Virus record (IMG/VR): IMGVR_UViG_3300035698_023245 | Span: 1-50,717 of that record | Source: a virus | Reading direction: 5' to 3' (one strand) | Length of the DNA: 50,717 nucleotides | Shown: piece by piece, positions 1 through 50,717 of the stretch | Layout of the letters: the number at the start of each line of letters is the position of its first letter | How positions within the stretch are numbered: the first letter of the stretch is position 1 | Program-made: the position numbers and the translations under genes | Notes under the pieces: model-generated | The model's database searches: none | What the model was told of the DNA's origin: nothing | Seen by the model: only the letters and a program-made list of their open reading frames with translations

Positions 1-477
1 CTCAGAGATAGATTCACTGGGTGATGTCGAAGAAGAAGGCGAGATAGAAGCCGACTCACTTACAGACTCGGAAGCTGATTCAGAAATTGATTCGCTTACT
101 GATTCGCTAGGACTTATAGAAGAACTTGGCGATATGCTCAAACTTTCACTAGCTGATTCTGAACTGCTCTCAGACAGAGACTCGCTAACGCTTTCTGAAG
201 GTGATTCAGATGAAGATGGGCTAATAGATGCACTTTCAGACACAGATTCGCTAACTGATTCACTGGGTGACTTAGAGGGTGATTCTGATGGACTAGTACT
301 AGCTGACGGGCTGATAGAGGCAGATTCACTAACACTTTCGCTTACTGATTCAGAAATAGACTCAGAGATAGATTCACTGGGTGATGTCGAAGAAGAAGGC
401 GAGATAGAAGCCGACTCACTTACAGACTCGGAAGCTGATTCAGAAATTGATTCGCTTACTGATTCGCTAGGACTTAT
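1..477. repeat. 117-bp exact direct repeat, 360-bp period, in the serine-rich stalk
   Basis: Positions 1-117 and 361-477 are identical base for base and then diverge (ATAGA against ATGCT). The period of 360 bp is 120 codons, so the repeat stays in frame and encodes residues about 838-876 and 718-756 of the serine-rich protein. Because the window begins inside the copy, the repeat may be longer. A repeat at the very edge could also mark where an assembly broke or collapsed. Confidence 0.9.
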
Positions 478-2628
478 GCTTGAACTAGGTGAAATACTTG
501 CAGATTCAGACATACTCTCAGAAGGACTTTCACTAGGAGAAGCACTTGGACTAATCGAAGCAGATTCACTTGCGCTTTCGCTAAGACTTTCACTTACAGA
601 TTCTGAAGCAGACTTAGATGAACTTTCGCTAGGAGATTTACTAGCAGAATGACTTATACTGGCAGATTCTGACGCTGATGCAGAAGACGAAGATCCACTC
701 GCTATGTCATAAACTGCAAAAATAGAATGTTTAAAGTCGCTGGGTGTGTTGCTGGTTAAAGGGTTTGTGGGCGTAGTATAATTATTAGATGTGTCTACAA
801 GACCTTGGTTGCTATCTGTAATAGTGGTATATTTAACACAATTTTCAAAACCGTCAAGAATTACACACAACCAATAATCAGTTGAAGCTGTTACGTATGG
901 TCTATTTTCGGGGTCAAAACTTGAAGTTACCCATCCAGACCAATACCCACTACCTGTTTGACCTTGAGTAGTAGTTACGCCATCAGTGAGAATATTACCA
1001 CTTGAATCGCAAATAAAACATTTTACATTATTAGCGTTAAATTGATTGTAAAAATAAGCAGTTATACTGTTAACATAACCATTATTTGTAAGTGTAGTGA
1101 ATTTCGAAGCTATAACAGAGCTATTATTAACTATTGTTTCGTCAGTAGTTCCTATTGTTTGATAACCAAATACTTCTTGCCCTGCTGATGGACTAGCAGA
1201 AGCACTGACACTTTCGCTATGAGATTCTGATGCAGATGCAGATGGTGATGTACTAATAGATTCACTTGGTGAGGGGCTAGGAGATTCACTAGAGCTAGGT
1301 GATAGAGAAGCTGACCCTGCTCCTACTTCAAAAGTTACGACTAATTTAGGGTCTTTAGTTCCAGATGTATCATCTGCAAAATAACAACCTCCCCAATAAG
1401 ACGTACTAGGTGTAGAATTTAAATAATCATGAGTATATTCTCTAGCACAAAGTTTAGTTGTTCCATCTCTTACAATATCGGTTTCACCAGTTGAATTAAA
1501 TGTAATATCGTTATAACTTTCTGATGCCCAACTACTATTATGCCCATATTCATTTCCAGAAAAATTATTTATATCACCTGTAACTAAGGTATCAGCTTGA
1601 GTCCCTTTCTGTACGCAAACAACGGCACTAGTATTACTATATCCATATAAACTAAAAACAGCACCTGTTACTACATTATTAGTTGTAATATTAGAAGTAT
1701 TGAAATAAAAGAAATCTCTATAAACATAATAATATTTATTGTAACTAGCACCTATAGAAGATGCACTTTCACTTAAAGACGCTTGTACACTTCCAGTCGT
1801 TGCTCCATATGAACCTGCCCATGTGGATTCATTTGGACTAGTTTTAATATAACCATCTGCCGTACTGCTATAATAGGTATTACTATCAATAAGTATTGGA
1901 TAACTAGCTAACAGTAAATCATCTTTTCCAGATTCGGTAGGGGTCTTGACATAAATCAAGTGACCATCAATTTCTTTCAAGGTATGAACTATATTTTGTT
2001 TGTGTTGACCTTTACTATTTTCGAAAAACGGCTTGTTTATCCAAAACTTGAGTTCATCTTTTTCATTTACGAAATTAAATCTGCCATGCTCGTCAACAAG
2101 ATATTCGTTTCCAATCTTTTCATTCGAACAAGTCATTCCCTTTAAATGCAATTCTTCCGTTAGTTCAAATGATTCTATTTTGGTGTTGACTTTGACCAAA
2201 TTCTTCAAACTAACATTGTTTAGTCTATTTACTATTTCAATACCAGTATTTAACTGATGAGATATTGTATTATCTGTTGTCTTGGCAACTGCAATAAACC
2301 CACCAACTGATACTTGTTCTACTCCGTCTAGTTTTACTGATTTGATTGTTGATTCAAACTGGTGTTCGTAATCGTATCTAAGTCCATAATACTTACTTAG
2401 TGACAAATCTTGTCTAAATCCACTACTAACTTTGTTTTTGTCAGCTATAAAATTACCTTCGCCATCATCTTGGTAGTCAAGAACTATATCTTCAAACTGC
2501 CCGTCCTTTGCATAGTGAATAGGCTGGCAATGACATTCGAGTTGCTTTTTACCATTACCCAAGTCATAGGTCTTGTTACGTTCAGACCTTAATGCTACGA
2601 GTTCTAGTTTATTGATTTCATCAGCCAT
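1..2628 (-). CDS. Serine-rich tail/fibre-like virion protein (C-terminus beyond window)
   Basis: The frame is open for all 876 codons from ATG at 2628 to the window edge, with AGGATAAT just before the start. Residues 1 to about 435 form a non-repetitive domain rich in Asn, Tyr and Thr. Residues about 436-481 are a first Ser-Pro-Glu stretch of SPSES type. Residues about 482-640 form a second globular, probably beta-rich domain. From about 642 to the edge the protein is almost entirely SxSESxSxSPS repeats. Such low-complexity stalks join domains in surface adhesins and in some phage fibres. The position at the end of the morphogenesis region fits a tail or fibre protein, but no family is recognised. 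The long plus-strand frame at 134-652 is a shadow of the repeat. Confidence 0.7.
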
Positions 2629-2629
2629 A

Positions 2630-3343
2630 TTATCCTGCCAACCTTACTAATTCATCTTTCTCTTTTTTGGTAAAATCTCCAGTTACCAAATCCCAACCAA
2701 AACGATCAGCTAGAATTTGAGCAAAAGTATCCAAAAACAAATCTCTGTCTATATTGGGTTTTATCTCATCAACTCCAATAACTATTTCTTGGATATCTTG
2801 TGTTTCTTTACTCAGCATCTTTTCGGTATCCAATCTGTAAACACTTCTCATAAAATCATAATCTATTTGAAAAGTTACAGGCATCGCATAGTAATCTAAA
2901 CCTTGTAACACGCTAGAGAAAGACCCACAGAACTTTCTTTCTTTTCCATTTGCTCGAAACAAGATATCGTTACCATCTTCTTCTACAAAACAATCGTACT
3001 GTTTTATATCTAACGCTTTTATAGTAGCAGCCATCATCGCTCTTGATATAGTGTTCCTATTCACTGTGCCTAACGGCAAATGTAAATCTATCTTAGCAGT
3101 CTCGATAAAGTAGGTTATCACCCCAGCATTAGTTCCCTGTGGGACTGGGACTCTTATCATTGGAACATCTTTGGGTATATTTTCAACAATCAAGTATTCA
3201 CTTGGGTCGTAATCGCCGGTCAGCATCAGAAACTTCTGCTTAGGAAATCCACAAAACAAAGTCGGCTTCTCATAAATTAAATCATGGTCAGCAGCAAACC
3301 AATTCGGCTCTATTGCACTATATTTTATATATCTAAGCTCCAT
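2630..3343 (-). CDS. Biotin/lipoate protein ligase-like protein
   Basis: The 237-residue product resembles the LplA/BPL catalytic fold. A central segment with [10 protein letters not shown] sits where the family has its glycine-rich substrate loop. Further on, [12 protein letters not shown] is followed by [17 protein letters not shown], which parallels the family pattern of an N-D-I/L strand, a basic K/R and a G-S turn. The canonical RRxxGGG motif is not preserved, so activity on lipoate or biotin is uncertain. It overlaps the end of the permease gene upstream and lies one base from the tail gene. No lipoyl or biotinyl acceptor domain was seen in the window. Confidence 0.45.
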
Positions 3344-4211
3344 CTTTTTCTCCTGTTATCAAATACGTACTTCCAAGCACAAGCAACATTCCTACAAACT
3401 GTTCAACCGTCAACGATTGACCCAGTATTAGAAACGACAAGAATACACTAATGACTGGCTTTGTTAAAGCTAGAGTGCCAACTGTAGATGGTTTTATAAA
3501 CTTCAACCCCCAATAGAATAAAACATAAGCGACATAAGTAGAAAATACCGCTAAAGACAATAGATAAACTAAGGCTTGTGGGTTAAGTTGCCCAAGAGTA
3601 ACCGCTACTGGTTGCAACAGATTGACGATTATTGCTATAAACAGAAAGTTATAAAACAAAATAGTCAAAGGATTATATTTTTTAAACATTACTTTCCCAA
3701 CCATTGTATATGCTGCCCATGTTATAGCTGCGGTCAACATACATAACGCCCCAAAAATATTAACAGAAGATACCCCTGAAAATATTTTCAATAAGAGTAA
3801 AGCACCCACCGTTCCGGCGAATAGGCTTACTTTTTTTGTATTGCTTATTTTTTCTTTCAAGAAAACACGAGAGAATACTACTATCCAAAGAGGAAATGTA
3901 AAGTATACCCCTATTGCAGTTGGTACGTGATTAACATTTTTTATTCCCCACCAGAATCCTATTAAATGAACCAATAGAATAGAATTCAAGGCAAATAGTC
4001 TACCCAAGTCTTTTAATTGGAACTTGAATAGCTTTCTGTTGAATATGAGAATGGTCAAAAACATTAGAATGGAAGCGATTACGAATCTAACACTTAGAAG
4101 CGTAATTGGATTAGCCCCAGATTTATAAGATAGAGTGCCTATAATTTCTACGGTTGACCAACACAGTTGAGCTAATACTATTCCAACAAACCCTTTTCGA
4201 AAATTGTTCAT
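3333..4211 (-). CDS. EamA/DMT-family drug/metabolite transporter
   Basis: The 292-residue protein has about ten hydrophobic segments in two halves, the layout of EamA permeases. The first helix (FVGIVLAQLCWSTVEIIG) and the late segment with PSTVGTLALTKPVISVFLS match the typical DMT pattern of a small-residue-rich TM9 followed by a Pro-Val-turn. It would sit in the inner membrane and export or import small metabolites; the substrate cannot be told. It lies between a glycosyltransferase and the ligase-like gene and is separated by one base from the former. Permeases are rare among phage structural genes, so this is probably host-derived cargo. Confidence 0.8.
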   Translation of the reverse strand: MNNFRKGFVGIVLAQLCWSTVEIIGTLSYKSGANPITLLSVRFVIASILMFLTILIFNRKLFKFQLKDLGRLFALNSILLVHLIGFWWGIKNVNHVPTAIGVYFTFPLWIVVFSRVFLKEKISNTKKVSLFAGTVGALLLLKIFSGVSSVNIFGALCMLTAAITWAAYTMVGKVMFKKYNPLTILFYNFLFIAIIVNLLQPVAVTLGQLNPQALVYLLSLAVFSTYVAYVLFYWGLKFIKPSTVGTLALTKPVISVFLSFLILGQSLTVEQFVGMLLVLGSTYLITGEKDGA

Positions 4212-4212
4212 A

Positions 4213-5886
4213 TTAGAAACTCTTTAAAATATCCCAGTCTGATATCTCGGCACTTTCTTGCCAACCAACTGTATACTTTGAGTTTCTGTACTGCTCTTTA
4301 CTCCAACGAGAAGAAGTTAGAGTATTTTTATGTCTTATGTCTACGTTTGGAGATTTAGATTTCCAAATGTCTGACTTGTAATCATCTACACGCTCTTTTC
4401 TATTATGAGTTCCTGGCTCAAAGCCCATAGACCTTGTAAAACCGTTCTTTTTTACCAGTTCAACTCTTTTACGATAATGCTCTAAAAGTAACTCTCTGTA
4501 AGCACATAGCCCGCTTGTTTGTCTACAATCGTCTACCTTGACACCGTACTTCTTTTCTGTGTTCCATTTCCAGACGTTTACATTGTAATAAAATGTGTCT
4601 TTTCGTGGTGGCATAAAATCAAAGTGACTTCGATGATATAATACATCATGTTCACAGAAAAACACAACATCAGAGTTACTAGCTTCAAGTGCTGCGAGTA
4701 TCTGTTTGAACATAGTGGCATAGCCACGTTTCTCTTTTATATGAATATTCTTGCCGAACCAAGGCATCGGTTTTAGGGTTGCAGAAACAATTGGAAGGTT
4801 TATACTTAGTAATTGGTTTTGAACTTCTTTTGATATTTTAAGTGATGCGGTATGGTCTGTGTAGTATATCAAACCTTTTTTTATATAGTTCTTGGTTACT
4901 TGTGGGCTTTCTTCTACAGTCTTTGGTTTGTTTTTAAACGTCAAGCCTTTTTCTTTTTCCTTAAGTTTACTTATTTCTTCTTCAGACCAATCTGGTACTG
5001 GAGAGAATTTTTCAAGTAGCCATGAGAACGGGTATATCTGTTTATTCCATTTGTTGTTTAGCCAAATATTTTGTGAGTATTTTCTAGCTTTCTTTACTGC
5101 TTTACCAGATAGTTTATAGGGAAAGCCGAAGTCTCCACCTTGTGTTCTAAACATGTGTGCATACCATGTCTTTTTGTTGCATACTAGTCTTCCACCCGAT
5201 AGCCATGTTTTACAAGCTACCTCAACACCTTGCTGACCCCAGCTACCATAACCTTCATCACAAATGTCTAGTTCCCAATATTTATCTCTAGTTAGCATCC
5301 AGCAAGAACCTTGCAGAGATAGAGTTTCTACAATATCTCCTTTTTGTAGCTTTTTATAACCACCCCAGTACTGAAAGTGTAGGGTTTTATCAAACCTATA
5401 TGACGTTGAATTAGGACTTTTTTTACCTTGCCAAACAACATCTTTTTCGAATTCAGTGCCGTCGCAGTCTTCTCCCCAGCATTTTTCTGGTGTAGGACCT
5501 TGGTATTTTCTTGCACCACATTTTTTGCAAACCCAATCAAAAGCATGAAGATTCTTCATCAACGGAACCATAGTCCAATCATCGTGCATTTCAGCCATCA
5601 TCTTAACATCAAAACCCTCGTCAAAAGAACAATGAGCGTCTAACTTCATCAAGTAGCGAGCATCTGACAATCTAGCGCATTGATTCGTAATTGCTCTTTG
5701 TCCAATAGATTCTGAGTAATAGAGAATAGTGACATCCTCATAGTCTGGTATAGGTTCCGTGCCCCACTCACCATCTAGACCGATTATGATTTCGGTGTTG
5801 CCACGTTTATTTTTAAGAATACTTTCTATGGTATTATTTAAAAACTGTTCGTGTCTTGCTGGAATTAAAATACTTAAATCTCTCAT
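4213..5886 (-). CDS. Two-domain glycosyltransferase (GT2 plus second GT-A-like domain)
   Basis: The start is placed at the ATG at 5886 because it forms an ATGA overlap with the upstream stop; an in-frame start 39 bases earlier is possible. The N-terminal half is a GT2 domain beginning with LSILIPARHE and carrying KLDAHCSFDEGF, the DxD-like metal and nucleotide-sugar site. An insert in this half has four cysteines (CKKCGAR and later KCWGEDC), a zinc-knuckle arrangement. The C-terminal half, from about residue 335, starts a new GT-like domain (IYYTDHTA) with CEHDVLYH as its DxD-like motif and resembles the next gene upstream. The N half is a paralogue of the gene at 7632-8519; both share a WLN-K-KQI-F-WL-KFSPVP signature. 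Confidence 0.8.
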   Translation of the reverse strand: MRDLSILIPARHEQFLNNTIESILKNKRGNTEIIIGLDGEWGTEPIPDYEDVTILYYSESIGQRAITNQCARLSDARYLMKLDAHCSFDEGFDVKMMAEMHDDWTMVPLMKNLHAFDWVCKKCGARKYQGPTPEKCWGEDCDGTEFEKDVVWQGKKSPNSTSYRFDKTLHFQYWGGYKKLQKGDIVETLSLQGSCWMLTRDKYWELDICDEGYGSWGQQGVEVACKTWLSGGRLVCNKKTWYAHMFRTQGGDFGFPYKLSGKAVKKARKYSQNIWLNNKWNKQIYPFSWLLEKFSPVPDWSEEEISKLKEKEKGLTFKNKPKTVEESPQVTKNYIKKGLIYYTDHTASLKISKEVQNQLLSINLPIVSATLKPMPWFGKNIHIKEKRGYATMFKQILAALEASNSDVVFFCEHDVLYHRSHFDFMPPRKDTFYYNVNVWKWNTEKKYGVKVDDCRQTSGLCAYRELLLEHYRKRVELVKKNGFTRSMGFEPGTHNRKERVDDYKSDIWKSKSPNVDIRHKNTLTSSRWSKEQYRNSKYTVGWQESAEISDWDILKSF

Positions 5887-6569
5887 GGTTGGTATACCTT
5901 TATAATATCCTCTGCTTTGCCCCAATAGGGTAGCTCTTTTAAACGAGGGAAACCTTTTGCTTTCTTTTTACCTAAATGACCATATCCTACCGCCTCTGGG
6001 TGAGAAAAAACGATGTTTGGTACTTCACTGTGAAAAATCTCTGTTTCGTTTACTTTCAACCTTAATTGTTTTTCATACTTTCCTGGCTCTCCCCAAGCAA
6101 AGTTACCTACTTTTTCATTGTCACCGAATTTGTTTAAACGTTCTTCTATTGCTTCTATAAAAGCTTCTCTGTCAGCTATTAAACTATTTATTACGATACG
6201 ATTTTTAAAAGAGAAAACAGGTGGGTCTGACCATGTAAAAATTGACCACTTGTGTATGTTGTATAGAAACTTAGTTTTACTAGGAAGCTTATCGTGAAAG
6301 TGGTCATAAGAATACAACACATCATCTTCTGCCAGTGCAATATATTTAGTTGTAGCCTTCTTAGCGCCTATCAACGCTTGTTTGTAGATGTTTACATGGC
6401 ATCTGCCAATATCGCCAACGCAGATATTTTCACCTAAGTCCATTGGTTCTTGTGAAACGCTTATGATTTGGATACCGTCAATGGCTTTTAATAACTGCTT
6501 CTTTGTATTCTCAAAGAAATGAGGCTTTATAAAGTTCGCAGTGTAGTAAATGATGGTCAGGTCTCTCAT
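5883..6569 (-). CDS. Glycosyltransferase-like protein, single domain
   Basis: The 228-residue protein begins MRDLTIIYYTANF, like the second domain of the downstream bifunctional enzyme. It carries LAEDDVLYSYDHF, an acidic EDD motif where GT-A enzymes bind metal and nucleotide sugar. It overlaps both neighbours through ATGA junctions, which points to translational coupling in one operon. The acceptor is unknown. It looks like a stand-alone version of the C-terminal domain encoded next door, so duplication followed by fusion or fission is likely. Confidence 0.65.
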   Translation of the reverse strand: MRDLTIIYYTANFIKPHFFENTKKQLLKAIDGIQIISVSQEPMDLGENICVGDIGRCHVNIYKQALIGAKKATTKYIALAEDDVLYSYDHFHDKLPSKTKFLYNIHKWSIFTWSDPPVFSFKNRIVINSLIADREAFIEAIEERLNKFGDNEKVGNFAWGEPGKYEKQLRLKVNETEIFHSEVPNIVFSHPEAVGYGHLGKKKAKGFPRLKELPYWGKAEDIIKVYQP

Positions 6570-7096
6570 AGTTTAGCCACGTTTAATTGATTTTCGTATC
6601 TGTATTCTTTGTAAGGTATACGCCAATCTTTACCGTATATATCTTTTAATATTTTTTCACTGTTTTTTGGGACAAGAACTTTTCTATCGTAAAAAACTAT
6701 TTCTTTCATATCCTCTATGTCTTCAGCTAGATGGATTATCTTTTGATTTACTTTATTTTTTGGGTAGAATCTTTGTTTGTCATCTTTAAAAAAACAGCAA
6801 ATGTCACAGCCTTTTACGGAGTGTCTCTCTTTGCTTTTGATTTTCAAACCAGCATCTTTGTGTGATTTTAGAATGACGATTAAACCGTTCTGTTTTAAGA
6901 GTCTTAGTAATTCATCTTTTTTTTCTTCAAAATCTTCTGCTAAGCAATATAGGTCAAGGTCTTTATCTATTTCGATAAAACCATTTTCTCGTATAGCGCC
7001 AAGTAACGTACCAAAATACAAAGAGTACTTTAGACCTATTTCTTTTAGAATGTCATTTACTTGCCAGAATAAAGTTTTAGCTTCTAGTTCGTTCAT
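6566..7096 (-). CDS. LicD-like nucleotidyltransferase-fold protein
   Basis: The start is set at 7096 (MNELEAK), which overlaps the upstream stop as ATGA; a longer form from 7123 is less likely. The signature YFGTLLGAIRENGFIEIDKD, followed by DLDLYC, matches the G-T-LLGA-R-G-I-DxD core of the LicD/fukutin family, which transfers phosphorylcholine or other phospho-groups to cell-surface glycans. The two acidic residues after the glycine motif would bind metal. The C-terminus (ILKDIYGKDWRIP) also fits LicD proteins, which end in a Y-G-W-P motif. Setting among glycosyltransferases supports decoration of a glycan. Confidence 0.75.
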   Translation of the reverse strand: MNELEAKTLFWQVNDILKEIGLKYSLYFGTLLGAIRENGFIEIDKDLDLYCLAEDFEEKKDELLRLLKQNGLIVILKSHKDAGLKIKSKERHSVKGCDICCFFKDDKQRFYPKNKVNQKIIHLAEDIEDMKEIVFYDRKVLVPKNSEKILKDIYGKDWRIPYKEYRYENQLNVAKL

Positions 7097-7647
7097 GTGT
7101 CTCTCTTTACAAACCACCAGCAAGGTTGTTTGTCGTCCTTAAAATTTTCTTGGTTACGTTGGATAAGATTAAGCTCAAGTTTATGAATTTCTGTATATTT
7201 ATTAACTGCTTCTACCACACCTGAATCTGTGAAGTGCATGTAGTCATGTCCTGCAACTATACCCTTTTTTCTGACCTTACGACTCCAGACAATTACATCT
7301 GTCATAACATGGTCGAACGTGTGTGCTCCATCAATAAAAACAAAGTCTAGTGACTTGTCTGGTACTTCAAAAGAAGCCTCTATACTTGTCTTTCGTATTA
7401 TCTCACAGTTATGGTCACCTAGTTTTATAACTGCTTGTGTATAAGCTTTTTCTTGATAATCTTCGCTACGCCAATTCTTTTCATATGGCATCCAAGGGTC
7501 TACGCAGTACAGCTTTAATCCAGGTATTGTTTTCAGAAGTATTTCAGAATATCTACCATCTGCTACACCTATCTCTGCCCCTATTTTAAAGCCACGTTCC
7601 TTAAAGTAAACAGCTAAGTCCGTACGACTTCTCATAATGTTTTCCAT
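7093..7647 (-). CDS. Class I SAM-dependent methyltransferase
   Basis: The 184-residue product has the Rossmann motif I as GAEIGVADGRYSEILL, then CVDPW for the acidic end of strand 2, and FVFIDGAHTFDHVMTD with GHDY near the end. This is the Methyltransf_24 pattern used by sugar and small-molecule O-methyltransferases. An SD-like AGAGG precedes the ATG at 7647; an alternative ATG at 7635 overlaps the preceding stop. It resembles the two tandem methyltransferases at 20657-21831. It probably methylates the glycan built by the surrounding transferases. Confidence 0.8.
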   Translation of the reverse strand: MENIMRSRTDLAVYFKERGFKIGAEIGVADGRYSEILLKTIPGLKLYCVDPWMPYEKNWRSEDYQEKAYTQAVIKLGDHNCEIIRKTSIEASFEVPDKSLDFVFIDGAHTFDHVMTDVIVWSRKVRKKGIVAGHDYMHFTDSGVVEAVNKYTEIHKLELNLIQRNQENFKDDKQPCWWFVKRDT

Positions 7648-8519
7648 ATTTCATCCTCTTTCCAATTAGTTTTCCAAGTTGGTACTGGTGAAAATTTATC
7701 TATAAGCCAAGCAAAATCATGTATCTGTTTGTGCCATACTTTTTTATTAAGCCACTCGTTAACATATGATGTTGCGTTAATTGTAATATACTTAGGTAGA
7801 TGATAACCCCTGCCGTATTTTTTCCCTTTGTGTAGATGAGCATACCAAGTATTCTTGTTTCGCATCACCTTGCCACCCGATAGAAAAGCTTTAAGACCTA
7901 TTTCTTGAGCTTCTTTCCAGAATGGACCATAGTTTTCTTCGTCCATTAGTTCTAGATAGTAGAAGTAGTTACGTTTTAAGAACCAGCACGAACCTTGAAA
8001 GCTCATAGTTTCATCCATCGAGACTTTTTTAAGTTCTGGATCTATGTTTTTTGTTCGCCATAATCTGCCGTGTAATCCAGGACCACCCCAATCTTTAGGG
8101 TCGTCTGGGTATGACAAATATAGGTAGTTTATATCAGGTTTTTTAGTTTCCTGTATGCACCAATTCTCTGCATCAAGTCGTTTACGTGTAGGGATAACAA
8201 CCCAATCATCTTCACAATCTGCTTTTAGTTTCATATCAAAACCTTCGTCAAGCAAACAGTGACCATCTAGTTTCATTAGATATTCACCTTTTGCGACAGC
8301 AGCGGCAGAGTTTATACCAGAACGCATACCGCACACTTTTGATTTATGTACAACAACTAAGCGTGGGTCGTGTTTTAATACTGGGTTGGTCCAGTAACCA
8401 TCAAGATAGACAATGACTTCTATGTCACCTTTTGCTTTTTCAAAAACACCATCAACAGTTTCTTGTAAGAATCGCTCATTTCTGCTTGGGATCAGCACCG
8501 AGACTTTTGAATCTATCAT
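7632..8519 (-). CDS. Family 2 glycosyltransferase
   Basis: The 295-residue protein begins VSVLIPSRNERFL, the usual GT2 first strand, and has KLDGHCLLDEGFD as the DxD-type site. The later segment MSFQGSCWFLKR is shared with the two-domain enzyme at 4213-5886, as is the C-terminal KFSPVP region, so the two are paralogues. This copy lacks the zinc knuckle and the second domain. It starts within the end of the sugar-nucleotide dehydrogenase gene (44-base overlap). Confidence 0.85.
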   Translation of the reverse strand: MIDSKVSVLIPSRNERFLQETVDGVFEKAKGDIEVIVYLDGYWTNPVLKHDPRLVVVHKSKVCGMRSGINSAAAVAKGEYLMKLDGHCLLDEGFDMKLKADCEDDWVVIPTRKRLDAENWCIQETKKPDINYLYLSYPDDPKDWGGPGLHGRLWRTKNIDPELKKVSMDETMSFQGSCWFLKRNYFYYLELMDEENYGPFWKEAQEIGLKAFLSGGKVMRNKNTWYAHLHKGKKYGRGYHLPKYITINATSYVNEWLNKKVWHKQIHDFAWLIDKFSPVPTWKTNWKEDEIWKTL

Positions 8520-9294
8520 TGCTTTTTAATACCTCTTTTATAAACTCTGGCTTATAACCTTTTTTTTGTGCCGCTGCTACAACTTCATTCACATCTTTTG
8601 GTAGACACTTACCACTAAAACCTCTCTTATGTTTAAATACACAAGTGAACATTTTATCTTGACGTTCATCTAGTAAAAAGCCTTCTCTTGCTTGAGAGTA
8701 TGAAATACCGAACGTCTTGGCTAATTCATAGAACTCGTTGCACATCGTCACTCTTACAGCTATTGCCGTATTTTCCATGTATTTAATAAATTCTGCCGTT
8801 GTTGAATCTACTTGATAGTAGGTTTTTGTAGGACCGAGAACAGGGTAAAAGTAATCTAAAATATCTTCTCTATCTTCTGGCTTACCACCTATAATCATAA
8901 AACTGTGATAAGAGACATTAGTAGGGTGAGGATACTTCCAGAATGGTATGAAATATCCACCTTCACCAATATATTCTGGTGAAAAGCAGATTCTCTTACC
9001 GTATTTTGCTTTTAAAGACTCCGTAGTACCTGGAGGTATAGTTGATTTTATTAGAATTAAAGGTGTTTTAAGCCACTTTATAACTTCTTCTACCATAAAA
9101 ATATCGCAAGCGCCATCTTCCTTCATTGGTGTTGGTACGCAAATGATAACAAGTTCACATTCGTTAACTTTTTCTTTTGGGACATGCACACGTTCTTTTG
9201 GGTCCTTGCATACTATTTCATATTTTTTTTCTAAGAGCTTTTTATAAGTGGAGCCGACATAACCCTTTGAGCCTACGATTGCTATTTTTTTCAT
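8476..9294 (-). CDS. UDP-glucose/GDP-mannose dehydrogenase-like protein, short form
   Basis: The N-terminus IAIVGSKGYVGSTY is an NAD-binding Rossmann motif. CFSPEYIGEG (about residue 103) matches the S-P-E-F/Y-EG motif, K171 lies in EFIKYMENTAIA, and C230 lies in GFSGKCLPKDV, the catalytic thiol motif. These residues oxidise the C6 hydroxyl of a nucleotide sugar to a uronate in two steps. At 272 residues it keeps the NAD-binding and central domains but lacks the C-terminal sugar-nucleotide-binding domain of the usual protein of about 400 residues or more. It may therefore act on another substrate or be partly degraded. Confidence 0.8.
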   Translation of the reverse strand: MKKIAIVGSKGYVGSTYKKLLEKKYEIVCKDPKERVHVPKEKVNECELVIICVPTPMKEDGACDIFMVEEVIKWLKTPLILIKSTIPPGTTESLKAKYGKRICFSPEYIGEGGYFIPFWKYPHPTNVSYHSFMIIGGKPEDREDILDYFYPVLGPTKTYYQVDSTTAEFIKYMENTAIAVRVTMCNEFYELAKTFGISYSQAREGFLLDERQDKMFTCVFKHKRGFSGKCLPKDVNEVVAAAQKKGYKPEFIKEVLKSNDRFKSLGADPKQK

Positions 9295-9295
9295 T

Positions 9296-10351
9296 TTATT
9301 CCTTTAGTAACTTCTTAATACTTTTGATTTTTTTAGGTATTAAATCATCGTATAGAAATGTAGAATTTAGATAGCTATGTTCTTTAAACTCAACACCCAT
9401 GGCAGCACTATAGTAAACGATTGATTCTTCTAGATGATCGTCTTCTTCTAATAATAAACCCATTTCATACCATGGCTCACGGCGCATTTCATATTCTATA
9501 ATTGCTTTCCAGAAATGTATAGCTGCTTGTTTTCTATTGTTCAAAGCTTTAAAGCATTGCCCCATAAAAATATAAGCTTGGCTTCGTTCTGCATTCCAAT
9601 TCATAATCTTAAGTGCTTCATCGAAAACTATAAGTGATTTTTCGTATTGTTTCTGGTATAAATATTCACGGGCTAGATAAAACATGTTTCTATCTAACAA
9701 CTCGTTGTTTATAATACTTAACTCAAGTCCTGCTAGATAGTGAGTACGGTCAGTCTTTTTATTCTGCCAATGGTGATGATAAATGTGCTCAAAAAACCCG
9801 TCTTCTCGTACCTCTACGCCATCTCTTTTTTGCTCTACTTCGTGTACTTGACCAACCCAGTGATATTTAGATTTACGAAAAAACTTACTGTGGGTAAATT
9901 CAAGGGCACAGGAGCCATCTTCGTTATGTGAAAAACAAAACTTATATATTAGATGGTCATTGTCTGGTAAGGCTTTTAACACTTCTTCGATATTCCATTC
10001 TGGTATTTCATCTGCGTCTGGTTGAAACACCCAATCATTTTCTGTTAGAGTCAAGGCATAATTGCGAGCATTTGAGAAATGGAAGTATTTTTCATTGGTA
10101 TCAAATATTGGTGAAAAACCAAATTGTTTAGCGAAGTCATCAATGTTTTGTTTGGTTGGTTGTATTTTGAACTTATCTTCAACTTCATCTACGGCACAAC
10201 CATATTTTCTAGCAATTGATACGGTGTCATCGGTAGAGCCTGTATCAACTACCACAATGTCGTTGCAGTATTTTATCAAATAATCAAGAAGCCGAGGTAA
10301 AGTATCGGCTTCGTTTTTTACAATTATTGCACAACTAAACTTTTCTTGCAT
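9296..10351 (-). CDS. Family 2 glycosyltransferase with helical C-terminus
   Basis: Residues 1 to about 130 form a GT2 domain: SCAIIVKNEADTLPRLL, then VVDTGSTDDTV (first acidic motif), and FQPDADEIPEW (DxD). This type resembles the WaaE-like transferases. The C-terminal 150 residues contain repeated aromatic and alanine-rich helices, such as YLAREYLYQKQYEKSL and AYIFMGQCFKALNNRKQAA, that look like TPR units. TPR-tailed GT2 proteins are common in bacteria that modify surface glycans or glycopeptides. It ends one base before the start of the dehydrogenase gene. Confidence 0.85.
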   Translation of the reverse strand: MQEKFSCAIIVKNEADTLPRLLDYLIKYCNDIVVVDTGSTDDTVSIARKYGCAVDEVEDKFKIQPTKQNIDDFAKQFGFSPIFDTNEKYFHFSNARNYALTLTENDWVFQPDADEIPEWNIEEVLKALPDNDHLIYKFCFSHNEDGSCALEFTHSKFFRKSKYHWVGQVHEVEQKRDGVEVREDGFFEHIYHHHWQNKKTDRTHYLAGLELSIINNELLDRNMFYLAREYLYQKQYEKSLIVFDEALKIMNWNAERSQAYIFMGQCFKALNNRKQAAIHFWKAIIEYEMRREPWYEMGLLLEEDDHLEESIVYYSAAMGVEFKEHSYLNSTFLYDDLIPKKIKSIKKLLKE

Positions 10352-10360
10352 AGTATTACT

Positions 10361-10735
10361 TTAATTAATTATTTCATACTTTCTATTTTCAGATACTGCA
10401 ATCACATGTTTTCCATTTTTGTCTGAAAATCCTAGAAAGTTTGTAATTTTTGTCGGTTGATTACCGTTTAATGTACGTTGTACACGTCTAAAATAAATTA
10501 GTTTAACATTTTCGTTTTTAACAATTCGACCGTATATGACGTTATCTTTATAATAAATTAACCCATAGTTTAGGTCTACGCAGTACCTATCGTGTGGGCT
10601 ATCTTTATGATAAATGTCAAAAGATTGTAATTTTGATTGGTCTATATGACCGAAATGATGTTCTTCTCCGTCAAATTGTTTAAGAGAAGTTCCATCGTCA
10701 TAGAAGGCTTCCCAAATATACGTTAGTTCTTCCAT
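10361..10735 (-). CDS. Hypothetical protein
   Basis: The 124-residue product is not recognised. It has no signal peptide or membrane segment and is rich in aromatic residues. The sequence opens with WEAFYDDGTSLKQFD and alternates short polar and hydrophobic stretches, suggesting a small beta-rich domain. It lies between the virion genes and the left sugar-modification island. Confidence 0.6.
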   Translation of the reverse strand: MEELTYIWEAFYDDGTSLKQFDGEEHHFGHIDQSKLQSFDIYHKDSPHDRYCVDLNYGLIYYKDNVIYGRIVKNENVKLIYFRRVQRTLNGNQPTKITNFLGFSDKNGKHVIAVSENRKYEIIN

Positions 10736-10761
10736 AATCTGTATGCTTTAAGAAAATAACT

Positions 10762-10830
10762 TTATTGCCCGTGCCTAATCATTGCATCAATTCTTCTTTT
10801 AAGTCTGCTGTTGAATCTTTTTCCTCTCAT
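10762..10830 (-). CDS. 22-residue basic peptide (possible)
   Basis: A 22-codon frame starts at the ATG at 10830, which overlaps the upstream stop as ATGA, a coupling used throughout this genome. Eight of 22 residues are Arg or Lys (MRGKRFNSRLKRR at the start). It is shorter than any reliable gene and could be chance. The rest of the gap to 10735 holds nothing else that I can see. Confidence 0.3.
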   Translation of the reverse strand: MRGKRFNSRLKRRIDAMIRHGQ

Positions 10831-11039
10831 TCGAATTCCGATGCTTTAAATCTAATGACTGGTTTGTGCTTTATTAAACAACGTATCTCATCTTTACTTT
10901 GCCTGTAGAGTATAACAATATCTTTTTGTTGAAATAAGTCTAAGTTTTTATTTATTGCGTCGTTATCTTTGTCACGGATACTTTTAACAAGTTTCTTCAT
11001 CAAATCAACGAATTCTGGGTTATTACGTGAGATTTTCAT
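10827..11039 (-). CDS. Small hypothetical protein
   Basis: Seventy residues, mostly helical and charged, with no recognised motif. It follows the virion-like paralogue with a one-base gap, so it belongs to the capsid operon. Its size and place would suit a small head-completion or assembly factor, but that is a guess from position only. Confidence 0.5.
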   Translation of the reverse strand: MKISRNNPEFVDLMKKLVKSIRDKDNDAINKNLDLFQQKDIVILYRQSKDEIRCLIKHKPVIRFKASEFE

Positions 11040-11040
11040 A

Positions 11041-11541
11041 TTAATTTTCGTCGTAAGAAAGTGAGAATGTAAATGTTTCTGTATCTCCAGCTTCAGCGCT
11101 TGCTACTGTTTGAAGTTGTAACACGATATAGTCACTGTATCCAGCCTCCGTAAAATTGCCAGCCAAGTCACCTCCAATTGAAACATTGGCTGTTCCTGGA
11201 TCTTCGGTTGGTATTGATGTAGTTGCAACTACCGATTCAGTAGCAACTGGTGTGGCATATGCTGTTTCTTCACCTGCCCAGTCCATATCTTCACCAGTGC
11301 CAAGGCTACCACTTGATTTCCAGAATTGAAGATTTTGTATTAAATTAAAAGTACCAGTTAAATGCGCTCTTAACCATATTTCATAACTATTGTTACCAGC
11401 CGTAAGTGGATATGTAGCGTAGTTGGTAGCTGTGAGGTCGTCTATGCTTTTAAAATTAAACAAATTACCGCTAAGACCCATATCTGTAGGTGTTCCTGGA
11501 TCTGCACCGTAATTTTGATTCCATTGAAAACTCGCAGGCAT
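11041..11541 (-). CDS. Virion-associated protein, tandem paralogue 2
   Basis: The 166-residue product is a clear paralogue of its upstream neighbour. Both begin MPASF-WN-YG, share NSYE-WLRAH-TGTF in the middle and end EAGYSDYI-LQLQT followed by a short strand and YDE. The sequence is rich in Thr, Ser, Gly and aromatic residues with almost no lysine, as in all-beta virion proteins. Position after the major capsid gene suggests a decoration protein or minor head/tail component. I do not recognise the family. Confidence 0.6.
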   Translation of the reverse strand: MPASFQWNQNYGADPGTPTDMGLSGNLFNFKSIDDLTATNYATYPLTAGNNSYEIWLRAHLTGTFNLIQNLQFWKSSGSLGTGEDMDWAGEETAYATPVATESVVATTSIPTEDPGTANVSIGGDLAGNFTEAGYSDYIVLQLQTVASAEAGDTETFTFSLSYDEN

Positions 11542-11554
11542 TTCTACCCCCTAT

Positions 11555-12061
11555 TTAAGTTTCGTCGTAACAAATTTTAAAAACAAAATCATTTGTATCA
11601 GCAAGACCAGCGTCAACAGTGGTTTGTAATTGCAATGTAATATAATCAGAATAACCAGCCTCTGTCAATTCACCAGATGCACTTCCATCAATACTTACGT
11701 TAGCGGTATCTGGTTCGTCAACTAGTACTTCGTCTGTGGCTACGGTTGAATCTGTTTTTATAGCGGCAACATAAACTTCTTGAGCTAAACCGTTGAACTT
11801 GATATTTTCACCACCTTCTAAATCTCCTGATTCTTTATAGAATCGTAGATTACCAATTGTTGTGAACGTTCCTGTAAAGTGTGCACGTAACCAGACTTCA
11901 TAAGAATTTTCACCAACCGTAATTGGGTAAACATCATAATCAGTCGAATCTGTTAAGTCGTTATAGTTTTTGAAGTTAAAGAGGCTACCATTAGCACCTA
12001 AATCAAAGCTAAGACCGCTAGATGTACCATACGTGCAGTTCCAATTAAAAGATGCTGGCAT
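11555..12061 (-). CDS. Virion-associated protein, tandem paralogue 1
   Basis: At 168 residues it aligns end to end with the gene that follows it, including the NSYEVWLRAHFTGTF and EAGYSDYITLQLQT segments. The two differ mainly in short loops, consistent with an old tandem duplication in the capsid operon. Acidic and threonine-rich loops and absence of cysteine-rich or membrane segments fit an exposed beta-sandwich protein. Two non-identical copies suggest a hetero-oligomer or divided roles on the particle. Confidence 0.6.
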   Translation of the reverse strand: MPASFNWNCTYGTSSGLSFDLGANGSLFNFKNYNDLTDSTDYDVYPITVGENSYEVWLRAHFTGTFTTIGNLRFYKESGDLEGGENIKFNGLAQEVYVAAIKTDSTVATDEVLVDEPDTANVSIDGSASGELTEAGYSDYITLQLQTTVDAGLADTNDFVFKICYDET

Positions 12062-12080
12062 AGTATTGTTTACCTGATTT

Positions 12081-12488
12081 TTACTTAGTTTGAGTGGCTT
12101 TAAATACTAACCATTCTGCTGGGTGTTTCACACGATAGTGTGCCATGTATCCAGCTTTGTTTAAGAAATCATCTTTACCACAAACAGGGCATTTTTGCCA
12201 AGTAACTCTTTCTTTAAGTTTAGCGTTTGTTTTTTTTATTTTTGTTTTTACAGACTCAGATGTGTCCTCTGCTGCTTCTAAATAAAATTCATCTGGTCTT
12301 TCTTTGATTAAACGTTTTGCGTGGTCAAGTGGCATCATTGCTTGAAAGCGTTTGAAAATATAATCCTGACTTGCGTAACGTTCTTCTTTTATCCCAATTT
12401 TTAACAAATGTTCTGGAAAAAATTTATCGAGGGTAACAATTACTCTCGCATTGTTCACAGTTCTACTTTTAACAATCACTTTAGCCAT
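12081..12488 (-). CDS. Zinc-finger-containing hypothetical protein of the capsid operon
   Basis: The 135-residue protein has a C2H2-like finger at its C-terminus: CPVCGKDDF, then a His-containing helix ending HYRVKHPAEW. The first 90 residues are basic and helical with no recognised motif. It is the first gene after the capsid protein and is separated from it by a strong hairpin. It could be a connector or nucleic-acid-binding head protein; the sequence does not decide. Confidence 0.5.
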   Translation of the reverse strand: MAKVIVKSRTVNNARVIVTLDKFFPEHLLKIGIKEERYASQDYIFKRFQAMMPLDHAKRLIKERPDEFYLEAAEDTSESVKTKIKKTNAKLKERVTWQKCPVCGKDDFLNKAGYMAHYRVKHPAEWLVFKATQTK

Positions 12489-12522
12489 TTCTACTCCTAT
12501 ATACTTTAATTAATTTTGGTAT

Positions 12523-12549
12523 AGAAGGGGGGTGAAAACACCCCCCTCT
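12523..12549 (-). terminator. Strong G-C hairpin after the capsid gene
   Basis: On the minus strand AGAGGGGGGTG, loop TTTT, CACCCCCCTTCT forms a near-perfect stem of about eleven base pairs, 25 bases after the capsid stop. There is no T-run behind it, so it may act as a partial terminator, a pause or an RNase barrier that raises capsid mRNA level over downstream genes. Confidence 0.55.
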
Positions 12550-12573
12550 GTACCGTGTCTATTATACTACAGT

Positions 12574-13614
12574 CTAAAGAACGTTGCTAATCATTGCCTG
12601 CCAATGTGGAACTCTAACTTCTAGAACTACGTTCCAAACAATTGTTTCTGTTGAAGCAAGAGTTAGGGCACGGTATGTAGGAAGTTTATAAGCAGGTTCT
12701 GTTTGAGCAAGAGCGATTTCATCAAGTGTCAAGATGAACGCATCTTTGTTTGTACTGATTGCATTTGCTGTTGTGATCCATGGATCATAAACGATATCTA
12801 CAGCACCGTAAGGTGACATGTATTTAGCTACGTTATAACCGAATCTTTGATTGCCATTTGGGTCATTGTATAGTACTTTGCTTGCCCATAGGTCTGCAAA
12901 GGTACTAAGAGTAGATGCACCCATTACCAAGTGAGTTGGTTGTCCACCTTGTTCTGTTACAGCAAGAATAGCGGCATCAACTTTTGCCAAAGTGATAGCA
13001 GCAGCAGCACCGTCGATGTTGTTTCCGGCTGGGGCGTAATCTGAGATCAAGTTGTATATACCGTCAAACTCGGCTGGTGTACCAGTTTCGTCACCGTAGT
13101 AAATTTTCTTTTCTACGTCATGCATAATTTTACGAAGACCACGTTCGATATGCAGTTGTTGTAGATTGTAGTAATCACTTGCAGCCCACTGTGCCAAGTC
13201 ACAAACTTCCACTCTTGTAGCAAAAGTTTTCACTTGTGCTGAGTAACGAGTGATAGTTGATTCGTTAACAGGTGGAGTACCGCACTCTGCTGTTGCTGTG
13301 TCTGTACTACCGATAGCAGTTACCATGTCCCAGCTGTGGGTTAATCCATTTGCAGGAACTTTTGGTAGCATGTCTAGGATAGGAGTCTTACGTTTTGTAA
13401 CGTCAGCCATCTGTTTGTCAAGGTGTTCACGTTGAGCAAATGTGGTTGATGTAGATGTACTGACTGTTTTTTCAAGCAGTGCAGTTATATTGTCAAGCTG
13501 ACTCGACAAGCTTGATTTCTCTACTTCTTGAAGTTGCTTTTCTTCTTCTTGAATTGATTTATCAATTTCTTCAATCGTTTCAAGAATTTTAATTGTTTCG
13601 GCGCTTTTAGCCAT
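12574..13614 (-). CDS. Major capsid protein
   Basis: The 346-residue protein has a Glu/Gln-rich helical N-terminus of about 50 residues, of the kind removed or used as a scaffold segment in HK97-fold capsid proteins. Then come a long middle region with PILDMLPKVP and many short beta segments, and a C-terminal segment ending VPHWQAMISNVL. It lies directly after the prohead protease gene and has the codon use of a highly expressed gene. The assignment rests on size, composition and gene order. Confidence 0.8.
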   Translation of the reverse strand: MAKSAETIKILETIEEIDKSIQEEEKQLQEVEKSSLSSQLDNITALLEKTVSTSTSTTFAQREHLDKQMADVTKRKTPILDMLPKVPANGLTHSWDMVTAIGSTDTATAECGTPPVNESTITRYSAQVKTFATRVEVCDLAQWAASDYYNLQQLHIERGLRKIMHDVEKKIYYGDETGTPAEFDGIYNLISDYAPAGNNIDGAAAAITLAKVDAAILAVTEQGGQPTHLVMGASTLSTFADLWASKVLYNDPNGNQRFGYNVAKYMSPYGAVDIVYDPWITTANAISTNKDAFILTLDEIALAQTEPAYKLPTYRALTLASTETIVWNVVLEVRVPHWQAMISNVL

Positions 13615-13632
13615 TTTAAATCCTCGTATGTG

Positions 13633-15105
13633 TTAGTTAACTATCTGTTCATGCTGTTCATACTTTTTTCTAAGGGCTTGTCTCATAGCAAAGATGTTTT
13701 GACTATAAGGATTATCTTTTTCTACTTTTTCTAAAGCTTCTTTAAGAGTTAGTTTATCAATTCTGATTTCACCGTCGTCAGAAACTTTACTTTCGAATTT
13801 TTCAACACTTGCTGTTTTTCTATCAGCAGGTTGTTGTTCGATTTCTGCAATTTTATTAGATAGTTCAACTATTTGAGAATCTCTTGTTTTCATTGCGTTT
13901 ACTTGTGTCTTGGTAATACTAAGCAATTTTTCAAGAGCTTTTTTCATTTCATTTTCATCTGAAGGTTCTTCTGTATTTTTAGTTTCTTCCTTTTCGGCTG
14001 GTTCTTTTTCACTTAGTTCAGCTGATGCCAATAATTTCAAATCTTCAACGATTTTCATAACTGGTGCTGGGTCTTTTCCTCTTTCTTTAAAGAGATAAGC
14101 TACCCACGTTAAACTAGCGGCAACATCAACGATGTTATAACCAGTAGATAGGTCTTTCTTTACATCTTCTTCAGATTCTTCTAGACTTTTTTCTTCCTTT
14201 ACTTCTACTGCTTCTTCAATTTCTTCTTCAGATTTTTCTTCAGGTTCTTCCTTAGATTCTTCTTCTTTTGCTTCTTCTTTAGGTTCTTCATCTAGTTTTT
14301 CTTCTTCAACCACTACTTCTTCTTCGGTTTCTTCCTCAACTACTTCTTCTTCATCTGATTCAGATTTTGAAGCTTCTTCTTCAGTTTTGGCTTTCACTTC
14401 TTCTGTTTCAGCTTCAACTGTTTCAGTTTCTTCAGAAATAACTTTTTCTTCTTTTGTTTCTTCAATCTCAGTCTCTGGCTTTGCTTCGGGTGTGTCTTTT
14501 TTGACGTCCGTAGCTTCCAGTGAGGTTTGTTTTGTCATTACTTCTTCCTTATTAATATGTTTAGGCAACGATTTAGCTATGGCATTAACCCATGTTGTTG
14601 GATTAGCAGGTGAGGCTGTAACGGCAATATGGTCAAGATCAACATTCTTATATACGGTGATCCATCCTTCTCCTGCCGTTTTTTCTGTTTCTGATTCTTT
14701 AACGTACCCACCAATTGACAATCCTAATTCCTTTTTCTGGTCATTAAGTGCAATCCAGAGGTCATTTGATTTTGAAAACTCATTTAGTTTAGCTTCTACT
14801 ATAAGTCTGTAATCATCTGTTACGGTTAATTCGATTTCATTGCTTAGTTCACTAGACCATCCTCTTTCGTGGTCGTCATTCATTTTCACTGCGTGTTGTT
14901 TTAAAGAATTAGCCATGCTATCAATTGCTTCTGGAGACATTTTGTCTTTTTGTAAGTCAATCTCGGTATTAGAAGCTTCGCCAACTATGTAGCGTTCTTC
15001 TTTATCTCCATTTTTTACTACTCTAGTTTTTATAATAGGCAAAGTAAACTTGAAGTGCTTTGCTACTTCTTGTAAGTTGACTTCTTTAACGATTTTTTTT
15101 GCCAT
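13633..15105 (-). CDS. HK97-type prohead protease fused to an acidic scaffold
   Basis: Residues about 25-170 form a serine prohead protease: ERYIVGEASN, His79 in NDDHERG, Ser130 in KELGLSIGGYV and DLDHIAVTASPANP. Residues about 195-320 are an unusually long Glu-rich coiled region built of EE, EEV and EEE blocks. A helical tail follows with residues 380-490 predicted to be coiled. This one-polypeptide arrangement of protease plus internal scaffold is known from several phages that lack a separate scaffold gene. Cleavage would release the scaffold during maturation. The capsid gene follows after 18 bases. Confidence 0.85.
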   Translation of the reverse strand: MAKKIVKEVNLQEVAKHFKFTLPIIKTRVVKNGDKEERYIVGEASNTEIDLQKDKMSPEAIDSMANSLKQHAVKMNDDHERGWSSELSNEIELTVTDDYRLIVEAKLNEFSKSNDLWIALNDQKKELGLSIGGYVKESETEKTAGEGWITVYKNVDLDHIAVTASPANPTTWVNAIAKSLPKHINKEEVMTKQTSLEATDVKKDTPEAKPETEIEETKEEKVISEETETVEAETEEVKAKTEEEASKSESDEEEVVEEETEEEVVVEEEKLDEEPKEEAKEEESKEEPEEKSEEEIEEAVEVKEEKSLEESEEDVKKDLSTGYNIVDVAASLTWVAYLFKERGKDPAPVMKIVEDLKLLASAELSEKEPAEKEETKNTEEPSDENEMKKALEKLLSITKTQVNAMKTRDSQIVELSNKIAEIEQQPADRKTASVEKFESKVSDDGEIRIDKLTLKEALEKVEKDNPYSQNIFAMRQALRKKYEQHEQIVN

Positions 15106-15123
15106 ATGCTCCTCTGATTAATT

Positions 15124-15411
15124 TTATAAATGCATTGCTATTGTATATTCTTTTGGGTCATAAATCTGTTGTTGTGCTCTAAAAGCTCCAGGCTTGTTTG
15201 CACACCAATCTTCTAAAGTCATAAAGGGTGGCATTGATTTATCGTTCTGTTCACACCAGCCTATATCGTCTGAAGTCATCTTTAAAAATTCTGTGCCATC
15301 TTTATCGTCTACCGTTGTAACAAATGTTCTTCTAAAAATGTAACGCTTGCTGGTTGCTTTTCCTGGAATTCTGAATTGTCTATGGTAACCACAGTTATAT
15401 ATAATTTCCAT
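15124..15411 (-). CDS. Small hypothetical protein at the start of the capsid operon
   Basis: The 95-residue product has several aromatic and cysteine residues (YNCGYHRQF, WCEQND, WCANKPGA) but no known motif. The ATG at 15411 has no recognisable Shine-Dalgarno; it directly follows a hairpin and T-run, so translation may depend on that structure. It ends 18 bases before the protease gene. Confidence 0.5.
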   Translation of the reverse strand: MEIIYNCGYHRQFRIPGKATSKRYIFRRTFVTTVDDKDGTEFLKMTSDDIGWCEQNDKSMPPFMTLEDWCANKPGAFRAQQQIYDPKEYTIAMHL

Positions 15412-15414
15412 AAA

Positions 15415-15461
15415 GAAAAACCTATAGTACGGGCAAGCTAGGATGCTTACTATACTATAGG
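15415..15461 (-). terminator. Intrinsic terminator-like hairpin abutting a start codon
   Basis: On the minus strand CCTATAGTA pairs with TACTATAGG (9 bp), and inside it GTAAGC pairs with GCTTGC around ATCCTA. TTTTTCTTT follows, then the ATG at 15411. This has the form of a rho-independent terminator ending the glycosyltransferase operon. Its T-run is also the leader of the next gene, so it could instead be a regulated leader or processing site. Confidence 0.6.
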
Positions 15462-15478
15462 CTGTTGTGTCTGTAGAT

Positions 15479-15507
15479 AACTTATTCTATGTCAAAATTT
15501 TTGTCAA
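15479..15507 (-). promoter_or_regulatory. Candidate sigma70-like promoter before capsid operon
   Basis: A perfect -35 hexamer TTGACA (minus strand, plus positions 502-507 of kb 15) is followed after 17 bases by TAAGTT, a poor -10 match. It lies in one of the few intergenic gaps, between the zinc-ribbon gene and the hairpin. In AT-rich DNA such a match can arise by chance. Confidence 0.25.
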
Positions 15508-15515
15508 GTGTATTT

Positions 15516-15644
15516 TTATTTTTCTAGTGATGTCTCGCTACTTCCACACACGGGGCATTTAGGCATAACTGTTTTGACGTAATTCTTTTTTTCCTTGATG
15601 TGAAACCGCTGACCGCACGTTCTGCATGTATATGTTTTCTTCAT
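15516..15644 (-). CDS. Small zinc-ribbon protein
   Basis: The 42-residue protein MKKTYTCRTCGQRF... has two CxxC knuckles (CRTCG and CPVCG) 24 residues apart, the spacing of a rubredoxin-type zinc ribbon. Its start overlaps the stop of the glycosyltransferase gene as TAATG. It may be an adaptor or nucleic-acid-binding protein. Confidence 0.6.
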   Translation of the reverse strand: MKKTYTCRTCGQRFHIKEKKNYVKTVMPKCPVCGSSETSLEK

Positions 15645-16747
15645 TACGCCTCTGCATTTATTCTAATTAAGTGTTCGTTTAATGGCGTTGTGTTACTGGT
15701 ATCAATCAATAGATTCTTATAGCCAAGTTCTCTCATCATGCCAAGCAATATTATATCGGTGAAACCATACTTGCAATCATAAATTAAGTCAACGTACCTT
15801 TCTTGGAAGCTTTGTAAGAACCTTTCGTTGAGTATTTTGAAATCATATGCCAGCACTTTGACTTTTTCATTAGGACGCATTGAAGCAAGTTTTACCTTTA
15901 GGGCTTTTCTAGCTCCATCTTTTGACATTTTATGTATATCAAAAAAAGCATTTGGTTCAATTTGCTTAATTAATTTAGGTAATTTCTTACCCCATCTATC
16001 AAGAAATAATGTTCTATTTATAAGTTCAACTTTCTTAGTTTCTTTTTTGTTTCTACCCATTGTCATTCCTTCGTAATGGGTCAAGATACTTTCTCTAGCA
16101 ATGTATATTTTATATCCATTTTCTATAAGCTTTACGATGTAGTCGCTGTCTTCGAAGTATCCTTTTTTATATTGTTCATCAAAACCAGCTAAGCTAGTAA
16201 GGGTTAGTAAGCAAGCACCAGTTATACATTCAACTTGTGAAGTTTCTTTATCTTTGTTTGGTTTTGTTCCTAATAGTGTATGCTTTGGTATCCAATCTTT
16301 GTTAAAAGTCATACCATCGTGTTGAATTGTACCGTTTGGGTATAACAACCTTGCCCCTATAGCACCTGCTTTTTCATAATGCATGGCATTGGTTAACGGC
16401 TGTAACCAATTTTCATGCGCTATGGTATCGTCGTTCAAGAAAAGCACGTACTTTGTTTTTACTAATTTTAAGCCTTGATTATTAAACGCTGCATACGATT
16501 TATTGATTTTATTATGGATAACTTTTAAATTATCTAATTTTAACGAATCAAGATACTTTTTAGTTTTATCAGTGCTACCATTGTTTATAATTATTAACTT
16601 ATATCCAGTTGGCGTGTATTTTCTAATAGAATCAAAGCAACTTTTTATATATTTATAGTTGTTATGCGTGCCGATGACAATGGTTACATCTTTGCTTTCT
16701 GTTACCAGAGATACCCATGAATCACGTGATTTTTCTTCACAGAAGGA
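15644..16747 (-). CDS. GT2 half of an interrupted GT4-GT2 glycosyltransferase
   Basis: This frame continues in phase from the stop of the GT4 gene. It opens with CEEKSRDSWVSLVTE, which reads like the last helix of a GT4 protein. A full GT2 domain follows: VTIVIGTHNNY, LIIINNGSTDKT and YVLFLNDDT. No ATG, GTG or TTG occurs in frame between the TAA at 16748 and a GTG at 16447, and that GTG lies inside the GT2 domain. A separate gene would thus lose its first strands. Either the TAA is a nonsense mutation, or it is read through, or a non-standard start is used. The C-terminal 90 residues form an extra domain of unknown role. Confidence 0.7.
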   Translation of the reverse strand, partial: SFCEEKSRDSWVSLVTESKDVTIVIGTHNNYKYIKSCFDSIRKYTPTGYKLIIINNGSTDKTKKYLDSLKLDNLKVIHNKINKSYAAFNNQGLKLVKTKYVLFLNDDTIAHENWLQPLTNAMHYEKAGAIGARLLYPNGTIQHDGMTFNKDWIPKHTLLGTKPNKDKETSQVECITGACLLTLTSLAGFDEQYKKGYFEDSDYIVKLIENGYKIYIARESILTHYEGMTMGRNKKETKKVELINRTLFLDRWGKKLPKLIKQIEPNAFFDIHKMSKDGARKALKVKLASMRPNEKVKVLAYDFKILNERFLQSFQERYVDLIYDCKYGFTDIILLGMMRELGYKNLLIDTSNTTPLNEHLIRINAEA

Positions 16748-17719
16748 TTAACTGCGTTTAGATGCTTGCACAGAAAGTGTTTTTAATAGTTTTGGATTAT
16801 CAATTAATTGTTTGGTGTATTTTGTCATATTTTTTATATTGCTAAATAAGTATCCAGATTTGCCATGTTCAATAATTTCTGAAGGACCGCCAACTTTGTA
16901 ACAAACTGGTATAGCCCCTGTAGACATAGCTTCGATAATGGTTAGACCAAAGTGTTCGGCTGCGCTTGGTTGAGAGTGTTTGTAGCCAGAACAATGCCAG
17001 TAGATAGAGGCACGTTCAAACCAAGTTCTTAATTCAGCAGAAGAACTGTTTACAATAAATTCTACATTCAGTTTATTTTTTTTGACATATTCTTGTAGAG
17101 TTTTAAGATATTCTTTAGCTCTTTTTTCAACTGTTCCAAGGTTTGTAGTGCCAGCCATTACCAATTTCCAGCCTAGCTTATTAAGAGGCTTAAAAGCCTT
17201 AAGCATATGGTCATGCCCTTTATCAGAAGCATCGTTGCGTATGTCGAATCTGCTTACATGCATGATTATCTTTTCTTTTTTTGCATACGGTTTGAAAAGG
17301 GTTGTTGGTGGATAGATTACGGTTGAATCTACACCCCAATTTTTCTTAATATGTTTTTGGGTGTATTTACTGTTGGCAACGACAGTAAAACCATCTGTGT
17401 TTTGTTGCACAATAGGAAACCAAACAATATCAAATTTATTTTTTGTAAAGTTACTTTGTTTACAAGCTGAGTGCCAAGCACTTATCCAAATATCATAATT
17501 TGACTCGCAACCAGTTTTATATTTGATAATATTTATTTTGCTAGTATCAATTCCACAATTTCTTTGATACCAGCTATTTGTTCTTATTGGTATCTGTTTA
17601 TTAGGTAGTATGAGTAAATCAACGTCGTAATATTTGGTTAAGTATTCAAGAAACTTAACTGTGTGAATTGTGCCACCACCAACTGTATGAGCATGTTCTG
17701 CATAACAACCTACTCGCAT
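16748..17719 (-). CDS. GT4-family glycosyltransferase, probably truncated by in-frame TAA
   Basis: The 323-residue product is a GT-B enzyme. Its N-terminus has GGGTIHTVKFLEYL, and the second domain has the GT4 signature EHFGLTIIEAMSTGAIPV, in which the two Glu residues bind the donor nucleotide sugar. It stops at SVQASKRS, before the C-terminal helix that normally packs back on the N-domain; that helix is encoded in the same frame beyond the stop. The start overlaps the methyltransferase gene by 10 bases. Confidence 0.8.
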   Translation of the reverse strand: MRVGCYAEHAHTVGGGTIHTVKFLEYLTKYYDVDLLILPNKQIPIRTNSWYQRNCGIDTSKINIIKYKTGCESNYDIWISAWHSACKQSNFTKNKFDIVWFPIVQQNTDGFTVVANSKYTQKHIKKNWGVDSTVIYPPTTLFKPYAKKEKIIMHVSRFDIRNDASDKGHDHMLKAFKPLNKLGWKLVMAGTTNLGTVEKRAKEYLKTLQEYVKKNKLNVEFIVNSSSAELRTWFERASIYWHCSGYKHSQPSAAEHFGLTIIEAMSTGAIPVCYKVGGPSEIIEHGKSGYLFSNIKNMTKYTKQLIDNPKLLKTLSVQASKRS

Positions 17720-18204
17720 TTTTTCTCCTTTATACCAAAATAATATGTTTCGCTACCAACTATTTCAGATTCTATTGTTTTTAATTCTTTAAATAAAAGT
17801 TCTAGCCCCTCTTTTGTAAATCTCCAATAATCATTCGGGTGTTCATGTTTAGCAAAATTAATACCAGAAGCAGCAATTAATACATAGCCCTTTGGTTTTA
17901 CTACTCTAATTATTTCTTCTGCTGACACGAAAGGGTTTGTGTCGTGTTCTAACATGTCTAAACAAACTACCAAATCAAATTTACCATCTTCAAACAGTAA
18001 ATCTTGTGCATTACAAACCACGTCTACGTTAAGACCTTCTCTCATATCTACACCGATATAATCCCAATCTTCGTCAAATAAATCTTTTATGTTTCCATTT
18101 ACATCGAGGCTACCAAGATCCATTACTTGTTTGTGTTTTGGGGTATCACCAAAATTCATCTTTTTAAGGTTTTTAATTATCCAATCTTTATTTTTCTGCA
18201 TCAT
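17710..18204 (-). CDS. SAM-dependent methyltransferase (Methyltransf_11 type)
   Basis: Motif I is VMDLGSLDVNGNIKDLF. The acidic strand-2 residue is in YIGVDMREG, and FDLVVCLDMLEHDTNP corresponds to the post-motif with the typical D-x-L-E-H. This pattern is shared by methyltransferases acting on small molecules, sugars or lipids. At 164 residues it is a minimal Rossmann enzyme. Overlaps on both sides tie it to the glycosyltransferase operon. Confidence 0.8.
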   Translation of the reverse strand: MMQKNKDWIIKNLKKMNFGDTPKHKQVMDLGSLDVNGNIKDLFDEDWDYIGVDMREGLNVDVVCNAQDLLFEDGKFDLVVCLDMLEHDTNPFVSAEEIIRVVKPKGYVLIAASGINFAKHEHPNDYWRFTKEGLELLFKELKTIESEIVGSETYYFGIKEKKCE

Positions 18205-18857
18205 TTTTTATATTCCGATAATTGTTTGACAGCATCTTTTCTATTTTGTAAATGTTGTGGAGATGAACTTATTCCTTTTTCATTAGACGCTAGTGGTATA
18301 GGTGCAGATTCTTGATGGTATGGAATTACATAGTTTTTATAGTTTGACATGCTTAAAATGATATCATCTTCTTTACTTGTAAGTTTGGCATGTAGTTCTA
18401 CGTCAAAAGAATTCATAAGGTGCTCTTTTTTGCAGAAGTGTACCATGCCTAGAATTATGTCTACTTTTTTTTCAACTTTAGTAAAAAAATTGTCACGATG
18501 CAGAGAATAAAAATCGTTTGGGATAATATTACGCCCATAATAACCAAGTATTGAATTTGGATACAAGTCGGCGAAATCTAAGAAATTAGATAAGGCTTTT
18601 GGATTTAGCTTAACGTCATCATCTACAAAAAGGCAGTAGTCACAATCTGTTGCAAGGGCTATCGCATGACGTATTCTGCACCCCATGTTTTTACTCATAT
18701 TTATACAAGTCACACCGTCTCGTTGAATGTTTACTTCTGGGTTGTTGTTTATAACGTAGATTTCGTTGAACTTTTCCGTCTGGTTTTTAAGAGAGTCCAA
18801 CACAATGTCAAAGGTTTCTGGTCGATTATAGTTTAGTAAAAATGCGTTAATTTTCAT
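18201..18857 (-). CDS. Family 2 glycosyltransferase
   Basis: The 218-residue protein opens INAFLLNYNRPETFDIVL and has YCLFVDDDVKLNP as the DxD motif. The region after the DDD is shorter than in classical GT2 enzymes, so this is a compact member. It begins 11 bases inside the previous gene and ends with an ATGA-type junction onto the methyltransferase. Confidence 0.8.
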   Translation of the reverse strand: MKINAFLLNYNRPETFDIVLDSLKNQTEKFNEIYVINNNPEVNIQRDGVTCINMSKNMGCRIRHAIALATDCDYCLFVDDDVKLNPKALSNFLDFADLYPNSILGYYGRNIIPNDFYSLHRDNFFTKVEKKVDIILGMVHFCKKEHLMNSFDVELHAKLTSKEDDIILSMSNYKNYVIPYHQESAPIPLASNEKGISSSPQHLQNRKDAVKQLSEYKK

Positions 18858-19116
18858 TGCTCAGCATCTCCTTAACAGATTCAAAGAGAGCATCGCAAAC
18901 ACTATCTGCTTTTATGTTTAGATAAACAGCGTGCCCATCGTGACAGTAAAGTGCATAGATATACTCATCACCTAAAAACTCTATCATCTGCCCGATAGAG
19001 GGGTACATCTTGTACCACCCTATATCCAAGTCAAACACGGCTGACGGTTCGCCAAGTACTGCCTTGTCTTCTTTGGTTAGCTCGTTCCATTGTTCTTCTG
19101 TTATGCGTTGTTTCAT
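18847..19116 (-). CDS. Small hypothetical protein
   Basis: Eighty-nine residues with no recognised motif. The N-terminus is helical and charged, and the middle has YIYALYCHDGHAVYLNI, a short beta-like stretch. It is coupled at both ends to glycosyltransferase genes. Confidence 0.5.
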   Translation of the reverse strand: MKQRITEEQWNELTKEDKAVLGEPSAVFDLDIGWYKMYPSIGQMIEFLGDEYIYALYCHDGHAVYLNIKADSVCDALFESVKEMLSNEN

Positions 19117-20006
19117 AGGTGTTTATCCATAAAAGCAATATTTTCATAGAAATCATCAACTAAGGTGTAGTGGTCAACGTTGCCAATATCATGTAGCTGT
19201 ACCTTGTTGAATCCTTGAGATTTAAACCTGGATTCTCTAAAGCTGTACATACCCTTCTCGCCTATTATTTTATACCTGAGTGTTTTTGTATGAATTCCCT
19301 CATAACCAGCCCTGCCGATAGATTTTTCTAAAGCGAAATCACAATGTTCAGTATTATAAACTTTCATAATCTTCTCACGTTCTGATTTGTAAACTTCTTG
19401 GTTGTAAAGTAGTTCTCTAAAATCACAAGTGCTTGAAGTGTTCCAATAGCATCTCATTTGTTTTTCTATCTTATCCCATGTACGTTTAAACAAGCCTATT
19501 TCACAACGATGTGAAAAACCAAATGCTACTTCATCTTCTAGTATTTTAGCTTCTTCAAGAGATTGAAAGTTGTCTCCAGTATGACGAAAACTGGTTTGTA
19601 CAGAAGCTATCTCAAGGTTGTTTTTAAACTGATCGTAGAGGGCTAAATGCGTCTTGATAAAATAAGGGTTAACCTCGACATCATTGTCTATTAGAACCAC
19701 GTAGTCATAGTCAAACCCTTCAAATAGTGTAACCAATTGAAGTTTTTTCATGTATGCTGCGCCACAATTACCCATACATCTAAGAACCTCAACGTTAGGA
19801 AGACCAGAATTTCTCAACAAAGTTTCAGAGGCTGCTACTTCTTCTATTGTTGCGTATTCTTTTTGAGAAAAGATATTGTAAAAACCATCCTGTACCAAGA
19901 AGAAATCAACCTTATCAACGTCAGCATTTTTCTTCAAAGAATCAAGACATCTTTTCAAATAGTCTACTCTTTTAAGACTACGAATTGAGATACAAATATT
20001 GTTCAT
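19113..20006 (-). CDS. Glycosyltransferase, GT2-like
   Basis: The 297-residue product begins ICISIRSLKRVDYLKRCL, a GT-A first strand and helix, and has YVVLIDNDVEVNPYF as the D-x-D motif. The following 150 residues, with FGFSHRCEIGLFKR, form the acceptor part. An ATGA overlap joins it to the 89-residue gene. It resembles the enzyme at 24762-25562 in the first strand and DxD context. Confidence 0.75.
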   Translation of the reverse strand: MNNICISIRSLKRVDYLKRCLDSLKKNADVDKVDFFLVQDGFYNIFSQKEYATIEEVAASETLLRNSGLPNVEVLRCMGNCGAAYMKKLQLVTLFEGFDYDYVVLIDNDVEVNPYFIKTHLALYDQFKNNLEIASVQTSFRHTGDNFQSLEEAKILEDEVAFGFSHRCEIGLFKRTWDKIEKQMRCYWNTSSTCDFRELLYNQEVYKSEREKIMKVYNTEHCDFALEKSIGRAGYEGIHTKTLRYKIIGEKGMYSFRESRFKSQGFNKVQLHDIGNVDHYTLVDDFYENIAFMDKHL

Positions 20007-20691
20007 AGTTTTTGTACCTTATAATAATTACACCTAGGTCTTGTGCTCTTTCCATGATTGCATATGTGCCACGATTCATTCTATCGCCACGAACAGATGA
20101 GAAAATGTCTGTCTTTGGTCGCATCTTTTTATCAACTTCTTGCATGTTACCGAAATGGTCTTTTCCTTTTATTGTTGCGTGATTACTACCTATGATGTAG
20201 ATAGGATTACAACCCATCATAATTGCGGTATACAAACAAACGTGTAAACACGTACCATTTCCACCAAAAGTATCTATTGTAGCGTTTTTAGCCGATTCTA
20301 CTTGATCTTCCATGGCTTGTACGCCTATTTCTCTGAAGATATCGTTGGGGTCTTTGTTGGGTGGGTAAGGTACTAATTTTACGTGGTATACGTCTTTGAA
20401 ATCTTTGATTATTTCTAGTGAGTTTTTGCCACTTTTTCCATAGAACGGGTAAGCGAATATACAAGTTTTATTTTTGTAGTTTTCGTCACGTTCGTTTAAG
20501 TATGTGACTCTATCCATTTCGTTTGCATAGTGATACGTAGCATTAGGAAATTTGAGATGAGCTAGATGAAGCGTAATTGAAAGTTTATCATCAAAGAAAT
20601 CATCTGGATAGCCATCGAGAGTAGGGTCTGAACCTGCTATCCAAGCTCCTTTATTTTCATGTTTTTTGTGTAGCGCTGTTATCATTCTCAT
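19978..20691 (-). CDS. DUF115-like glycosyltransferase-fold protein
   Basis: The 237-residue product has WIAGSDPTLDGYPDDF near the start and GCNPIYIIGSNHATIKGKDHF late, the latter like the G-x-N-P-I/V-x-x-G-D motif of DUF115 and sialyltransferase-like proteins that act on surface glycans in bacteria and archaea. The region GNGTCLHVCLYTAIMMG fits the conserved helix before it. The substrate is unknown. It overlaps neighbours by about 30 bases on each side. Confidence 0.65.
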   Translation of the reverse strand: MRMITALHKKHENKGAWIAGSDPTLDGYPDDFFDDKLSITLHLAHLKFPNATYHYANEMDRVTYLNERDENYKNKTCIFAYPFYGKSGKNSLEIIKDFKDVYHVKLVPYPPNKDPNDIFREIGVQAMEDQVESAKNATIDTFGGNGTCLHVCLYTAIMMGCNPIYIIGSNHATIKGKDHFGNMQEVDKKMRPKTDIFSSVRGDRMNRGTYAIMERAQDLGVIIIRYKNYEQYLYLNS

Positions 20692-21256
20692 AGTAATTCC
20701 ATTCCTTAATTAAACCATTTTTCTTAAAAGCCCAATCAGCAAAACAATCGTAATAGTCAAAATCTTTTTTACCCCGAACTTCGAAATTGATACTGTGCTT
20801 GGTGCAATATTCGTCTACTGCTTTAACTACGCCGCTAAAAGCGCCATCGTAATCATGTCCTGATATTATACCACCAATTTTTACTTTTGGTGTCCACAAA
20901 CGAATATCTTCTTCAATGTGTTCGTAATTATGGTTGCCATCTAAGTAAACGAAGTCCAGAGACTCGTCTTCAAATAAAACACAAGCTTCCTTAGATGTTT
21001 TTCTTACAACGTCTATTTTTTCACAGTAGTCTTGTAGAAAAATTTCTGTGTATTCAAACGAATCATCACCATTATATCCCGAATAGTCAATCCAAGGGTC
21101 AATCAAACTTATCTTTTTTATATCCATTACTTGAAGCATGAAAAATGCATGATAACCTCGCCATATACCAATCTCTGCTCCGACTAAATCTTTGTCTTTA
21201 AGTAAAAAGTCGAACGGTCTTTGATATATTTTCTTACTAAATGGAGGTAGGCTCAT
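20657..21256 (-). CDS. Class I SAM methyltransferase, tandem copy 2
   Basis: The start is placed at MSLPPF (21256) because it overlaps the upstream stop as ATGA; a start 15 bases earlier is possible. LVGAEIGIWRGYHAFFML is motif I, LIDPWIDY the strand-2 motif and FVYLDGNHNYEHIEED with GHDYDGAF the catalytic region. It is a paralogue of the gene just upstream, sharing the QRPFD lead-in to motif I. Confidence 0.8.
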   Translation of the reverse strand: MSLPPFSKKIYQRPFDFLLKDKDLVGAEIGIWRGYHAFFMLQVMDIKKISLIDPWIDYSGYNGDDSFEYTEIFLQDYCEKIDVVRKTSKEACVLFEDESLDFVYLDGNHNYEHIEEDIRLWTPKVKIGGIISGHDYDGAFSGVVKAVDEYCTKHSINFEVRGKKDFDYYDCFADWAFKKNGLIKEWNYYENDNSATQKT

Positions 21257-21831
21257 TTTATAAACATCCAATCGTTGTTATGTGTGTAATTAGGGAACTG
21301 TTTTTTACCAAGAACTTCATACATGATGACACGTTCATCGCAGAATTCTCTGACAGCTTTTTGTATGCCCTCGAAATCTTTGCAGAAATCATGTCCACCA
21401 ATCAGACCACCTTTTTTGACTTTAGGATACCATAACTCTATGTCTTTTTTTACGTACCTATATTCGTGATTGCCGTCTATGTAAACAAAATTAAGTGACT
21501 CATCTTCAAAATTAAGTACCGCACTATCTGAGAAGTCTTTAATTAGAAGAGTGTTATCGAGAACATTGAATCTTTCTACTACAAAGTCATAAGCTGGTCC
21601 AACTTTTTCTTTTTTTGTTATGTCTGAGTAGTCTTCATAGTCAGTCCATGGGTCTATCAAGAACAATGTTTCTATACTAAATCTTTTAAGTAATTCACTA
21701 GCATGACCGCCTTTATATACGCCTATTTCTGCGCCAATTAGATTCTTTCTATTGAAAGAGGCTAGTCTGTAGTCAAAAGGTCTTTGATGCTCGCCTACTA
21801 TAAAATCTTCAGTTAATCTAGCTGTAGTCAT
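21253..21831 (-). CDS. Class I SAM methyltransferase, tandem copy 1
   Basis: The 192-residue product carries LIGAEIGVYKGGHASELL, LIDPWTDYED, FVYIDGNHEYRYVKKD and GGHDFCKDF in the same order as its downstream neighbour and as the enzyme at 7093-7647. All three are Methyltransf_24-type enzymes. Two adjacent diverged copies suggest methylation of two different positions or sugars. Confidence 0.8.
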   Translation of the reverse strand: MTTARLTEDFIVGEHQRPFDYRLASFNRKNLIGAEIGVYKGGHASELLKRFSIETLFLIDPWTDYEDYSDITKKEKVGPAYDFVVERFNVLDNTLLIKDFSDSAVLNFEDESLNFVYIDGNHEYRYVKKDIELWYPKVKKGGLIGGHDFCKDFEGIQKAVREFCDERVIMYEVLGKKQFPNYTHNNDWMFIK

Positions 21832-22519
21832 TTTTCACCCATTTTAAAAAGTATTCTTCACGTATTTCTCGCAATTCTTTTGTTAGATGTAGTGCGTTTT
21901 CGTCTTTATTTTCAGGCAATATATGACAACAATCTTTTGTCAGTGGTGGTACTATTAAAGGCATTTTTTCTAAGAGAGGTTGCCCTCTAGTCTTAAAAGC
22001 AGTTACGTAATTTGCTAACTTTATTTCTGTTTGGAACCACCAATCATCAATGTATTTAGATGGGCATTTACTAATATCTATATCTGTTCTTTTATTTGTC
22101 AGCATTACTAGACCACAAATATAGTCTACTGCGACAGGTTCTTCAATGTTCCAACCACGATACCCAGTCGCTTCGTAGTATGTATCGCCAGTAAATACTT
22201 TTCCCATTATGCCGACAATATTGTTGTTGTAATATTTTAACAGCTGACCAGTAAGATTATTTCCAGGTAATACATCATCATCAGCAAATAGCACAGTATC
22301 GTTTTTAGCGAACTGTGCTATTGCGTATTTAGCCTGTGGACCTAAATTTCTAGAAGCACTCATAACGAGAGTATCTGATATGTCCGTTCTGAACGAACCA
22401 GAATTATCCATTACGATAACTTCGTTTACTTTGTATTGCTTATGCCATGCCCGTATGATTCTTTCTAAGTTCTTGAATCTCTTGTGACACGGTATTATGA
22501 CTGTAATCTTTTTTTTCAT
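21818..22519 (-). CDS. Family 2 glycosyltransferase
   Basis: The 233-residue protein begins ITVIIPCHKRFKNLERII and has VLFADDDVLPGNN as its DxD site. The region VDYICGLVMLTNKR resembles the acceptor loop of GT2 proteins that start from a lipid or protein. The gene follows the DUF2061 gene without a gap and overlaps the methyltransferase by 14 bases. Confidence 0.8.
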   Translation of the reverse strand: MKKKITVIIPCHKRFKNLERIIRAWHKQYKVNEVIVMDNSGSFRTDISDTLVMSASRNLGPQAKYAIAQFAKNDTVLFADDDVLPGNNLTGQLLKYYNNNIVGIMGKVFTGDTYYEATGYRGWNIEEPVAVDYICGLVMLTNKRTDIDISKCPSKYIDDWWFQTEIKLANYVTAFKTRGQPLLEKMPLIVPPLTKDCCHILPENKDENALHLTKELREIREEYFLKWVKNDYS

Positions 22520-22903
22520 TTATTTCTCCAGCTTTTCCCAAACCTTTTCGTTCAGGTAGTACATGATTAGTTTAATTACTGTATAAGTACCTGTAATTGC
22601 GGTTACTTTACTCCAAGAACCAGTGAACAGATAAACTATTGAACCACCAAGACCCATGCCTAGTATGATTTCGTAAGTTATAGCTTTTGCCACTTTTCTC
22701 AATTTATCAATGGGATTTTTCAATTTGAGCCAAAGCCTCTCGTGTGCATAGAATACAAACAAGAATGTAGCGTGGTGTACGAACGTGATGTAGGTGGTTG
22801 TAATCCATTTCCTGGTGTAGAAATACGTTACTGCCGCCAGAACAACTACGCCCATGATACGCCAGATAATACTTTTCGTTGCAGACAATTTATGACTTGT
22901 CAT
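22520..22903 (-). CDS. DUF2061-like membrane protein
   Basis: The 127-residue protein has about four hydrophobic segments: IWRIMGVVVLAAVTYFYT, TTTYITFVHHATFLFVFY, ITYEIILGMGLGGSIVYL and VTAITGTYTVIKLIMYYL. The Ser-Ile-x-W-R start, the H-AxxxxxYxHERxW motif and WEKL tail match DUF2061, small inner-membrane proteins often found beside sulfate/nucleotide or polysaccharide genes. It may anchor or assist the glycan enzymes. Confidence 0.7.
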   Translation of the reverse strand: MTSHKLSATKSIIWRIMGVVVLAAVTYFYTRKWITTTYITFVHHATFLFVFYAHERLWLKLKNPIDKLRKVAKAITYEIILGMGLGGSIVYLFTGSWSKVTAITGTYTVIKLIMYYLNEKVWEKLEK

Positions 22904-22926
22904 GTGAACCCTCGAATTTTAAAAAA

Positions 22927-23367
22927 TTAATAGCTATTTTCTTTATGCTGCCAGTTCTTTAGAACTTTATTCTTGATAGAAGTGCTTGTTTGCCCTGCAT
23001 AATAAGGCATGGCAATTACTCTTCCACCGTATTCTTTTACTATAAGCTTTGCATTCTCTAAGTCTTTTTCTGTATGGCTTGTGCTTTCAAACAAAACATC
23101 AGGCTCTAGTTGCTTTGCGTTTGGTAGTGGCGAATAATCTTCTTGCTTCACTGCTACGTCAACGCATTTTAGCTGTTTTATCATTTCTAGACGTTCGCCA
23201 AATGAAACTATGGGCTTTACTTTTCTCTCCATTGTTGCGCCATCTGTTAGCACACCCACAACTAACTTGTCGCACAAACCCTTACATGCTGTCAAATGCT
23301 TTAAGTGACCTATGTGAATTAAATCTGCTACCACGTATGCGTATCCAACAACCATTTCATACCTCAT
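22927..23367 (-). CDS. Cytidylyltransferase-like nucleotidyltransferase
   Basis: The 146-residue protein carries the HIGH motif (HIGHLKHL) that holds the phosphates of CTP or ATP, then KLVVGVLTD and late the TSTSIKNKV segment, which matches the IS-T-xI motif of glycerol-3-phosphate and phosphocholine-type cytidylyltransferases. It would make a CDP-activated alcohol. With a LicD-like protein in the other island, it could feed a phospho-alcohol decoration pathway. Confidence 0.8.
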   Translation of the reverse strand: MRYEMVVGYAYVVADLIHIGHLKHLTACKGLCDKLVVGVLTDGATMERKVKPIVSFGERLEMIKQLKCVDVAVKQEDYSPLPNAKQLEPDVLFESTSHTEKDLENAKLIVKEYGGRVIAMPYYAGQTSTSIKNKVLKNWQHKENSY

Positions 23368-23485
23368 TTATAACTGAGTTTTTATTCTTGTCTTTTTTCT
23401 TTTTTCTCTTTCTTCTTTTTTCTTTAAGCGAAAGCTTAGCTGGCTTTTTCTTGTCTTTTTTCTGCTTGTTTTTTCCTTTCGCCAT
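23357..23485 (-). CDS. Lysine-rich small basic protein
   Basis: The 42-residue product is about half Lys and Arg (KEKRRKRKKKKDKNKN) and begins MAKGKNKQKK. An SD-like GGAG precedes the ATG. It overlaps the cytidylyltransferase start by 11 bases. The composition suggests binding of nucleic acid or another polyanion, but no function is known. Confidence 0.55.
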   Translation of the reverse strand: MAKGKNKQKKDKKKPAKLSLKEKRRKRKKKKDKNKNSVINEV

Positions 23486-23494
23486 TTTATCTCC

Positions 23495-23911
23495 TTAATG
23501 ATTTAAGACTTGTTTCCTTAGTTCTGGGTTCTCATGGATATTGCCGAGCTTTTCTATGTCATATGGTTCTGCCGTTGCCTGATTGTAGTCGGTTAATGGT
23601 TGATACAAAACAGAATTACTTAAACCAAAAGTAAGCCTATTCCATATTACTTTCAAGATGCGCCAATCAAGATCAGGTTCTTCGTCCCAATCATTAGCCA
23701 AGTTGTGTATTTTTACAATATCCCCTTTGTATATTTCTGTACCGTTCTTATCCTTGAGTCCTGTGTATTGTCCGACTGTTTCTGGGGCTACTTCCCATAG
23801 CATTCCACCTAAATCTGGTAATATGCAGTGATTTATGGAACCTTTGACATAGTACCCGTATACCCATTCTCCGTTATCTATTCGTTTTCCTCGGAACTTT
23901 ATCTCTCTCAT
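23495..23911 (-). CDS. YopX-family protein, copy 2
   Basis: The 138-residue protein has the full YopX signature: MREIKFRGKR, NGEWVYGYYV, VGQYTGLKDKNGTEIYKGDI and the C-terminal GNIHENPEL. YopX proteins are widespread in phages and have no settled role. It follows a second YopX gene with an ATGA overlap. Confidence 0.9.
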   Translation of the reverse strand: MREIKFRGKRIDNGEWVYGYYVKGSINHCILPDLGGMLWEVAPETVGQYTGLKDKNGTEIYKGDIVKIHNLANDWDEEPDLDWRILKVIWNRLTFGLSNSVLYQPLTDYNQATAEPYDIEKLGNIHENPELRKQVLNH

Positions 23912-24303
23912 TTGTCCTCCCTTAGCTCAGGGTTCTCGTGTTTATTACCGATGACTAAAATTGATTCTCTCTCTCCACGTAGCGTGTAGTCATAGAACCA
24001 TTTGGCTGTTCCATTTCCATATGAAACTCGGTAGGCTGCGCCACTTGCCGACCATACTACTTCCCCAATCCCGTTGTGGTCTCTCACAATATCATCCTCG
24101 TATATCTCTATGCCGTTCTTATCCTTGCGTCCTATGTATTGCATGGGGATTCTTCCTTTTGCTTCTAAACCGAACTCGGTTGCACCAAGATAATCACCAT
24201 TCGTGAAGTTAAATTGTTCCCTATCCTGTAGGTTGCCAAGCGTAAATGGTTCGGTCATTAATTTGTCGGTCGCATCCCAAACTCGGAACTTTATTTCTAG
24301 CAT
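23908..24303 (-). CDS. YopX-family protein, copy 1
   Basis: The 131-residue product begins MLEIKFRVWDATDKLM and has MQYIGRKDKNGIEIYEDDIV and GNKHENPEL, the YopX hallmarks. It is diverged from its neighbour in the middle third, so the pair is an old duplication or two independent gains. It abuts the HTH gene with no gap. Confidence 0.9.
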   Translation of the reverse strand: MLEIKFRVWDATDKLMTEPFTLGNLQDREQFNFTNGDYLGATEFGLEAKGRIPMQYIGRKDKNGIEIYEDDIVRDHNGIGEVVWSASGAAYRVSYGNGTAKWFYDYTLRGERESILVIGNKHENPELREDK

Positions 24304-24765
24304 CTATCTACCTCTATTTTTATATTTTTTTATACAATGGCGAAAACGCCAACCAGATACAACCATAACATTTTTAACGCCTAATATTTTTGCGATTTCT
24401 TTATCTGTCTTCGTTTTGTAATCTTCTTCGGTAAGTGATTTCCAATCGTATTTACTTTCAAATCGTCTGTCTAGAAATTTTTTATCTAATCTGTTGATGT
24501 GTACACTGACGCTATTCATGCTACAACCAACTATTTCTGCAATTTCTTTTCTTGTTTTATTGGTTGTATCTAATGCCATAATTCGTTTTTGAACTGTCGT
24601 ACCAGTATGCTTGTTATAATTTATTGGTCTAGGTTTACCCAACCTTTTTCTGACTTGTCTTACCCGTTCCCTACTTACTCCTAGCTTTTTAGCCAATAAG
24701 ACATCTTGTTTTTCCCAATCAATATTTTCCCAATCCAACACTATTGTTTTGTACATTTTTTTCAC
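24304..24765 (-). CDS. Multi-helix-turn-helix DNA-binding protein
   Basis: The 153-residue protein has three HTH-like segments: DVLLAKKLGVSRERVRQVRK (about residues 20-40), RKEIAEIVGCSMNSVSVHIN (about 75-95), and KEIAKILGVKNVMVVSGWRF (about 124-144). Each is preceded by an aromatic-rich linker; D-W-E-N-I-D-W and Y-D-W-K-S-L are alike. Arrays of such units occur in phage regulators and in the DNA-recognition parts of homing nucleases; no nuclease motif is present. A regulator of this operon is the simplest reading. Confidence 0.6.
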   Translation of the reverse strand: MKKMYKTIVLDWENIDWEKQDVLLAKKLGVSRERVRQVRKRLGKPRPINYNKHTGTTVQKRIMALDTTNKTRKEIAEIVGCSMNSVSVHINRLDKKFLDRRFESKYDWKSLTEEDYKTKTDKEIAKILGVKNVMVVSGWRFRHCIKKYKNRGR

Positions 24766-25562
24766 TTAATAATAAATTCTTTAATTACTTTATCTGCTGA
24801 ATTTGTATAAATTGATTTGTGACAATCGCCATTTCTTTTTGCTTTTTCTGGGTTGTTGTGTAACCCAGAAATACCTATGCCTGTAGCCCTGTTAACAACG
24901 AATCTAGCCCTTTTCATATTTGCTTCATGTATTGCAAAGTCTTTTCCAGCGTCTTGTGACGTTACACTAAAGGCGTACTCATGTTTGTTGAATAGTTCTT
25001 TAATTTTATTCTCGTCTCTTTTGTTGTACGGTTTATTTTTAACTATATCGTAATATTTATGATAATACTTTTCTACTTTAAGCCACTTTTTACTCCAGAT
25101 TGCTTCAACCCAGAAATGACCGTTAATTATCTTTATTTCATTTACTTCTTCACCAAGTTTTTGAAATCCAGGAGAGACAGTGGCGATGTCAGTATCTTTT
25201 GTAAAATCTAAAGCGTTTAGTATCAGTGGTATAAAAAAGGGGCTTACAACCACATCTTCTTCCATGAAGATAAACTTCTCGTACGTGTTGCTTAGAAATT
25301 GTAGAGCCTCGTATTCGTTAATTGCTACCGATACGTTTAAACCTCTTTTATGAACAGTACCCCTTGGCATGATTTCTTCAAACACGGCAACGCTATCGTC
25401 TATGCTTTGCTTCATTGTTACTTCTTTACCAGTAAATTTACAAATATGTCCATCTTGAAATAGGTGTATTTCTATATCTGTTAAATCGTTCTTACTTAAC
25501 GATTCGAGCATTAGTTTTAAATAATTACTTCTATTCCAAGCTATGATACCTATACCTAGCAT
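24762..25562 (-). CDS. Glycosyltransferase, GT2-like
   Basis: The 266-residue enzyme begins LGIGIIAWNRSNYLKLML and has FIFMEEDVVVSPFF as its acidic motif; EED in place of DxD is seen in GT13-like N-acetylglucosaminyltransferases, as is the arrangement of the following TVSPG and W-SKKW segments. It may therefore be nearer to GT13/DUF families than to classical GT2. ATGA coupling joins it to the HTH gene. Confidence 0.7.
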   Translation of the reverse strand: MLGIGIIAWNRSNYLKLMLESLSKNDLTDIEIHLFQDGHICKFTGKEVTMKQSIDDSVAVFEEIMPRGTVHKRGLNVSVAINEYEALQFLSNTYEKFIFMEEDVVVSPFFIPLILNALDFTKDTDIATVSPGFQKLGEEVNEIKIINGHFWVEAIWSKKWLKVEKYYHKYYDIVKNKPYNKRDENKIKELFNKHEYAFSVTSQDAGKDFAIHEANMKRARFVVNRATGIGISGLHNNPEKAKRNGDCHKSIYTNSADKVIKEFIIK

Positions 25563-25792
25563 TCTTTACCTTTCTTTGAATCTTTATATCCTAGTTCGTA
25601 TGCTTTCATAAGGTAAAATTTGATATTATCAGGAGTTTTACCGTTGTCGTCTATTTCCCATAATTTTTCTATTTTAGGGTCAAAAGTAAAATTTAAAATA
25701 AAATCTTTTAGTGATTTAGGCATGGTGTTTTTATATACGACGTGCTTCTTGCCATCAATAGTAAGAGTAGATTTTTTACTAAACATGTTCAT
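25556..25792 (-). CDS. Small hypothetical protein
   Basis: The start is set at MNMFSKK (25792) because GGGAG lies six bases before it; a start 21 bases upstream has no such site. The 78-residue product has no known motif. The leader begins directly after one arm of the 17-bp inverted repeat. Confidence 0.5.
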   Translation of the reverse strand: MNMFSKKSTLTIDGKKHVVYKNTMPKSLKDFILNFTFDPKIEKLWEIDDNGKTPDNIKFYLMKAYELGYKDSKKGKEC

Positions 25793-25803
25793 AGTTTGCT
25801 CCC

Positions 25804-26649
25804 TTAACAACACGCACCGATTAAATTAATTAATTTCTATTCTTGGGTGGTTTACAAAATCCCATTGGAAAACCATTGTGAACGTAAACCTTATCTATTT
25901 TGTGATTTGGTATCACCTTTTTACGCTTTAATTCTTCGTAGAAGTCATAATAGATAGATAGAATTTCATCAGGTCTTGATTCTGATTGAAATGAGACGGT
26001 ATCTACTTTGCTGTTGATTGTCTTTCCATACCCTGTACCTGCTTGCTGTTTATTAATAGGTTCTAATTCATCAGCTGTAATGCTACAACCAGAAAAACAA
26101 CAAACTGTATCTGGATCTCCATAAGCTCCATCGTTTACTAGTCCTATGTTGCTATGAGATGCGTTTGTGTACCAAGTCATCTCGTACGGTACGTTTCTTG
26201 TTATGCCATAAGTTGTTTTACTAGTTTTTTTTGCTTTGTATACTGCACAGGCTACGACACCACATTCTTGAGGGCTACCTAGTTTTTTTGAATACGATTT
26301 GTTCTTACGAGTAAAAACAAATTCACCAACACCATCGAGCGATTCACGCCAACCATCAACTTTTAAAGTTTTAAATGGTTCGACAACATAACCCTTGTGG
26401 TCATTGATATTTCCTAATTCTCCATCCATGACAGACCTACCGTCTACTGTTATATTTGTTAAAACTCTATTGCAAGTTTTATTCTTAAACTCAATCGTGT
26501 ATATGCTGTTTTTCTTGGCTACAACATAAGCCACTTCATCTTTAAAGTACTTTTTTAATTGGTTTACCATTTACAAGTACATTTAATTCGTACATTACTA
26601 CCTCCATTCGACCAGACTACTCTGGCTAAGGTTCGGTGCGTGTTGTTAA
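25804..26649. repeat. Perfect 17-bp inverted repeat flanking one gene
   Basis: TTAACAACACGCACCGA at 25804-25820 is the exact reverse complement of 26633-26649. The arms lie in the intergenic gaps on either side of the frameshifted gene at 25830-26595. Spacing is about 812 bases between arms. This could be the border of an invertible or mobile cassette, or a long-range RNA pairing. No recombinase is encoded between the arms. Confidence 0.85.
25830..26595 (-). pseudogene. Phage hypothetical protein with one-base frameshift near its start
   Basis: The in-phase frame starts at 26570 without a ribosome-binding site. A better start at 26595 has GGAGG five bases upstream and reads MYELNVLVNGKPIKK before a stop. 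Removing one A from the run of six at 26551-26556 joins it to YFKDEVAYVVAKKNSIY. I recall phage proteins that open with NGKPIKKY-type sequence, so the joined product of about 254 residues is probably the ancestral form. The rest has VDGRSVMDG and a Gly/Cys-rich middle (CCFSGCSI). The cause may be mutation, a consensus error, or slippage on the A-run. The gene sits inside the inverted repeat. Confidence 0.65.
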
Positions 26650-26664
26650 AGTACAAAGGTTCTA

Positions 26665-27162
26665 CTAGCTCCAGTTTACATTAGGACCGATATTCTTATC
26701 CATTGCTCTTAATATTTTTTCATCTTCTGACGCAGGTGCTTGCGTTGGTTTTCCACTTTTCATTTGGTCTACAAGATTTCTTATATTTTTAGGTGCTACT
26801 TTTTTTTTACGTGTTGGTGGTGCAATTATAGCCGTTTCTTCACCAGTCCAACCACAGTTAATACAAGAATACACACCATCGGTATAAAAAGTACGTTCGT
26901 CACAATCAGGACAAAAAGATTCAGGATGCGTAACTCGTTCTATTAGTTCTTTGATGCCTTTTTTAAGCTCAACTTTTTCATCAGTTGTTTCAAGTAACTT
27001 ATCAATTCTAGTATTGAGAGTTATTAGCTTGGGTTTTTTGACCTTTGGAGTGGTAATCTTTGCTTCAACTAGTGGTGAGCTTTTTTTCTTAGGACTCTTT
27101 TTTGAAACGAGATTTTTTATTAACGTTGCATCTTCTTCTGGAATGCTACAATCTTTAGCCAT
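26665..27162 (-). CDS. Zinc-ribbon hypothetical protein
   Basis: The 165-residue product has a CPDCDERTFYTDGVYSCINC ribbon with four cysteines at about residues 98-117. It is flanked by Lys/Pro-rich linkers that look disordered. Such ribbons often recruit a partner or bind nucleic acid. The function is unknown. Confidence 0.55.
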   Translation of the reverse strand: MAKDCSIPEEDATLIKNLVSKKSPKKKSSPLVEAKITTPKVKKPKLITLNTRIDKLLETTDEKVELKKGIKELIERVTHPESFCPDCDERTFYTDGVYSCINCGWTGEETAIIAPPTRKKKVAPKNIRNLVDQMKSGKPTQAPASEDEKILRAMDKNIGPNVNWS

Positions 27163-27170
27163 ACTTTCCC

Positions 27171-27434
27171 CTAAAGAGTAATATGATATTTCGGGTCTCT
27201 TACTTTTTTAACCGTTTCTTTAAAGAACTTATCGTATGCGTTTTCGGCTCTTTCTTTTTCTTGTTGGTTGCGTTCTTTAACATCAACCTTGCTGTTTTTT
27301 ACAAGTCTTAACACGGTTTCTTGTTTGCTTTTTATGAGAGCTTGCTGCTCGTATTCGAAACCATCAACCACACACAAAAATTTACCATTTAGATAAACCT
27401 TCATCCTATGTTGTTGCTTGATATCATAACCCAT
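27171..27434 (-). CDS. Small charged hypothetical protein
   Basis: Eighty-seven residues. After a short beta-like start (MKVYLNGKFLCVVDGFEYE) the rest is highly charged and helical, and would suit a short coiled coil. No family is recognised. It overlaps the glycosyltransferase gene by 11 bases. Confidence 0.5.
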   Translation of the reverse strand: MGYDIKQQHRMKVYLNGKFLCVVDGFEYEQQALIKSKQETVLRLVKNSKVDVKERNQQEKERAENAYDKFFKETVKKVRDPKYHITL

Positions 27435-28161
27435 TTTTACCTCCTAGTATCCAAGTTTGAATATATAAATTATAATTCTCTGCTTCTTTAGAGTATCTTC
27501 CATCGGTTCTGCCTTCGTAGTGGTACACTACAGAAGTTGGTTCGTAGAATATTTTGTAACCTGCTTTTTTTACTTTATTGCACAGGTCTATATCTTCCCA
27601 TCCACACCAATATCTATCGTCAAATCCACCCATCTCATCAAATAACTTTTTAGAAATGAGCATACATGCACCTGTAACTGCAAAGTACTCTTTTCTCTTA
27701 TTGGCAAGTAAAAAATCACTTGGTTTGCCAAAGTAGATGTGATACGGCATATTGTTTTGTAAAGGCACAACGCCAGCGTGTTGAATGTTGCCAGTTCCTG
27801 GGTGTATAAGCTTAGAACCTACTATACCAACATCTTTTTCTTCACGATAACACTTTAGCATATTCTTAGCCCAATGTAAAGTGGTTATTGTGTCGTTGTT
27901 AAGAAAGATTAAGTATTCGCCCTTGGCAACAGAAGCGCCTTGGTCACAAGCGATAGCAAACCCCTTATTTTCGTTGTTTGAAATCAACCTACCGCTTATC
28001 TTCTTAAGCTCTGGGCTGTTGATGATATAGTCAAGTGAACCATCAGTAGAGCCATTATCAACAATTATCAGCTCAAAGTCATCTGTGGTACGTACCAGTG
28101 ACTCTAGGCATTGTTTTAGATACTCTTTGTTATTAAGATGTGGAATTATTATGCTTACCAT
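27424..28161 (-). CDS. Family 2 glycosyltransferase (rhamnosyltransferase-like)
   Basis: This is a textbook GT2: VSIIIPHLNNKEYLKQCL, LIIVDNGSTDGSLDYI, EYLIFLNNDTITTLHWAKNM, then TGACMLISKKLFDEMGGFDD and WEDIDLCNKVKKAGYKIFYE. The ED motif in the last is the catalytic-base region. This order is typical of rhamnosyl- and related transferases of O-antigen clusters. It is 245 residues long, the catalytic domain alone. Confidence 0.9.
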   Translation of the reverse strand: MVSIIIPHLNNKEYLKQCLESLVRTTDDFELIIVDNGSTDGSLDYIINSPELKKISGRLISNNENKGFAIACDQGASVAKGEYLIFLNNDTITTLHWAKNMLKCYREEKDVGIVGSKLIHPGTGNIQHAGVVPLQNNMPYHIYFGKPSDFLLANKRKEYFAVTGACMLISKKLFDEMGGFDDRYWCGWEDIDLCNKVKKAGYKIFYEPTSVVYHYEGRTDGRYSKEAENYNLYIQTWILGGKNGL

Positions 28162-28418
28162 TCTATCTCTCTAGTTAAGCAATCTTTGATGTCTAGTTTG
28201 AACTTGATGACCATATACAATTGTTCGTCAACTGGTAACTCTATCACTGGTGTATTATCTGGTACACAAATTTCATAAACCTTTCCATCAATTTTTAAAA
28301 TATAGAAGTTGACGCTCTCTCTTTTGAAAAAGCCAGTATCACCAACCTTAAAATAACCGTCGTGATATAAACCGAAAGTTGTTTTTTCTCTATAAGAAGT
28401 GTCAGTTGTTATTGCCAT
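28155..28418 (-). CDS. Small hypothetical protein
   Basis: Eighty-seven residues rich in beta-forming and aromatic residues (GLYHDGYFKVGDTGFFKR, VYEICVPDNTPVIEL). No motif is recognised. It shares a one-base junction with the GT4 gene upstream and overlaps the GT2 gene downstream. Confidence 0.5.
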   Translation of the reverse strand: MAITTDTSYREKTTFGLYHDGYFKVGDTGFFKRESVNFYILKIDGKVYEICVPDNTPVIELPVDEQLYMVIKFKLDIKDCLTREIEW

Positions 28419-29596
28419 TATGTTCCTTTTGCATAATTCTTTTTATCGTTTTTAAGAGTATCTTCAAATACTTTTAACAATTTATTTGCTATTATTTTCG
28501 GTTGACATTGTTCCACAAACTTTTTAGCTTCTTTGCCTCGTTTTTCTATAGCTTTTTTGTCAGTTAATAATTCTAAACATTTGTCTGCTAGTACTTGTGG
28601 GTCGTATAGATAGCCCTTGCAACCATCATATGTGTAAACAGCTTGGGTTTTAGGTATAGTCCAGCCAACTTGTTCACATAATTCTTTACAGGCAGAGTGA
28701 GCAACACCGATACTTGGCACACCACAAGCGGCAGCCTCTATGTAGGGCAATCCAAAGCCCTCACCAGAACTGCACAGAATGTTTATATCTGCTAAATTGT
28801 ATTGGATGTTTAATATTTCATCTGAAATGTTTTTTTCGTTTGCAGACCTTGGAATAATAACGTTATCTTGCAAGCCAAAATTAGAGATGTATTTTTCAAG
28901 CATTGTTCCTACATCTTTTCCTTTGTCATTTGTAATTTTGTGAGAACCGACAGATAAAATCAACACTAACTTTTTGTTAGTTTTAAGCATAATTTTAAAA
29001 GATTCTAGCAACGATGGTATCAGCTTGCGTTCTTGTGGTCTTGCCGTGCAGACAAAAACGTCTGCGTTACCTATCTTATACCTTTCTCTAAATTCTTTTT
29101 TATCGAGTTGCTTAAAATTAGGGTCAAGTGGTGAGTAGATCACTTCGCCATCAATCTTTGGATAAAAGCTTTGTATTTGTTTCTTGTTAAACTCTGTATG
29201 AAACACGTGTTGGTGAACCCATTTGACGCCTTCACGTGCAAGAAATGACAAACCCTCACTATCAGCAACACCCCAGTGAACCCACTTAAAAGAACCTGGA
29301 TTGGCAAGCTCAAACGCAATAGCCCCCATGACATAGTAATCTTGTAGAGTGAATACTATATCTGGCTTAAAATCAGCAATGGCATATTCTAGCACTGGTG
29401 CAGCCCAACGAGTTTTTGTCGTGGTAAGTTTAGTCGGGTAAACTCGCAATTTGGTTTCTATAGGTAAGCCAGTATAGCCAAGTCCTACTTGAGCTACTTC
29501 GTGACCAGCCTCTTGAAAAAATGGGTAGATGTTTTTTAGTTCACGTGCAAAACCACTTTTCTGACGAACATAGTCGCCATACATGAGTATTTTCAT
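28418..29596 (-). CDS. GT4-family glycosyltransferase
   Basis: The 392-residue protein is a complete GT-B enzyme. MKILMYGDYVRQKSGFARE opens the acceptor domain. The donor domain has VFVCTARPQERKLIPSLLES and SSGEGFGLPYIEAAACGVPS, the E-x7-E motif of GT4. The length is normal. It is the first glycosyltransferase after the portal gene in transcription order. Confidence 0.9.
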   Translation of the reverse strand: MKILMYGDYVRQKSGFARELKNIYPFFQEAGHEVAQVGLGYTGLPIETKLRVYPTKLTTTKTRWAAPVLEYAIADFKPDIVFTLQDYYVMGAIAFELANPGSFKWVHWGVADSEGLSFLAREGVKWVHQHVFHTEFNKKQIQSFYPKIDGEVIYSPLDPNFKQLDKKEFRERYKIGNADVFVCTARPQERKLIPSLLESFKIMLKTNKKLVLILSVGSHKITNDKGKDVGTMLEKYISNFGLQDNVIIPRSANEKNISDEILNIQYNLADINILCSSGEGFGLPYIEAAACGVPSIGVAHSACKELCEQVGWTIPKTQAVYTYDGCKGYLYDPQVLADKCLELLTDKKAIEKRGKEAKKFVEQCQPKIIANKLLKVFEDTLKNDKKNYAKGT

Positions 29597-29617
29597 TTGT
29601 ACTCCTTAGCTATTATT

Positions 29618-29827
29618 CTAGACAAACTTACCCTTCGAAACACACATCAAACAAACATACTGATACTCTGTATGTTCAACCCTGCCGAGCTTATCTTTAT
29701 GTTGTATTTTTTTTCTTAGACCGAACACGGTTTCTCTACCACAAACAGAACACTTGATTGAGTCTTCGTTTATTTCTTCTGGCTCTTGCTCAATCTTTTT
29801 CGCTTTTGGTACTATGATCGTAACCAT
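29618..29827 (-). CDS. Small zinc-ribbon protein
   Basis: The 69-residue product has IKCSVCGRETVFG and YVCLMCVSKG, two CxxC knuckles about 30 residues apart, with a basic hairpin between. It follows the portal gene by 11 bases. A DNA- or protein-binding ribbon is likely. Confidence 0.6.
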   Translation of the reverse strand: MVTIIVPKAKKIEQEPEEINEDSIKCSVCGRETVFGLRKKIQHKDKLGRVEHTEYQYVCLMCVSKGKFV

Positions 29828-29838
29828 ACAATCTCCTA

Positions 29839-31344
29839 TTATTGATCGTTTTCGTCAGCACCTTCTCCTTGAGTTCTTGTTGATTCTGGCTCTGCTGCGT
29901 CTTGTGGTGTATTACTAGGTTTTTTAGGTGTAGCCGTTGGCAATTTTTCAATGATAGCGTTTTCAATCGCTATAACGAAATCGTTCTTAGAACCGACAAG
30001 ATAACGTTCATCAGCCCAGTTGTCTGCAATTGGTTGTAAACCTATTTTCATACGAGCTTCGTTGTATGAATACAAACCAGTTCTAAAACCGTTCATAATG
30101 TCTCTACGAGCTGATTCACTTTCTTCAAGACCAGCAGATTTGAAGTTAAACTTCCAACCTTCTATACCAAAACCATCACGAATAATTTTGTTTGTTACAC
30201 CAGCTGAGATACGGTCACGCATAGGAAAGATTTTAGACATATAGAACGCTTTACGTGATTCTGCACTTACAGCTCTATTAGAACCCTCTGGAATAGCAAT
30301 TAAGATAAGTGGCACACCAAACATACCTGCTACCTGTCTTAGACCAAACTCAAGCAAGTCTAGGTACTGTAGATCGCTAGGTGAGATACCAAGATTTTCA
30401 ATTTTAGCACCCTTAAAGGCTACGATTGGTTTTCCTGCATTACCAGCGCCCATGTGGTTTTTTTCTATATAAGCGCTTACTTGTTCAGCATCAGTTTCGT
30501 TAGATTCTTCAGGAAGGTTAATTTGAAATGGTATAAAACCACCATTAGACAAAATGCTATTGTTGTACTGTAGGGCTTGAATAACCATCATCAGCACCGA
30601 AGAATTATTTTCAAGTACTGCGTTACCGTAAAGGTTAGCATTACGAGAGCGCATTTTCATGTGTATAATTTCTTCGAGTTCGTAAATGATTGTTCCACCA
30701 AAATCTGTCTTACGTTCATATCCCATTCTAAAATTAACTCCAGATTTGCGTTTTGCATCGTCTACTAGAATATTAATTTTTGTAGTGTCAAGATTATATA
30801 TTTCAGCGATATTACCTTGCATTTTTTTACTTGAAGCACCTTTTTTAGTTGGTACTTTTTCAGTAAACCAGTTGCCGTAACACAGCAAATTTTCAATACC
30901 AGCGCCAACAAGATCCTCTATAGTTTCGTCTTCTTGGTTAACTCTATCAAAAAATTTAAGCAACGTTTTTAGGTCTGATTTTTTTGCATATTCACCTTTG
31001 ACTTTATCAATTGTATATCCAGTACTCAATACAGCCTCTATGATTCTGTCAGAGCATTGGGTAGCTCCAGGAGATTCACTAAATAGAGTCTGTAGTGTTG
31101 AATAGTTTTTACCACTTGGGTATTGTTTTGCTTGAAACTGTTCACCAGAATAGTTGGTAATATATCTACGCTTTTGTATGTTGCTTAAATCCTGCTCTAT
31201 TCTAGTTGATAGCTTGTTTACTTTTTCAGCCAAATCTTTATCTGCAATTTTCTTTGACTGCTCAATAACCGCTTTGTTAATTTCGGTTTTTACGCTTTGG
31301 TCTTTAAGTGCTATGTTCAGTAATGTTTTCTGAAAAATGTTCAT
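29839..31344 (-). CDS. Phage portal protein
   Basis: The 501-residue product is of portal size and lies directly after the large terminase. It has an N-terminal helical region, then the clip/stem pattern with the conserved turn MFGVPLILIAIPEGSNRA, followed by a helix (KAFYMSKIFPMRDRI) and RTGLYSYNEARMKIGLQPI, the G-x-x-T/S-x-NE-R motif of portal C-terminal domains. Twelve copies would form the DNA channel at one capsid vertex. The last 40 residues are a disordered Pro/Thr/Glu tail. Confidence 0.9.
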   Translation of the reverse strand: MNIFQKTLLNIALKDQSVKTEINKAVIEQSKKIADKDLAEKVNKLSTRIEQDLSNIQKRRYITNYSGEQFQAKQYPSGKNYSTLQTLFSESPGATQCSDRIIEAVLSTGYTIDKVKGEYAKKSDLKTLLKFFDRVNQEDETIEDLVGAGIENLLCYGNWFTEKVPTKKGASSKKMQGNIAEIYNLDTTKINILVDDAKRKSGVNFRMGYERKTDFGGTIIYELEEIIHMKMRSRNANLYGNAVLENNSSVLMMVIQALQYNNSILSNGGFIPFQINLPEESNETDAEQVSAYIEKNHMGAGNAGKPIVAFKGAKIENLGISPSDLQYLDLLEFGLRQVAGMFGVPLILIAIPEGSNRAVSAESRKAFYMSKIFPMRDRISAGVTNKIIRDGFGIEGWKFNFKSAGLEESESARRDIMNGFRTGLYSYNEARMKIGLQPIADNWADERYLVGSKNDFVIAIENAIIEKLPTATPKKPSNTPQDAAEPESTRTQGEGADENDQ

Positions 31345-31353
31345 TTTTTCTCC

Positions 31354-33459
31354 TTAATCTACGCTTGCGCCAAGGATACCTGTTCCTGGCTTAAATTTTG
31401 ATACATGATAACAAACCCCTGCAACTGCATCGGCAGCATCTTTTGAGTTGTGTGCAAAGATACCGCACGTGAGAGCAAAATTCTGAGTCTTTGGTACTGT
31501 TATATCATATACATCAAATTCACCGCTATATTCTCTAACGCTTCTGACTTTACGTACTACTTTCCAATTAATCCATTTTTTAATAACCGTCATTAAACGG
31601 TCACCTTTTTTTATGTCTTTGGCTTGCCTATACGTTCCATCAAGCATGAGAAATAAATGGTCTTCTGTACAATCAACAAAATGGGTTGGGTCTGTATCAA
31701 ACAACACTCTAACTATCTTTCTAACCGTTTTCGTTTTGTGAGCGTTGTAACCTGTAGCCCAAACAGTTCTTTTACCATTCCATGTCATTACTGGAAATTC
31801 ATTGTCTGCACCAAGCTCAGCTAACTGTTTGATGGTCATGTAGTTAGGGTGACCTTTTTTCTTGATATTAATTCTAATTTTAGTATTACCAAGCAAACAA
31901 CCATGTGAGGGGTGGTCTATTTTATTACCCTTGATTTCTTCTAATTGTTGGCATTCGTCGATAAATGGTTCGTAGTTGTAATAGTCTAGTCTATCTTCCA
32001 AGATAGCCTCCTTCATCGTATAATATGGTTCTGGTGTACGGTCTACCGATAACAGTTCTGCTTTAAACCCTGCTTGTTGTAGTATTTGCCTAGAGTCAAC
32101 ACTTTGAAAACCGTCCATACTTACCGTAGAAATATTCCAACCTATCTCTCTAAGTCTGTAAATACGTTTGCGAATATCTTCAAATTTGATTTCGTGTCTA
32201 ATTGTTGCTGCTTCGATACGATGTATGTAGGCAATATAAATAAGTGGTCTTTTTTCCATTCTGCCATTTGCCAACTGGTATTTTCTCCAACCAGCTAGTT
32301 TACCCATTGCGAATCCTGTCTTGTCGCCCTTGCCCTCTTTATGCATACCTAAGTCAACGTGTATATAATAGCGGTCGTTGTCGTATTCTGGTGTACCTTT
32401 GATATTATGAAACCAATCGTGAAAATCTCGTTTTTGTGGACTCCAAGGGTGTCTTCTAGTTTTATTTGAATTTCCTTTAATAATACTTGGGTCACGAAAG
32501 AAACCTTGAATCGAGACAGACGGTCTAGCGCCTAAGTCTCTCATAGCTTTTTCTGGGTTACGTATGAATTCTTGTTCATACTCTACAGGAACCAAAGTCC
32601 CAGCCATTTCACTTAAGTACTTACCAAGATCAAACTTTTTACCACAATACGATTCTGCTGGCTTAGCATCCCAAAGAGCCAAGCGTGTTTTGTATAGTTT
32701 AGGGTTTGTATCATCACGATACTTTGTTTCAGCGAAGTCATAAATATAACGTGGTGACGTAATAATAAACATCATGCCACGCTCCTTAATACGTACGTCT
32801 TCATAACGAGAAAGAATACGTTTTTTTATTTGGTTGTATGATTCTTCGGCGTAATCTTTGTCTTTTGTTTGTACGTGAAATGAAGCTTCGTCTAAAACTG
32901 CTCCAAATATATTATAACCTAAAGGTGCTTGTTCATTTGAACCTAATGGCAAAACGAAAATGTTTTTCTTGAATTTCAAATAACTTTTTATGCGTCGGTT
33001 TGGTGGGTAATATGTTTGAAACCATTGGTTGTTATCTATGCGGTTTTTGATTTCTCCAAATACAACGTCTTTTGCCTGTGTTTTACTTGTTGAGATATTG
33101 ATGAAAGCAACTTTTGTATTCTTACCTAACATCAACGATTTTTGTGGGTTTTTCAAACAAAGCAAGCGATAGATAACATATGAAATAGCCATAGAACTTA
33201 GGTAACTTTTTCCACTACCTATTCCAGCTATAAACAACATTTCGTCGTAATCACCCTTGTCAAAAAAATCTATTAGAATTTCTCTATTTTTTAATCTAGG
33301 TTTGTCTTGTGGTGTCGTGAAAAAATCGTTATCAAGGTATTCTTCCATTGTAACGGGTTTATGTTCATATTCGGAGTTCTCAAGCAACCACTTCATGTTT
33401 TCTAATTCGCTACGTGTTGCTTTCTTTAAGAACTGTATCAATTGCGGAGATAATCGCAC
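31354..33459 (-). CDS. terL: Terminase large subunit containing a mini-intein
   Basis: The 701-residue precursor has Walker A AGIGSGKS (78-85), Walker B IFGAVLDEA (184-192) and a C-terminal RNase H-like nuclease with Asp369 in IHVDLGM and Asp449 in VSMDGF. The third acidic cluster, SKDAADAVAG, follows the intein (residues 521-671). Excision gives a 550-residue terminase, the normal size. It packages DNA into proheads with the portal and small subunit. The start is a GTG after GAGGACAGAG and lies 50 bases inside the small-subunit gene. Confidence 0.93.
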   Translation of the reverse strand: MRLSPQLIQFLKKATRSELENMKWLLENSEYEHKPVTMEEYLDNDFFTTPQDKPRLKNREILIDFFDKGDYDEMLFIAGIGSGKSYLSSMAISYVIYRLLCLKNPQKSLMLGKNTKVAFINISTSKTQAKDVVFGEIKNRIDNNQWFQTYYPPNRRIKSYLKFKKNIFVLPLGSNEQAPLGYNIFGAVLDEASFHVQTKDKDYAEESYNQIKKRILSRYEDVRIKERGMMFIITSPRYIYDFAETKYRDDTNPKLYKTRLALWDAKPAESYCGKKFDLGKYLSEMAGTLVPVEYEQEFIRNPEKAMRDLGARPSVSIQGFFRDPSIIKGNSNKTRRHPWSPQKRDFHDWFHNIKGTPEYDNDRYYIHVDLGMHKEGKGDKTGFAMGKLAGWRKYQLANGRMEKRPLIYIAYIHRIEAATIRHEIKFEDIRKRIYRLREIGWNISTVSMDGFQSVDSRQILQQAGFKAELLSVDRTPEPYYTMKEAILEDRLDYYNYEPFIDECQQLEEIKGNKIDHPSHGCLLGNTKIRINIKKKGHPNYMTIKQLAELGADNEFPVMTWNGKRTVWATGYNAHKTKTVRKIVRVLFDTDPTHFVDCTEDHLFLMLDGTYRQAKDIKKGDRLMTVIKKWINWKVVRKVRSVREYSGEFDVYDITVPKTQNFALTCGIFAHNSKDAADAVAGVCYHVSKFKPGTGILGASVD
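31447..31899 (-). other. Mini-intein in TerL (no homing endonuclease)
   Basis: The 151-residue insert begins with Cys in CLLGNTKI (block A). It has block B as CTEDHLFLM with the T-x-x-H core, block F as VYDITVPKTQNF, and ends in the HN of CGIFAHN followed by Ser, the +1 extein nucleophile. About 50 residues separate blocks B and F, too few for a LAGLIDADG or HNH endonuclease. The flanks DHPSHG and SKDAADAVAG rejoin as the nuclease motif. All splicing residues look intact. Confidence 0.93.
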
Positions 33460-34051
33460 CTCTGTCCTCTATTGGTAAGTTTCTTGCTTCATTGGCAAAA
33501 TTTACAACTTGTTGTTGATTTAAGATATTAACGTTCATGTCACCTTTTTTACCAAGGTTCAATCCTTCTAATTCTGATATTTTATCGAGAATGGCTCTAG
33601 CTGCGTTAAGGAAGCTAGACCTACTTTGTCCTGATTCTTCGCCAACACTAGCTTTTTGATATTCTTTAATGGCAAGTTTGTACAAGTAAGAATACTTATC
33701 CATAACACCTGCTCTTTTGCTCGAAAAGTCTATGTCAGACGCAGCTATTTCGCTTTTAATGAAATCTAAGTCTGTTCTTATTAAACCTAAAGTAACTTTT
33801 AGCTCTGTGTGTTTACCGTTGATTTCAACGCCTCGTTCTAGTATGCGTACGATTTCTTCGGCTCTATAGCCCATATTCATAAACTCACGCACCTTCTGCC
33901 TTCTAATGGCGTCTAGGTTCAATTCTTCTTCTGATTGAATAGACGGTACTGGTACGTTTTCTACAAAAGGCACTAGTTTGCCTTTTGGGTCGATACGTAC
34001 TTTTCCATTAGGGGTGTTTATTGTTTTAGCTTCTTTATTGGAGTTTGCCAT
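33410..34051 (-). CDS. terS: Terminase small subunit (probable)
   Basis: The 213-residue protein lies directly upstream of the large subunit and overlaps it, the standard order. It has an N-terminal disordered arm, a helix-turn-helix-like segment (KVREFMNMGYRAEEIVRIL) for DNA recognition, and a long helical middle and tail suited to ring assembly. The sequence itself is not diagnostic; position decides. Confidence 0.65.
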   Translation of the reverse strand: MANSNKEAKTINTPNGKVRIDPKGKLVPFVENVPVPSIQSEEELNLDAIRRQKVREFMNMGYRAEEIVRILERGVEINGKHTELKVTLGLIRTDLDFIKSEIAASDIDFSSKRAGVMDKYSYLYKLAIKEYQKASVGEESGQSRSSFLNAARAILDKISELEGLNLGKKGDMNVNILNQQQVVNFANEARNLPIEDRGAIISAIDTVLKESNT

Positions 34052-34715
34052 TAGTTTTTCTTAAAACCTCAAGTAGCGATTTATTTAAGCAATGATATTC
34101 TGCAAAAGGGCAACGTAGACATTGCCAACCTATAGTTTTAGGAAATACATTATTTTTTACTTTTTCATCAAACTCTTTCATTTTCTTAAAAAACTCTCTA
34201 AAGTTCTTCTCGGAACGATACGTTTCTTTGAAAATTATTGTCTTTTTCTTCTTGCTATAGATAATATAATTGAATATCGGTATTTTTGCAAACAACAAAT
34301 ACCAAGCATAACAATAAAGTGTAGCTTGGTCTGATTTGTTTAAAACACTTTGACTGAGTGTGTTCGAGGTGGTTTTGAGATCGTAAAGCCCCTTCTCGTT
34401 AACCCCGTCTATCCTCATTACGAACGGAACATCTATTTTTTCACCAGTGTCAATATCAACTAAGTAATTTCTAAGCGTCAATTCAACATCTTCAAAAAAA
34501 TCTTGTGGTATTTGTTCGGTGTATTTTTCAATTAGTTCATAATTATAAACTTCTTTGTTGTGGTAGTTCTCAACTGCTTTGTGATAGTCATAGCCAAACG
34601 TAACATAGTCTGGCATCACGCCTTTAAGTTCTGGATGAAGTTTTGACAATTCGAACTTCTTTGGACATGCTACATAGGTATTGTGCGAACTGTAAGAGTA
34701 ATGGTCAACTATCAT
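34035..34715 (-). CDS. RecB/Cas4-like PD-(D/E)XK nuclease with Fe-S cysteines
   Basis: The 226-residue protein has the nuclease core MRIDGV (Asp104), then LYDLKTTS (Asp113, Lys115), and a later Q-x3-Y helix (DQATLYCYAW). Cys17 together with Cys200, Cys203 and Cys210 (CLRCPFAEYHC) matches the four-cysteine iron-sulfur cluster of Cas4 and AddB-type exonucleases. It likely resects DNA ends in phage recombination or packaging. It overlaps the small terminase gene and the protease-like gene. Confidence 0.85.
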   Translation of the reverse strand: MIVDHYSYSSHNTYVACPKKFELSKLHPELKGVMPDYVTFGYDYHKAVENYHNKEVYNYELIEKYTEQIPQDFFEDVELTLRNYLVDIDTGEKIDVPFVMRIDGVNEKGLYDLKTTSNTLSQSVLNKSDQATLYCYAWYLLFAKIPIFNYIIYSKKKKTIIFKETYRSEKNFREFFKKMKEFDEKVKNNVFPKTIGWQCLRCPFAEYHCLNKSLLEVLRKTNGKLQ

Positions 34716-35257
34716 TTTGTATCTCGTTTAGTTGATAATATAACAGTTTTTCCACCAACATTCGGTGAAAAATGTTTTGCTGCTTCTATTGCTTTTTTAA
34801 TGCGTGACTCTGGTTTCTTTAAATCTATACTTGAGTATAGACTTCCTAGGGCAAAATCTTCACCACAACCACAGGCACTATATTCTTCTTCCATTTCACC
34901 TACTTGAGCATCGTTTTCTATTTTAAATAAACGATTTTTATAACCAACTAAAAATGTGCCAATGCTTTCTCTATTATCCTTAATACTCATGTATCCATTT
35001 TCTCTTAAACATATACGCACGGCATCAATAAAGTCGCAAACCATAAACCTAAATATACTATCATTTGGATTTGGAATCTCTAATTTATAACGTAATAGTT
35101 GCCCCATACGCCAGCTAGAAGTAAATCCAATGAGAAAATCACCATTGGTAAACACCTTGCTATTTTTATATTCTAATTTGCTGCGGATATTTGAACCGAG
35201 ACTGTCAGCTCCTATATAAACACGATCTTTTGTTTTTATACCTACAATTACTGTCAT
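34712..35257 (-). CDS. Proteasome beta/HslV-like threonine protease
   Basis: The 181-residue protein begins MTVIVGIKTKDRVYIGADS. After loss of the initiator Met the residues fall as Thr1, Asp17 (in GADS) and Lys33 (in SKVF), the catalytic set of the Ntn-hydrolase proteasome beta/HslV family. The segment ACGCGEDFALGSLYSS resembles the conserved G-S-G-x-x-A-x-G-A turn, and length is near HslV. A unfoldase partner such as HslU is not in the window. It may degrade host or phage proteins or act in maturation. An ATGA junction links it to the nuclease and the next gene. Confidence 0.8.
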   Translation of the reverse strand: MTVIVGIKTKDRVYIGADSLGSNIRSKLEYKNSKVFTNGDFLIGFTSSWRMGQLLRYKLEIPNPNDSIFRFMVCDFIDAVRICLRENGYMSIKDNRESIGTFLVGYKNRLFKIENDAQVGEMEEEYSACGCGEDFALGSLYSSIDLKKPESRIKKAIEAAKHFSPNVGGKTVILSTKRDTK

Positions 35258-35457
35258 AAGGTTTTTTTCCTTTTTAATTGTTTTCTGTAGAGTTGTGATT
35301 GTTTACTGAACTCTCTCTTTGCTTCTCTAATTGTTTTAGTTTTAAGCATAGTTTTATCAATATCATCAGTGAGTCTAGTAACGCTTTGTTCGAATTGAAG
35401 GTGTCTTATTTTAGCCGAAATTCTTTTTAACAGTTGCAACCGTTCTTCTCTTTTCAT
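35254..35457 (-). CDS. Small helical hypothetical protein
   Basis: The start is taken at 35457, where ATGA overlaps the upstream stop; an in-frame start at 35472 is possible. The 67-residue product is very basic and almost entirely helical (RLQLLKRISAKIRHLQFEQ at the start). No family is recognised. Confidence 0.5.
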   Translation of the reverse strand: MKREERLQLLKRISAKIRHLQFEQSVTRLTDDIDKTMLKTKTIREAKREFSKQSQLYRKQLKRKKTL

Positions 35458-35813
35458 TATATTATACTCCAAGTTCCATCATTTTTTAATTTTATTTCCC
35501 ATCTCGGCAAATCTTCTTCATCTTCTTTACTCAACGTCTCCCTAGCGAATTTCTGTGCTTTTTCAGCATTGTTGAAAAATCTATTTTCTATATCTTCTGT
35601 ATACATTTGTATTGCCGATTCGGTTTTGTTTAATTGAACTGTAATTTTTTTATTCAAAGCTTCAGCGTCATCTATGGCTCCTAATAGAGTTTCCCAATGG
35701 TATGTTGCTTCTAGTAGTCTTGATTTTTCAGCCCGAATCATTTCTAATTCTTCGTGGCTCATCTTTGCTATAATACTTTCTAATATATCAACTTGTGTTT
35801 TGGGTTGGGTCAT
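35457..35813 (-). CDS. Hypothetical coiled-coil protein
   Basis: The 118-residue product has a long N-terminal helical region with heptad-like spacing (DILESIIAKMSHEELEMIRA), then a basic segment, and ends in a short beta hairpin (LPRWEIKLKNDGTWSII). No enzyme motif is visible. It is three bases from the methyltransferase gene. Confidence 0.5.
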   Translation of the reverse strand: MTQPKTQVDILESIIAKMSHEELEMIRAEKSRLLEATYHWETLLGAIDDAEALNKKITVQLNKTESAIQMYTEDIENRFFNNAEKAQKFARETLSKEDEEDLPRWEIKLKNDGTWSII

Positions 35814-35816
35814 GCT

Positions 35817-36719
35817 CTATCCTTTTTTGAATACAATTAAATACTCATGAATTTTAGCCGTCATGCGTCGTTCTTCTATCTGACTTGCAAAACAAGCACC
35901 TAGTGAATTTTTCCATTTGATAATTATAACATCGTGAACCTTAAAACCAACCGCTTCACCCATTTTGATAATATCAGAATGGTACGAGTAGAACTTTCCT
36001 TTCTTTCTAAAATCATTGATGTTGATGGCGCAATACTTACCAGATTTTAATACACGATGAGATTCTGAGAGTATACGCTTCATGCCCTCTAAGAATTCTT
36101 CGTAGGTATGATTATATCCAAGCTGTTCTTGGCTGTCATCGTAAAACTCTAAATCCCAATATGGTGGGCTTGTGAAAACCATGTCAACAGAATTGTCTTC
36201 TTCAACCATTTTTTCAGATGATTGTTTTCTAAGGGTGATCGTATAGGGGGTTTTGAACATTAGAGATTGGTCGCCTTTACCTGTTATCTCTTGTTTAATT
36301 GCTTCGTTGAACTCCATGTATTCTTCGCAAACATCATAGCCTATGTAGTTTCTACCTAGAGAATAAGTTGCTTGCATTCTACTGTTGTGACCTGCACATG
36401 GGTCTAGTACTAAGTCACCTTCTTCTGAGTAGAACAGGACTATGCGCTTACAGATATTGTAAGGAAACGTGCTGAAACCAGATGTTTTGCCACGTACCGA
36501 ACGACCCGAAATATCAAATACACCGTAGAGCGTTTTATCGTAATCCATTTCTTTATGTTTTTCAAAAGAGATGTTTGCTTGGGTCTTTTTGTGCTGAATA
36601 ATATTGCCGTTTTTGCTATGATTAGCTTCCCAAACAGATGTTGGTACACAACCATATTTTTGTATAATCTCAAGCCTTTTCTCTCTGCTCTTTTGTAAAC
36701 TTTTTACGTCTTTAGCCAT
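35817..36719 (-). CDS. DNA methyltransferase (N4-cytosine/N6-adenine class)
   Basis: The 300-residue enzyme has SAM motif I as LVLDPCAGHNSRM (about 103-115) and catalytic motif IV as VFTSPPYWDL (TSPPYW at 183-188), the S-P-P-Y form of the N4/N6 amino-methyltransferases. Motif IV follows motif I by 75 residues. No restriction partner is adjacent, so it is an orphan enzyme, likely protecting phage DNA from host restriction or marking it. It shares 8 bases with the ParB-like gene. Confidence 0.9.
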   Translation of the reverse strand: MAKDVKSLQKSREKRLEIIQKYGCVPTSVWEANHSKNGNIIQHKKTQANISFEKHKEMDYDKTLYGVFDISGRSVRGKTSGFSTFPYNICKRIVLFYSEEGDLVLDPCAGHNSRMQATYSLGRNYIGYDVCEEYMEFNEAIKQEITGKGDQSLMFKTPYTITLRKQSSEKMVEEDNSVDMVFTSPPYWDLEFYDDSQEQLGYNHTYEEFLEGMKRILSESHRVLKSGKYCAININDFRKKGKFYSYHSDIIKMGEAVGFKVHDVIIIKWKNSLGACFASQIEERRMTAKIHEYLIVFKKG

Positions 36720-37335
36720 TTAGGTGTTCACATAAGTAGATAATTTTTTCTGAATTACTTTCACCTTGTACTTTCTGTAATGTTTTCAGCAGTATTGCCC
36801 ATTGTTCTTCGTTAAATGTAAGCAGTATTTTAAACTCTTTGTCAATCGGTATATCTTCTGTTAGTGGAATGATTGGTTCATCTAGAGGTGGGGGGTCGTC
36901 CATGGTTGCCAATCTTGTGATGGTATCATCAGACCAGCCAAGTTCTTCAGAAAGTTCTTGCACGGTAACGTTATCTTGTTTCATTAGATTACTAATCAGA
37001 GAAGCCATTTTAAGCGTGTCTACGTTGCCTTTAAGCGTGTTACGCTTGATTGTGGTAATCTTAGCGTCTTTGAGGTTGTCTTTGCCAGTTACGATGACAG
37101 GTATCTCTGTGTAGCCAAGCTTAGTAGCAGCCGTATAGCGTTGTTCACCGTCTACGATGATATAACAATTTTCGTTGTCTGGGTCGTTACGTACTTCAAT
37201 CGCTCCAATAAAACCATCATCTTTTATGCTCTTTACTTCTCTTGCCATTGTTTCTTTATCCATCTCGAATGGATTGTAGTCATTTATCTTCACTTTGTCC
37301 ATAGGTACTCTAACAACTTGGTCTTGAAATTTCAT
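36712..37335 (-). CDS. ParB/sulfiredoxin-fold nuclease-like protein
   Basis: The 207-residue protein has a ParB N-terminal domain: KVKINDYNPFEMDKETMARE, then IVDGEQRYTAATKLGYTEIP, the G-E-R/QR-x-x-A box. A helix-turn-helix follows (TVQELSEELGWSDDTITRLA). In phages such proteins often sit next to DNA methyltransferases and may act as nickases or DNA-binding regulators; here the two genes overlap, so they are probably functionally linked. Confidence 0.8.
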   Translation of the reverse strand: MKFQDQVVRVPMDKVKINDYNPFEMDKETMAREVKSIKDDGFIGAIEVRNDPDNENCYIIVDGEQRYTAATKLGYTEIPVIVTGKDNLKDAKITTIKRNTLKGNVDTLKMASLISNLMKQDNVTVQELSEELGWSDDTITRLATMDDPPPLDEPIIPLTEDIPIDKEFKILLTFNEEQWAILLKTLQKVQGESNSEKIIYLCEHLNG

Positions 37336-37649
37336 TTTTTTAATCCATTACAATAATTCCATAAATCTTCTACGTTTGAGAGTGGTACTACTTTATTATT
37401 TACCATCATTGAATTGTGATCTTTTTTACCAAAATCAAGTTCGTAGAGAAAATAACTAATGGTATCGTCATAAATTTCTTCAAGTACTTTAAGTAAAATG
37501 TTTAAAATATCATCGGAAAGTGTTCCTATAAAATTACCATCAAGAACACTTTTCATTGCTTTTACGAAAGTATCTTCTTTTTTTGCTTGTTTTTTTATGG
37601 CATACATAACCGCCAAGAAAGTTTGCTTAGAAATAGAATTGTTTGACAC
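37332..37649 (-). CDS. Hypothetical protein
   Basis: The 105-residue product is mostly helical and acidic with no recognised motif. It overlaps the ParB-like gene by an ATGA junction and abuts the J-domain gene, so all are probably translated as a coupled set. Confidence 0.5.
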   Translation of the reverse strand: MSNNSISKQTFLAVMYAIKKQAKKEDTFVKAMKSVLDGNFIGTLSDDILNILLKVLEEIYDDTISYFLYELDFGKKDHNSMMVNNKVVPLSNVEDLWNYCNGLKK

Positions 37650-38336
37650 TTAATACCTCATATATAAACTACTACCGACAGACCATGGATTTGGAACATG
37701 TGTTATACATCTTTCTTTCATTTCTTCAACTATAGACTCTAACGCTTCAACTTTTTGCTTTTTTTCTTTACGTATAGTCTTAACGTTTTTTAACCACTCC
37801 GAATCTTTTATTTGTCTGTGCTTAAATTCTAAATTTTTAAAAGATTCCGCTGAATTTACATTGTGTTTTACATAAAGCATGATTATAAAATCATAGTTGC
37901 CTTGCCTGTATGCTTTGTTTATTTTTGCCATCATTTTGCTGTTTTTATTCTTGTCTGGGTGATATATTTTGGCTAATTCTTTGTACATTCTTTTTATATT
38001 TTTCGGGCATTTCATCTTAACATCTTTCTTATTTGTCTCTTTCTTGAGTTGCTCCATCAATGCTTCAACTTTTCTTTTTGCTGCGGCATAACTCATTCCT
38101 TTATTCATGAACCCGCATATCTTTTTGTACTTTGCAACTTCTAGGTTTAAATTTGAAATTTTAAGAACAAGACCAGATACCTTTTGCTTATTTGAAGCTA
38201 TCTTCTTTTCTAGCTTAGATACTATTTTTAGCAAAGATTCAACTTGGTCTTGATATGAATAAACAACTAGAGCATACTTGTCTGCACGGCTTCTAGTCGT
38301 AATGCTTTGTAGTAAGCGGCTAATCCAATTGCGCAT
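37650..38336 (-). CDS. J-domain protein with N-terminal coiled coil
   Basis: The 228-residue product has a J-domain at about 108-155: KNIKRMYKELAKIYHPDKN with the His-Pro-Asp triad at 126-128 and a closing helix ending YDFIIMLY. The N-terminal 100 residues are a predicted coiled coil. J-domains stimulate the ATPase of Hsp70, so this phage probably recruits host DnaK, for replication or assembly. The ATG overlaps the resolvase gene by 70 bases, so the true start may lie further downstream. Confidence 0.75.
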   Translation of the reverse strand: MRNWISRLLQSITTRSRADKYALVVYSYQDQVESLLKIVSKLEKKIASNKQKVSGLVLKISNLNLEVAKYKKICGFMNKGMSYAAAKRKVEALMEQLKKETNKKDVKMKCPKNIKRMYKELAKIYHPDKNKNSKMMAKINKAYRQGNYDFIIMLYVKHNVNSAESFKNLEFKHRQIKDSEWLKNVKTIRKEKKQKVEALESIVEEMKERCITHVPNPWSVGSSLYMRY

Positions 38337-38770
38337 GCGTCTCTACTATCCTCTCTAGTCGTACCAAAATCAAAATACTTGTGCTCACGTTGCATTGCTT
38401 TATGTACATCTTCTTTTTTAGCAGAGCGACCAAGGCTGAAGCAACTACGTGACTCCATCGGTGTAATGTCTATGATTTTAGCTTTTGGGTTGTGGGTAAA
38501 AATAGCACCTATAACAATACCACGTACTATTGAAATCTTGATGGCGCTGGCTGCATTCTTTGCATAAGGAGCGAACCAAGTGGTTTCTATAGCGTAATAA
38601 TCAGGTATGCCTACGTGCAAAAAATTAGCAATTGTTTTGGCTACTTGTTGATAGCGTATTTTTATGTCTTTACCTTTGAAATGAAAATCTTTAGCGAAAT
38701 TAAGCCTCTCGTCTTCTATTTCACTTACCCCAAAATAAATACTTCCAGGATCAAATGCGAGAATTTTCAT
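38267..38770 (-). CDS. RuvC-like Holliday-junction resolvase
   Basis: The 167-residue protein opens MKILAFDPGSIYFGVSEI, the RuvC first catalytic Asp strand. A central Glu is in YYAIETTWFAPYAKNA, and DSRDACAIGLAAYY near the end carries the final Asp pair. These acidic residues bind two Mg ions in the RNase H fold. It should resolve branched DNA before packaging, in keeping with the terminase and recombination genes around it. Confidence 0.85.
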   Translation of the reverse strand: MKILAFDPGSIYFGVSEIEDERLNFAKDFHFKGKDIKIRYQQVAKTIANFLHVGIPDYYAIETTWFAPYAKNAASAIKISIVRGIVIGAIFTHNPKAKIIDITPMESRSCFSLGRSAKKEDVHKAMQREHKYFDFGTTREDSRDACAIGLAAYYKALRLEAVQTSML

Positions 38771-38779
38771 AAGCCCCTT

Positions 38780-38893
38780 TTAGATTAAACTAGCTAGATA
38801 TATTCCTAGCAGAACTATAAAAACAAGAGCAAGAAATATAAGTACAGAAGTAAAACAACAACAATATACGGCTGTATCAGAATTATCGTTCAT
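38780..38893 (-). CDS. Small single-span membrane protein
   Basis: The 37-residue product has a run CCCFTSVLIFLALVFIVLLG, a single membrane helix with three N-terminal cysteines. Its ATG overlaps the upstream stop as TAATG. Function unknown. Confidence 0.5.
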   Translation of the reverse strand: MNDNSDTAVYCCCFTSVLIFLALVFIVLLGIYLASLI

Positions 38894-39321
38894 TAGACTA
38901 CAATCCAATCTTTGCCTGCCATGTCACCACTGTTAACAATCCATTTATAGTTCCTTCCATCGGGTTTGTGAAGTGAAAGAATATCGTCATTCATAAAACC
39001 ATAATAGTTTTTGTCTTTCCACTCTAACTTGTGTATTTTTTTGCCATTTTTCACTTCACGTAATGCTTGCAAAAAATTCATGCCAGTTTTTAATTGAGCT
39101 GTTTGCACATCTTTGTTAGCCGGACTTTGTTTTGGGCTTAGTTTTATTTCTTCTACTAATTCGTGTGCAAATAACTTAAAACCGCTATCTACCCACGCTT
39201 GTAGTTTATCTGCTGGAACAGTTTTTGCAAAATCAACACTAATAATTCTATCAAAAGTCTTATTCTCATATACCTGTGTTTTTGCGTTATAAACAAAACC
39301 GTTATCTTCTAAAATTTTCAT
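38893..39321 (-). CDS. Tad2-like (DUF2829) protein with extra N-terminal domain
   Basis: The last 62 of 142 residues match the DUF2829/Tad2 pattern: MNFLQALREVKNGKKIHKLE, then W-K-D-K, and the end GDMAGKDWIVV, where the family has S/T-x-x-D-(M/L)-x-A-x-DW. Tad2 proteins bind the signalling nucleotides of Thoeris-type defence and block it. The first 75 residues are an unrelated, charged domain. A role as an anti-defence sponge is an inference from the family. No SD stronger than AAGG was seen. Confidence 0.7.
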   Translation of the reverse strand: MKILEDNGFVYNAKTQVYENKTFDRIISVDFAKTVPADKLQAWVDSGFKLFAHELVEEIKLSPKQSPANKDVQTAQLKTGMNFLQALREVKNGKKIHKLEWKDKNYYGFMNDDILSLHKPDGRNYKWIVNSGDMAGKDWIVV

Positions 39322-39395
39322 GGTAACCTTTTTTAATTTGTAAGCTTTTTCACTCCCACACTCTACCTACCTACATGGAAAGCAGAATGGGGGCT

Positions 39396-39409
39396 GGTCT
39401 AAAGAGACC
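39396..39409 (-). other. Short hairpin after Ro60 gene
   Basis: In the 104-base gap after the Ro60 stop, GGTCT pairs with AGACC around CTTT on the minus strand. It is flanked by C-rich runs and has no T-run. It might be a processing or stability element. I see nothing else clear in this gap. Confidence 0.3.
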
Positions 39410-39425
39410 TCTCTGGGGTAATTAT

Positions 39426-40847
39426 CTACAGTTTTATTTCTTTGATTTTTTGTATTAGTGCGTTTTTATCTTGTTCTAGCATTTCCATAACTGAGAATAT
39501 CTTTTCAGAGAACCCAGCGATGCAAAAAACGTTACGTTGAGGAAACTGCATTGTGCCATACCCCTGCAAGTCAAAAGAATAGACCATAGGATCAGCACCA
39601 GTACGTTCTTTATAGTAGCTAAAACTGCTGGTAGGATTATCGTGATGTATCCAACCTTGCATGTCAGATAAGATAATTATGCGGTCATATTTTTCTTTTG
39701 CGATGTTAAAGATAGAGTGGAAGTTAGTACCACCTTCTATTGCGTCATCTTCTAAACGTTGTGCAATAGACATCGTAGAATCGCCTGGATTCAGGTTTTT
39801 GAATCGTGCATCATTTGAGAACGTTACTAAGTCAGCGTCGTTTGTTTTGTAGAGAATAGCAGCAAACAGAGAACCGATTTTAATAGGTTTACCGTTCATA
39901 GAGCCAGACTCGTCAAGGGCTATTAGAGTTCTTCCATCAAACTTCGGTACGTTTGCCAAAGATATCTCGACCGCTTCTGAGATAGACGTAATAACCTTTC
40001 TAACTTTAGGGCTAGATAGTTGTTCAATTTCATGCATAGCAATTTTGAATCTGAATGGTAATATAAGAGATTTCTTGATTCTATTTTCATCTACCAACAG
40101 CTCACAAGCTTGGTCAACCATTTCTGGTGACTGTTCAATGATGTTACGTAGGTTACGTAGCAATGCAAAAGAACCTATTTTTTTGCTAGTGATAAGCTCT
40201 TTCCAAGCTTCTGCCTTTGCTTCTTCTTTGTTTTCTGACTCACCAGCTTTTGTTAGTTTTGCTTCCCATGTATCTTTTGAACGTAGTGTATCTTTAATCA
40301 GCTTTTCCAATGCCTTCGCATTTTTTGCTGTTGGTACTGGATGAATCATGTTAACAGCATCAACCAAACTAAGCTCGTGTTTTTCACCACGATATTTAGC
40401 GATTTGGTATTCGTTAAAGTTACCTAGAGCAAGCGACAAACCCTTTTTAAGAGAGTTTGGTAATGGCTTGCCGTATTTACTTAAGTAGTACGCAATGATT
40501 TCTGTAATATCATCTACACGATGTACTACTTTATTGTAGAAGTATTTAGTCCATTCTTCGCCTTTTACTTGTTTGGCGATTTCACCAGCTACTACATGAG
40601 AAATAGAACGCATTCCAAATTCTTGACGGGCAAAGATAGCTGCTTTTGCAACAAACTTTTTGTCTAGGCGTTCTATCAAACTGCATAGAATTGTAAGCGT
40701 TTCATTTTCGTCACGATAGTATTGGTCTTTGACGAATGATGTTAATAAAATTGATACAAATACTAGTTCTGGTGATTGGCTAAAAGCCTCACCACCTGCT
40801 AGATTTTCTGTTTTTGTACCAACTGCTTTTGTTGAGAATTTTGACAT
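39426..40847 (-). CDS. rsr: Ro60/TROVE-domain RNA-binding protein (Rsr)
   Basis: The 473-residue protein has a TROVE ring of helical repeats (about 20-300), with ILLTSFVKDQYYR and FGMRSISHVVAGEI as conserved segments. A von Willebrand A domain (about 305-470) has an intact MIDAS: DESGS (312-316), Thr374 in GGTNFHS and Asp395 in LSDMQGW. Ro60 proteins bind misfolded RNA in the ring hole and Y RNA on its outer face; in bacteria they work with exoribonucleases such as PNPase. SD AAGGAG precedes the ATG. Four Y-RNA-like elements fill the upstream gap, which makes the assignment strong. Confidence 0.92.
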   Translation of the reverse strand: MSKFSTKAVGTKTENLAGGEAFSQSPELVFVSILLTSFVKDQYYRDENETLTILCSLIERLDKKFVAKAAIFARQEFGMRSISHVVAGEIAKQVKGEEWTKYFYNKVVHRVDDITEIIAYYLSKYGKPLPNSLKKGLSLALGNFNEYQIAKYRGEKHELSLVDAVNMIHPVPTAKNAKALEKLIKDTLRSKDTWEAKLTKAGESENKEEAKAEAWKELITSKKIGSFALLRNLRNIIEQSPEMVDQACELLVDENRIKKSLILPFRFKIAMHEIEQLSSPKVRKVITSISEAVEISLANVPKFDGRTLIALDESGSMNGKPIKIGSLFAAILYKTNDADLVTFSNDARFKNLNPGDSTMSIAQRLEDDAIEGGTNFHSIFNIAKEKYDRIIILSDMQGWIHHDNPTSSFSYYKERTGADPMVYSFDLQGYGTMQFPQRNVFCIAGFSEKIFSVMEMLEQDKNALIQKIKEIKL

Positions 40848-40890
40848 TTCGCTGTCTCCTTTTAAGAGAAGTAACTAGTTATTTTCAAAT

Positions 40891-40967
40891 GAATGGGAGA
40901 AAGTTTACAAGAGTGCTGTGTTAACATTTGGAAGGTTATGGAGTAACTCATGTATCACTGCCCATTC
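40891..40967 (-). ncRNA. Y-RNA-like element 4 (short form)
   Basis: On the minus strand GAATGGG and CCCATTC close a 7-bp outer stem. Inside lie the conserved strands CAGTGATA and AAACTTTCT, then a 7-position inner stem (CATGAGT with ACTCTTG, one U-U mismatch) and a loop of about 30 bases beginning TACTCC. It is nearest to Ro60 and shares the internal loop with the other three. Confidence 0.75.
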
Positions 40968-40984
40968 GTTAAAGGGGTTTTTTA

Positions 40985-41123
40985 TTCAAGGGAGAAAGTC
41001 GATAAAAGTGTGTACGCTCTTGCAAGCGTGAGCGTACTCTTACAAGTATGCTTTAAGGGATCGAACCTTATCATATCTGTTAGGATATTTTAACCGGAGT
41101 AACTTTTATCTCGCTGCCCTGAG
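40985..41123 (-). ncRNA. Y-RNA-like element 3 with tRNA-like module
   Basis: The outer stem is TCAGGG with CCCTTGA (one bulge), the conserved strands are CAGCGA and GACTTTCT, and the inner stem is nine perfect pairs (GATAAAAGT with ACTTTTATC). The head holds, in order, a hairpin ATATC/GATAT, a T-arm TAAGG-TTCGATC-CCTTA (41054-41070), an acceptor-like stem GCATACTT/GAGTACGC capped by GTAA (41032-41051, one A-C mismatch) and a D-like hairpin CGCT/AGCG (41015-41028). This is the order of a circularly permuted tRNA. Confidence 0.8.
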
Positions 41124-41132
41124 TGAGATCAA

Positions 41133-41263
41133 TAACGGAAGAAAGTTTAGAAGGGAGATTGTAGTGCTCTGCCATTGAGCTATATTACCCGAAGGTAATA
41201 ATTGGAATCGAACCAATGACCTCTCCATTAGAGTGGAAGTATCCCTTCTATCGCTGTCCGTTA
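41133..41263 (-). ncRNA. Y-RNA-like element 2 (YrlA type, clearest tRNA mimic)
   Basis: The outer stem is TAACGGA with TCCGTTA (7 bp), the conserved loop strands are CAGCGATA and AAACTTTCT, and the inner stem is GAAGGGA with TCCCTTC (7 bp). The head has a hairpin CTCT/AGAG, a perfect T-arm ATTGG-TTCGATT-CCAAT (41201-41217), an acceptor stem TATTACC/GGTAATA closed by TTCG (41183-41200) and a D-arm GCTC-AATGGCA-GAGC (41166-41180). The 3' half of a tRNA precedes the 5' half, so it cannot be an ordinary tRNA gene. It matches the YrlA design. Confidence 0.88.
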
Positions 41264-41279
41264 ATATGTAATGTGCAGT

Positions 41280-41343
41280 TTTAGGAAGAAAATTTAAAAG
41301 AGTGTCTTTTTGATCGAAGTAACTCTTTTATCGCTGTCCTAAA
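41280..41343 (-). ncRNA. Y-RNA-like element 1 (short form)
   Basis: It starts six bases after the SPFH stop. The outer stem is TTTAGGA with TCCTAAA (7 bp), the conserved strands are CAGCGATA and AAATTTTCT, and the inner stem is eight pairs (TAAAAGAG with CTCTTTTA) around a 20-base loop starting TTACTTC. There is no tRNA-like module. It is the most upstream of the four tandem elements. Confidence 0.75.
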
Positions 41344-41348
41344 TTATG

Positions 41349-42188
41349 TTAATTTGCTATGTCTAGATTTATGAACGGTACCGTCGAATTTGGTAACATT
41401 TGTGTGGGTAGTTTACCGTCCCATTTACTGATTGATGACGCTTCATTTTCAATTCTGCGTAATTCAAGCAAGTCTGGTGTAATTGTTTTGTTAAGCAAAT
41501 CTTGTGCTTGTGCTTTACCTTCTGCTTCGATGATTTGAGATTGTGATTCACCTTCTGCTTTTGCAACCTTCTGTTCAGCCAAGAGTTTCTCTTTTTCTAC
41601 TTCGTATTTTTGTTGTTCTGACCCTTGTTGAGCTACTTGTTTCTGTTCAATGGCTGCATTGTATTCTGGTGAGAAATCAAGATTGGCGATGCTAACATCA
41701 TCAATGATTATTCCATATAGTTCTAAACGCTTACTAAGATTATCTTTAATAACTTGCTTAAGTTCTTCACGCTTCTGAATAAGTTCTTGAGCAGTGAATT
41801 GAGCAGTCGAAGCTTTGATTGACTCTGAAATTGCTGGATCGATTAAAGTATCTTTGTACTTCGTACCTACGTTCTTGTGAAGTTCTGCAACCTTGTCTCT
41901 TTGTAGATGGTAATTTAGTGCTACGTTCGCTTGTACCGTCTGCATGTCTGTACTAGCGGCAGCAGCCTCGTTATCTTCTCTTTGAATTTTTACGTTGTAC
42001 TTGGTGATATCTTTTGTAAAGTTATTGTAAAAATGCAAACCTTCTTCAAAGATACCTTCTACTTTTCCGTATTGAGTTATTACTGCTACATTACCTGCCT
42101 TAACGATGGTAAACGGCATGAATATACCAACCAATATTAACACTACAAGCACCAAAAACAAACCTATAAAACTTTTAGCATTGTTCAT
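41349..42188 (-). CDS. SPFH/prohibitin-stomatin family membrane protein
   Basis: The 279-residue protein has an N-terminal membrane helix (FIGLFLVLVVLILVGIFM), then the SPFH core beginning GNVAVITQYGKVEGIFEEGL, which is the typical opening of prohibitin-type domains. The second half is a long Gln/Glu/Lys coiled coil (VEKEKLLAEQKVAKAEGESQ) that drives ring assembly. Such rings organise membrane domains or shield proteases. It lies directly upstream of the Y-RNA array and shares its transcript. A small membrane protein gene overlaps its start. Confidence 0.9.
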   Translation of the reverse strand: MNNAKSFIGLFLVLVVLILVGIFMPFTIVKAGNVAVITQYGKVEGIFEEGLHFYNNFTKDITKYNVKIQREDNEAAAASTDMQTVQANVALNYHLQRDKVAELHKNVGTKYKDTLIDPAISESIKASTAQFTAQELIQKREELKQVIKDNLSKRLELYGIIIDDVSIANLDFSPEYNAAIEQKQVAQQGSEQQKYEVEKEKLLAEQKVAKAEGESQSQIIEAEGKAQAQDLLNKTITPDLLELRRIENEASSISKWDGKLPTQMLPNSTVPFINLDIAN

Positions 42189-42315
42189 TTTTCATGTTCC
42201 TTTTTTTTAATTCTTTTTCTACTAACTTTTTTACTAAGTAATCGCCCAAGTATTTAGCCGTAACAATAACGGCAACACCTACTATCAAACCAATTGCGAA
42301 ATAAAATCTAACCAT
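42175..42315 (-). CDS. Small single-span membrane protein
   Basis: Forty-six residues with one helix (FAIGLIVGVAVIVTAKYLG) near the N-terminus and a basic C-terminus. It overlaps the SPFH start by 14 bases. A partner of the SPFH ring is possible. Confidence 0.55.
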   Translation of the reverse strand: MVRFYFAIGLIVGVAVIVTAKYLGDYLVKKLVEKELKKRNMKNEQC

Positions 42316-42353
42316 TTTAACTTTCTTACTTTAATACTTTAATTACTCGACCT

Positions 42354-42497
42354 TTAGAATGCTAATTTAAGTGCAACAGAAACCGCCAGAGCGATAGTGT
42401 AACAAATAGCAAAACAAGAAACAAACAATAGCACCAGCACAAATGCACAACTTGATATACCTTTTAAGATACCGACAGATTCTTTTTTTTCTTCCAT
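42354..42497 (-). CDS. Small membrane protein
   Basis: Forty-seven residues: a charged start MEEKKESVG, then a long hydrophobic stretch with three cysteines (FVLVLLFVSCFAICYTIALA). It precedes the other small membrane gene and SPFH. Confidence 0.5.
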   Translation of the reverse strand: MEEKKESVGILKGISSCAFVLVLLFVSCFAICYTIALAVSVALKLAF

Positions 42498-42507
42498 TTG
42501 AGTTTTC

Positions 42508-42738
42508 TTATAATAATTTGGGTTGATCTTTGTTTCGTTCAGCTTCTACCCTAAGTAGTTTTTCTATGATTTGGCTTGCTTCTTCTTTTGTTAGTTGCCA
42601 AAATGAAGGAATTACATAGTGTGTTTTTAGCTTACTTCGTATTTCTTCAGCGGTCTTTTTATCATACAAGTTAGAAATAATTGCTTGTATCTTTTTAATC
42701 TGCGGTTCTGTTATCAGCTTTTTTCTTATGTTTTCCAT
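42508..42738 (-). CDS. Hypothetical protein with GemA-like C-terminal motif
   Basis: Seventy-six residues. The segment WQLTKEEASQIIEKL resembles the L-T-x-x-E-A-x-x-x-I-x-x-L helix found at the C-terminus of phage GemA-type regulators and some single-strand annealing proteins. No other motif is seen, so this is a weak hint. It overlaps the preceding small gene. Confidence 0.5.
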   Translation of the reverse strand: MENIRKKLITEPQIKKIQAIISNLYDKKTAEEIRSKLKTHYVIPSFWQLTKEEASQIIEKLLRVEAERNKDQPKLL

Positions 42739-42871
42739 TTTCTTTCGCTAAATAATTGTCAATTTGTATTTGCATCCACGTTGATACTGGCATCTCTTTA
42801 AAGATTAGAATTGACCTTAAATTGAGGTATGATTCTTTTTCAACATAGACTACGGTTCTTAGTTTTTTCAT
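42695..42871 (-). CDS. Small protein, possibly ribbon-helix-helix
   Basis: The 58-residue product starts with a beta-like strand (KKLRTVVYVEKESYLNLRSI), then has VSTWMQIQIDNYLAKENG, which resembles the second helix of RHH regulators (S-x-x-x-W-x-R-x-A-I-x-x-x-L). It is the first gene after the RNA ligase gene. A DNA-binding repressor is possible but unproven. Confidence 0.4.
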   Translation of the reverse strand: MKKLRTVVYVEKESYLNLRSILIFKEMPVSTWMQIQIDNYLAKENGKHKKKADNRTAD

Positions 42872-42906
42872 TGCGTTGTTACTTCGTTAATCAATAATCT
42901 AACTGT

Positions 42907-42935
42907 AGAGTACCATAGAATATCTTTTGTGTCAA
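42907..42935 (-). promoter_or_regulatory. Candidate promoter for the SPFH/Y-RNA/Ro60 operon
   Basis: On the minus strand TTGACA (plus 42930-42935) is followed after 17 bases by TACTCT. The -35 is perfect and the -10 poor. It lies in the 73-base gap after the RNA ligase gene and would drive the small membrane genes, SPFH, the Y RNAs and Ro60. Confidence 0.3.
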
Positions 42936-42944
42936 ATACTATTT

Positions 42945-44087
42945 TTACTCACCATGTTTTAGCAAGTACTCGTTGTTAATTACCTTGAACGATAATCTAC
43001 CAAGTTCTTCGTCTTGTTTTTCTACCAGTGGGCGAAACACCATGCCCTCTAGCCATTCTGTAGGCGCAATTAATGACTTTTTGGTAACATATTCGACCAT
43101 TTCATCAACAGTTGGCAAAAGCTTAAAATCTTCGCTTATGACTGGCACTGTTTTAACATTCAAGATGTTACAAAGAAGTTTGAAGTTTGGGTAATCAACA
43201 TACCTACCAGTTTTGAAGTTGTAAGCATTGAAGAAATAGACATCGTTCTCTTTAAGCAATAATCTATTGCTTTGAATACTAGGACCGACTAATTCACCTT
43301 GTAACGCAACTGCTTCGTTGTAATCTTTAAATCTGTCGTATAAACCAGATTTTAGAATTGGTTTCCAGAATTTGTTATTCTCATCTTTTGGATACATTAT
43401 ATTTCTACTGCATACCCATACTTCACCATTTTTTATGAAAACAGTTATGCTCGAACCATCTATTTTTTCTGTTACGTAGAACCGTTTTTCTGCGTGGCGT
43501 TGAAGTACTTCTGGCACGTTTTGCAAACGAGTCTCATCTGTTTTAGGTATGTATGAAGGAAACCGTTGCAAGTTACGCCCCCAAAGTTTTATCGCAAGTT
43601 TTGGCAACAACTTCTTAATGAACATACCAATCTTAACTGGTAACCAGTCTGGGAATATCACTGGTTTACGTGAAGCAGGTGTATTGCGCTGTTCTATAAT
43701 TTTTTCGTATTTAATAACGCCTAGTTTTTTGGTAACGTCTTTACCTTCATCTAAAACTTTTAAAACATCTGCAAATGCACTAACTGGTAAAGCTAATCCT
43801 TGTGAGATTTGTTTACGTAGTTTAATAGTGCGTAGACGATAACCAGAATGTTCTTTATGGTCTTTACCAATTATTGTTCTAACACCTCTATCCGCTAAAA
43901 ACTCAAACGCTGGTATAACAGGTAACAAACTATCAACTTCAAAATAAACACAGTAATCCCCTATTTTGAATTCACCTTTTTTGACTACAACATGCCAACC
44001 TTGAACGGTGGCGACTTCAATTCTATCAGCACCCTTAATTGGTTGCAGGTCTGCAATCTTTTGTATTGACGCTAATTTTCTAATCAT
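42945..44087 (-). CDS. RNA ligase, Rnl5-like (Deinococcus DraRnl family)
   Basis: The 380-residue protein begins MIRKLASIQKIADLQPIKGA, an N-terminal OB-like domain with GWHVVVKKGEF, typical of DraRnl (Rnl5). The ligase domain has motif I TEKIDGSS with Lys208 as the AMP-acceptor, motif III QGELVGPS, motif IV EGMVFRP (347-353) and motif V LSFKVIN (365-371). It should seal 3'-OH/5'-phosphate breaks in duplex RNA. Position just before the Ro60/Y-RNA operon suggests joint action in RNA repair. Confidence 0.88.
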   Translation of the reverse strand: MIRKLASIQKIADLQPIKGADRIEVATVQGWHVVVKKGEFKIGDYCVYFEVDSLLPVIPAFEFLADRGVRTIIGKDHKEHSGYRLRTIKLRKQISQGLALPVSAFADVLKVLDEGKDVTKKLGVIKYEKIIEQRNTPASRKPVIFPDWLPVKIGMFIKKLLPKLAIKLWGRNLQRFPSYIPKTDETRLQNVPEVLQRHAEKRFYVTEKIDGSSITVFIKNGEVWVCSRNIMYPKDENNKFWKPILKSGLYDRFKDYNEAVALQGELVGPSIQSNRLLLKENDVYFFNAYNFKTGRYVDYPNFKLLCNILNVKTVPVISEDFKLLPTVDEMVEYVTKKSLIAPTEWLEGMVFRPLVEKQDEELGRLSFKVINNEYLLKHGE

Positions 44088-44455
44088 GCTTTTCCTTTTC
44101 CTATAGTATTAAAAACTAATTGCGCTATTTTTCGTTCAGCAGCTTTGTTTATGAGATTTCTAAAATTCATCTTTTTTAATTTTTCATCAACAATTTTTTG
44201 CACCATGGGTACAACAATACTATCGTTCCATTCAGTTAATCTGAAAAGATAATATTCTTTAACGACATCTCTTATCGTAGAGCGTAACAATTTGTCAAAG
44301 TTTTTATTGTTTACTCCTTTTAATTTACGTTCTAATTCTTCGTGAACCATTTCGACAAACTCTTTTCTAACAATACTTTTGACCTGACCTCTTATACAGT
44401 CTTTGATATATTTTCTTAATTCTATATCATCTTCAATTTTAACTTTTAAATCCAT
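44084..44455 (-). CDS. Hypothetical helical protein
   Basis: The 123-residue product is almost wholly alpha-helical, rich in Lys, Glu and Arg, with no enzyme motif. Its last codons overlap the RNA ligase start as ATGA. It could be a structural or RNA-binding helper. Confidence 0.5.
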   Translation of the reverse strand: MDLKVKIEDDIELRKYIKDCIRGQVKSIVRKEFVEMVHEELERKLKGVNNKNFDKLLRSTIRDVVKEYYLFRLTEWNDSIVVPMVQKIVDEKLKKMNFRNLINKAAERKIAQLVFNTIGKGKA

Positions 44456-44464
44456 TTTTCACCT

Positions 44465-44722
44465 TTAGTACATAATAAATTGTATATCTTCTAGATTTAG
44501 ACATAAATGTTTGTTCTTGTCTAAACTTTTATAATCTGAAAACGGTAAAGTATATCTAGAAGAATAACGTGAATTTTGCGTTCTAAAAGCATCAACTAAA
44601 CTATTTAATTCTTGTTCATCTATACAGTTTTCGAAACGTAGACCACGTGACGACACGGCTTGGTAAGTTAAGCCATGATCTTGATAAAACATAATATCAA
44701 CTCTTGTCATAAACTTTTTCAT
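44465..44722 (-). CDS. Small hypothetical protein
   Basis: Eighty-five residues with FMTRVDIMFYQDHGLTYQAV at the start and many Ser, Arg and Tyr. No family is recognised. It precedes the helical gene with a short gap. Confidence 0.45.
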   Translation of the reverse strand: MKKFMTRVDIMFYQDHGLTYQAVSSRGLRFENCIDEQELNSLVDAFRTQNSRYSSRYTLPFSDYKSLDKNKHLCLNLEDIQFIMY

Positions 44723-44723
44723 A

Positions 44724-44894
44724 CTATTCTCCTAATTGATTAATATACTTGGTGACAGTATTTAAAACTTTTAGTTTGTCACCTTTTAATCCATAAGTTA
44801 AGCTGTCGATTGCTCTCGCTAACCAAGGGTTTTCTTTGAAAATCGTAATGATTTCTTCATCTTGGATTTTGTGTGACTTTGTTTTCTTTGACAT
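44724..44894 (-). CDS. Small hypothetical protein
   Basis: Fifty-six residues, basic N-terminus (MSKKTKSHKIQDEE) and a helical middle (LARAIDSLTYGLKGDKLKVL). Its ATG abuts the nuclease stop. Unknown. Confidence 0.5.
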   Translation of the reverse strand: MSKKTKSHKIQDEEIITIFKENPWLARAIDSLTYGLKGDKLKVLNTVTKYINQLGE

Positions 44895-45206
44895 TTAGCC
44901 CTCCAATAAACTAATAAAATCATGCTTGTTAAGTATTATTAACTCACGACCTTGAATCTCAACCGACATCATCGGCATTTTTCCATCTAGTAAGGCTTCG
45001 TGAGTAATCTTATCCCATGTGTTACAGGTAACGCTGTAACTTTTTTTATCAGTTTGTTTGCTCTCTACAAGTAACGATTCAAAAACCTCGCCACACGTAA
45101 CGTCTCCAGCGAAAGCCCAAAAACCACCAGAACGAGGGGTTTCTTTACCGTGAAAATCTTTAGCGTCACGTATTTGTTTCTTTCTCCACTTTGCCTGTGT
45201 ACTCAC
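44895..45206 (-). CDS. PD-(D/E)XK nuclease-like protein
   Basis: The 103-residue protein has the core GGFWAFAGDVTCGE (Asp35) and then LLVESKQTD (Glu48 and Lys50), the D-x(n)-E-x-K metal-binding set. Later segments, SYSVTCNTWDKI and MMSVEIQGRELIIL, fit the rest of the fold. It may be a Holliday-junction or structure-specific endonuclease. The start is a GTG inside the previous gene; a later start would remove Asp35. Confidence 0.7.
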   Translation of the reverse strand: MSTQAKWRKKQIRDAKDFHGKETPRSGGFWAFAGDVTCGEVFESLLVESKQTDKKSYSVTCNTWDKITHEALLDGKMPMMSVEIQGRELIILNKHDFISLLEG

Positions 45207-45501
45207 TTAGCACCTTGGCTAATAAATTATCTAATTGTTGTTTAATATTTTTCATTTCTTTTTTTGTAAAACCTTTTTTTGAAGATTTAACCACAAACTC
45301 AACAGAGATTTTATCTTCATACATACGTATCAATCTCCTTGAGTTAAACCAGTATAAACCCATCCAACATAAGGTTAACCCTGCGAAAACGACATTGCGA
45401 AAATCACCTTGTATTATTAATGTTGCTATCATACCTAACATTAAAATGGTGGCAATCGTAAATACAATTTTGTCGATTAGTTCTAATTTATTATTGTGCA
45501 T
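45166..45501 (-). CDS. Membrane protein, two predicted spans
   Basis: The 111-residue product has helices at IVFTIATILMLGMIATLII and VVFAGLTLCWMGLYWF, then a basic cytoplasmic tail of about 50 residues with coiled-coil character. Function unknown. It overlaps the nuclease gene by 41 bases. Confidence 0.55.
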   Translation of the reverse strand: MHNNKLELIDKIVFTIATILMLGMIATLIIQGDFRNVVFAGLTLCWMGLYWFNSRRLIRMYEDKISVEFVVKSSKKGFTKKEMKNIKQQLDNLLAKVLSEYTGKVEKETNT

Positions 45502-45683
45502 TTTTGCTTTCCTTCTTTTACAAATACGTCGTAGGCTGGTTTAAGTGTTTTATATTCTTCGGCTAGTGGCTTCATCTCATTTAGCAGCCTTTTTCTTTTT
45601 GGGTCGTTCGGGTGCGTCTTCATCCACTTGGTCGCCCGAATCAACATCTTCGTCAGGAACATAAATCGTTCTTCCAAATCCAT
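45483..45683 (-). CDS. Small hypothetical protein, start uncertain
   Basis: The 66-codon frame overlaps the end of RecA by 107 bases. The last 30 residues begin at an ATG at 45575, just past the RecA stop. The overlapping part (RFMFLTKMLIRATKWMKTHP) has a plausible amphipathic pattern, so the long form cannot be excluded. Confidence 0.4.
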   Translation of the reverse strand: MDLEERFMFLTKMLIRATKWMKTHPNDPKRKRLLNEMKPLAEEYKTLKPAYDVFVKEGKQKCTIIN

Positions 45684-46626
45684 CCTTGAATACCTCTTTT
45701 TTTAAAGCTTTAAAGAATTTTTCGTCCTCACGTAATTTATCTTCTACCGCAGACATACCATGAAAAGATTCACCAAGCACATCGTACCAAGCCCCACGTC
45801 TACTCATCGTACGAGTTAAAGCAGCGAGAGAAATAAGCTCTGTGTAAAAATCAATAGTAGGCGGATCGTAGATATACTTAAAAGAACCGTTCAAGTGTGG
45901 TCTACCGACTTTGCTCTTGGTAACCTTGAACTTTACTTTTTGTCCAACACGGTTTTTCTGCTTGTCAACTAAGAAGTCACCACGTCGAACATCTATTCTG
46001 ATAGACGCATAATAGCCAAGTGCTTCGCCACCGCTTGTAGTTTCTGGATTACCGTAAGCACCGATTTTCATTCGTAATTGATTGGCAAATATCACTAAAG
46101 TTTTCTTGTTAACCGCTGTCATCTTACGCATAAGCTTACTCATCAATCTAGCTTGCAATCCAATTGTCATCTTTTGCATGTTCTCGTCTATTTCTACTAA
46201 CGGTGCTAGGCTAGAAACGCTATCAATAAAAACCAAGTCAAAACCTGCTTCTATCATCTTGATGGCTATATCACCTACCGTTTCGCCCTGACTTATTTGA
46301 GTAATTATTAGCTCGTCTGTGTTTACACCTAAACGTTTAGCATGTTTCTCATCAAATGCCTTCTCAGCGTCTAGCAGGGCGCACTGTAAGCCTTGTTTCT
46401 GGGCTTCTGCTATCGTAAGCAACCCTATCATCGTTTTACCAGTGCCGAACGGTCCATATATCTCTACCATTCGCCCTAATGGAAATCCACCACCTGTTGC
46501 CCAATCTAACCACATTGAACCAGTAGGGACACGATTTATTGTTAAGTTCATTTCGCTAGCTCTACCTATACTTTTTTCGCCAAACTTTTTTTTCAATTCA
46601 GCGATGGTTTTTTCAAAATTCGTCAT
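45577..46626 (-). CDS. recA: RecA recombinase
   Basis: The 349-residue protein has Walker A GPFGTGKT (58-65), the catalytic-Glu region of RecA (LLDAEKAFDEKHAKRLGV), Walker B DLVFIDSVSSL, and the L2-like loop with NQLRMKIGAYGNPETTSGGE. The C-terminus is acidic then basic (DEDAPERPKKKKAAK), as in many RecA proteins. It drives homologous recombination of phage DNA. It overlaps the Ros-like gene by 14 bases. Confidence 0.95.
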   Translation of the reverse strand: MTNFEKTIAELKKKFGEKSIGRASEMNLTINRVPTGSMWLDWATGGGFPLGRMVEIYGPFGTGKTMIGLLTIAEAQKQGLQCALLDAEKAFDEKHAKRLGVNTDELIITQISQGETVGDIAIKMIEAGFDLVFIDSVSSLAPLVEIDENMQKMTIGLQARLMSKLMRKMTAVNKKTLVIFANQLRMKIGAYGNPETTSGGEALGYYASIRIDVRRGDFLVDKQKNRVGQKVKFKVTKSKVGRPHLNGSFKYIYDPPTIDFYTELISLAALTRTMSRRGAWYDVLGESFHGMSAVEDKLREDEKFFKALKKEVFKDGFGRTIYVPDEDVDSGDQVDEDAPERPKKKKAAK

Positions 46627-46960
46627 TTCCAGCCTTTATGCTAATAGGTTTATACTCTTTAATTTTATGAGCTTGTGCTCTTAGTTTGCCGACACAACGT
46701 GCGTCTCCTGGCTTGGCACGATTCCAGTGCTTTACTTTTGATAAGTTGTTGTTCTTCTTAGCTTTTTCAGACATTGTTTTTCTAGCTTTATATCCAATGA
46801 AGCCGAACTGCTTGTTAAAGCCAAACATCTCTTTGTACTGTTTTATTGTTATCTTGTGCTTAGGTAGTACGTGGTTAGACAAGCTTCTAAAAAACTTATC
46901 GCACAGCTCGCACTTAAAAGCGTCTAAGTACTCATCATATTCTGGCGCACCGTAACTCAT
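46613..46960 (-). CDS. Ros/MucR-like zinc-finger protein
   Basis: The 115-residue protein has FKCELCDKFFRSLSNHVLPK, then HKITIKQYKEMFGF. This is the C2-H2 finger followed by the H-x-M/I-T-x-x-x-Y-R/K-x-x-(F/W) helix of MucR/Ros regulators and of the finger domain found in many phage nucleases. The C-terminal half is basic. A DNA-binding regulator is likely. Confidence 0.65.
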   Translation of the reverse strand: MSYGAPEYDEYLDAFKCELCDKFFRSLSNHVLPKHKITIKQYKEMFGFNKQFGFIGYKARKTMSEKAKKNNNLSKVKHWNRAKPGDARCVGKLRAQAHKIKEYKPISIKAGNDEF

Positions 46961-46972
46961 ATCTTCTCCTAT

Positions 46973-47146
46973 TTACTTTTTTCTGTGACTACCTTTTTTG
47001 GCACAAGTTAGCCAATGGGGTGTACCGTCATAATCAACCGGTATAAATTTACCTTGCTTTGTTTTCACCCAAAATACTTTTTCGTTGCAACTCGTACACT
47101 TTCTAGGTTGTGTGTCTAATGGTATTTCAACATAAGATTCGTTCAT
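46973..47146 (-). CDS. Small zinc-binding protein
   Basis: Fifty-seven residues: RKCTSCNEKVFWVKTKQGKF, then PVDYDGTPHWLTCAKKGSH. Two cysteines in CxxC and a later His and Cys give a possible zinc site. The C-x2-C-x-x-x-x-x-x-x-K-x-G-K-x-x-P-V-D pattern is common in small phage proteins near DNA-metabolism genes. Confidence 0.6.
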   Translation of the reverse strand: MNESYVEIPLDTQPRKCTSCNEKVFWVKTKQGKFIPVDYDGTPHWLTCAKKGSHRKK

Positions 47147-47151
47147 GTTTT

Positions 47152-47310
47152 TTAACCTCTACAAGGACTATATTGGCAGTCTTGGCAAATCGAACAGCCT
47201 TCTGCCTTGATGTAATTTTCAGAACCGCATTGTGGACAAACTTCTTTTTTTGTTTCAGTTTTTTTTAGACTTGCTATCTTTTCGTCTATCATTTTATCAG
47301 TCCATTGCAT
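47152..47310 (-). CDS. Stand-alone Cys-rich domain like the class II ribonucleotide reductase tail
   Basis: The 52-residue protein ends CPQCGSENYIKAEGCSICQD followed by CQYSPCRG. The order C-P-x-C-G-(S)-…-E-G-C-x-x-C-x-x-C-x-Y-S-x-C is that of the zinc tail of vitamin-B12-dependent ribonucleotide reductases. Here it is free, with a 25-residue helical N-terminus. It could re-reduce a phage or host reductase in trans, or simply be a zinc adaptor. No NrdJ catalytic domain is in the window. Confidence 0.6.
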   Translation of the reverse strand: MQWTDKMIDEKIASLKKTETKKEVCPQCGSENYIKAEGCSICQDCQYSPCRG

Positions 47311-47318
47311 TTTTTCCC

Positions 47319-48743
47319 TCAATTGTTAAATTCATCAAATAGTTTTTCTTCTTTCGCCGTATGTGCTTTGTTATCTTCTAATGCTGTTTGTACCGGTTGT
47401 CTTGCTATTTCTTCTTCTTCTACATCTTTGGTATAGGCTGGCTCATCGCTGATGAAAGATTTGTCTGTTATACGTGAGAATTCTGGCTTTACAATCATAT
47501 CTATTTTACCTGTTTTACCACTACGAGCTTTTAAGATAATAACTTTTAAATCATTTATCACTTCTTTATCTGTTAAATCACGATGTAAGCCGATAACTAC
47601 GTTGGCGTCTTCTTCTAATGCTCCCGCATCTCTGAGAGAAGAAAGCGTAGGTAAGTTACTTGCTTGATTTTCACGTGACCTGTTTAATTGGACACATTCT
47701 AACATGGGCAGTTGCATTTCCATAGCCATGCGCTTCATGCCCCTGCTTAAGTTTGTTGTTTTTTCGTAGAGGCTTCTGCCTTCTGATTTCAACAGACCAA
47801 TATGGTCAACTATTACGAGTTTTAAAGGGGCGTAGCGCTTGATTGATTCGGCAAGTGCTTTGATATTTGCTAGGTCATAAGAGCCTTCGGCTACTAAGAA
47901 AAAGGGTAAATTCTGTATTTGACTAATTGCTTCTTCTAGGTTTTCTATTCCAACTTCACCTTTTTCTATTTTAAGCGAGTCTATCGAAGTATCGTTAGCT
48001 ATACAGCGATCAATCATTTCATTTGCAGACATTTCAAGAGAGAAGAAAAGTATTCCACCACCTGCTTTCATTATTTTCTGAGCTATGTTCAGCGCAAACA
48101 TAGATTTGCCAACTCCAGGACGTGAACAGATTACGATAATGTCACCAGCTTTCATTGCTGGTAGCATTTTATCCATCTCTGTAAAGCCATAACTCAAACA
48201 CTCTTGCTCTTTATTTATTCTTTTTTCTAGCTCTATTCTATAATTTATAATTTGATTTTCTAAGTTTGGTACATTGCCAAAAGCTTTACTGCTTGCAATG
48301 TCTACAATTTTGCTTGACGATTCAAAAAAGACATCATCTATATCGGTACTTTCATCGTATGATATATCGCCAATTTCTTCGGCAGCTTCTATTAATTCAC
48401 GTCTTAGAGCTTTTTCGTGTACAATTTTCGAATAGTGTTCAACATGAATAGCAGCTGGAACGGTTGACAATATGTTTGAAAGGTACGTTGCGCCACCGAT
48501 TAGCTCTAGCTTATTTTTATTTCTTAGTTCAGAAGCAACAGTTACGAGGTCTACAGGTAATTGTTCTTCGTGCATATCAAGTAACGTTTGGAAAATCACA
48601 CGATGAGTTCCTTTGTAAAAATCATTTGGTAGCAAGAACGAGCTTGCTGTAACGATTGCTTGTTTATCAAGTAAGCACGAACCCAAAACAGAAATTTCAG
48701 CATCTATGTTTTGAGGTAACGCTCTAGGTGTCTGCGTGGTCAT
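47319..48743 (-). CDS. dnaB: Replicative DNA helicase DnaB
   Basis: The 474-residue protein has the N-terminal DnaB domain (NIDAEISVLGSCLLD) and a RecA-like C-terminal domain with Walker A SRPGVGKS (207-214), LFFSLEMSANEMIDRCIA, LVIVDHIGLLK and the C-terminal LRDAGALEEDANVVIGLHRD. The length is normal and there is no intein. It unwinds the fork in the 5'-3' direction and is loaded by the initiator encoded just upstream, with which it shares 20 bases. Confidence 0.95.
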   Translation of the reverse strand: MTTQTPRALPQNIDAEISVLGSCLLDKQAIVTASSFLLPNDFYKGTHRVIFQTLLDMHEEQLPVDLVTVASELRNKNKLELIGGATYLSNILSTVPAAIHVEHYSKIVHEKALRRELIEAAEEIGDISYDESTDIDDVFFESSSKIVDIASSKAFGNVPNLENQIINYRIELEKRINKEQECLSYGFTEMDKMLPAMKAGDIIVICSRPGVGKSMFALNIAQKIMKAGGGILFFSLEMSANEMIDRCIANDTSIDSLKIEKGEVGIENLEEAISQIQNLPFFLVAEGSYDLANIKALAESIKRYAPLKLVIVDHIGLLKSEGRSLYEKTTNLSRGMKRMAMEMQLPMLECVQLNRSRENQASNLPTLSSLRDAGALEEDANVVIGLHRDLTDKEVINDLKVIILKARSGKTGKIDMIVKPEFSRITDKSFISDEPAYTKDVEEEEIARQPVQTALEDNKAHTAKEEKLFDEFNN

Positions 48744-49524
48744 ATAATTGCCCTTGTAATCTTTTATCAGTAAAGTGATCTGGATATGCTTTAATTATCG
48801 TCTCTAAAGACCAGTTCAAATTCTTCTTTTCGTAATACGTAGCCAATTCATTCAAACAACTTACCGCGAAATTCATATCTTCACCTGCACATTCGTAAAG
48901 TTGTCTAGCCGCCTTACACCACCTTGGCATATTTGGCTTGGTAAACTTAGAATCTTTGTAGGCTCGATACTTCTTTCTTCTAAAGAACTCACGTAGTATT
49001 GGCGTATATTTACCAAAATCTTTGTCTAGGGTTTCTCTTTTCTTTCTTTTCTTCTGTGATTCTTCGGTTTCTGTCTTAGGAAAAACAGCACCTTTAAAAT
49101 TGGTTTTTTCAATTTTAATAGTATCTGTAGTAATCTCTGTAGTAGTCTCTGTATGGATGTTTGGCGCTTTCGTGCAATCAAGTTTGGCGCTTTCCGCCAT
49201 ACTAGTATGGCGCTTTCGTGCAATCAAGTCTGTCAAAAGTTGTTTTTTGTCTACTTTATAATGAAGTATTGCTGGTACACCACGAAGTTCTGTATGAAGG
49301 TATTTCTTTGCCTTTTTTCGTGCAGTTTCTTGTTCTCGTCTAGTCAAGCCAGTTTCTTTTTGCCATTCTTTTTGTGATTTGTAAAACCAGTTATCTTTTA
49401 AAGTTGTTCGTTTTGACCAATAAAGTGCTTGTGAAAGCATAACTGCCACTGTAACACTGCCTGTTAGTGTCACTAAAACACGATGATAGGATATAGGACT
49501 ATCAAGAATTTCGTCAATTTCCAT
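48724..49524 (-). CDS. Replication initiator/helicase-loader-like protein
   Basis: The 266-residue protein begins with a winged-helix-like domain: YHRVLVTLTGSVTVAVMLSQ, then WQKETGLTRREQETARKKAK, the pattern of phage replication-initiation proteins of the DnaD/O-like type. A Ser/Thr-rich linker (about 105-150) contains the iterons, and the C-terminal domain (about 160-266) has basic and aromatic helices (YTPILREFFRRKKYRAYKDS) that could contact DnaB. Position directly before dnaB supports this role. Confidence 0.7.
   Translation of the reverse strand: MEIDEILDSPISYHRVLVTLTGSVTVAVMLSQALYWSKRTTLKDNWFYKSQKEWQKETGLTRREQETARKKAKKYLHTELRGVPAILHYKVDKKQLLTDLIARKRHTSMAESAKLDCTKAPNIHTETTTEITTDTIKIEKTNFKGAVFPKTETEESQKKRKKRETLDKDFGKYTPILREFFRRKKYRAYKDSKFTKPNMPRWCKAARQLYECAGEDMNFAVSCLNELATYYEKKNLNWSLETIIKAYPDHFTDKRLQGQLYDHADT
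49162..49229. repeat. Iteron-like direct repeats inside initiator gene; candidate origin
   Basis: TGGCGCTTTCGTGCAATCAA plus GT occurs exactly at 49162-49183 and 49208-49229, and a partial copy TGGCGCTTTC lies midway at 49185-49194, so the unit is 23 bases. The spacing is not a multiple of three, and the two copies encode different peptides, so selection is on DNA. The palindrome GCCATACTAGTATGGC (49196-49211) lies between. Imperfect 12-bp repeats of GTAGTAATCTCT flank them. Confidence 0.75.
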
Positions 49525-49597
49525 TTAAAATGCACTCTATAATAAATTGTACTTTTAGTTCAGATGGTATTATTTTCTTTTTCTGGTACACAATTGA

Positions 49598-49801
49598 TTA
49601 AATACCACTTTCCTTTAATGCTTTAATAAATTTCTTGGTGTCTTCAAAACTCAATTCAACAACTTTACCCCATACCTTTTCATCCTTTTTTCTTATGCAG
49701 AAAACCAAATACTCATACCCCTTGGCTCCATTGAAATGAACTAGAATCTGATCATCGTTCCCCTTGCCATCTGCTGTCCCTTCAAAATTGAATCCACTCA
49801 T
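49598..49801 (-). CDS. Small hypothetical protein
   Basis: The start is taken at 49801 (MSGFNFEG), where AAAGGAG lies upstream; an earlier ATG at 49819 lacks a site. The 67-residue product looks like a compact alpha/beta domain (YEYLVFCIRKKDEKVWGKVV). Unknown role. The gap to the initiator gene is about 70 bases. Confidence 0.5.
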   Translation of the reverse strand: MSGFNFEGTADGKGNDDQILVHFNGAKGYEYLVFCIRKKDEKVWGKVVELSFEDTKKFIKALKESGI

Positions 49802-49802
49802 T

Positions 49803-50060
49803 TTACTCCTTTCGCTCATTTAATTTTTTGCTTTCATAACCAACTTTATTTACTTTGTCTATACGCTTTATTGCTTCATCTATCCAGAACCTAACTTGTT
49901 GAATATTGGTAAAGGCAAGTGCAAGTTGTCGCCTACAAGAAAGTAGTTCTTCGTTTTTCTTCATCTTATAAAGAGCAATTTCGTCTTTTTCAAGCAATGC
50001 CTTAAATTGCTTCAGTATCATCTTATTTATTGGAGGGTTCGGTATGGTTGTTTTTGGCAT
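49803..50060 (-). CDS. Small helical hypothetical protein
   Basis: Eighty-five residues, mostly basic helices (FKALLEKDEIALYKMKKNEE). No known motif. It is the first protein gene after the structured RNA at 50091-50173. Confidence 0.5.
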   Translation of the reverse strand: MPKTTIPNPPINKMILKQFKALLEKDEIALYKMKKNEELLSCRRQLALAFTNIQQVRFWIDEAIKRIDKVNKVGYESKKLNERKE

Positions 50061-50090
50061 GGTCTTATCCTTTAAATGCTAATTAAATAC

Positions 50091-50173
50091 AAAAAACTCT
50101 CAAGTTAGACTTTCGGTAGAAGATCATTAAAGAGGCATGTCGCTGTTCAAGACGACATTTCTTACTTGAGAGT
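50091..50173 (-). ncRNA. Structured RNA or attenuator ending in T-run
   Basis: On the minus strand ACTCTCAAGT (from 50173) pairs with ACTTGAGAGT (10 bp), followed directly by TTTTTT. Inside, ATGTCG pairs with CGACAT around TCTTGAACAG, and about 30 more bases remain. An 83-base RNA with a closing stem and terminator-like end could be a small RNA, or a leader that controls the replication operon. Confidence 0.55.
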
Positions 50174-50235
50174 GTGTTTTAAAATAGTTGAACATTTATT
50201 TTTCGCCTCTTAATTATATCTTTAAGTCTGTTAAC

Positions 50236-50264
50236 ACATTAACACAGAACTAATTTCGTGTCAA
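50236..50264 (-). promoter_or_regulatory. Candidate promoter before the structured RNA
   Basis: TTGACA (minus strand, plus 50259-50264) is followed after 17 bases by TAATGT. It overlaps the end of the gene upstream. The -10 is weak, but it sits about 60 bases before the structured RNA and replication genes, where a promoter is expected. Confidence 0.3.
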
Positions 50265-50531
50265 GGGTGCTCTTTTAACTCTACGATCTACCTGTATAGC
50301 GTCATAAGTTTTTGAATTTTTACAAAGATTGCACATTCTTGCATATTTCAGTTGGTTTGTTTTTTGATCTACTGTTTCCATTTCTGAGAATAGAGTTTTT
50401 AAAAAACCGCATTGGTAGTAGTGTCTATAACGCAATTCATCTTTTTCGATTGCATCATAAAATCTGTTAAAAACACCTACTGGGTCATTTTCTGGTTTGT
50501 TGCTTTTTTTTCGAGAGAAAAATCCTACCAT
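50250..50531 (-). CDS. Small hypothetical protein
   Basis: The ATG at 50531 (MVGFFSRKKSNKPEN) follows AAAGGTAAGC, while a longer frame from 50594 would overlap the tRNA and is rejected. The 93-residue product has a basic start, then helices with several cysteines (MCNLCKNS). Unknown. Confidence 0.55.
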   Translation of the reverse strand: MVGFFSRKKSNKPENDPVGVFNRFYDAIEKDELRYRHYYQCGFLKTLFSEMETVDQKTNQLKYARMCNLCKNSKTYDAIQVDRRVKRAPLTRN

Positions 50532-50561
50532 GCTTACCTTTGTTAATAATAATAAACTAAA

Positions 50562-50635
50562 TGGAGCTGATAGAAGGAATCGAACCATCATCAATAGTTT
50601 AAGAGACTACTGCTTTGCCGTTAAGCTATCTAACC
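50562..50635 (-). tRNA. tRNA-Lys(CUU)-like, acceptor stem degenerate
   Basis: Read on the minus strand, a D-arm GCTT-AACGGCA-AAGC, an anticodon arm GTAGT-CTCTTAA-ACTAT with anticodon CTT, and a T-arm GATGG-TTCGATT-CCTTC (one U-U mismatch) are present, followed by an encoded CCA. The acceptor strands GGTTAGA and TATCAGC pair at only four of seven positions. It may be a decaying gene, an edited tRNA or a decoy. Confidence 0.6.
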
Positions 50636-50643
50636 GATTTTTT

Positions 50644-50717
50644 TGGTGGGTCGCTTGGGACTTGAACCCAAAACTTATTCCTTAAAAGGGAATTACTCTA
50701 GCCAGTTGAGTTACCGA
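50644..50717 (-). tRNA. tRNA-Lys(UUU), 5' end cut by window edge
   Basis: On the minus strand the anticodon arm is ATTCC-CTTTTAA-GGAAT with anticodon TTT. The D-arm pairs ACTC with GAGT, and the T-arm is TTGGG-TTCAAGT-CCCAA. The 3' strand GCGACCC-A-CCA is encoded. About three bases of the acceptor 5' strand lie outside the window. Lysine codons AAA/AAG are frequent in this AT-rich genome. Confidence 0.85.

Follow-up and report, generated by a model that had tools for sequence, protein, structure and literature searches.

The window analysed here is a 50.7-kb virus record, possibly a fragment (50,717 nucleotides), in which a gene for a 181-residue protein lies on the minus strand among genes for DNA processing, packaging and head formation. 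The features used below are as follows, the peptidase being numbered so that the residue after the initiator methionine is residue 1.

12574..13614, minus strand: major capsid protein, SU10/HK97-like (PF17236, E 3e-29)
13633..15105, minus strand: S78-type prohead protease, the phage's own head maturation protease (PF04586, E 2e-6, over the cut-off; phrog_1028)
29839..31344, minus strand: portal protein (PF04860, E 2e-38), 3.65 kb downstream of the peptidase gene and on the same strand
31354..33459, minus strand: terminase large subunit (TerL) with intein (phrog_17415 and phrog_38, terminase; PF14890, intein splicing; TIGR01443)
33410..34051, minus strand: probable small terminase, named from its position and a helix-turn-helix-like stretch only, with no family match; an orthologue occupies the same place in the related record L181
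34035..34715, minus strand: PD-(D/E)XK (RecB/Cas4-like) nuclease (PF12705, E 8e-12; phrog_1218, exonuclease), its own ATG overlapping the peptidase stop (ATGA)
34712..35257, minus strand: AAH-type proteasome-like threonine peptidase, 181 aa, ATG start, assigned by PHROG, active-site alignment and fold
35252-35254, 35204-35206 and 35156-35158, minus strand: codons of Thr1, Asp17 and Lys33 of the peptidase gene
35254..35472, minus strand: 72-aa ORF of no assigned function, its stop overlapping the peptidase start codon; no family above noise
35457..35813, minus strand: 118-aa ORF of no assigned function, in the same accessory cassette as the peptidase; no convincing family
35817..36719, minus strand: DNA methyltransferase (N6_N4_Mtase; PF01555, E 4e-27), first gene of the accessory cassette
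36712..37335, minus strand: ParB-like protein (PF02195), upstream of the cassette

The peptidase frame (34712-35257, minus strand) opens with ATG ACA, comprises 181 codons and is preceded, about 10 nt upstream of the start, by a Shine-Dalgarno-like AAGGA. Its translation places a threonine directly after the initiator methionine, followed by Asp17 and Lys33, bearing out the original prediction that methionine removal would leave these three residues at the catalytic positions of proteasome beta and HslV subunits. ATGA start/stop overlaps join the gene to both neighbours, the 72-aa ORF upstream and the PD-(D/E)XK nuclease downstream. Further upstream lie the 118-aa ORF, the DNA methyltransferase and the ParB-like protein, while the nuclease is followed downstream by the small terminase candidate, the intein-bearing TerL and the portal gene. 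The tight coupling to DNA-processing genes ahead of terminase, also predicted earlier, is thus seen in both the nuclease overlap and the gene order.

Elsewhere the window encodes a Ro60-like TROVE/vWA RNA-binding protein (39426-40847, minus strand; PF05731, E 3e-20), an RNA ligase (42945-44087) and an SPFH/Band 7 protein (41349-42188, minus strand; PF01145, E 4e-36). An Rfam search of the window returned two tRNA-Lys genes only and no Y RNA; in Ochrobactrum phage OC, a Ro-sixty-related gene lies about 7 kb from the AAH gene. Translations read in and around the capsid-to-portal region (4213-29596, minus strand) include many glycosyltransferase-like and methyltransferase-like ORFs, which is unusual for a 50-kb phage record. 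In a host search, the portal and capsid proteins found no close match among named phages.

With respect to family, the peptidase matches PHROG 1040, 'peptidase HslV family', with E 8e-29 over residues 1-180, whereas its Pfam Proteasome match falls just below the cut-off and the NCBIfam HslV models gave no match at E up to 10. A tblastn search with the window peptidase matched 180 phage records, and homologues were collected from phages, plasmids, GTDB genomes and IMG/VR. Its best bacterial relatives are found in rhizobia, Azospirillum, Streptomyces, Frankia, Dactylosporangium and Paenibacillus, with 41-54% identity over most of the length to the rhizobial, Azospirillum, Streptomyces and Frankia proteins. 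These taxa match the range given for AAH, a group described in alpha-proteobacteria, Actinobacteria, Firmicutes and phages (Fuchs, Alva, Lupas 2021; PMC8665760). We therefore consider that PHROG 1040 and AAH are almost certainly the same family and that the window peptidase belongs to it, the AAH assignment being made by taxon range and length and the reference set (e.g. WP_035979212) being compared by description. In common with AAH, it has a compact four-helix subunit made of two helix pairs, Thr1, Asp17 and Lys33, no propeptide and no C-terminal S12/H5, and its relatives cover the same taxa (Rhizobium, Azospirillum, Streptomyces, Frankia, Firmicutes and phages). It fits AAH and not the phage proteasome homologue PPH, which is likewise phage-encoded but measures only about 140 residues and lacks helix H2 (PMC8665760), whereas our 181-residue protein has a helix at 68-86; membership of CPH is a less likely alternative. 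In the AAH tree, the window peptidase forms a deep branch beside the remaining AAH, and viral and cellular rows swap places at least 10 times on supported branches. Proteasome-like peptidases have already been reported in phages, and the gene in the window adds another real, ordinary member of a described family.

Among individual relatives, the annotated start of the Moorella phage MTATph1 gene (L008, 9001-9558; annotated start 9043) removes the first 14 residues including Thr1, while the tblastn match starts at 9001 with the conserved start and threonine. Relatives in Pseudoalteromonas and Vibrio phages (L010, 7001-8167; L011, 7001-7963) carry C-terminal extensions of about 140-210 residues beyond the peptidase domain.

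The active site is strictly conserved. Across 152 distinct homologues, Thr1, Asp17, Lys33, Gly43, Ser47, Gly129, Gly131 and Val166 are invariant; the scan patterns contained the Asp17 motif (viruses) and the GFTSS motif (genomes), which means that those columns were partly selected for, while Thr1 and Lys33 were in neither. In all 173 homologues with an aligned N-terminus, the codon preceding the threonine is an ATG, GTG or TTG start, which is hard to explain unless methionine removal must expose Thr1. At seven loci the alignment did not reach residue 1. A contig end truncates one of these, the local alignment overlooked the MT start of another, one Bradyrhizobium row begins only at residue 10, and in four Rhizobium loci the frame is broken upstream of residue 40. 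Exposure of Thr1 by methionine removal is thus strongly supported as a prediction from sequence, and the proposal of a catalytic Thr1 is supported by the conservation of this residue among homologues. At the position of the oxyanion glycine of HslV and BPH (Gly47), most members gathered here have serine or threonine, a difference from the AAH references as compared by description. Since the oxyanion hole uses a backbone amide, such a substitution need not abolish activity.

Structurally, an AlphaFold2 monomer model (106 aligned sequences) reached a mean pLDDT of 95.8 and a pTM of 0.91, with helices at 49-57, 68-86, 133-142 and 149-163 and a last strand at 171-175. Comparison with solved structures by Foldseek and VIA-align placed BPH (PDB 5ovs, 5ovt, 5ovu) at the top (Z 21.8, rmsd 2.2-2.4 over 171-174 residues), followed by archaeal proteasome beta and HslV (Z 19-20; HslV about 19.7). 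The top PDB matches are all BPH, HslV or proteasome beta chains, all 1000 aligned PDB chains score Z 8 or more, and residue 2 of the model aligns with residue 1 (Thr1) of the matched chains. A sequence profile search of the PDB likewise recovered HslV, BPH and proteasome beta, with the N-termini of query and match aligned. Taken with the invariant Thr1, Asp17 and Lys33, the predicted four-layer, proteasome beta-type fold and the active site provide good support for an Ntn-hydrolase of the proteasome superfamily, as originally proposed.

The narrower label 'HslV-type' fared less well: the superfamily stands, but among solved structures BPH is nearest in fold, and the protein belongs to AAH/PHROG 1040, not to HslV. 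HslV (ClpQ) shares the fold and the positions of Thr1, Asp17 and Lys33, at about 15% identity, but its segment before strand 7 is shorter; in the profile alignment, the window peptidase has about ten residues more than Thermotoga HslV, and fewer than BPH, in the span from helix 1 to strand 7, which holds helices 1-2 and the pore loop. BPH has been described as an unfoldase-independent homologue with a long pore-loop segment (PMC5777263). It forms a tetradecameric double ring, is only about 21% identical to the window peptidase and has a longer, strongly acidic pore loop, but Thr1 superposes and both are without a propeptide and without an unfoldase partner.

HslV is paired with HslU, whereas AAH carriers are often without it. 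The expectation that no HslU-like ATPase would lie near the gene was correct, and a search for an unfoldase elsewhere in the record came back empty as well: no AAA_2 (HslU/ClpX-type) domain occurs in the 50.7-kb window or in the four named phage genomes tested, and none in 46 of 51 AAH virus records overall, many of which are fragments. Among cellular AAH carriers, represented by draft genomes, HslU exceeds its curated cut-off in 8 of 22, and a full-length HslU above the family threshold is absent from all 14 actinobacterial carriers. AAH therefore does not depend on HslU. These counts bear directly on the suggestion, raised at the outset, that an HslV-like peptidase redirects degradation by docking on an AAA+ unfoldase of the host, either HslU or ClpX. 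The superfamily and size would fit HslV, and bacteria do encode HslU or ClpX, the former in those 8 of 22 carriers. However, the 14 actinobacterial genomes speak against takeover of HslU, the closest fold is that of a proteasome homologue without known unfoldase in which the HslU-contact residues are lost (PMC5777263), and neither the window nor the 46 virus records supply an unfoldase of their own. The partner could still be of ClpX type, but we consider docking on a host unfoldase unlikely.

The genomic context of AAH points to the phage head. Among the 30 virus records with both an AAH and a portal match, AAH lies on the same strand and at most 6 kb upstream of the portal gene in 16, where record lengths would predict 3.7 (p 5e-8), and the linkage persists after thinning by AAH identity (p 1e-6 with 26 rows, 6e-5 with 17 and 9e-4 with 11). 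The commonest PHROGs among the 132 nearest neighbours are terminase large subunit, portal, capsid, head maturation protease, small terminase and head morphogenesis, and most of the 25 commonest neighbour families belong to head and packaging. The order TerL-AAH-portal recurs in L110, L149 and L103, and by inspection L120 reads TerS-TerL-AAH-portal-S78 protease-capsid; L127 reads TerL-AAH-head gene and L128 portal-AAH-head maturation protease. Because the terminases beside AAH come from different families (phrog_9, phrog_2 and phrog_979/38), this arrangement arose more than once. Neither a link between head genes and AAH or PPH nor experimental work on these phage enzymes appeared in the open-access literature searched, which yielded only Fuchs 2021 and genome announcements; the Fuchs 2021 text (PMC8665760) makes no mention of terminase, capsid or head. 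The clustering of phage AAH with head modules, and its accessory status, go beyond the open-access literature that we could find.

The accessory status is evident from L181, the nearest relative of the window phage (portal 59%, TerL 64% and nuclease 61% identical). There the order is RuvC-ParB-nuclease-TerS-TerL-portal, with ParB directly ahead of the nuclease, and the methyltransferase, the 118-aa ORF, the 72-aa ORF and AAH, which lie between these two genes in the window, are absent from that place; L181 is a fragment, and an AAH gene could lie elsewhere in it. In the window phage the peptidase is an accessory gene carried on an optional cassette of roughly 2 kb, and a packaging module without the cassette means that it is dispensable for packaging in that lineage. 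Constant partners within the cassette were sought and rejected: the 72-aa and 118-aa ORFs have no relatives at any fetched locus, and the 132 neighbours include one N6_N4_Mtase, a single Dam and a single MT-A70. The TerL genes differ too, the frame in L181 being longer (893 aa) than the intein-bearing gene of the window (31354-33459, minus strand), perhaps owing to a larger intein.

Bringing these lines together, we favor, with a probability of roughly 60%, a self-activating, unfoldase-independent AAH peptidase of putative activity, encoded in an accessory cassette; action during particle assembly is our best guess at its role, at a clearly lower probability. Removal of the initiator methionine would expose Thr1, whose side-chain oxygen is predicted to attack peptide bonds with the aid of Asp17 and Lys33, and, as there is no propeptide, the subunit should become active upon assembly. 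By analogy with BPH and HslV, the subunits probably assemble into a ring or double ring with the active sites shut inside. Like BPH, the enzyme probably has no dedicated unfoldase and takes short or unfolded polypeptides as substrates, on which it would act without ATP. The cassette, methyltransferase-ORF-ORF-peptidase, would have been inserted just ahead of the nuclease-terminase-portal operon. Given its recurrent position in head and packaging operons of unrelated phages, the likeliest role would lie in head building, and we tentatively suggest that, while heads are built and packaged, the enzyme clears or trims cleavage peptides or assembly intermediates that are unfolded. It would act beside, not instead of, the prohead protease, since the window phage has its own S78 enzyme adjoining the capsid gene; replacement of that protease was rejected on this ground, and L120 (by inspection) and L128 have one too.

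A broader version of this proposal, in which AAH is the head-assembly compartmental threonine peptidase of tailed phages and digests scaffold or assembly fragments from within the terminase-portal-prohead protease operon, we regard as speculative and somewhat doubtful. Against a head role in either version stands the fact that AAH relatives lie among nucleotide-metabolism or early genes in T5-like, Vibrio, Geobacillus and Moorella phages, and that an Azospirillum copy sits beside a metabolic gene, so head assembly cannot be the sole role of the family. Genes may also simply insert easily between terminase and portal. The Azospirillum gene (L024, 3889-6570) follows an indolepyruvate/phenylpyruvate decarboxylase (TIGR03394, 1036 bits; ipdC, auxin synthesis), and its neighbours are common to more than 20 genomes; it is a domesticated cellular AAH. 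On a Sinorhizobium fredii GR64 plasmid (L016, 5882-9323), AAH lies in a nif cluster, with nifQ on one side and an iron-sulfur assembly gene adjoining nifS on the other; a general link to nitrogen fixation was rejected, as nif neighbours occur at this locus and at none of the other fetched loci.

Degradation of defence proteins had also been envisaged originally, and a counter-defence or host-takeover protease, inactivating host defence or regulatory proteins from a cassette shared with a DNA methyltransferase, is in keeping with the absence of that cassette from the close relative L181 and with methylases near the AAH gene in two isolated phages. Yet no PADLOC family matches the peptidase, which rejects a known defence family, the methyltransferase does not recur among the 132 neighbours and head genes are far commoner there, making this role improbable. 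Least probable is an enzyme with a narrow task in place of a general degradative peptidase, either a transpeptidase or ligase of the connectase kind or a maturation enzyme dedicated to a single phage protein: the superfamily does include monomeric ligases, and in L128 the gene is flanked by portal and head maturation protease, but our model retains two helix pairs and lacks the helical insertion (strands 3 to 4) that together with loss of the first helix pair marks connectase (PMC8665760), and the window phage already has its S78 prohead protease.

In conclusion, proteasome-like enzymes of phages were catalogued in 2021, and in the literature searched no phage member has been given a function by experiment. 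The placement of AAH in head modules argues against its usual annotation as an HslU-dependent 'HslV', and its recurrence among terminase, portal and head protease genes in differing lineages turns a role in head building into a concrete, testable hypothesis. If true, AAH would represent a second, so far unrecognised proteolytic machine in phage head maturation.

What the first reader, a model, noticed from the sequence alone, without database searches (positions are those of the whole stretch)
39426..41343. Phage Ro60 gene preceded by a tandem array of four Y-RNA-like RNAs
The 500-base gap between the SPFH and Ro60 genes is filled by four elements on the same strand. Each has an outer stem, an inner stem and, between them, the same asymmetric loop: 5' CAGYGA (usually CAGCGATA) facing AAACTTTCT or a close variant, with GGR and YCC beside it. 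The stems differ in sequence but keep pairing (TTTAGGA/TCCTAAA, TAACGGA/TCCGTTA, TCAGGG/CCCTTGA, GAATGGG/CCCATTC), which is compensatory change within one genome. Ro60 proteins are known to bind Y RNAs through such a stem. I know of no phage description with four tandem Y RNAs; two are short and two long, so they may have different clients or partners.
Basis: partly seen in the sequence, partly recalled or inferred. Interest (0 to 1): 0.95.

Follow-up and report, generated by a model that had tools for sequence, protein, structure and literature searches.

The report
Phage Ro60 gene with four Y RNAs
This phage carries a Ro60 RNA-binding protein gene preceded by four small RNAs shaped to bind Ro60, at least one of them a scrambled and capped copy of a transfer RNA that still shows an anticodon-like loop; RNAs of this kind are known, but arrays of this form recur in many phages and bacteria, go unannotated in the records examined and are missed by the Rfam model.

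Summary
Four elements of 64, 131, 138 and 77 nt fill the SPFH-Ro60 gap on the Ro60 strand. None of 200 randomised copies of the region gives even one. Covariance models built from these and related elements match 139 places in 77 phage loci, all on the Ro60 strand, mostly just upstream of Ro60. Arrays hold 1-6 members, with close relatives in Verrucomicrobiota and Bacteroidota and in cultured phages such as CcrColossus. The shared core is a 7-bp helix, one bulged pyrimidine, 2 bp, an asymmetric loop and an 8-9 bp inner helix; it covaries throughout. The interpretation (Y RNAs of a phage Ro60) is supported, but tandem arrays are common, so four is not exceptional. Element 2 is a circularly permuted tRNA with its acceptor end sealed by UUCG. 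Unlike the Rfam YrlA consensus, it and about 50 relatives keep an anticodon-like arm (U33 in 47/53, R37 in 49/53). Best reading: a processed set of Ro60-bound Y RNAs whose tips engage different partners, perhaps tRNA-acting enzymes. Binding, processing and clients are inferred. New variant of a known kind.

The parts
41280..41343 (-). Y RNA-like element 1, short (64 nt): outer stem UUUAGGA/UCCUAAA, CAGCGA facing AAUUUUCU, inner stem UAAAAGAGU/ACUCUUUUA, apical UACUUC hairpin
   Evidence: Scan; R1 72.6 bits (part of the training set); fold z -3.8
41133..41263 (-). Y RNA-like element 2, long (131 nt): same core, apex is a circularly permuted tRNA mimic
   Evidence: Rfam YrlA 34.8 bits, E=7e-6, below the gathering score of 69; R2 124 bits (training member); covarying relatives
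41166..41238 (-). tRNA-like module of element 2: anticodon-like arm UUCCA-CUCUAA-UGGAG, AGGUC, T arm AUUGG-UUCGAUU-CCAAU, acceptor UAUUACC sealed by UUCG, UA, D arm GCUC-AAUGGCA-GAGC
   Evidence: Sequence; drawn structure -37.9 against MFE -39.8 kcal/mol; pair counts
40986..41123 (-). Y RNA-like element 3, long (138 nt); apex is a degenerate tRNA-like module
   Evidence: R1 39.1 bits, R2 42.7 bits E=2e-9, not in either training set; scan
41054..41070 (-). T arm of element 3: UAAGG-UUCGAUC-CCUUA
   Evidence: Sequence
41015..41034 (-). D-arm-like hairpin of element 3: CGCUC-ACGCUUGCAA-GAGCG
   Evidence: Sequence; predicted in the MFE fold
40891..40967 (-). Y RNA-like element 4, short (77 nt): outer stem GAAUGGG/CCCAUUC, CAGUGA facing AACUUUCU, inner stem UACAUGAGU/ACUCUUGUA
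   Evidence: Scan; R1 66.8 bits (training member)
39426..40847 (-). Ro60 (TROVE plus vWA domain), start codon 43 nt after element 4
   Evidence: Pfam TROVE; phrog_850 E=2.6e-40; AlphaFold2 pLDDT 82.7 matches phage phiLo Ro60, D. radiodurans Rsr and Ro autoantigen structures

Best explanation
The interval encodes four Y RNAs, the RNA partners of the phage Ro60 protein. Each is held by the Ro60 ring through its basal stem (7-bp helix, one bulged pyrimidine, two base pairs, asymmetric YGA/RAYUUU loop, 8-9 bp inner helix). Gaps of 16, 9 and 18 nt leave no room for separate promoters, so they are most likely cut from one precursor that continues into the Ro60 mRNA. Their apices are effector modules: elements 1 and 4 end in small UACUYC hairpins, and elements 2 and 3 display tRNA mimics. 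Element 2 is a circularly permuted tRNA opened between positions 26 and 27; its acceptor end is closed by UUCG so it cannot be charged, and an anticodon-like arm is kept. The RNPs would act as gates or tethers on Ro60 and bring different partners (nucleases, tRNA-binding enzymes) to it during infection. Shown by sequence: structure, covariation, linkage to Ro60, tRNA-module anatomy. Inferred from known Ro60/YrlA biology: Ro60 binding, tethering. Speculative: processing route, identity of the clients.
For: Four elements against none in 200 randomised regions. R1 gives 139 matches in 586 kb of phage loci, all on the Ro60 strand and nearly all just upstream of Ro60. A half-site scan gives 119 partnered sites on the Ro60 strand and 0 on the other. 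Covariation at every stem: short set 0.933 against 0.246 shuffled; long set 0.772 against 0.224. The 2 bp above the bulge pair in 400/406 cells with compensatory types AG/CU, GG/CC, AC/GU, UG/CG, GA/UC; the bulge is C or U in 191/203. Window neighbour genes other than Ro60 do not recur in these loci, so Ro60 and the RNA array are the unit. The Ro60 model matches solved Ro60 structures and the vWA metal-site DxSGS is intact. Long elements: T and acceptor arms covary, D arm invariant; in 53 elements with a 26/27-type anticodon arm position 33 is U in 47 and 37 is a purine in 49.
Against: No expression or binding data. No promoter or terminator above background. Element 3 is a weak tRNA mimic and its outer stem needs a bulge. 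The anticodon-like loop of element 2 has six, not seven, bases. ARAGORN on de-permuted modules does not discriminate the anticodon arm: 15/24 called, against 11.7 expected with that segment shuffled. The elements lie below the Rfam YrlA gathering score. Alignments used for counting were made from hits found with the motif, which favours the motif. Related loci of other phage Ro60s (phiLo, Vibrio phages, HGTV-1) gave no convincing hit.
Confidence: 0.88

Rival explanations
1. Decaying tRNA gene cluster: the interval is a run of degenerate tRNA pseudogenes that happens to lie before Ro60.
For: Long elements contain T, D and acceptor arms; related loci often sit in tRNA-rich stretches and two tRNA-Lys genes lie at 50566-50717.
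Against: Short elements hold no tRNA; a common covarying Ro60-type core encloses every module; arms are permuted and acceptors sealed by tetraloops; strict strand and position linkage to Ro60. Decay would not preserve these.
Confidence: 0.02
2. Cis-acting leader: the stems remain in the Ro60 mRNA 5' UTR, where Ro60 binds and represses its own translation or the stems set mRNA stability.
For: Array abuts the Ro60 start (43 nt) with no detected terminator between; upstream position and strand are conserved. A CAGCGA stands just before the ATG.
Against: Some arrays or members lie hundreds of bases upstream or downstream of Ro60 (L035, L051, L009); elaborate sealed tRNA mimics are not needed for autoregulation; the CAGCGA at the ATG is not conserved in other loci. 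May hold in addition to trans-acting Y RNAs.
Confidence: 0.07
3. Permuted tRNA genes: long elements are precursors from which functional tRNAs are made by cutting and joining, perhaps with the phage RNA ligase encoded at 42945-44087.
For: Anticodon arms with U33 and R37; RNA ligase nearby; some relatives hold tRNAs in normal arm order that depositors annotated as tRNA-Tyr, tRNA-Lys or tRNA-Gln.
Against: Acceptor 3' and 5' strands are joined by short loops, often tetraloops, with no room for a discriminator and CCA; element 2 has a 6-nt anticodon loop; element 3 is degenerate; the RNA ligase does not recur near other arrays; short elements have no tRNA.
Confidence: 0.03

Closest known systems
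Bacterial YrlA Y RNA (Rfam RF02553; Salmonella YrlA, PDB 6CU1; PMC8394870, PMC11472068)
   Same: Basal stem for Rsr/Ro60 with CGA facing ACUU-type loop; apex is a circularly permuted tRNA mimic with T, acceptor (sealed) and D arms; encoded beside Ro60.
   Different: Elements score below the family cut-off (34.8 against 69 bits). In the Rfam consensus there is no anticodon-like arm; here, in element 2 and about 50 relatives, an anticodon-like arm is kept and the Y stem is an added helix at the 26/27 junction. All elements here carry UUACUYC above the inner stem.
Salmonella rsr-yrlBA-rtcBA operon (PMC7790460)
   Same: More than one Y RNA encoded with one Ro60 orthologue and, here too, an RNA ligase gene close by.
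   Different: Two Y RNAs and RtcB there; here four upstream of Ro60, a T4-type RNA ligase, and a phage genome.
Deinococcus radiodurans Rsr-Y RNA-PNPase complex (RYPER; described in PMC8394870)
   Same: Ro60 fold (PDB 2nvo matched) and a Y RNA whose distal module is the proposed tether.
   Different: No PNPase tether shown here; several alternative distal modules; phage-borne.
Vertebrate Y RNAs (site described in PMC4726728: 7-bp helix, single bulged cytidine, 3-nt bulge opposite)
   Same: 7-bp helix, single bulged C, asymmetric loop opposite; a cluster of four small RNAs for one Ro60 (the human Y1/Y3/Y4/Y5 cluster: own knowledge).
   Different: No sequence homology shown; apical tRNA mimics absent in vertebrates (own knowledge).
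Putative Y RNAs of phages: Listeria phage CKA15 (PMC12282133) and Y RNAs predicted in phages by Chen et al. 2014 (cited there for mycobacteriophages; original not held)
   Same: Phage Ro60/Rsr gene with candidate Y RNAs upstream on the same strand; in CKA15 three highly transcribed regions.
   Different: CKA15 RNAs are not structurally defined there; the anatomy here is resolved by covariation.

Membership tests
Y RNA (Ro60-bound RNA), in the broad sense | Encoded next to a Ro60/Rsr gene | tested here: met
   Window and nearly all matched loci, same strand
Y RNA (Ro60-bound RNA), in the broad sense | Basal helix of 7 bp with single bulged C and asymmetric bulge opposite (Ro60 site) | tested here: met
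   7 bp plus bulged C/U in 191/203, 2 bp paired 400/406, YRA/NNYUUU loop; covariation. Element 3's outer stem is imperfect
Y RNA (Ro60-bound RNA), in the broad sense | Physical binding by Ro60 | not testable with these tools
   Needs pull-down or gel shift
Y RNA (Ro60-bound RNA), in the broad sense | Discrete small RNA product | not testable with these tools
   Needs RNA-seq or northern blot
Rfam RF02553 YrlA | Score at or above gathering (69 bits) | tested here: not met
   Element 2 34.8 bits; none of 36 further loci passes; best among cultured phages 50 bits
Rfam RF02553 YrlA | Apex of T, sealed acceptor and D arms in permuted order | tested here: met
   Element 2; element 3 only weakly; elements 1 and 4 lack it
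Rfam RF02553 YrlA | No anticodon-like arm in the consensus | tested here: not met
   Element 2 and relatives keep the arm
Ro60 / TROVE protein family | TROVE domain plus vWA with MIDAS | tested here: met
   Pfam TROVE above cut-off, vWA_Ro60 just below it; DESGS; PDB fold matches to Ro60 TM 0.66-0.72, bar one at 0.58
Functional tRNA gene | Free 3' end able to carry CCA and a 7-nt anticodon loop | tested here: not met
   UUCG joins the two acceptor strands; 6-nt loop in element 2

The most novel reading that the evidence does not exclude
Phage Ro60 RNPs carry a panel of sealed, unchargeable tRNA mimics that display different anticodon loops (Asn, Ser, Lys, Ile, Thr, Asp, Pro and other anticodons among relatives) and thereby decoy, inhibit or recruit tRNA-acting enzymes, above all host anticodon nucleases deployed as anti-phage defence. 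Hughes et al. (PMC7790460) raised competitive inhibition of an anticodon nuclease for Salmonella YrlA, whose family consensus lacks the anticodon arm.
Probability: 0.17. Interest if true: 0.92.

Novelty: new variant of a known kind. Interest (0 to 1): 0.62.

Why it matters
Y RNAs near phage Ro60 genes have been noted, but here the RNA anatomy is resolved. There is one common Ro60-type core, capped by interchangeable modules, in arrays of up to six in phages and bacteria, which went unannotated (or partly annotated as tRNAs) in the records examined and are missed by the Rfam model. The retained anticodon-like arm on a sealed, permuted tRNA is unexpected and makes a specific idea testable: Ro60 RNPs as tRNA decoys or adaptors in the phage-host conflict over tRNAs. 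Cultured phages with such arrays (Caulobacter phage CcrColossus, Brevundimonas phage Gurke) give laboratory systems for Y RNA function, which is poorly understood in all organisms.

Tried and rejected
ARAGORN on de-permuted modules looked striking (15/24 called as tRNAs with sensible anticodons), but shuffling the anticodon segment still gave 11.7 expected, so I do not use it. A separate 43/44-permuted class was considered; U33 is only 4/9 there, so it is not claimed. A conserved gene neighbourhood (SPFH, RNA ligase, Tad2-like) was tested and not found. CAGCGA at the Ro60 start codon as a fifth element or autoregulatory site: not conserved. DNA-level relatives in the phage collection: none. 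First viral scan with the single protein found nothing; the alignment-based scan worked. Rfam identity of the very large Y elements: no match. sigma-70 promoters/terminators: no excess. The primary Y RNA papers (Chen 2014; Sim and Wolin 2018, 2020) are not held, so I cannot exclude that multi-copy arrays or anticodon arms are mentioned there; from memory the Chen 2014 abstract says likely Y RNAs occur near Ro60 in more than 250 bacterial and phage species, at least one per species with a tRNA-like domain.

Full report
What is there. The window is a fragment of a tailed phage (portal, terminase, major head protein, UvsX) held as a 50,717-base IMG/VR record. On the - strand, SPFH (41349-42188) is followed by a 501-nt gap and then Ro60 (39426-40847; Pfam TROVE E=3e-20; PHROG 'RNA-binding protein' E=3e-40). 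An AlphaFold2 model (pLDDT 82.7) matches Ro60 of Thermus phage phiLo, D. radiodurans Rsr and vertebrate Ro (TM mostly about 0.7).

The four elements. A simple scan for two stems around NAGYRA and an NNYUUUYY loop finds exactly four sites on that strand of the whole window; 200 of 200 randomised copies of the region give none. Their boundaries by covariance model are 41280-41343, 41133-41263, 40986-41123 and 40891-40967. Elements 1, 2 and 4 were in the training sets of the models; element 3 was in neither, and was found at 39.1 bits (R1) and 42.7 bits (R2, E=2e-9). Spacers are 16, 9 and 18 nt and the last element ends 43 nt before the Ro60 start.

Generality. An alignment of phage Ro60 proteins brought in 80 viral contigs. 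A half-site scan gave 119 partnered elements on the Ro60 strand and none on the other strand. Model R1 matched 139 places in 77 sources (586 kb), every one on the Ro60 strand. Where at least 2.4 kb upstream is held, arrays have 1 to 6 elements with a median gap of 11 nt. Protein neighbours of the window's Ro60 are not shared, so the linked unit is Ro60 plus RNAs. Bacterial genome contigs, mostly Verrucomicrobiota and Saprospiraceae MAGs but also isolates such as Chthoniobacter flavus and Brevifollis gellanilyticus, have the same arrays. So do cultured phages: CcrColossus (5), Olaya (3-4), Gurke (3), BRock (2). In CcrColossus and Gurke, parts of elements are annotated as tRNA-Gln and tRNA-Ser.

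Core structure. The short-element alignment pairs in 94.6% of cells with a covariation score of 0.933 (shuffled 0.246; slid versions at most 0.24). Above the 7-bp helix there is one unpaired pyrimidine (191/203) and then two base pairs (400/406 paired; AG/CU, GG/CC, AC/GU, UG/CG, GA/UC), then YRA facing NNYUUU, then an 8-9 bp inner helix. This resembles the Ro60 site of vertebrate Y RNAs as described in PMC4726728 (7-bp helix, single bulged cytidine, 3-nt bulge opposite). I do not know what it does.

Apical modules. In element 2, UACUUC leads into UUCCA-CUCUAA-UGGAG, AGGUC, a T arm, an acceptor stem closed by UUCG, UA and a D arm: a tRNA circularly permuted between positions 26 and 27. The drawn structure is within 2 kcal/mol of the optimum. 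In 17 aligned relatives T and acceptor arms covary strongly, the D arm is invariant, and the anticodon-like arm pairs in 85% of cells with compensatory change in its two inner pairs. Over 53 elements of this type (26 phage, 27 genome) position 33 is U in 47 and position 37 is a purine in 49, while the three anticodon letters differ between elements. The acceptor is sealed by short loops, so these are mimics and not chargeable tRNAs. Circular permutation of the tRNA mimic is known for YrlA (PMC11472068), whose mimic is described as D, T and acceptor arms (PMC8394870) and whose Rfam consensus has no anticodon-like arm; the arm is the new feature. Element 3 has a clear T arm and a D-like hairpin but a degenerate acceptor. 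Elements 1 and 4 carry small hairpins.

Family membership. As 'Y RNA in the broad sense' the testable features are met; binding and expression are not testable here. As Rfam YrlA the elements fail the score threshold (36 further loci), so they are a divergent or sister group and should not be filed as YrlA.

How it probably works. Ro60 holds the basal stem; the apex recruits or blocks something. In D. radiodurans the tRNA-like apex binds PNPase (described in PMC8394870). In Salmonella, Hughes et al. suggest either tRNA decay or competitive inhibition of an anticodon nuclease (PMC7790460). A phage with an anticodon-bearing decoy, an RNA ligase gene about 0.8 kb upstream of SPFH and a Tad2-like anti-defence gene downstream of Ro60 fits a conflict over tRNAs, but the ligase is not conserved beside other arrays, so this is suggestion only. 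The lack of room for promoters between elements implies one precursor that must be processed; how is unknown.

Limits. All evidence is comparative. Alignments were built from motif-selected hits, which inflates conservation of the selected letters but not covariation of the stems. Host unknown. Key Y RNA papers are not held, so priority claims are cautious.

Noticed in passing
L001:4625-4909, L018:2646-2916, L022:2696-2921, L028:2678-2898, L044:2701-2914, L062:2568-2831, L042:2665-2924, L048:2686-2927 and others: A second class of very large Y-type elements (214-285 nt) with the same basal core but a big conserved insert (e.g. GAGGUGAAAAAGUCC...GGUCACU..ACUAUCGG..GGGAGAAUUC) that matches no Rfam family; two sequence subtypes; usually preceded by a short element. 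Found in LR745206 (635-kb uncultured phage) and contigs up to 476 kb.
   Followed up: partly
L141, L164, L150, L117, L111, L152, L165, L145, L115: In Verrucomicrobiota and other bacterial contigs the Ro60-Y RNA array lies inside or beside long tRNA gene arrays; L115 also has a GOLLD RNA at 868-1297. Suggests mobile tRNA-array islands carrying Ro60.
   Followed up: no
L067:2641-2770, L068:2643-2771, L084:2824-2954, L152:2730-2855, L165:2483-2625: Y-type elements whose apex is a tRNA in normal arm order (D, anticodon, T); in L068, L084, L152 and L165 the Rfam tRNA model matches only about positions 4-67, i.e. without most of the acceptor stem.
   Followed up: partly
L008:2638-2768 and 2784-2915; L006:1841-1972; L171:2069-2235; L175:2713-2846: Genes annotated as tRNA-Tyr, tRNA-Lys (csAssE-Sib), tRNA-Gln (cr111_1, CcrColossus) and tRNA-Ser (Gurke) lie inside Y-type stems and may be mis-annotated Y RNAs.
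   Followed up: partly
window 42945-44087 (-): RNA ligase (PHA02142 OB fold plus RNA_ligase domain) about 0.8 kb upstream of SPFH on the same strand.
   Followed up: partly
window 38893-39321 (-): Tad2-like (Thoeris anti-defence) domain protein immediately downstream of Ro60.
   Followed up: no
window 40848-40858 (-): The Ro60 ribosome-binding region reads GGAGACAGCGAAATG, containing the CAGCGA half-site just before the start codon; not conserved in related loci, so probably chance.
   Followed up: yes
L175:6288-6633: Permuted tmRNA (RF04321, 57.7 bits) in Brevundimonas phage Gurke, unannotated in the stretch shown, about 2 kb downstream of its Ro60 gene.
   Followed up: no
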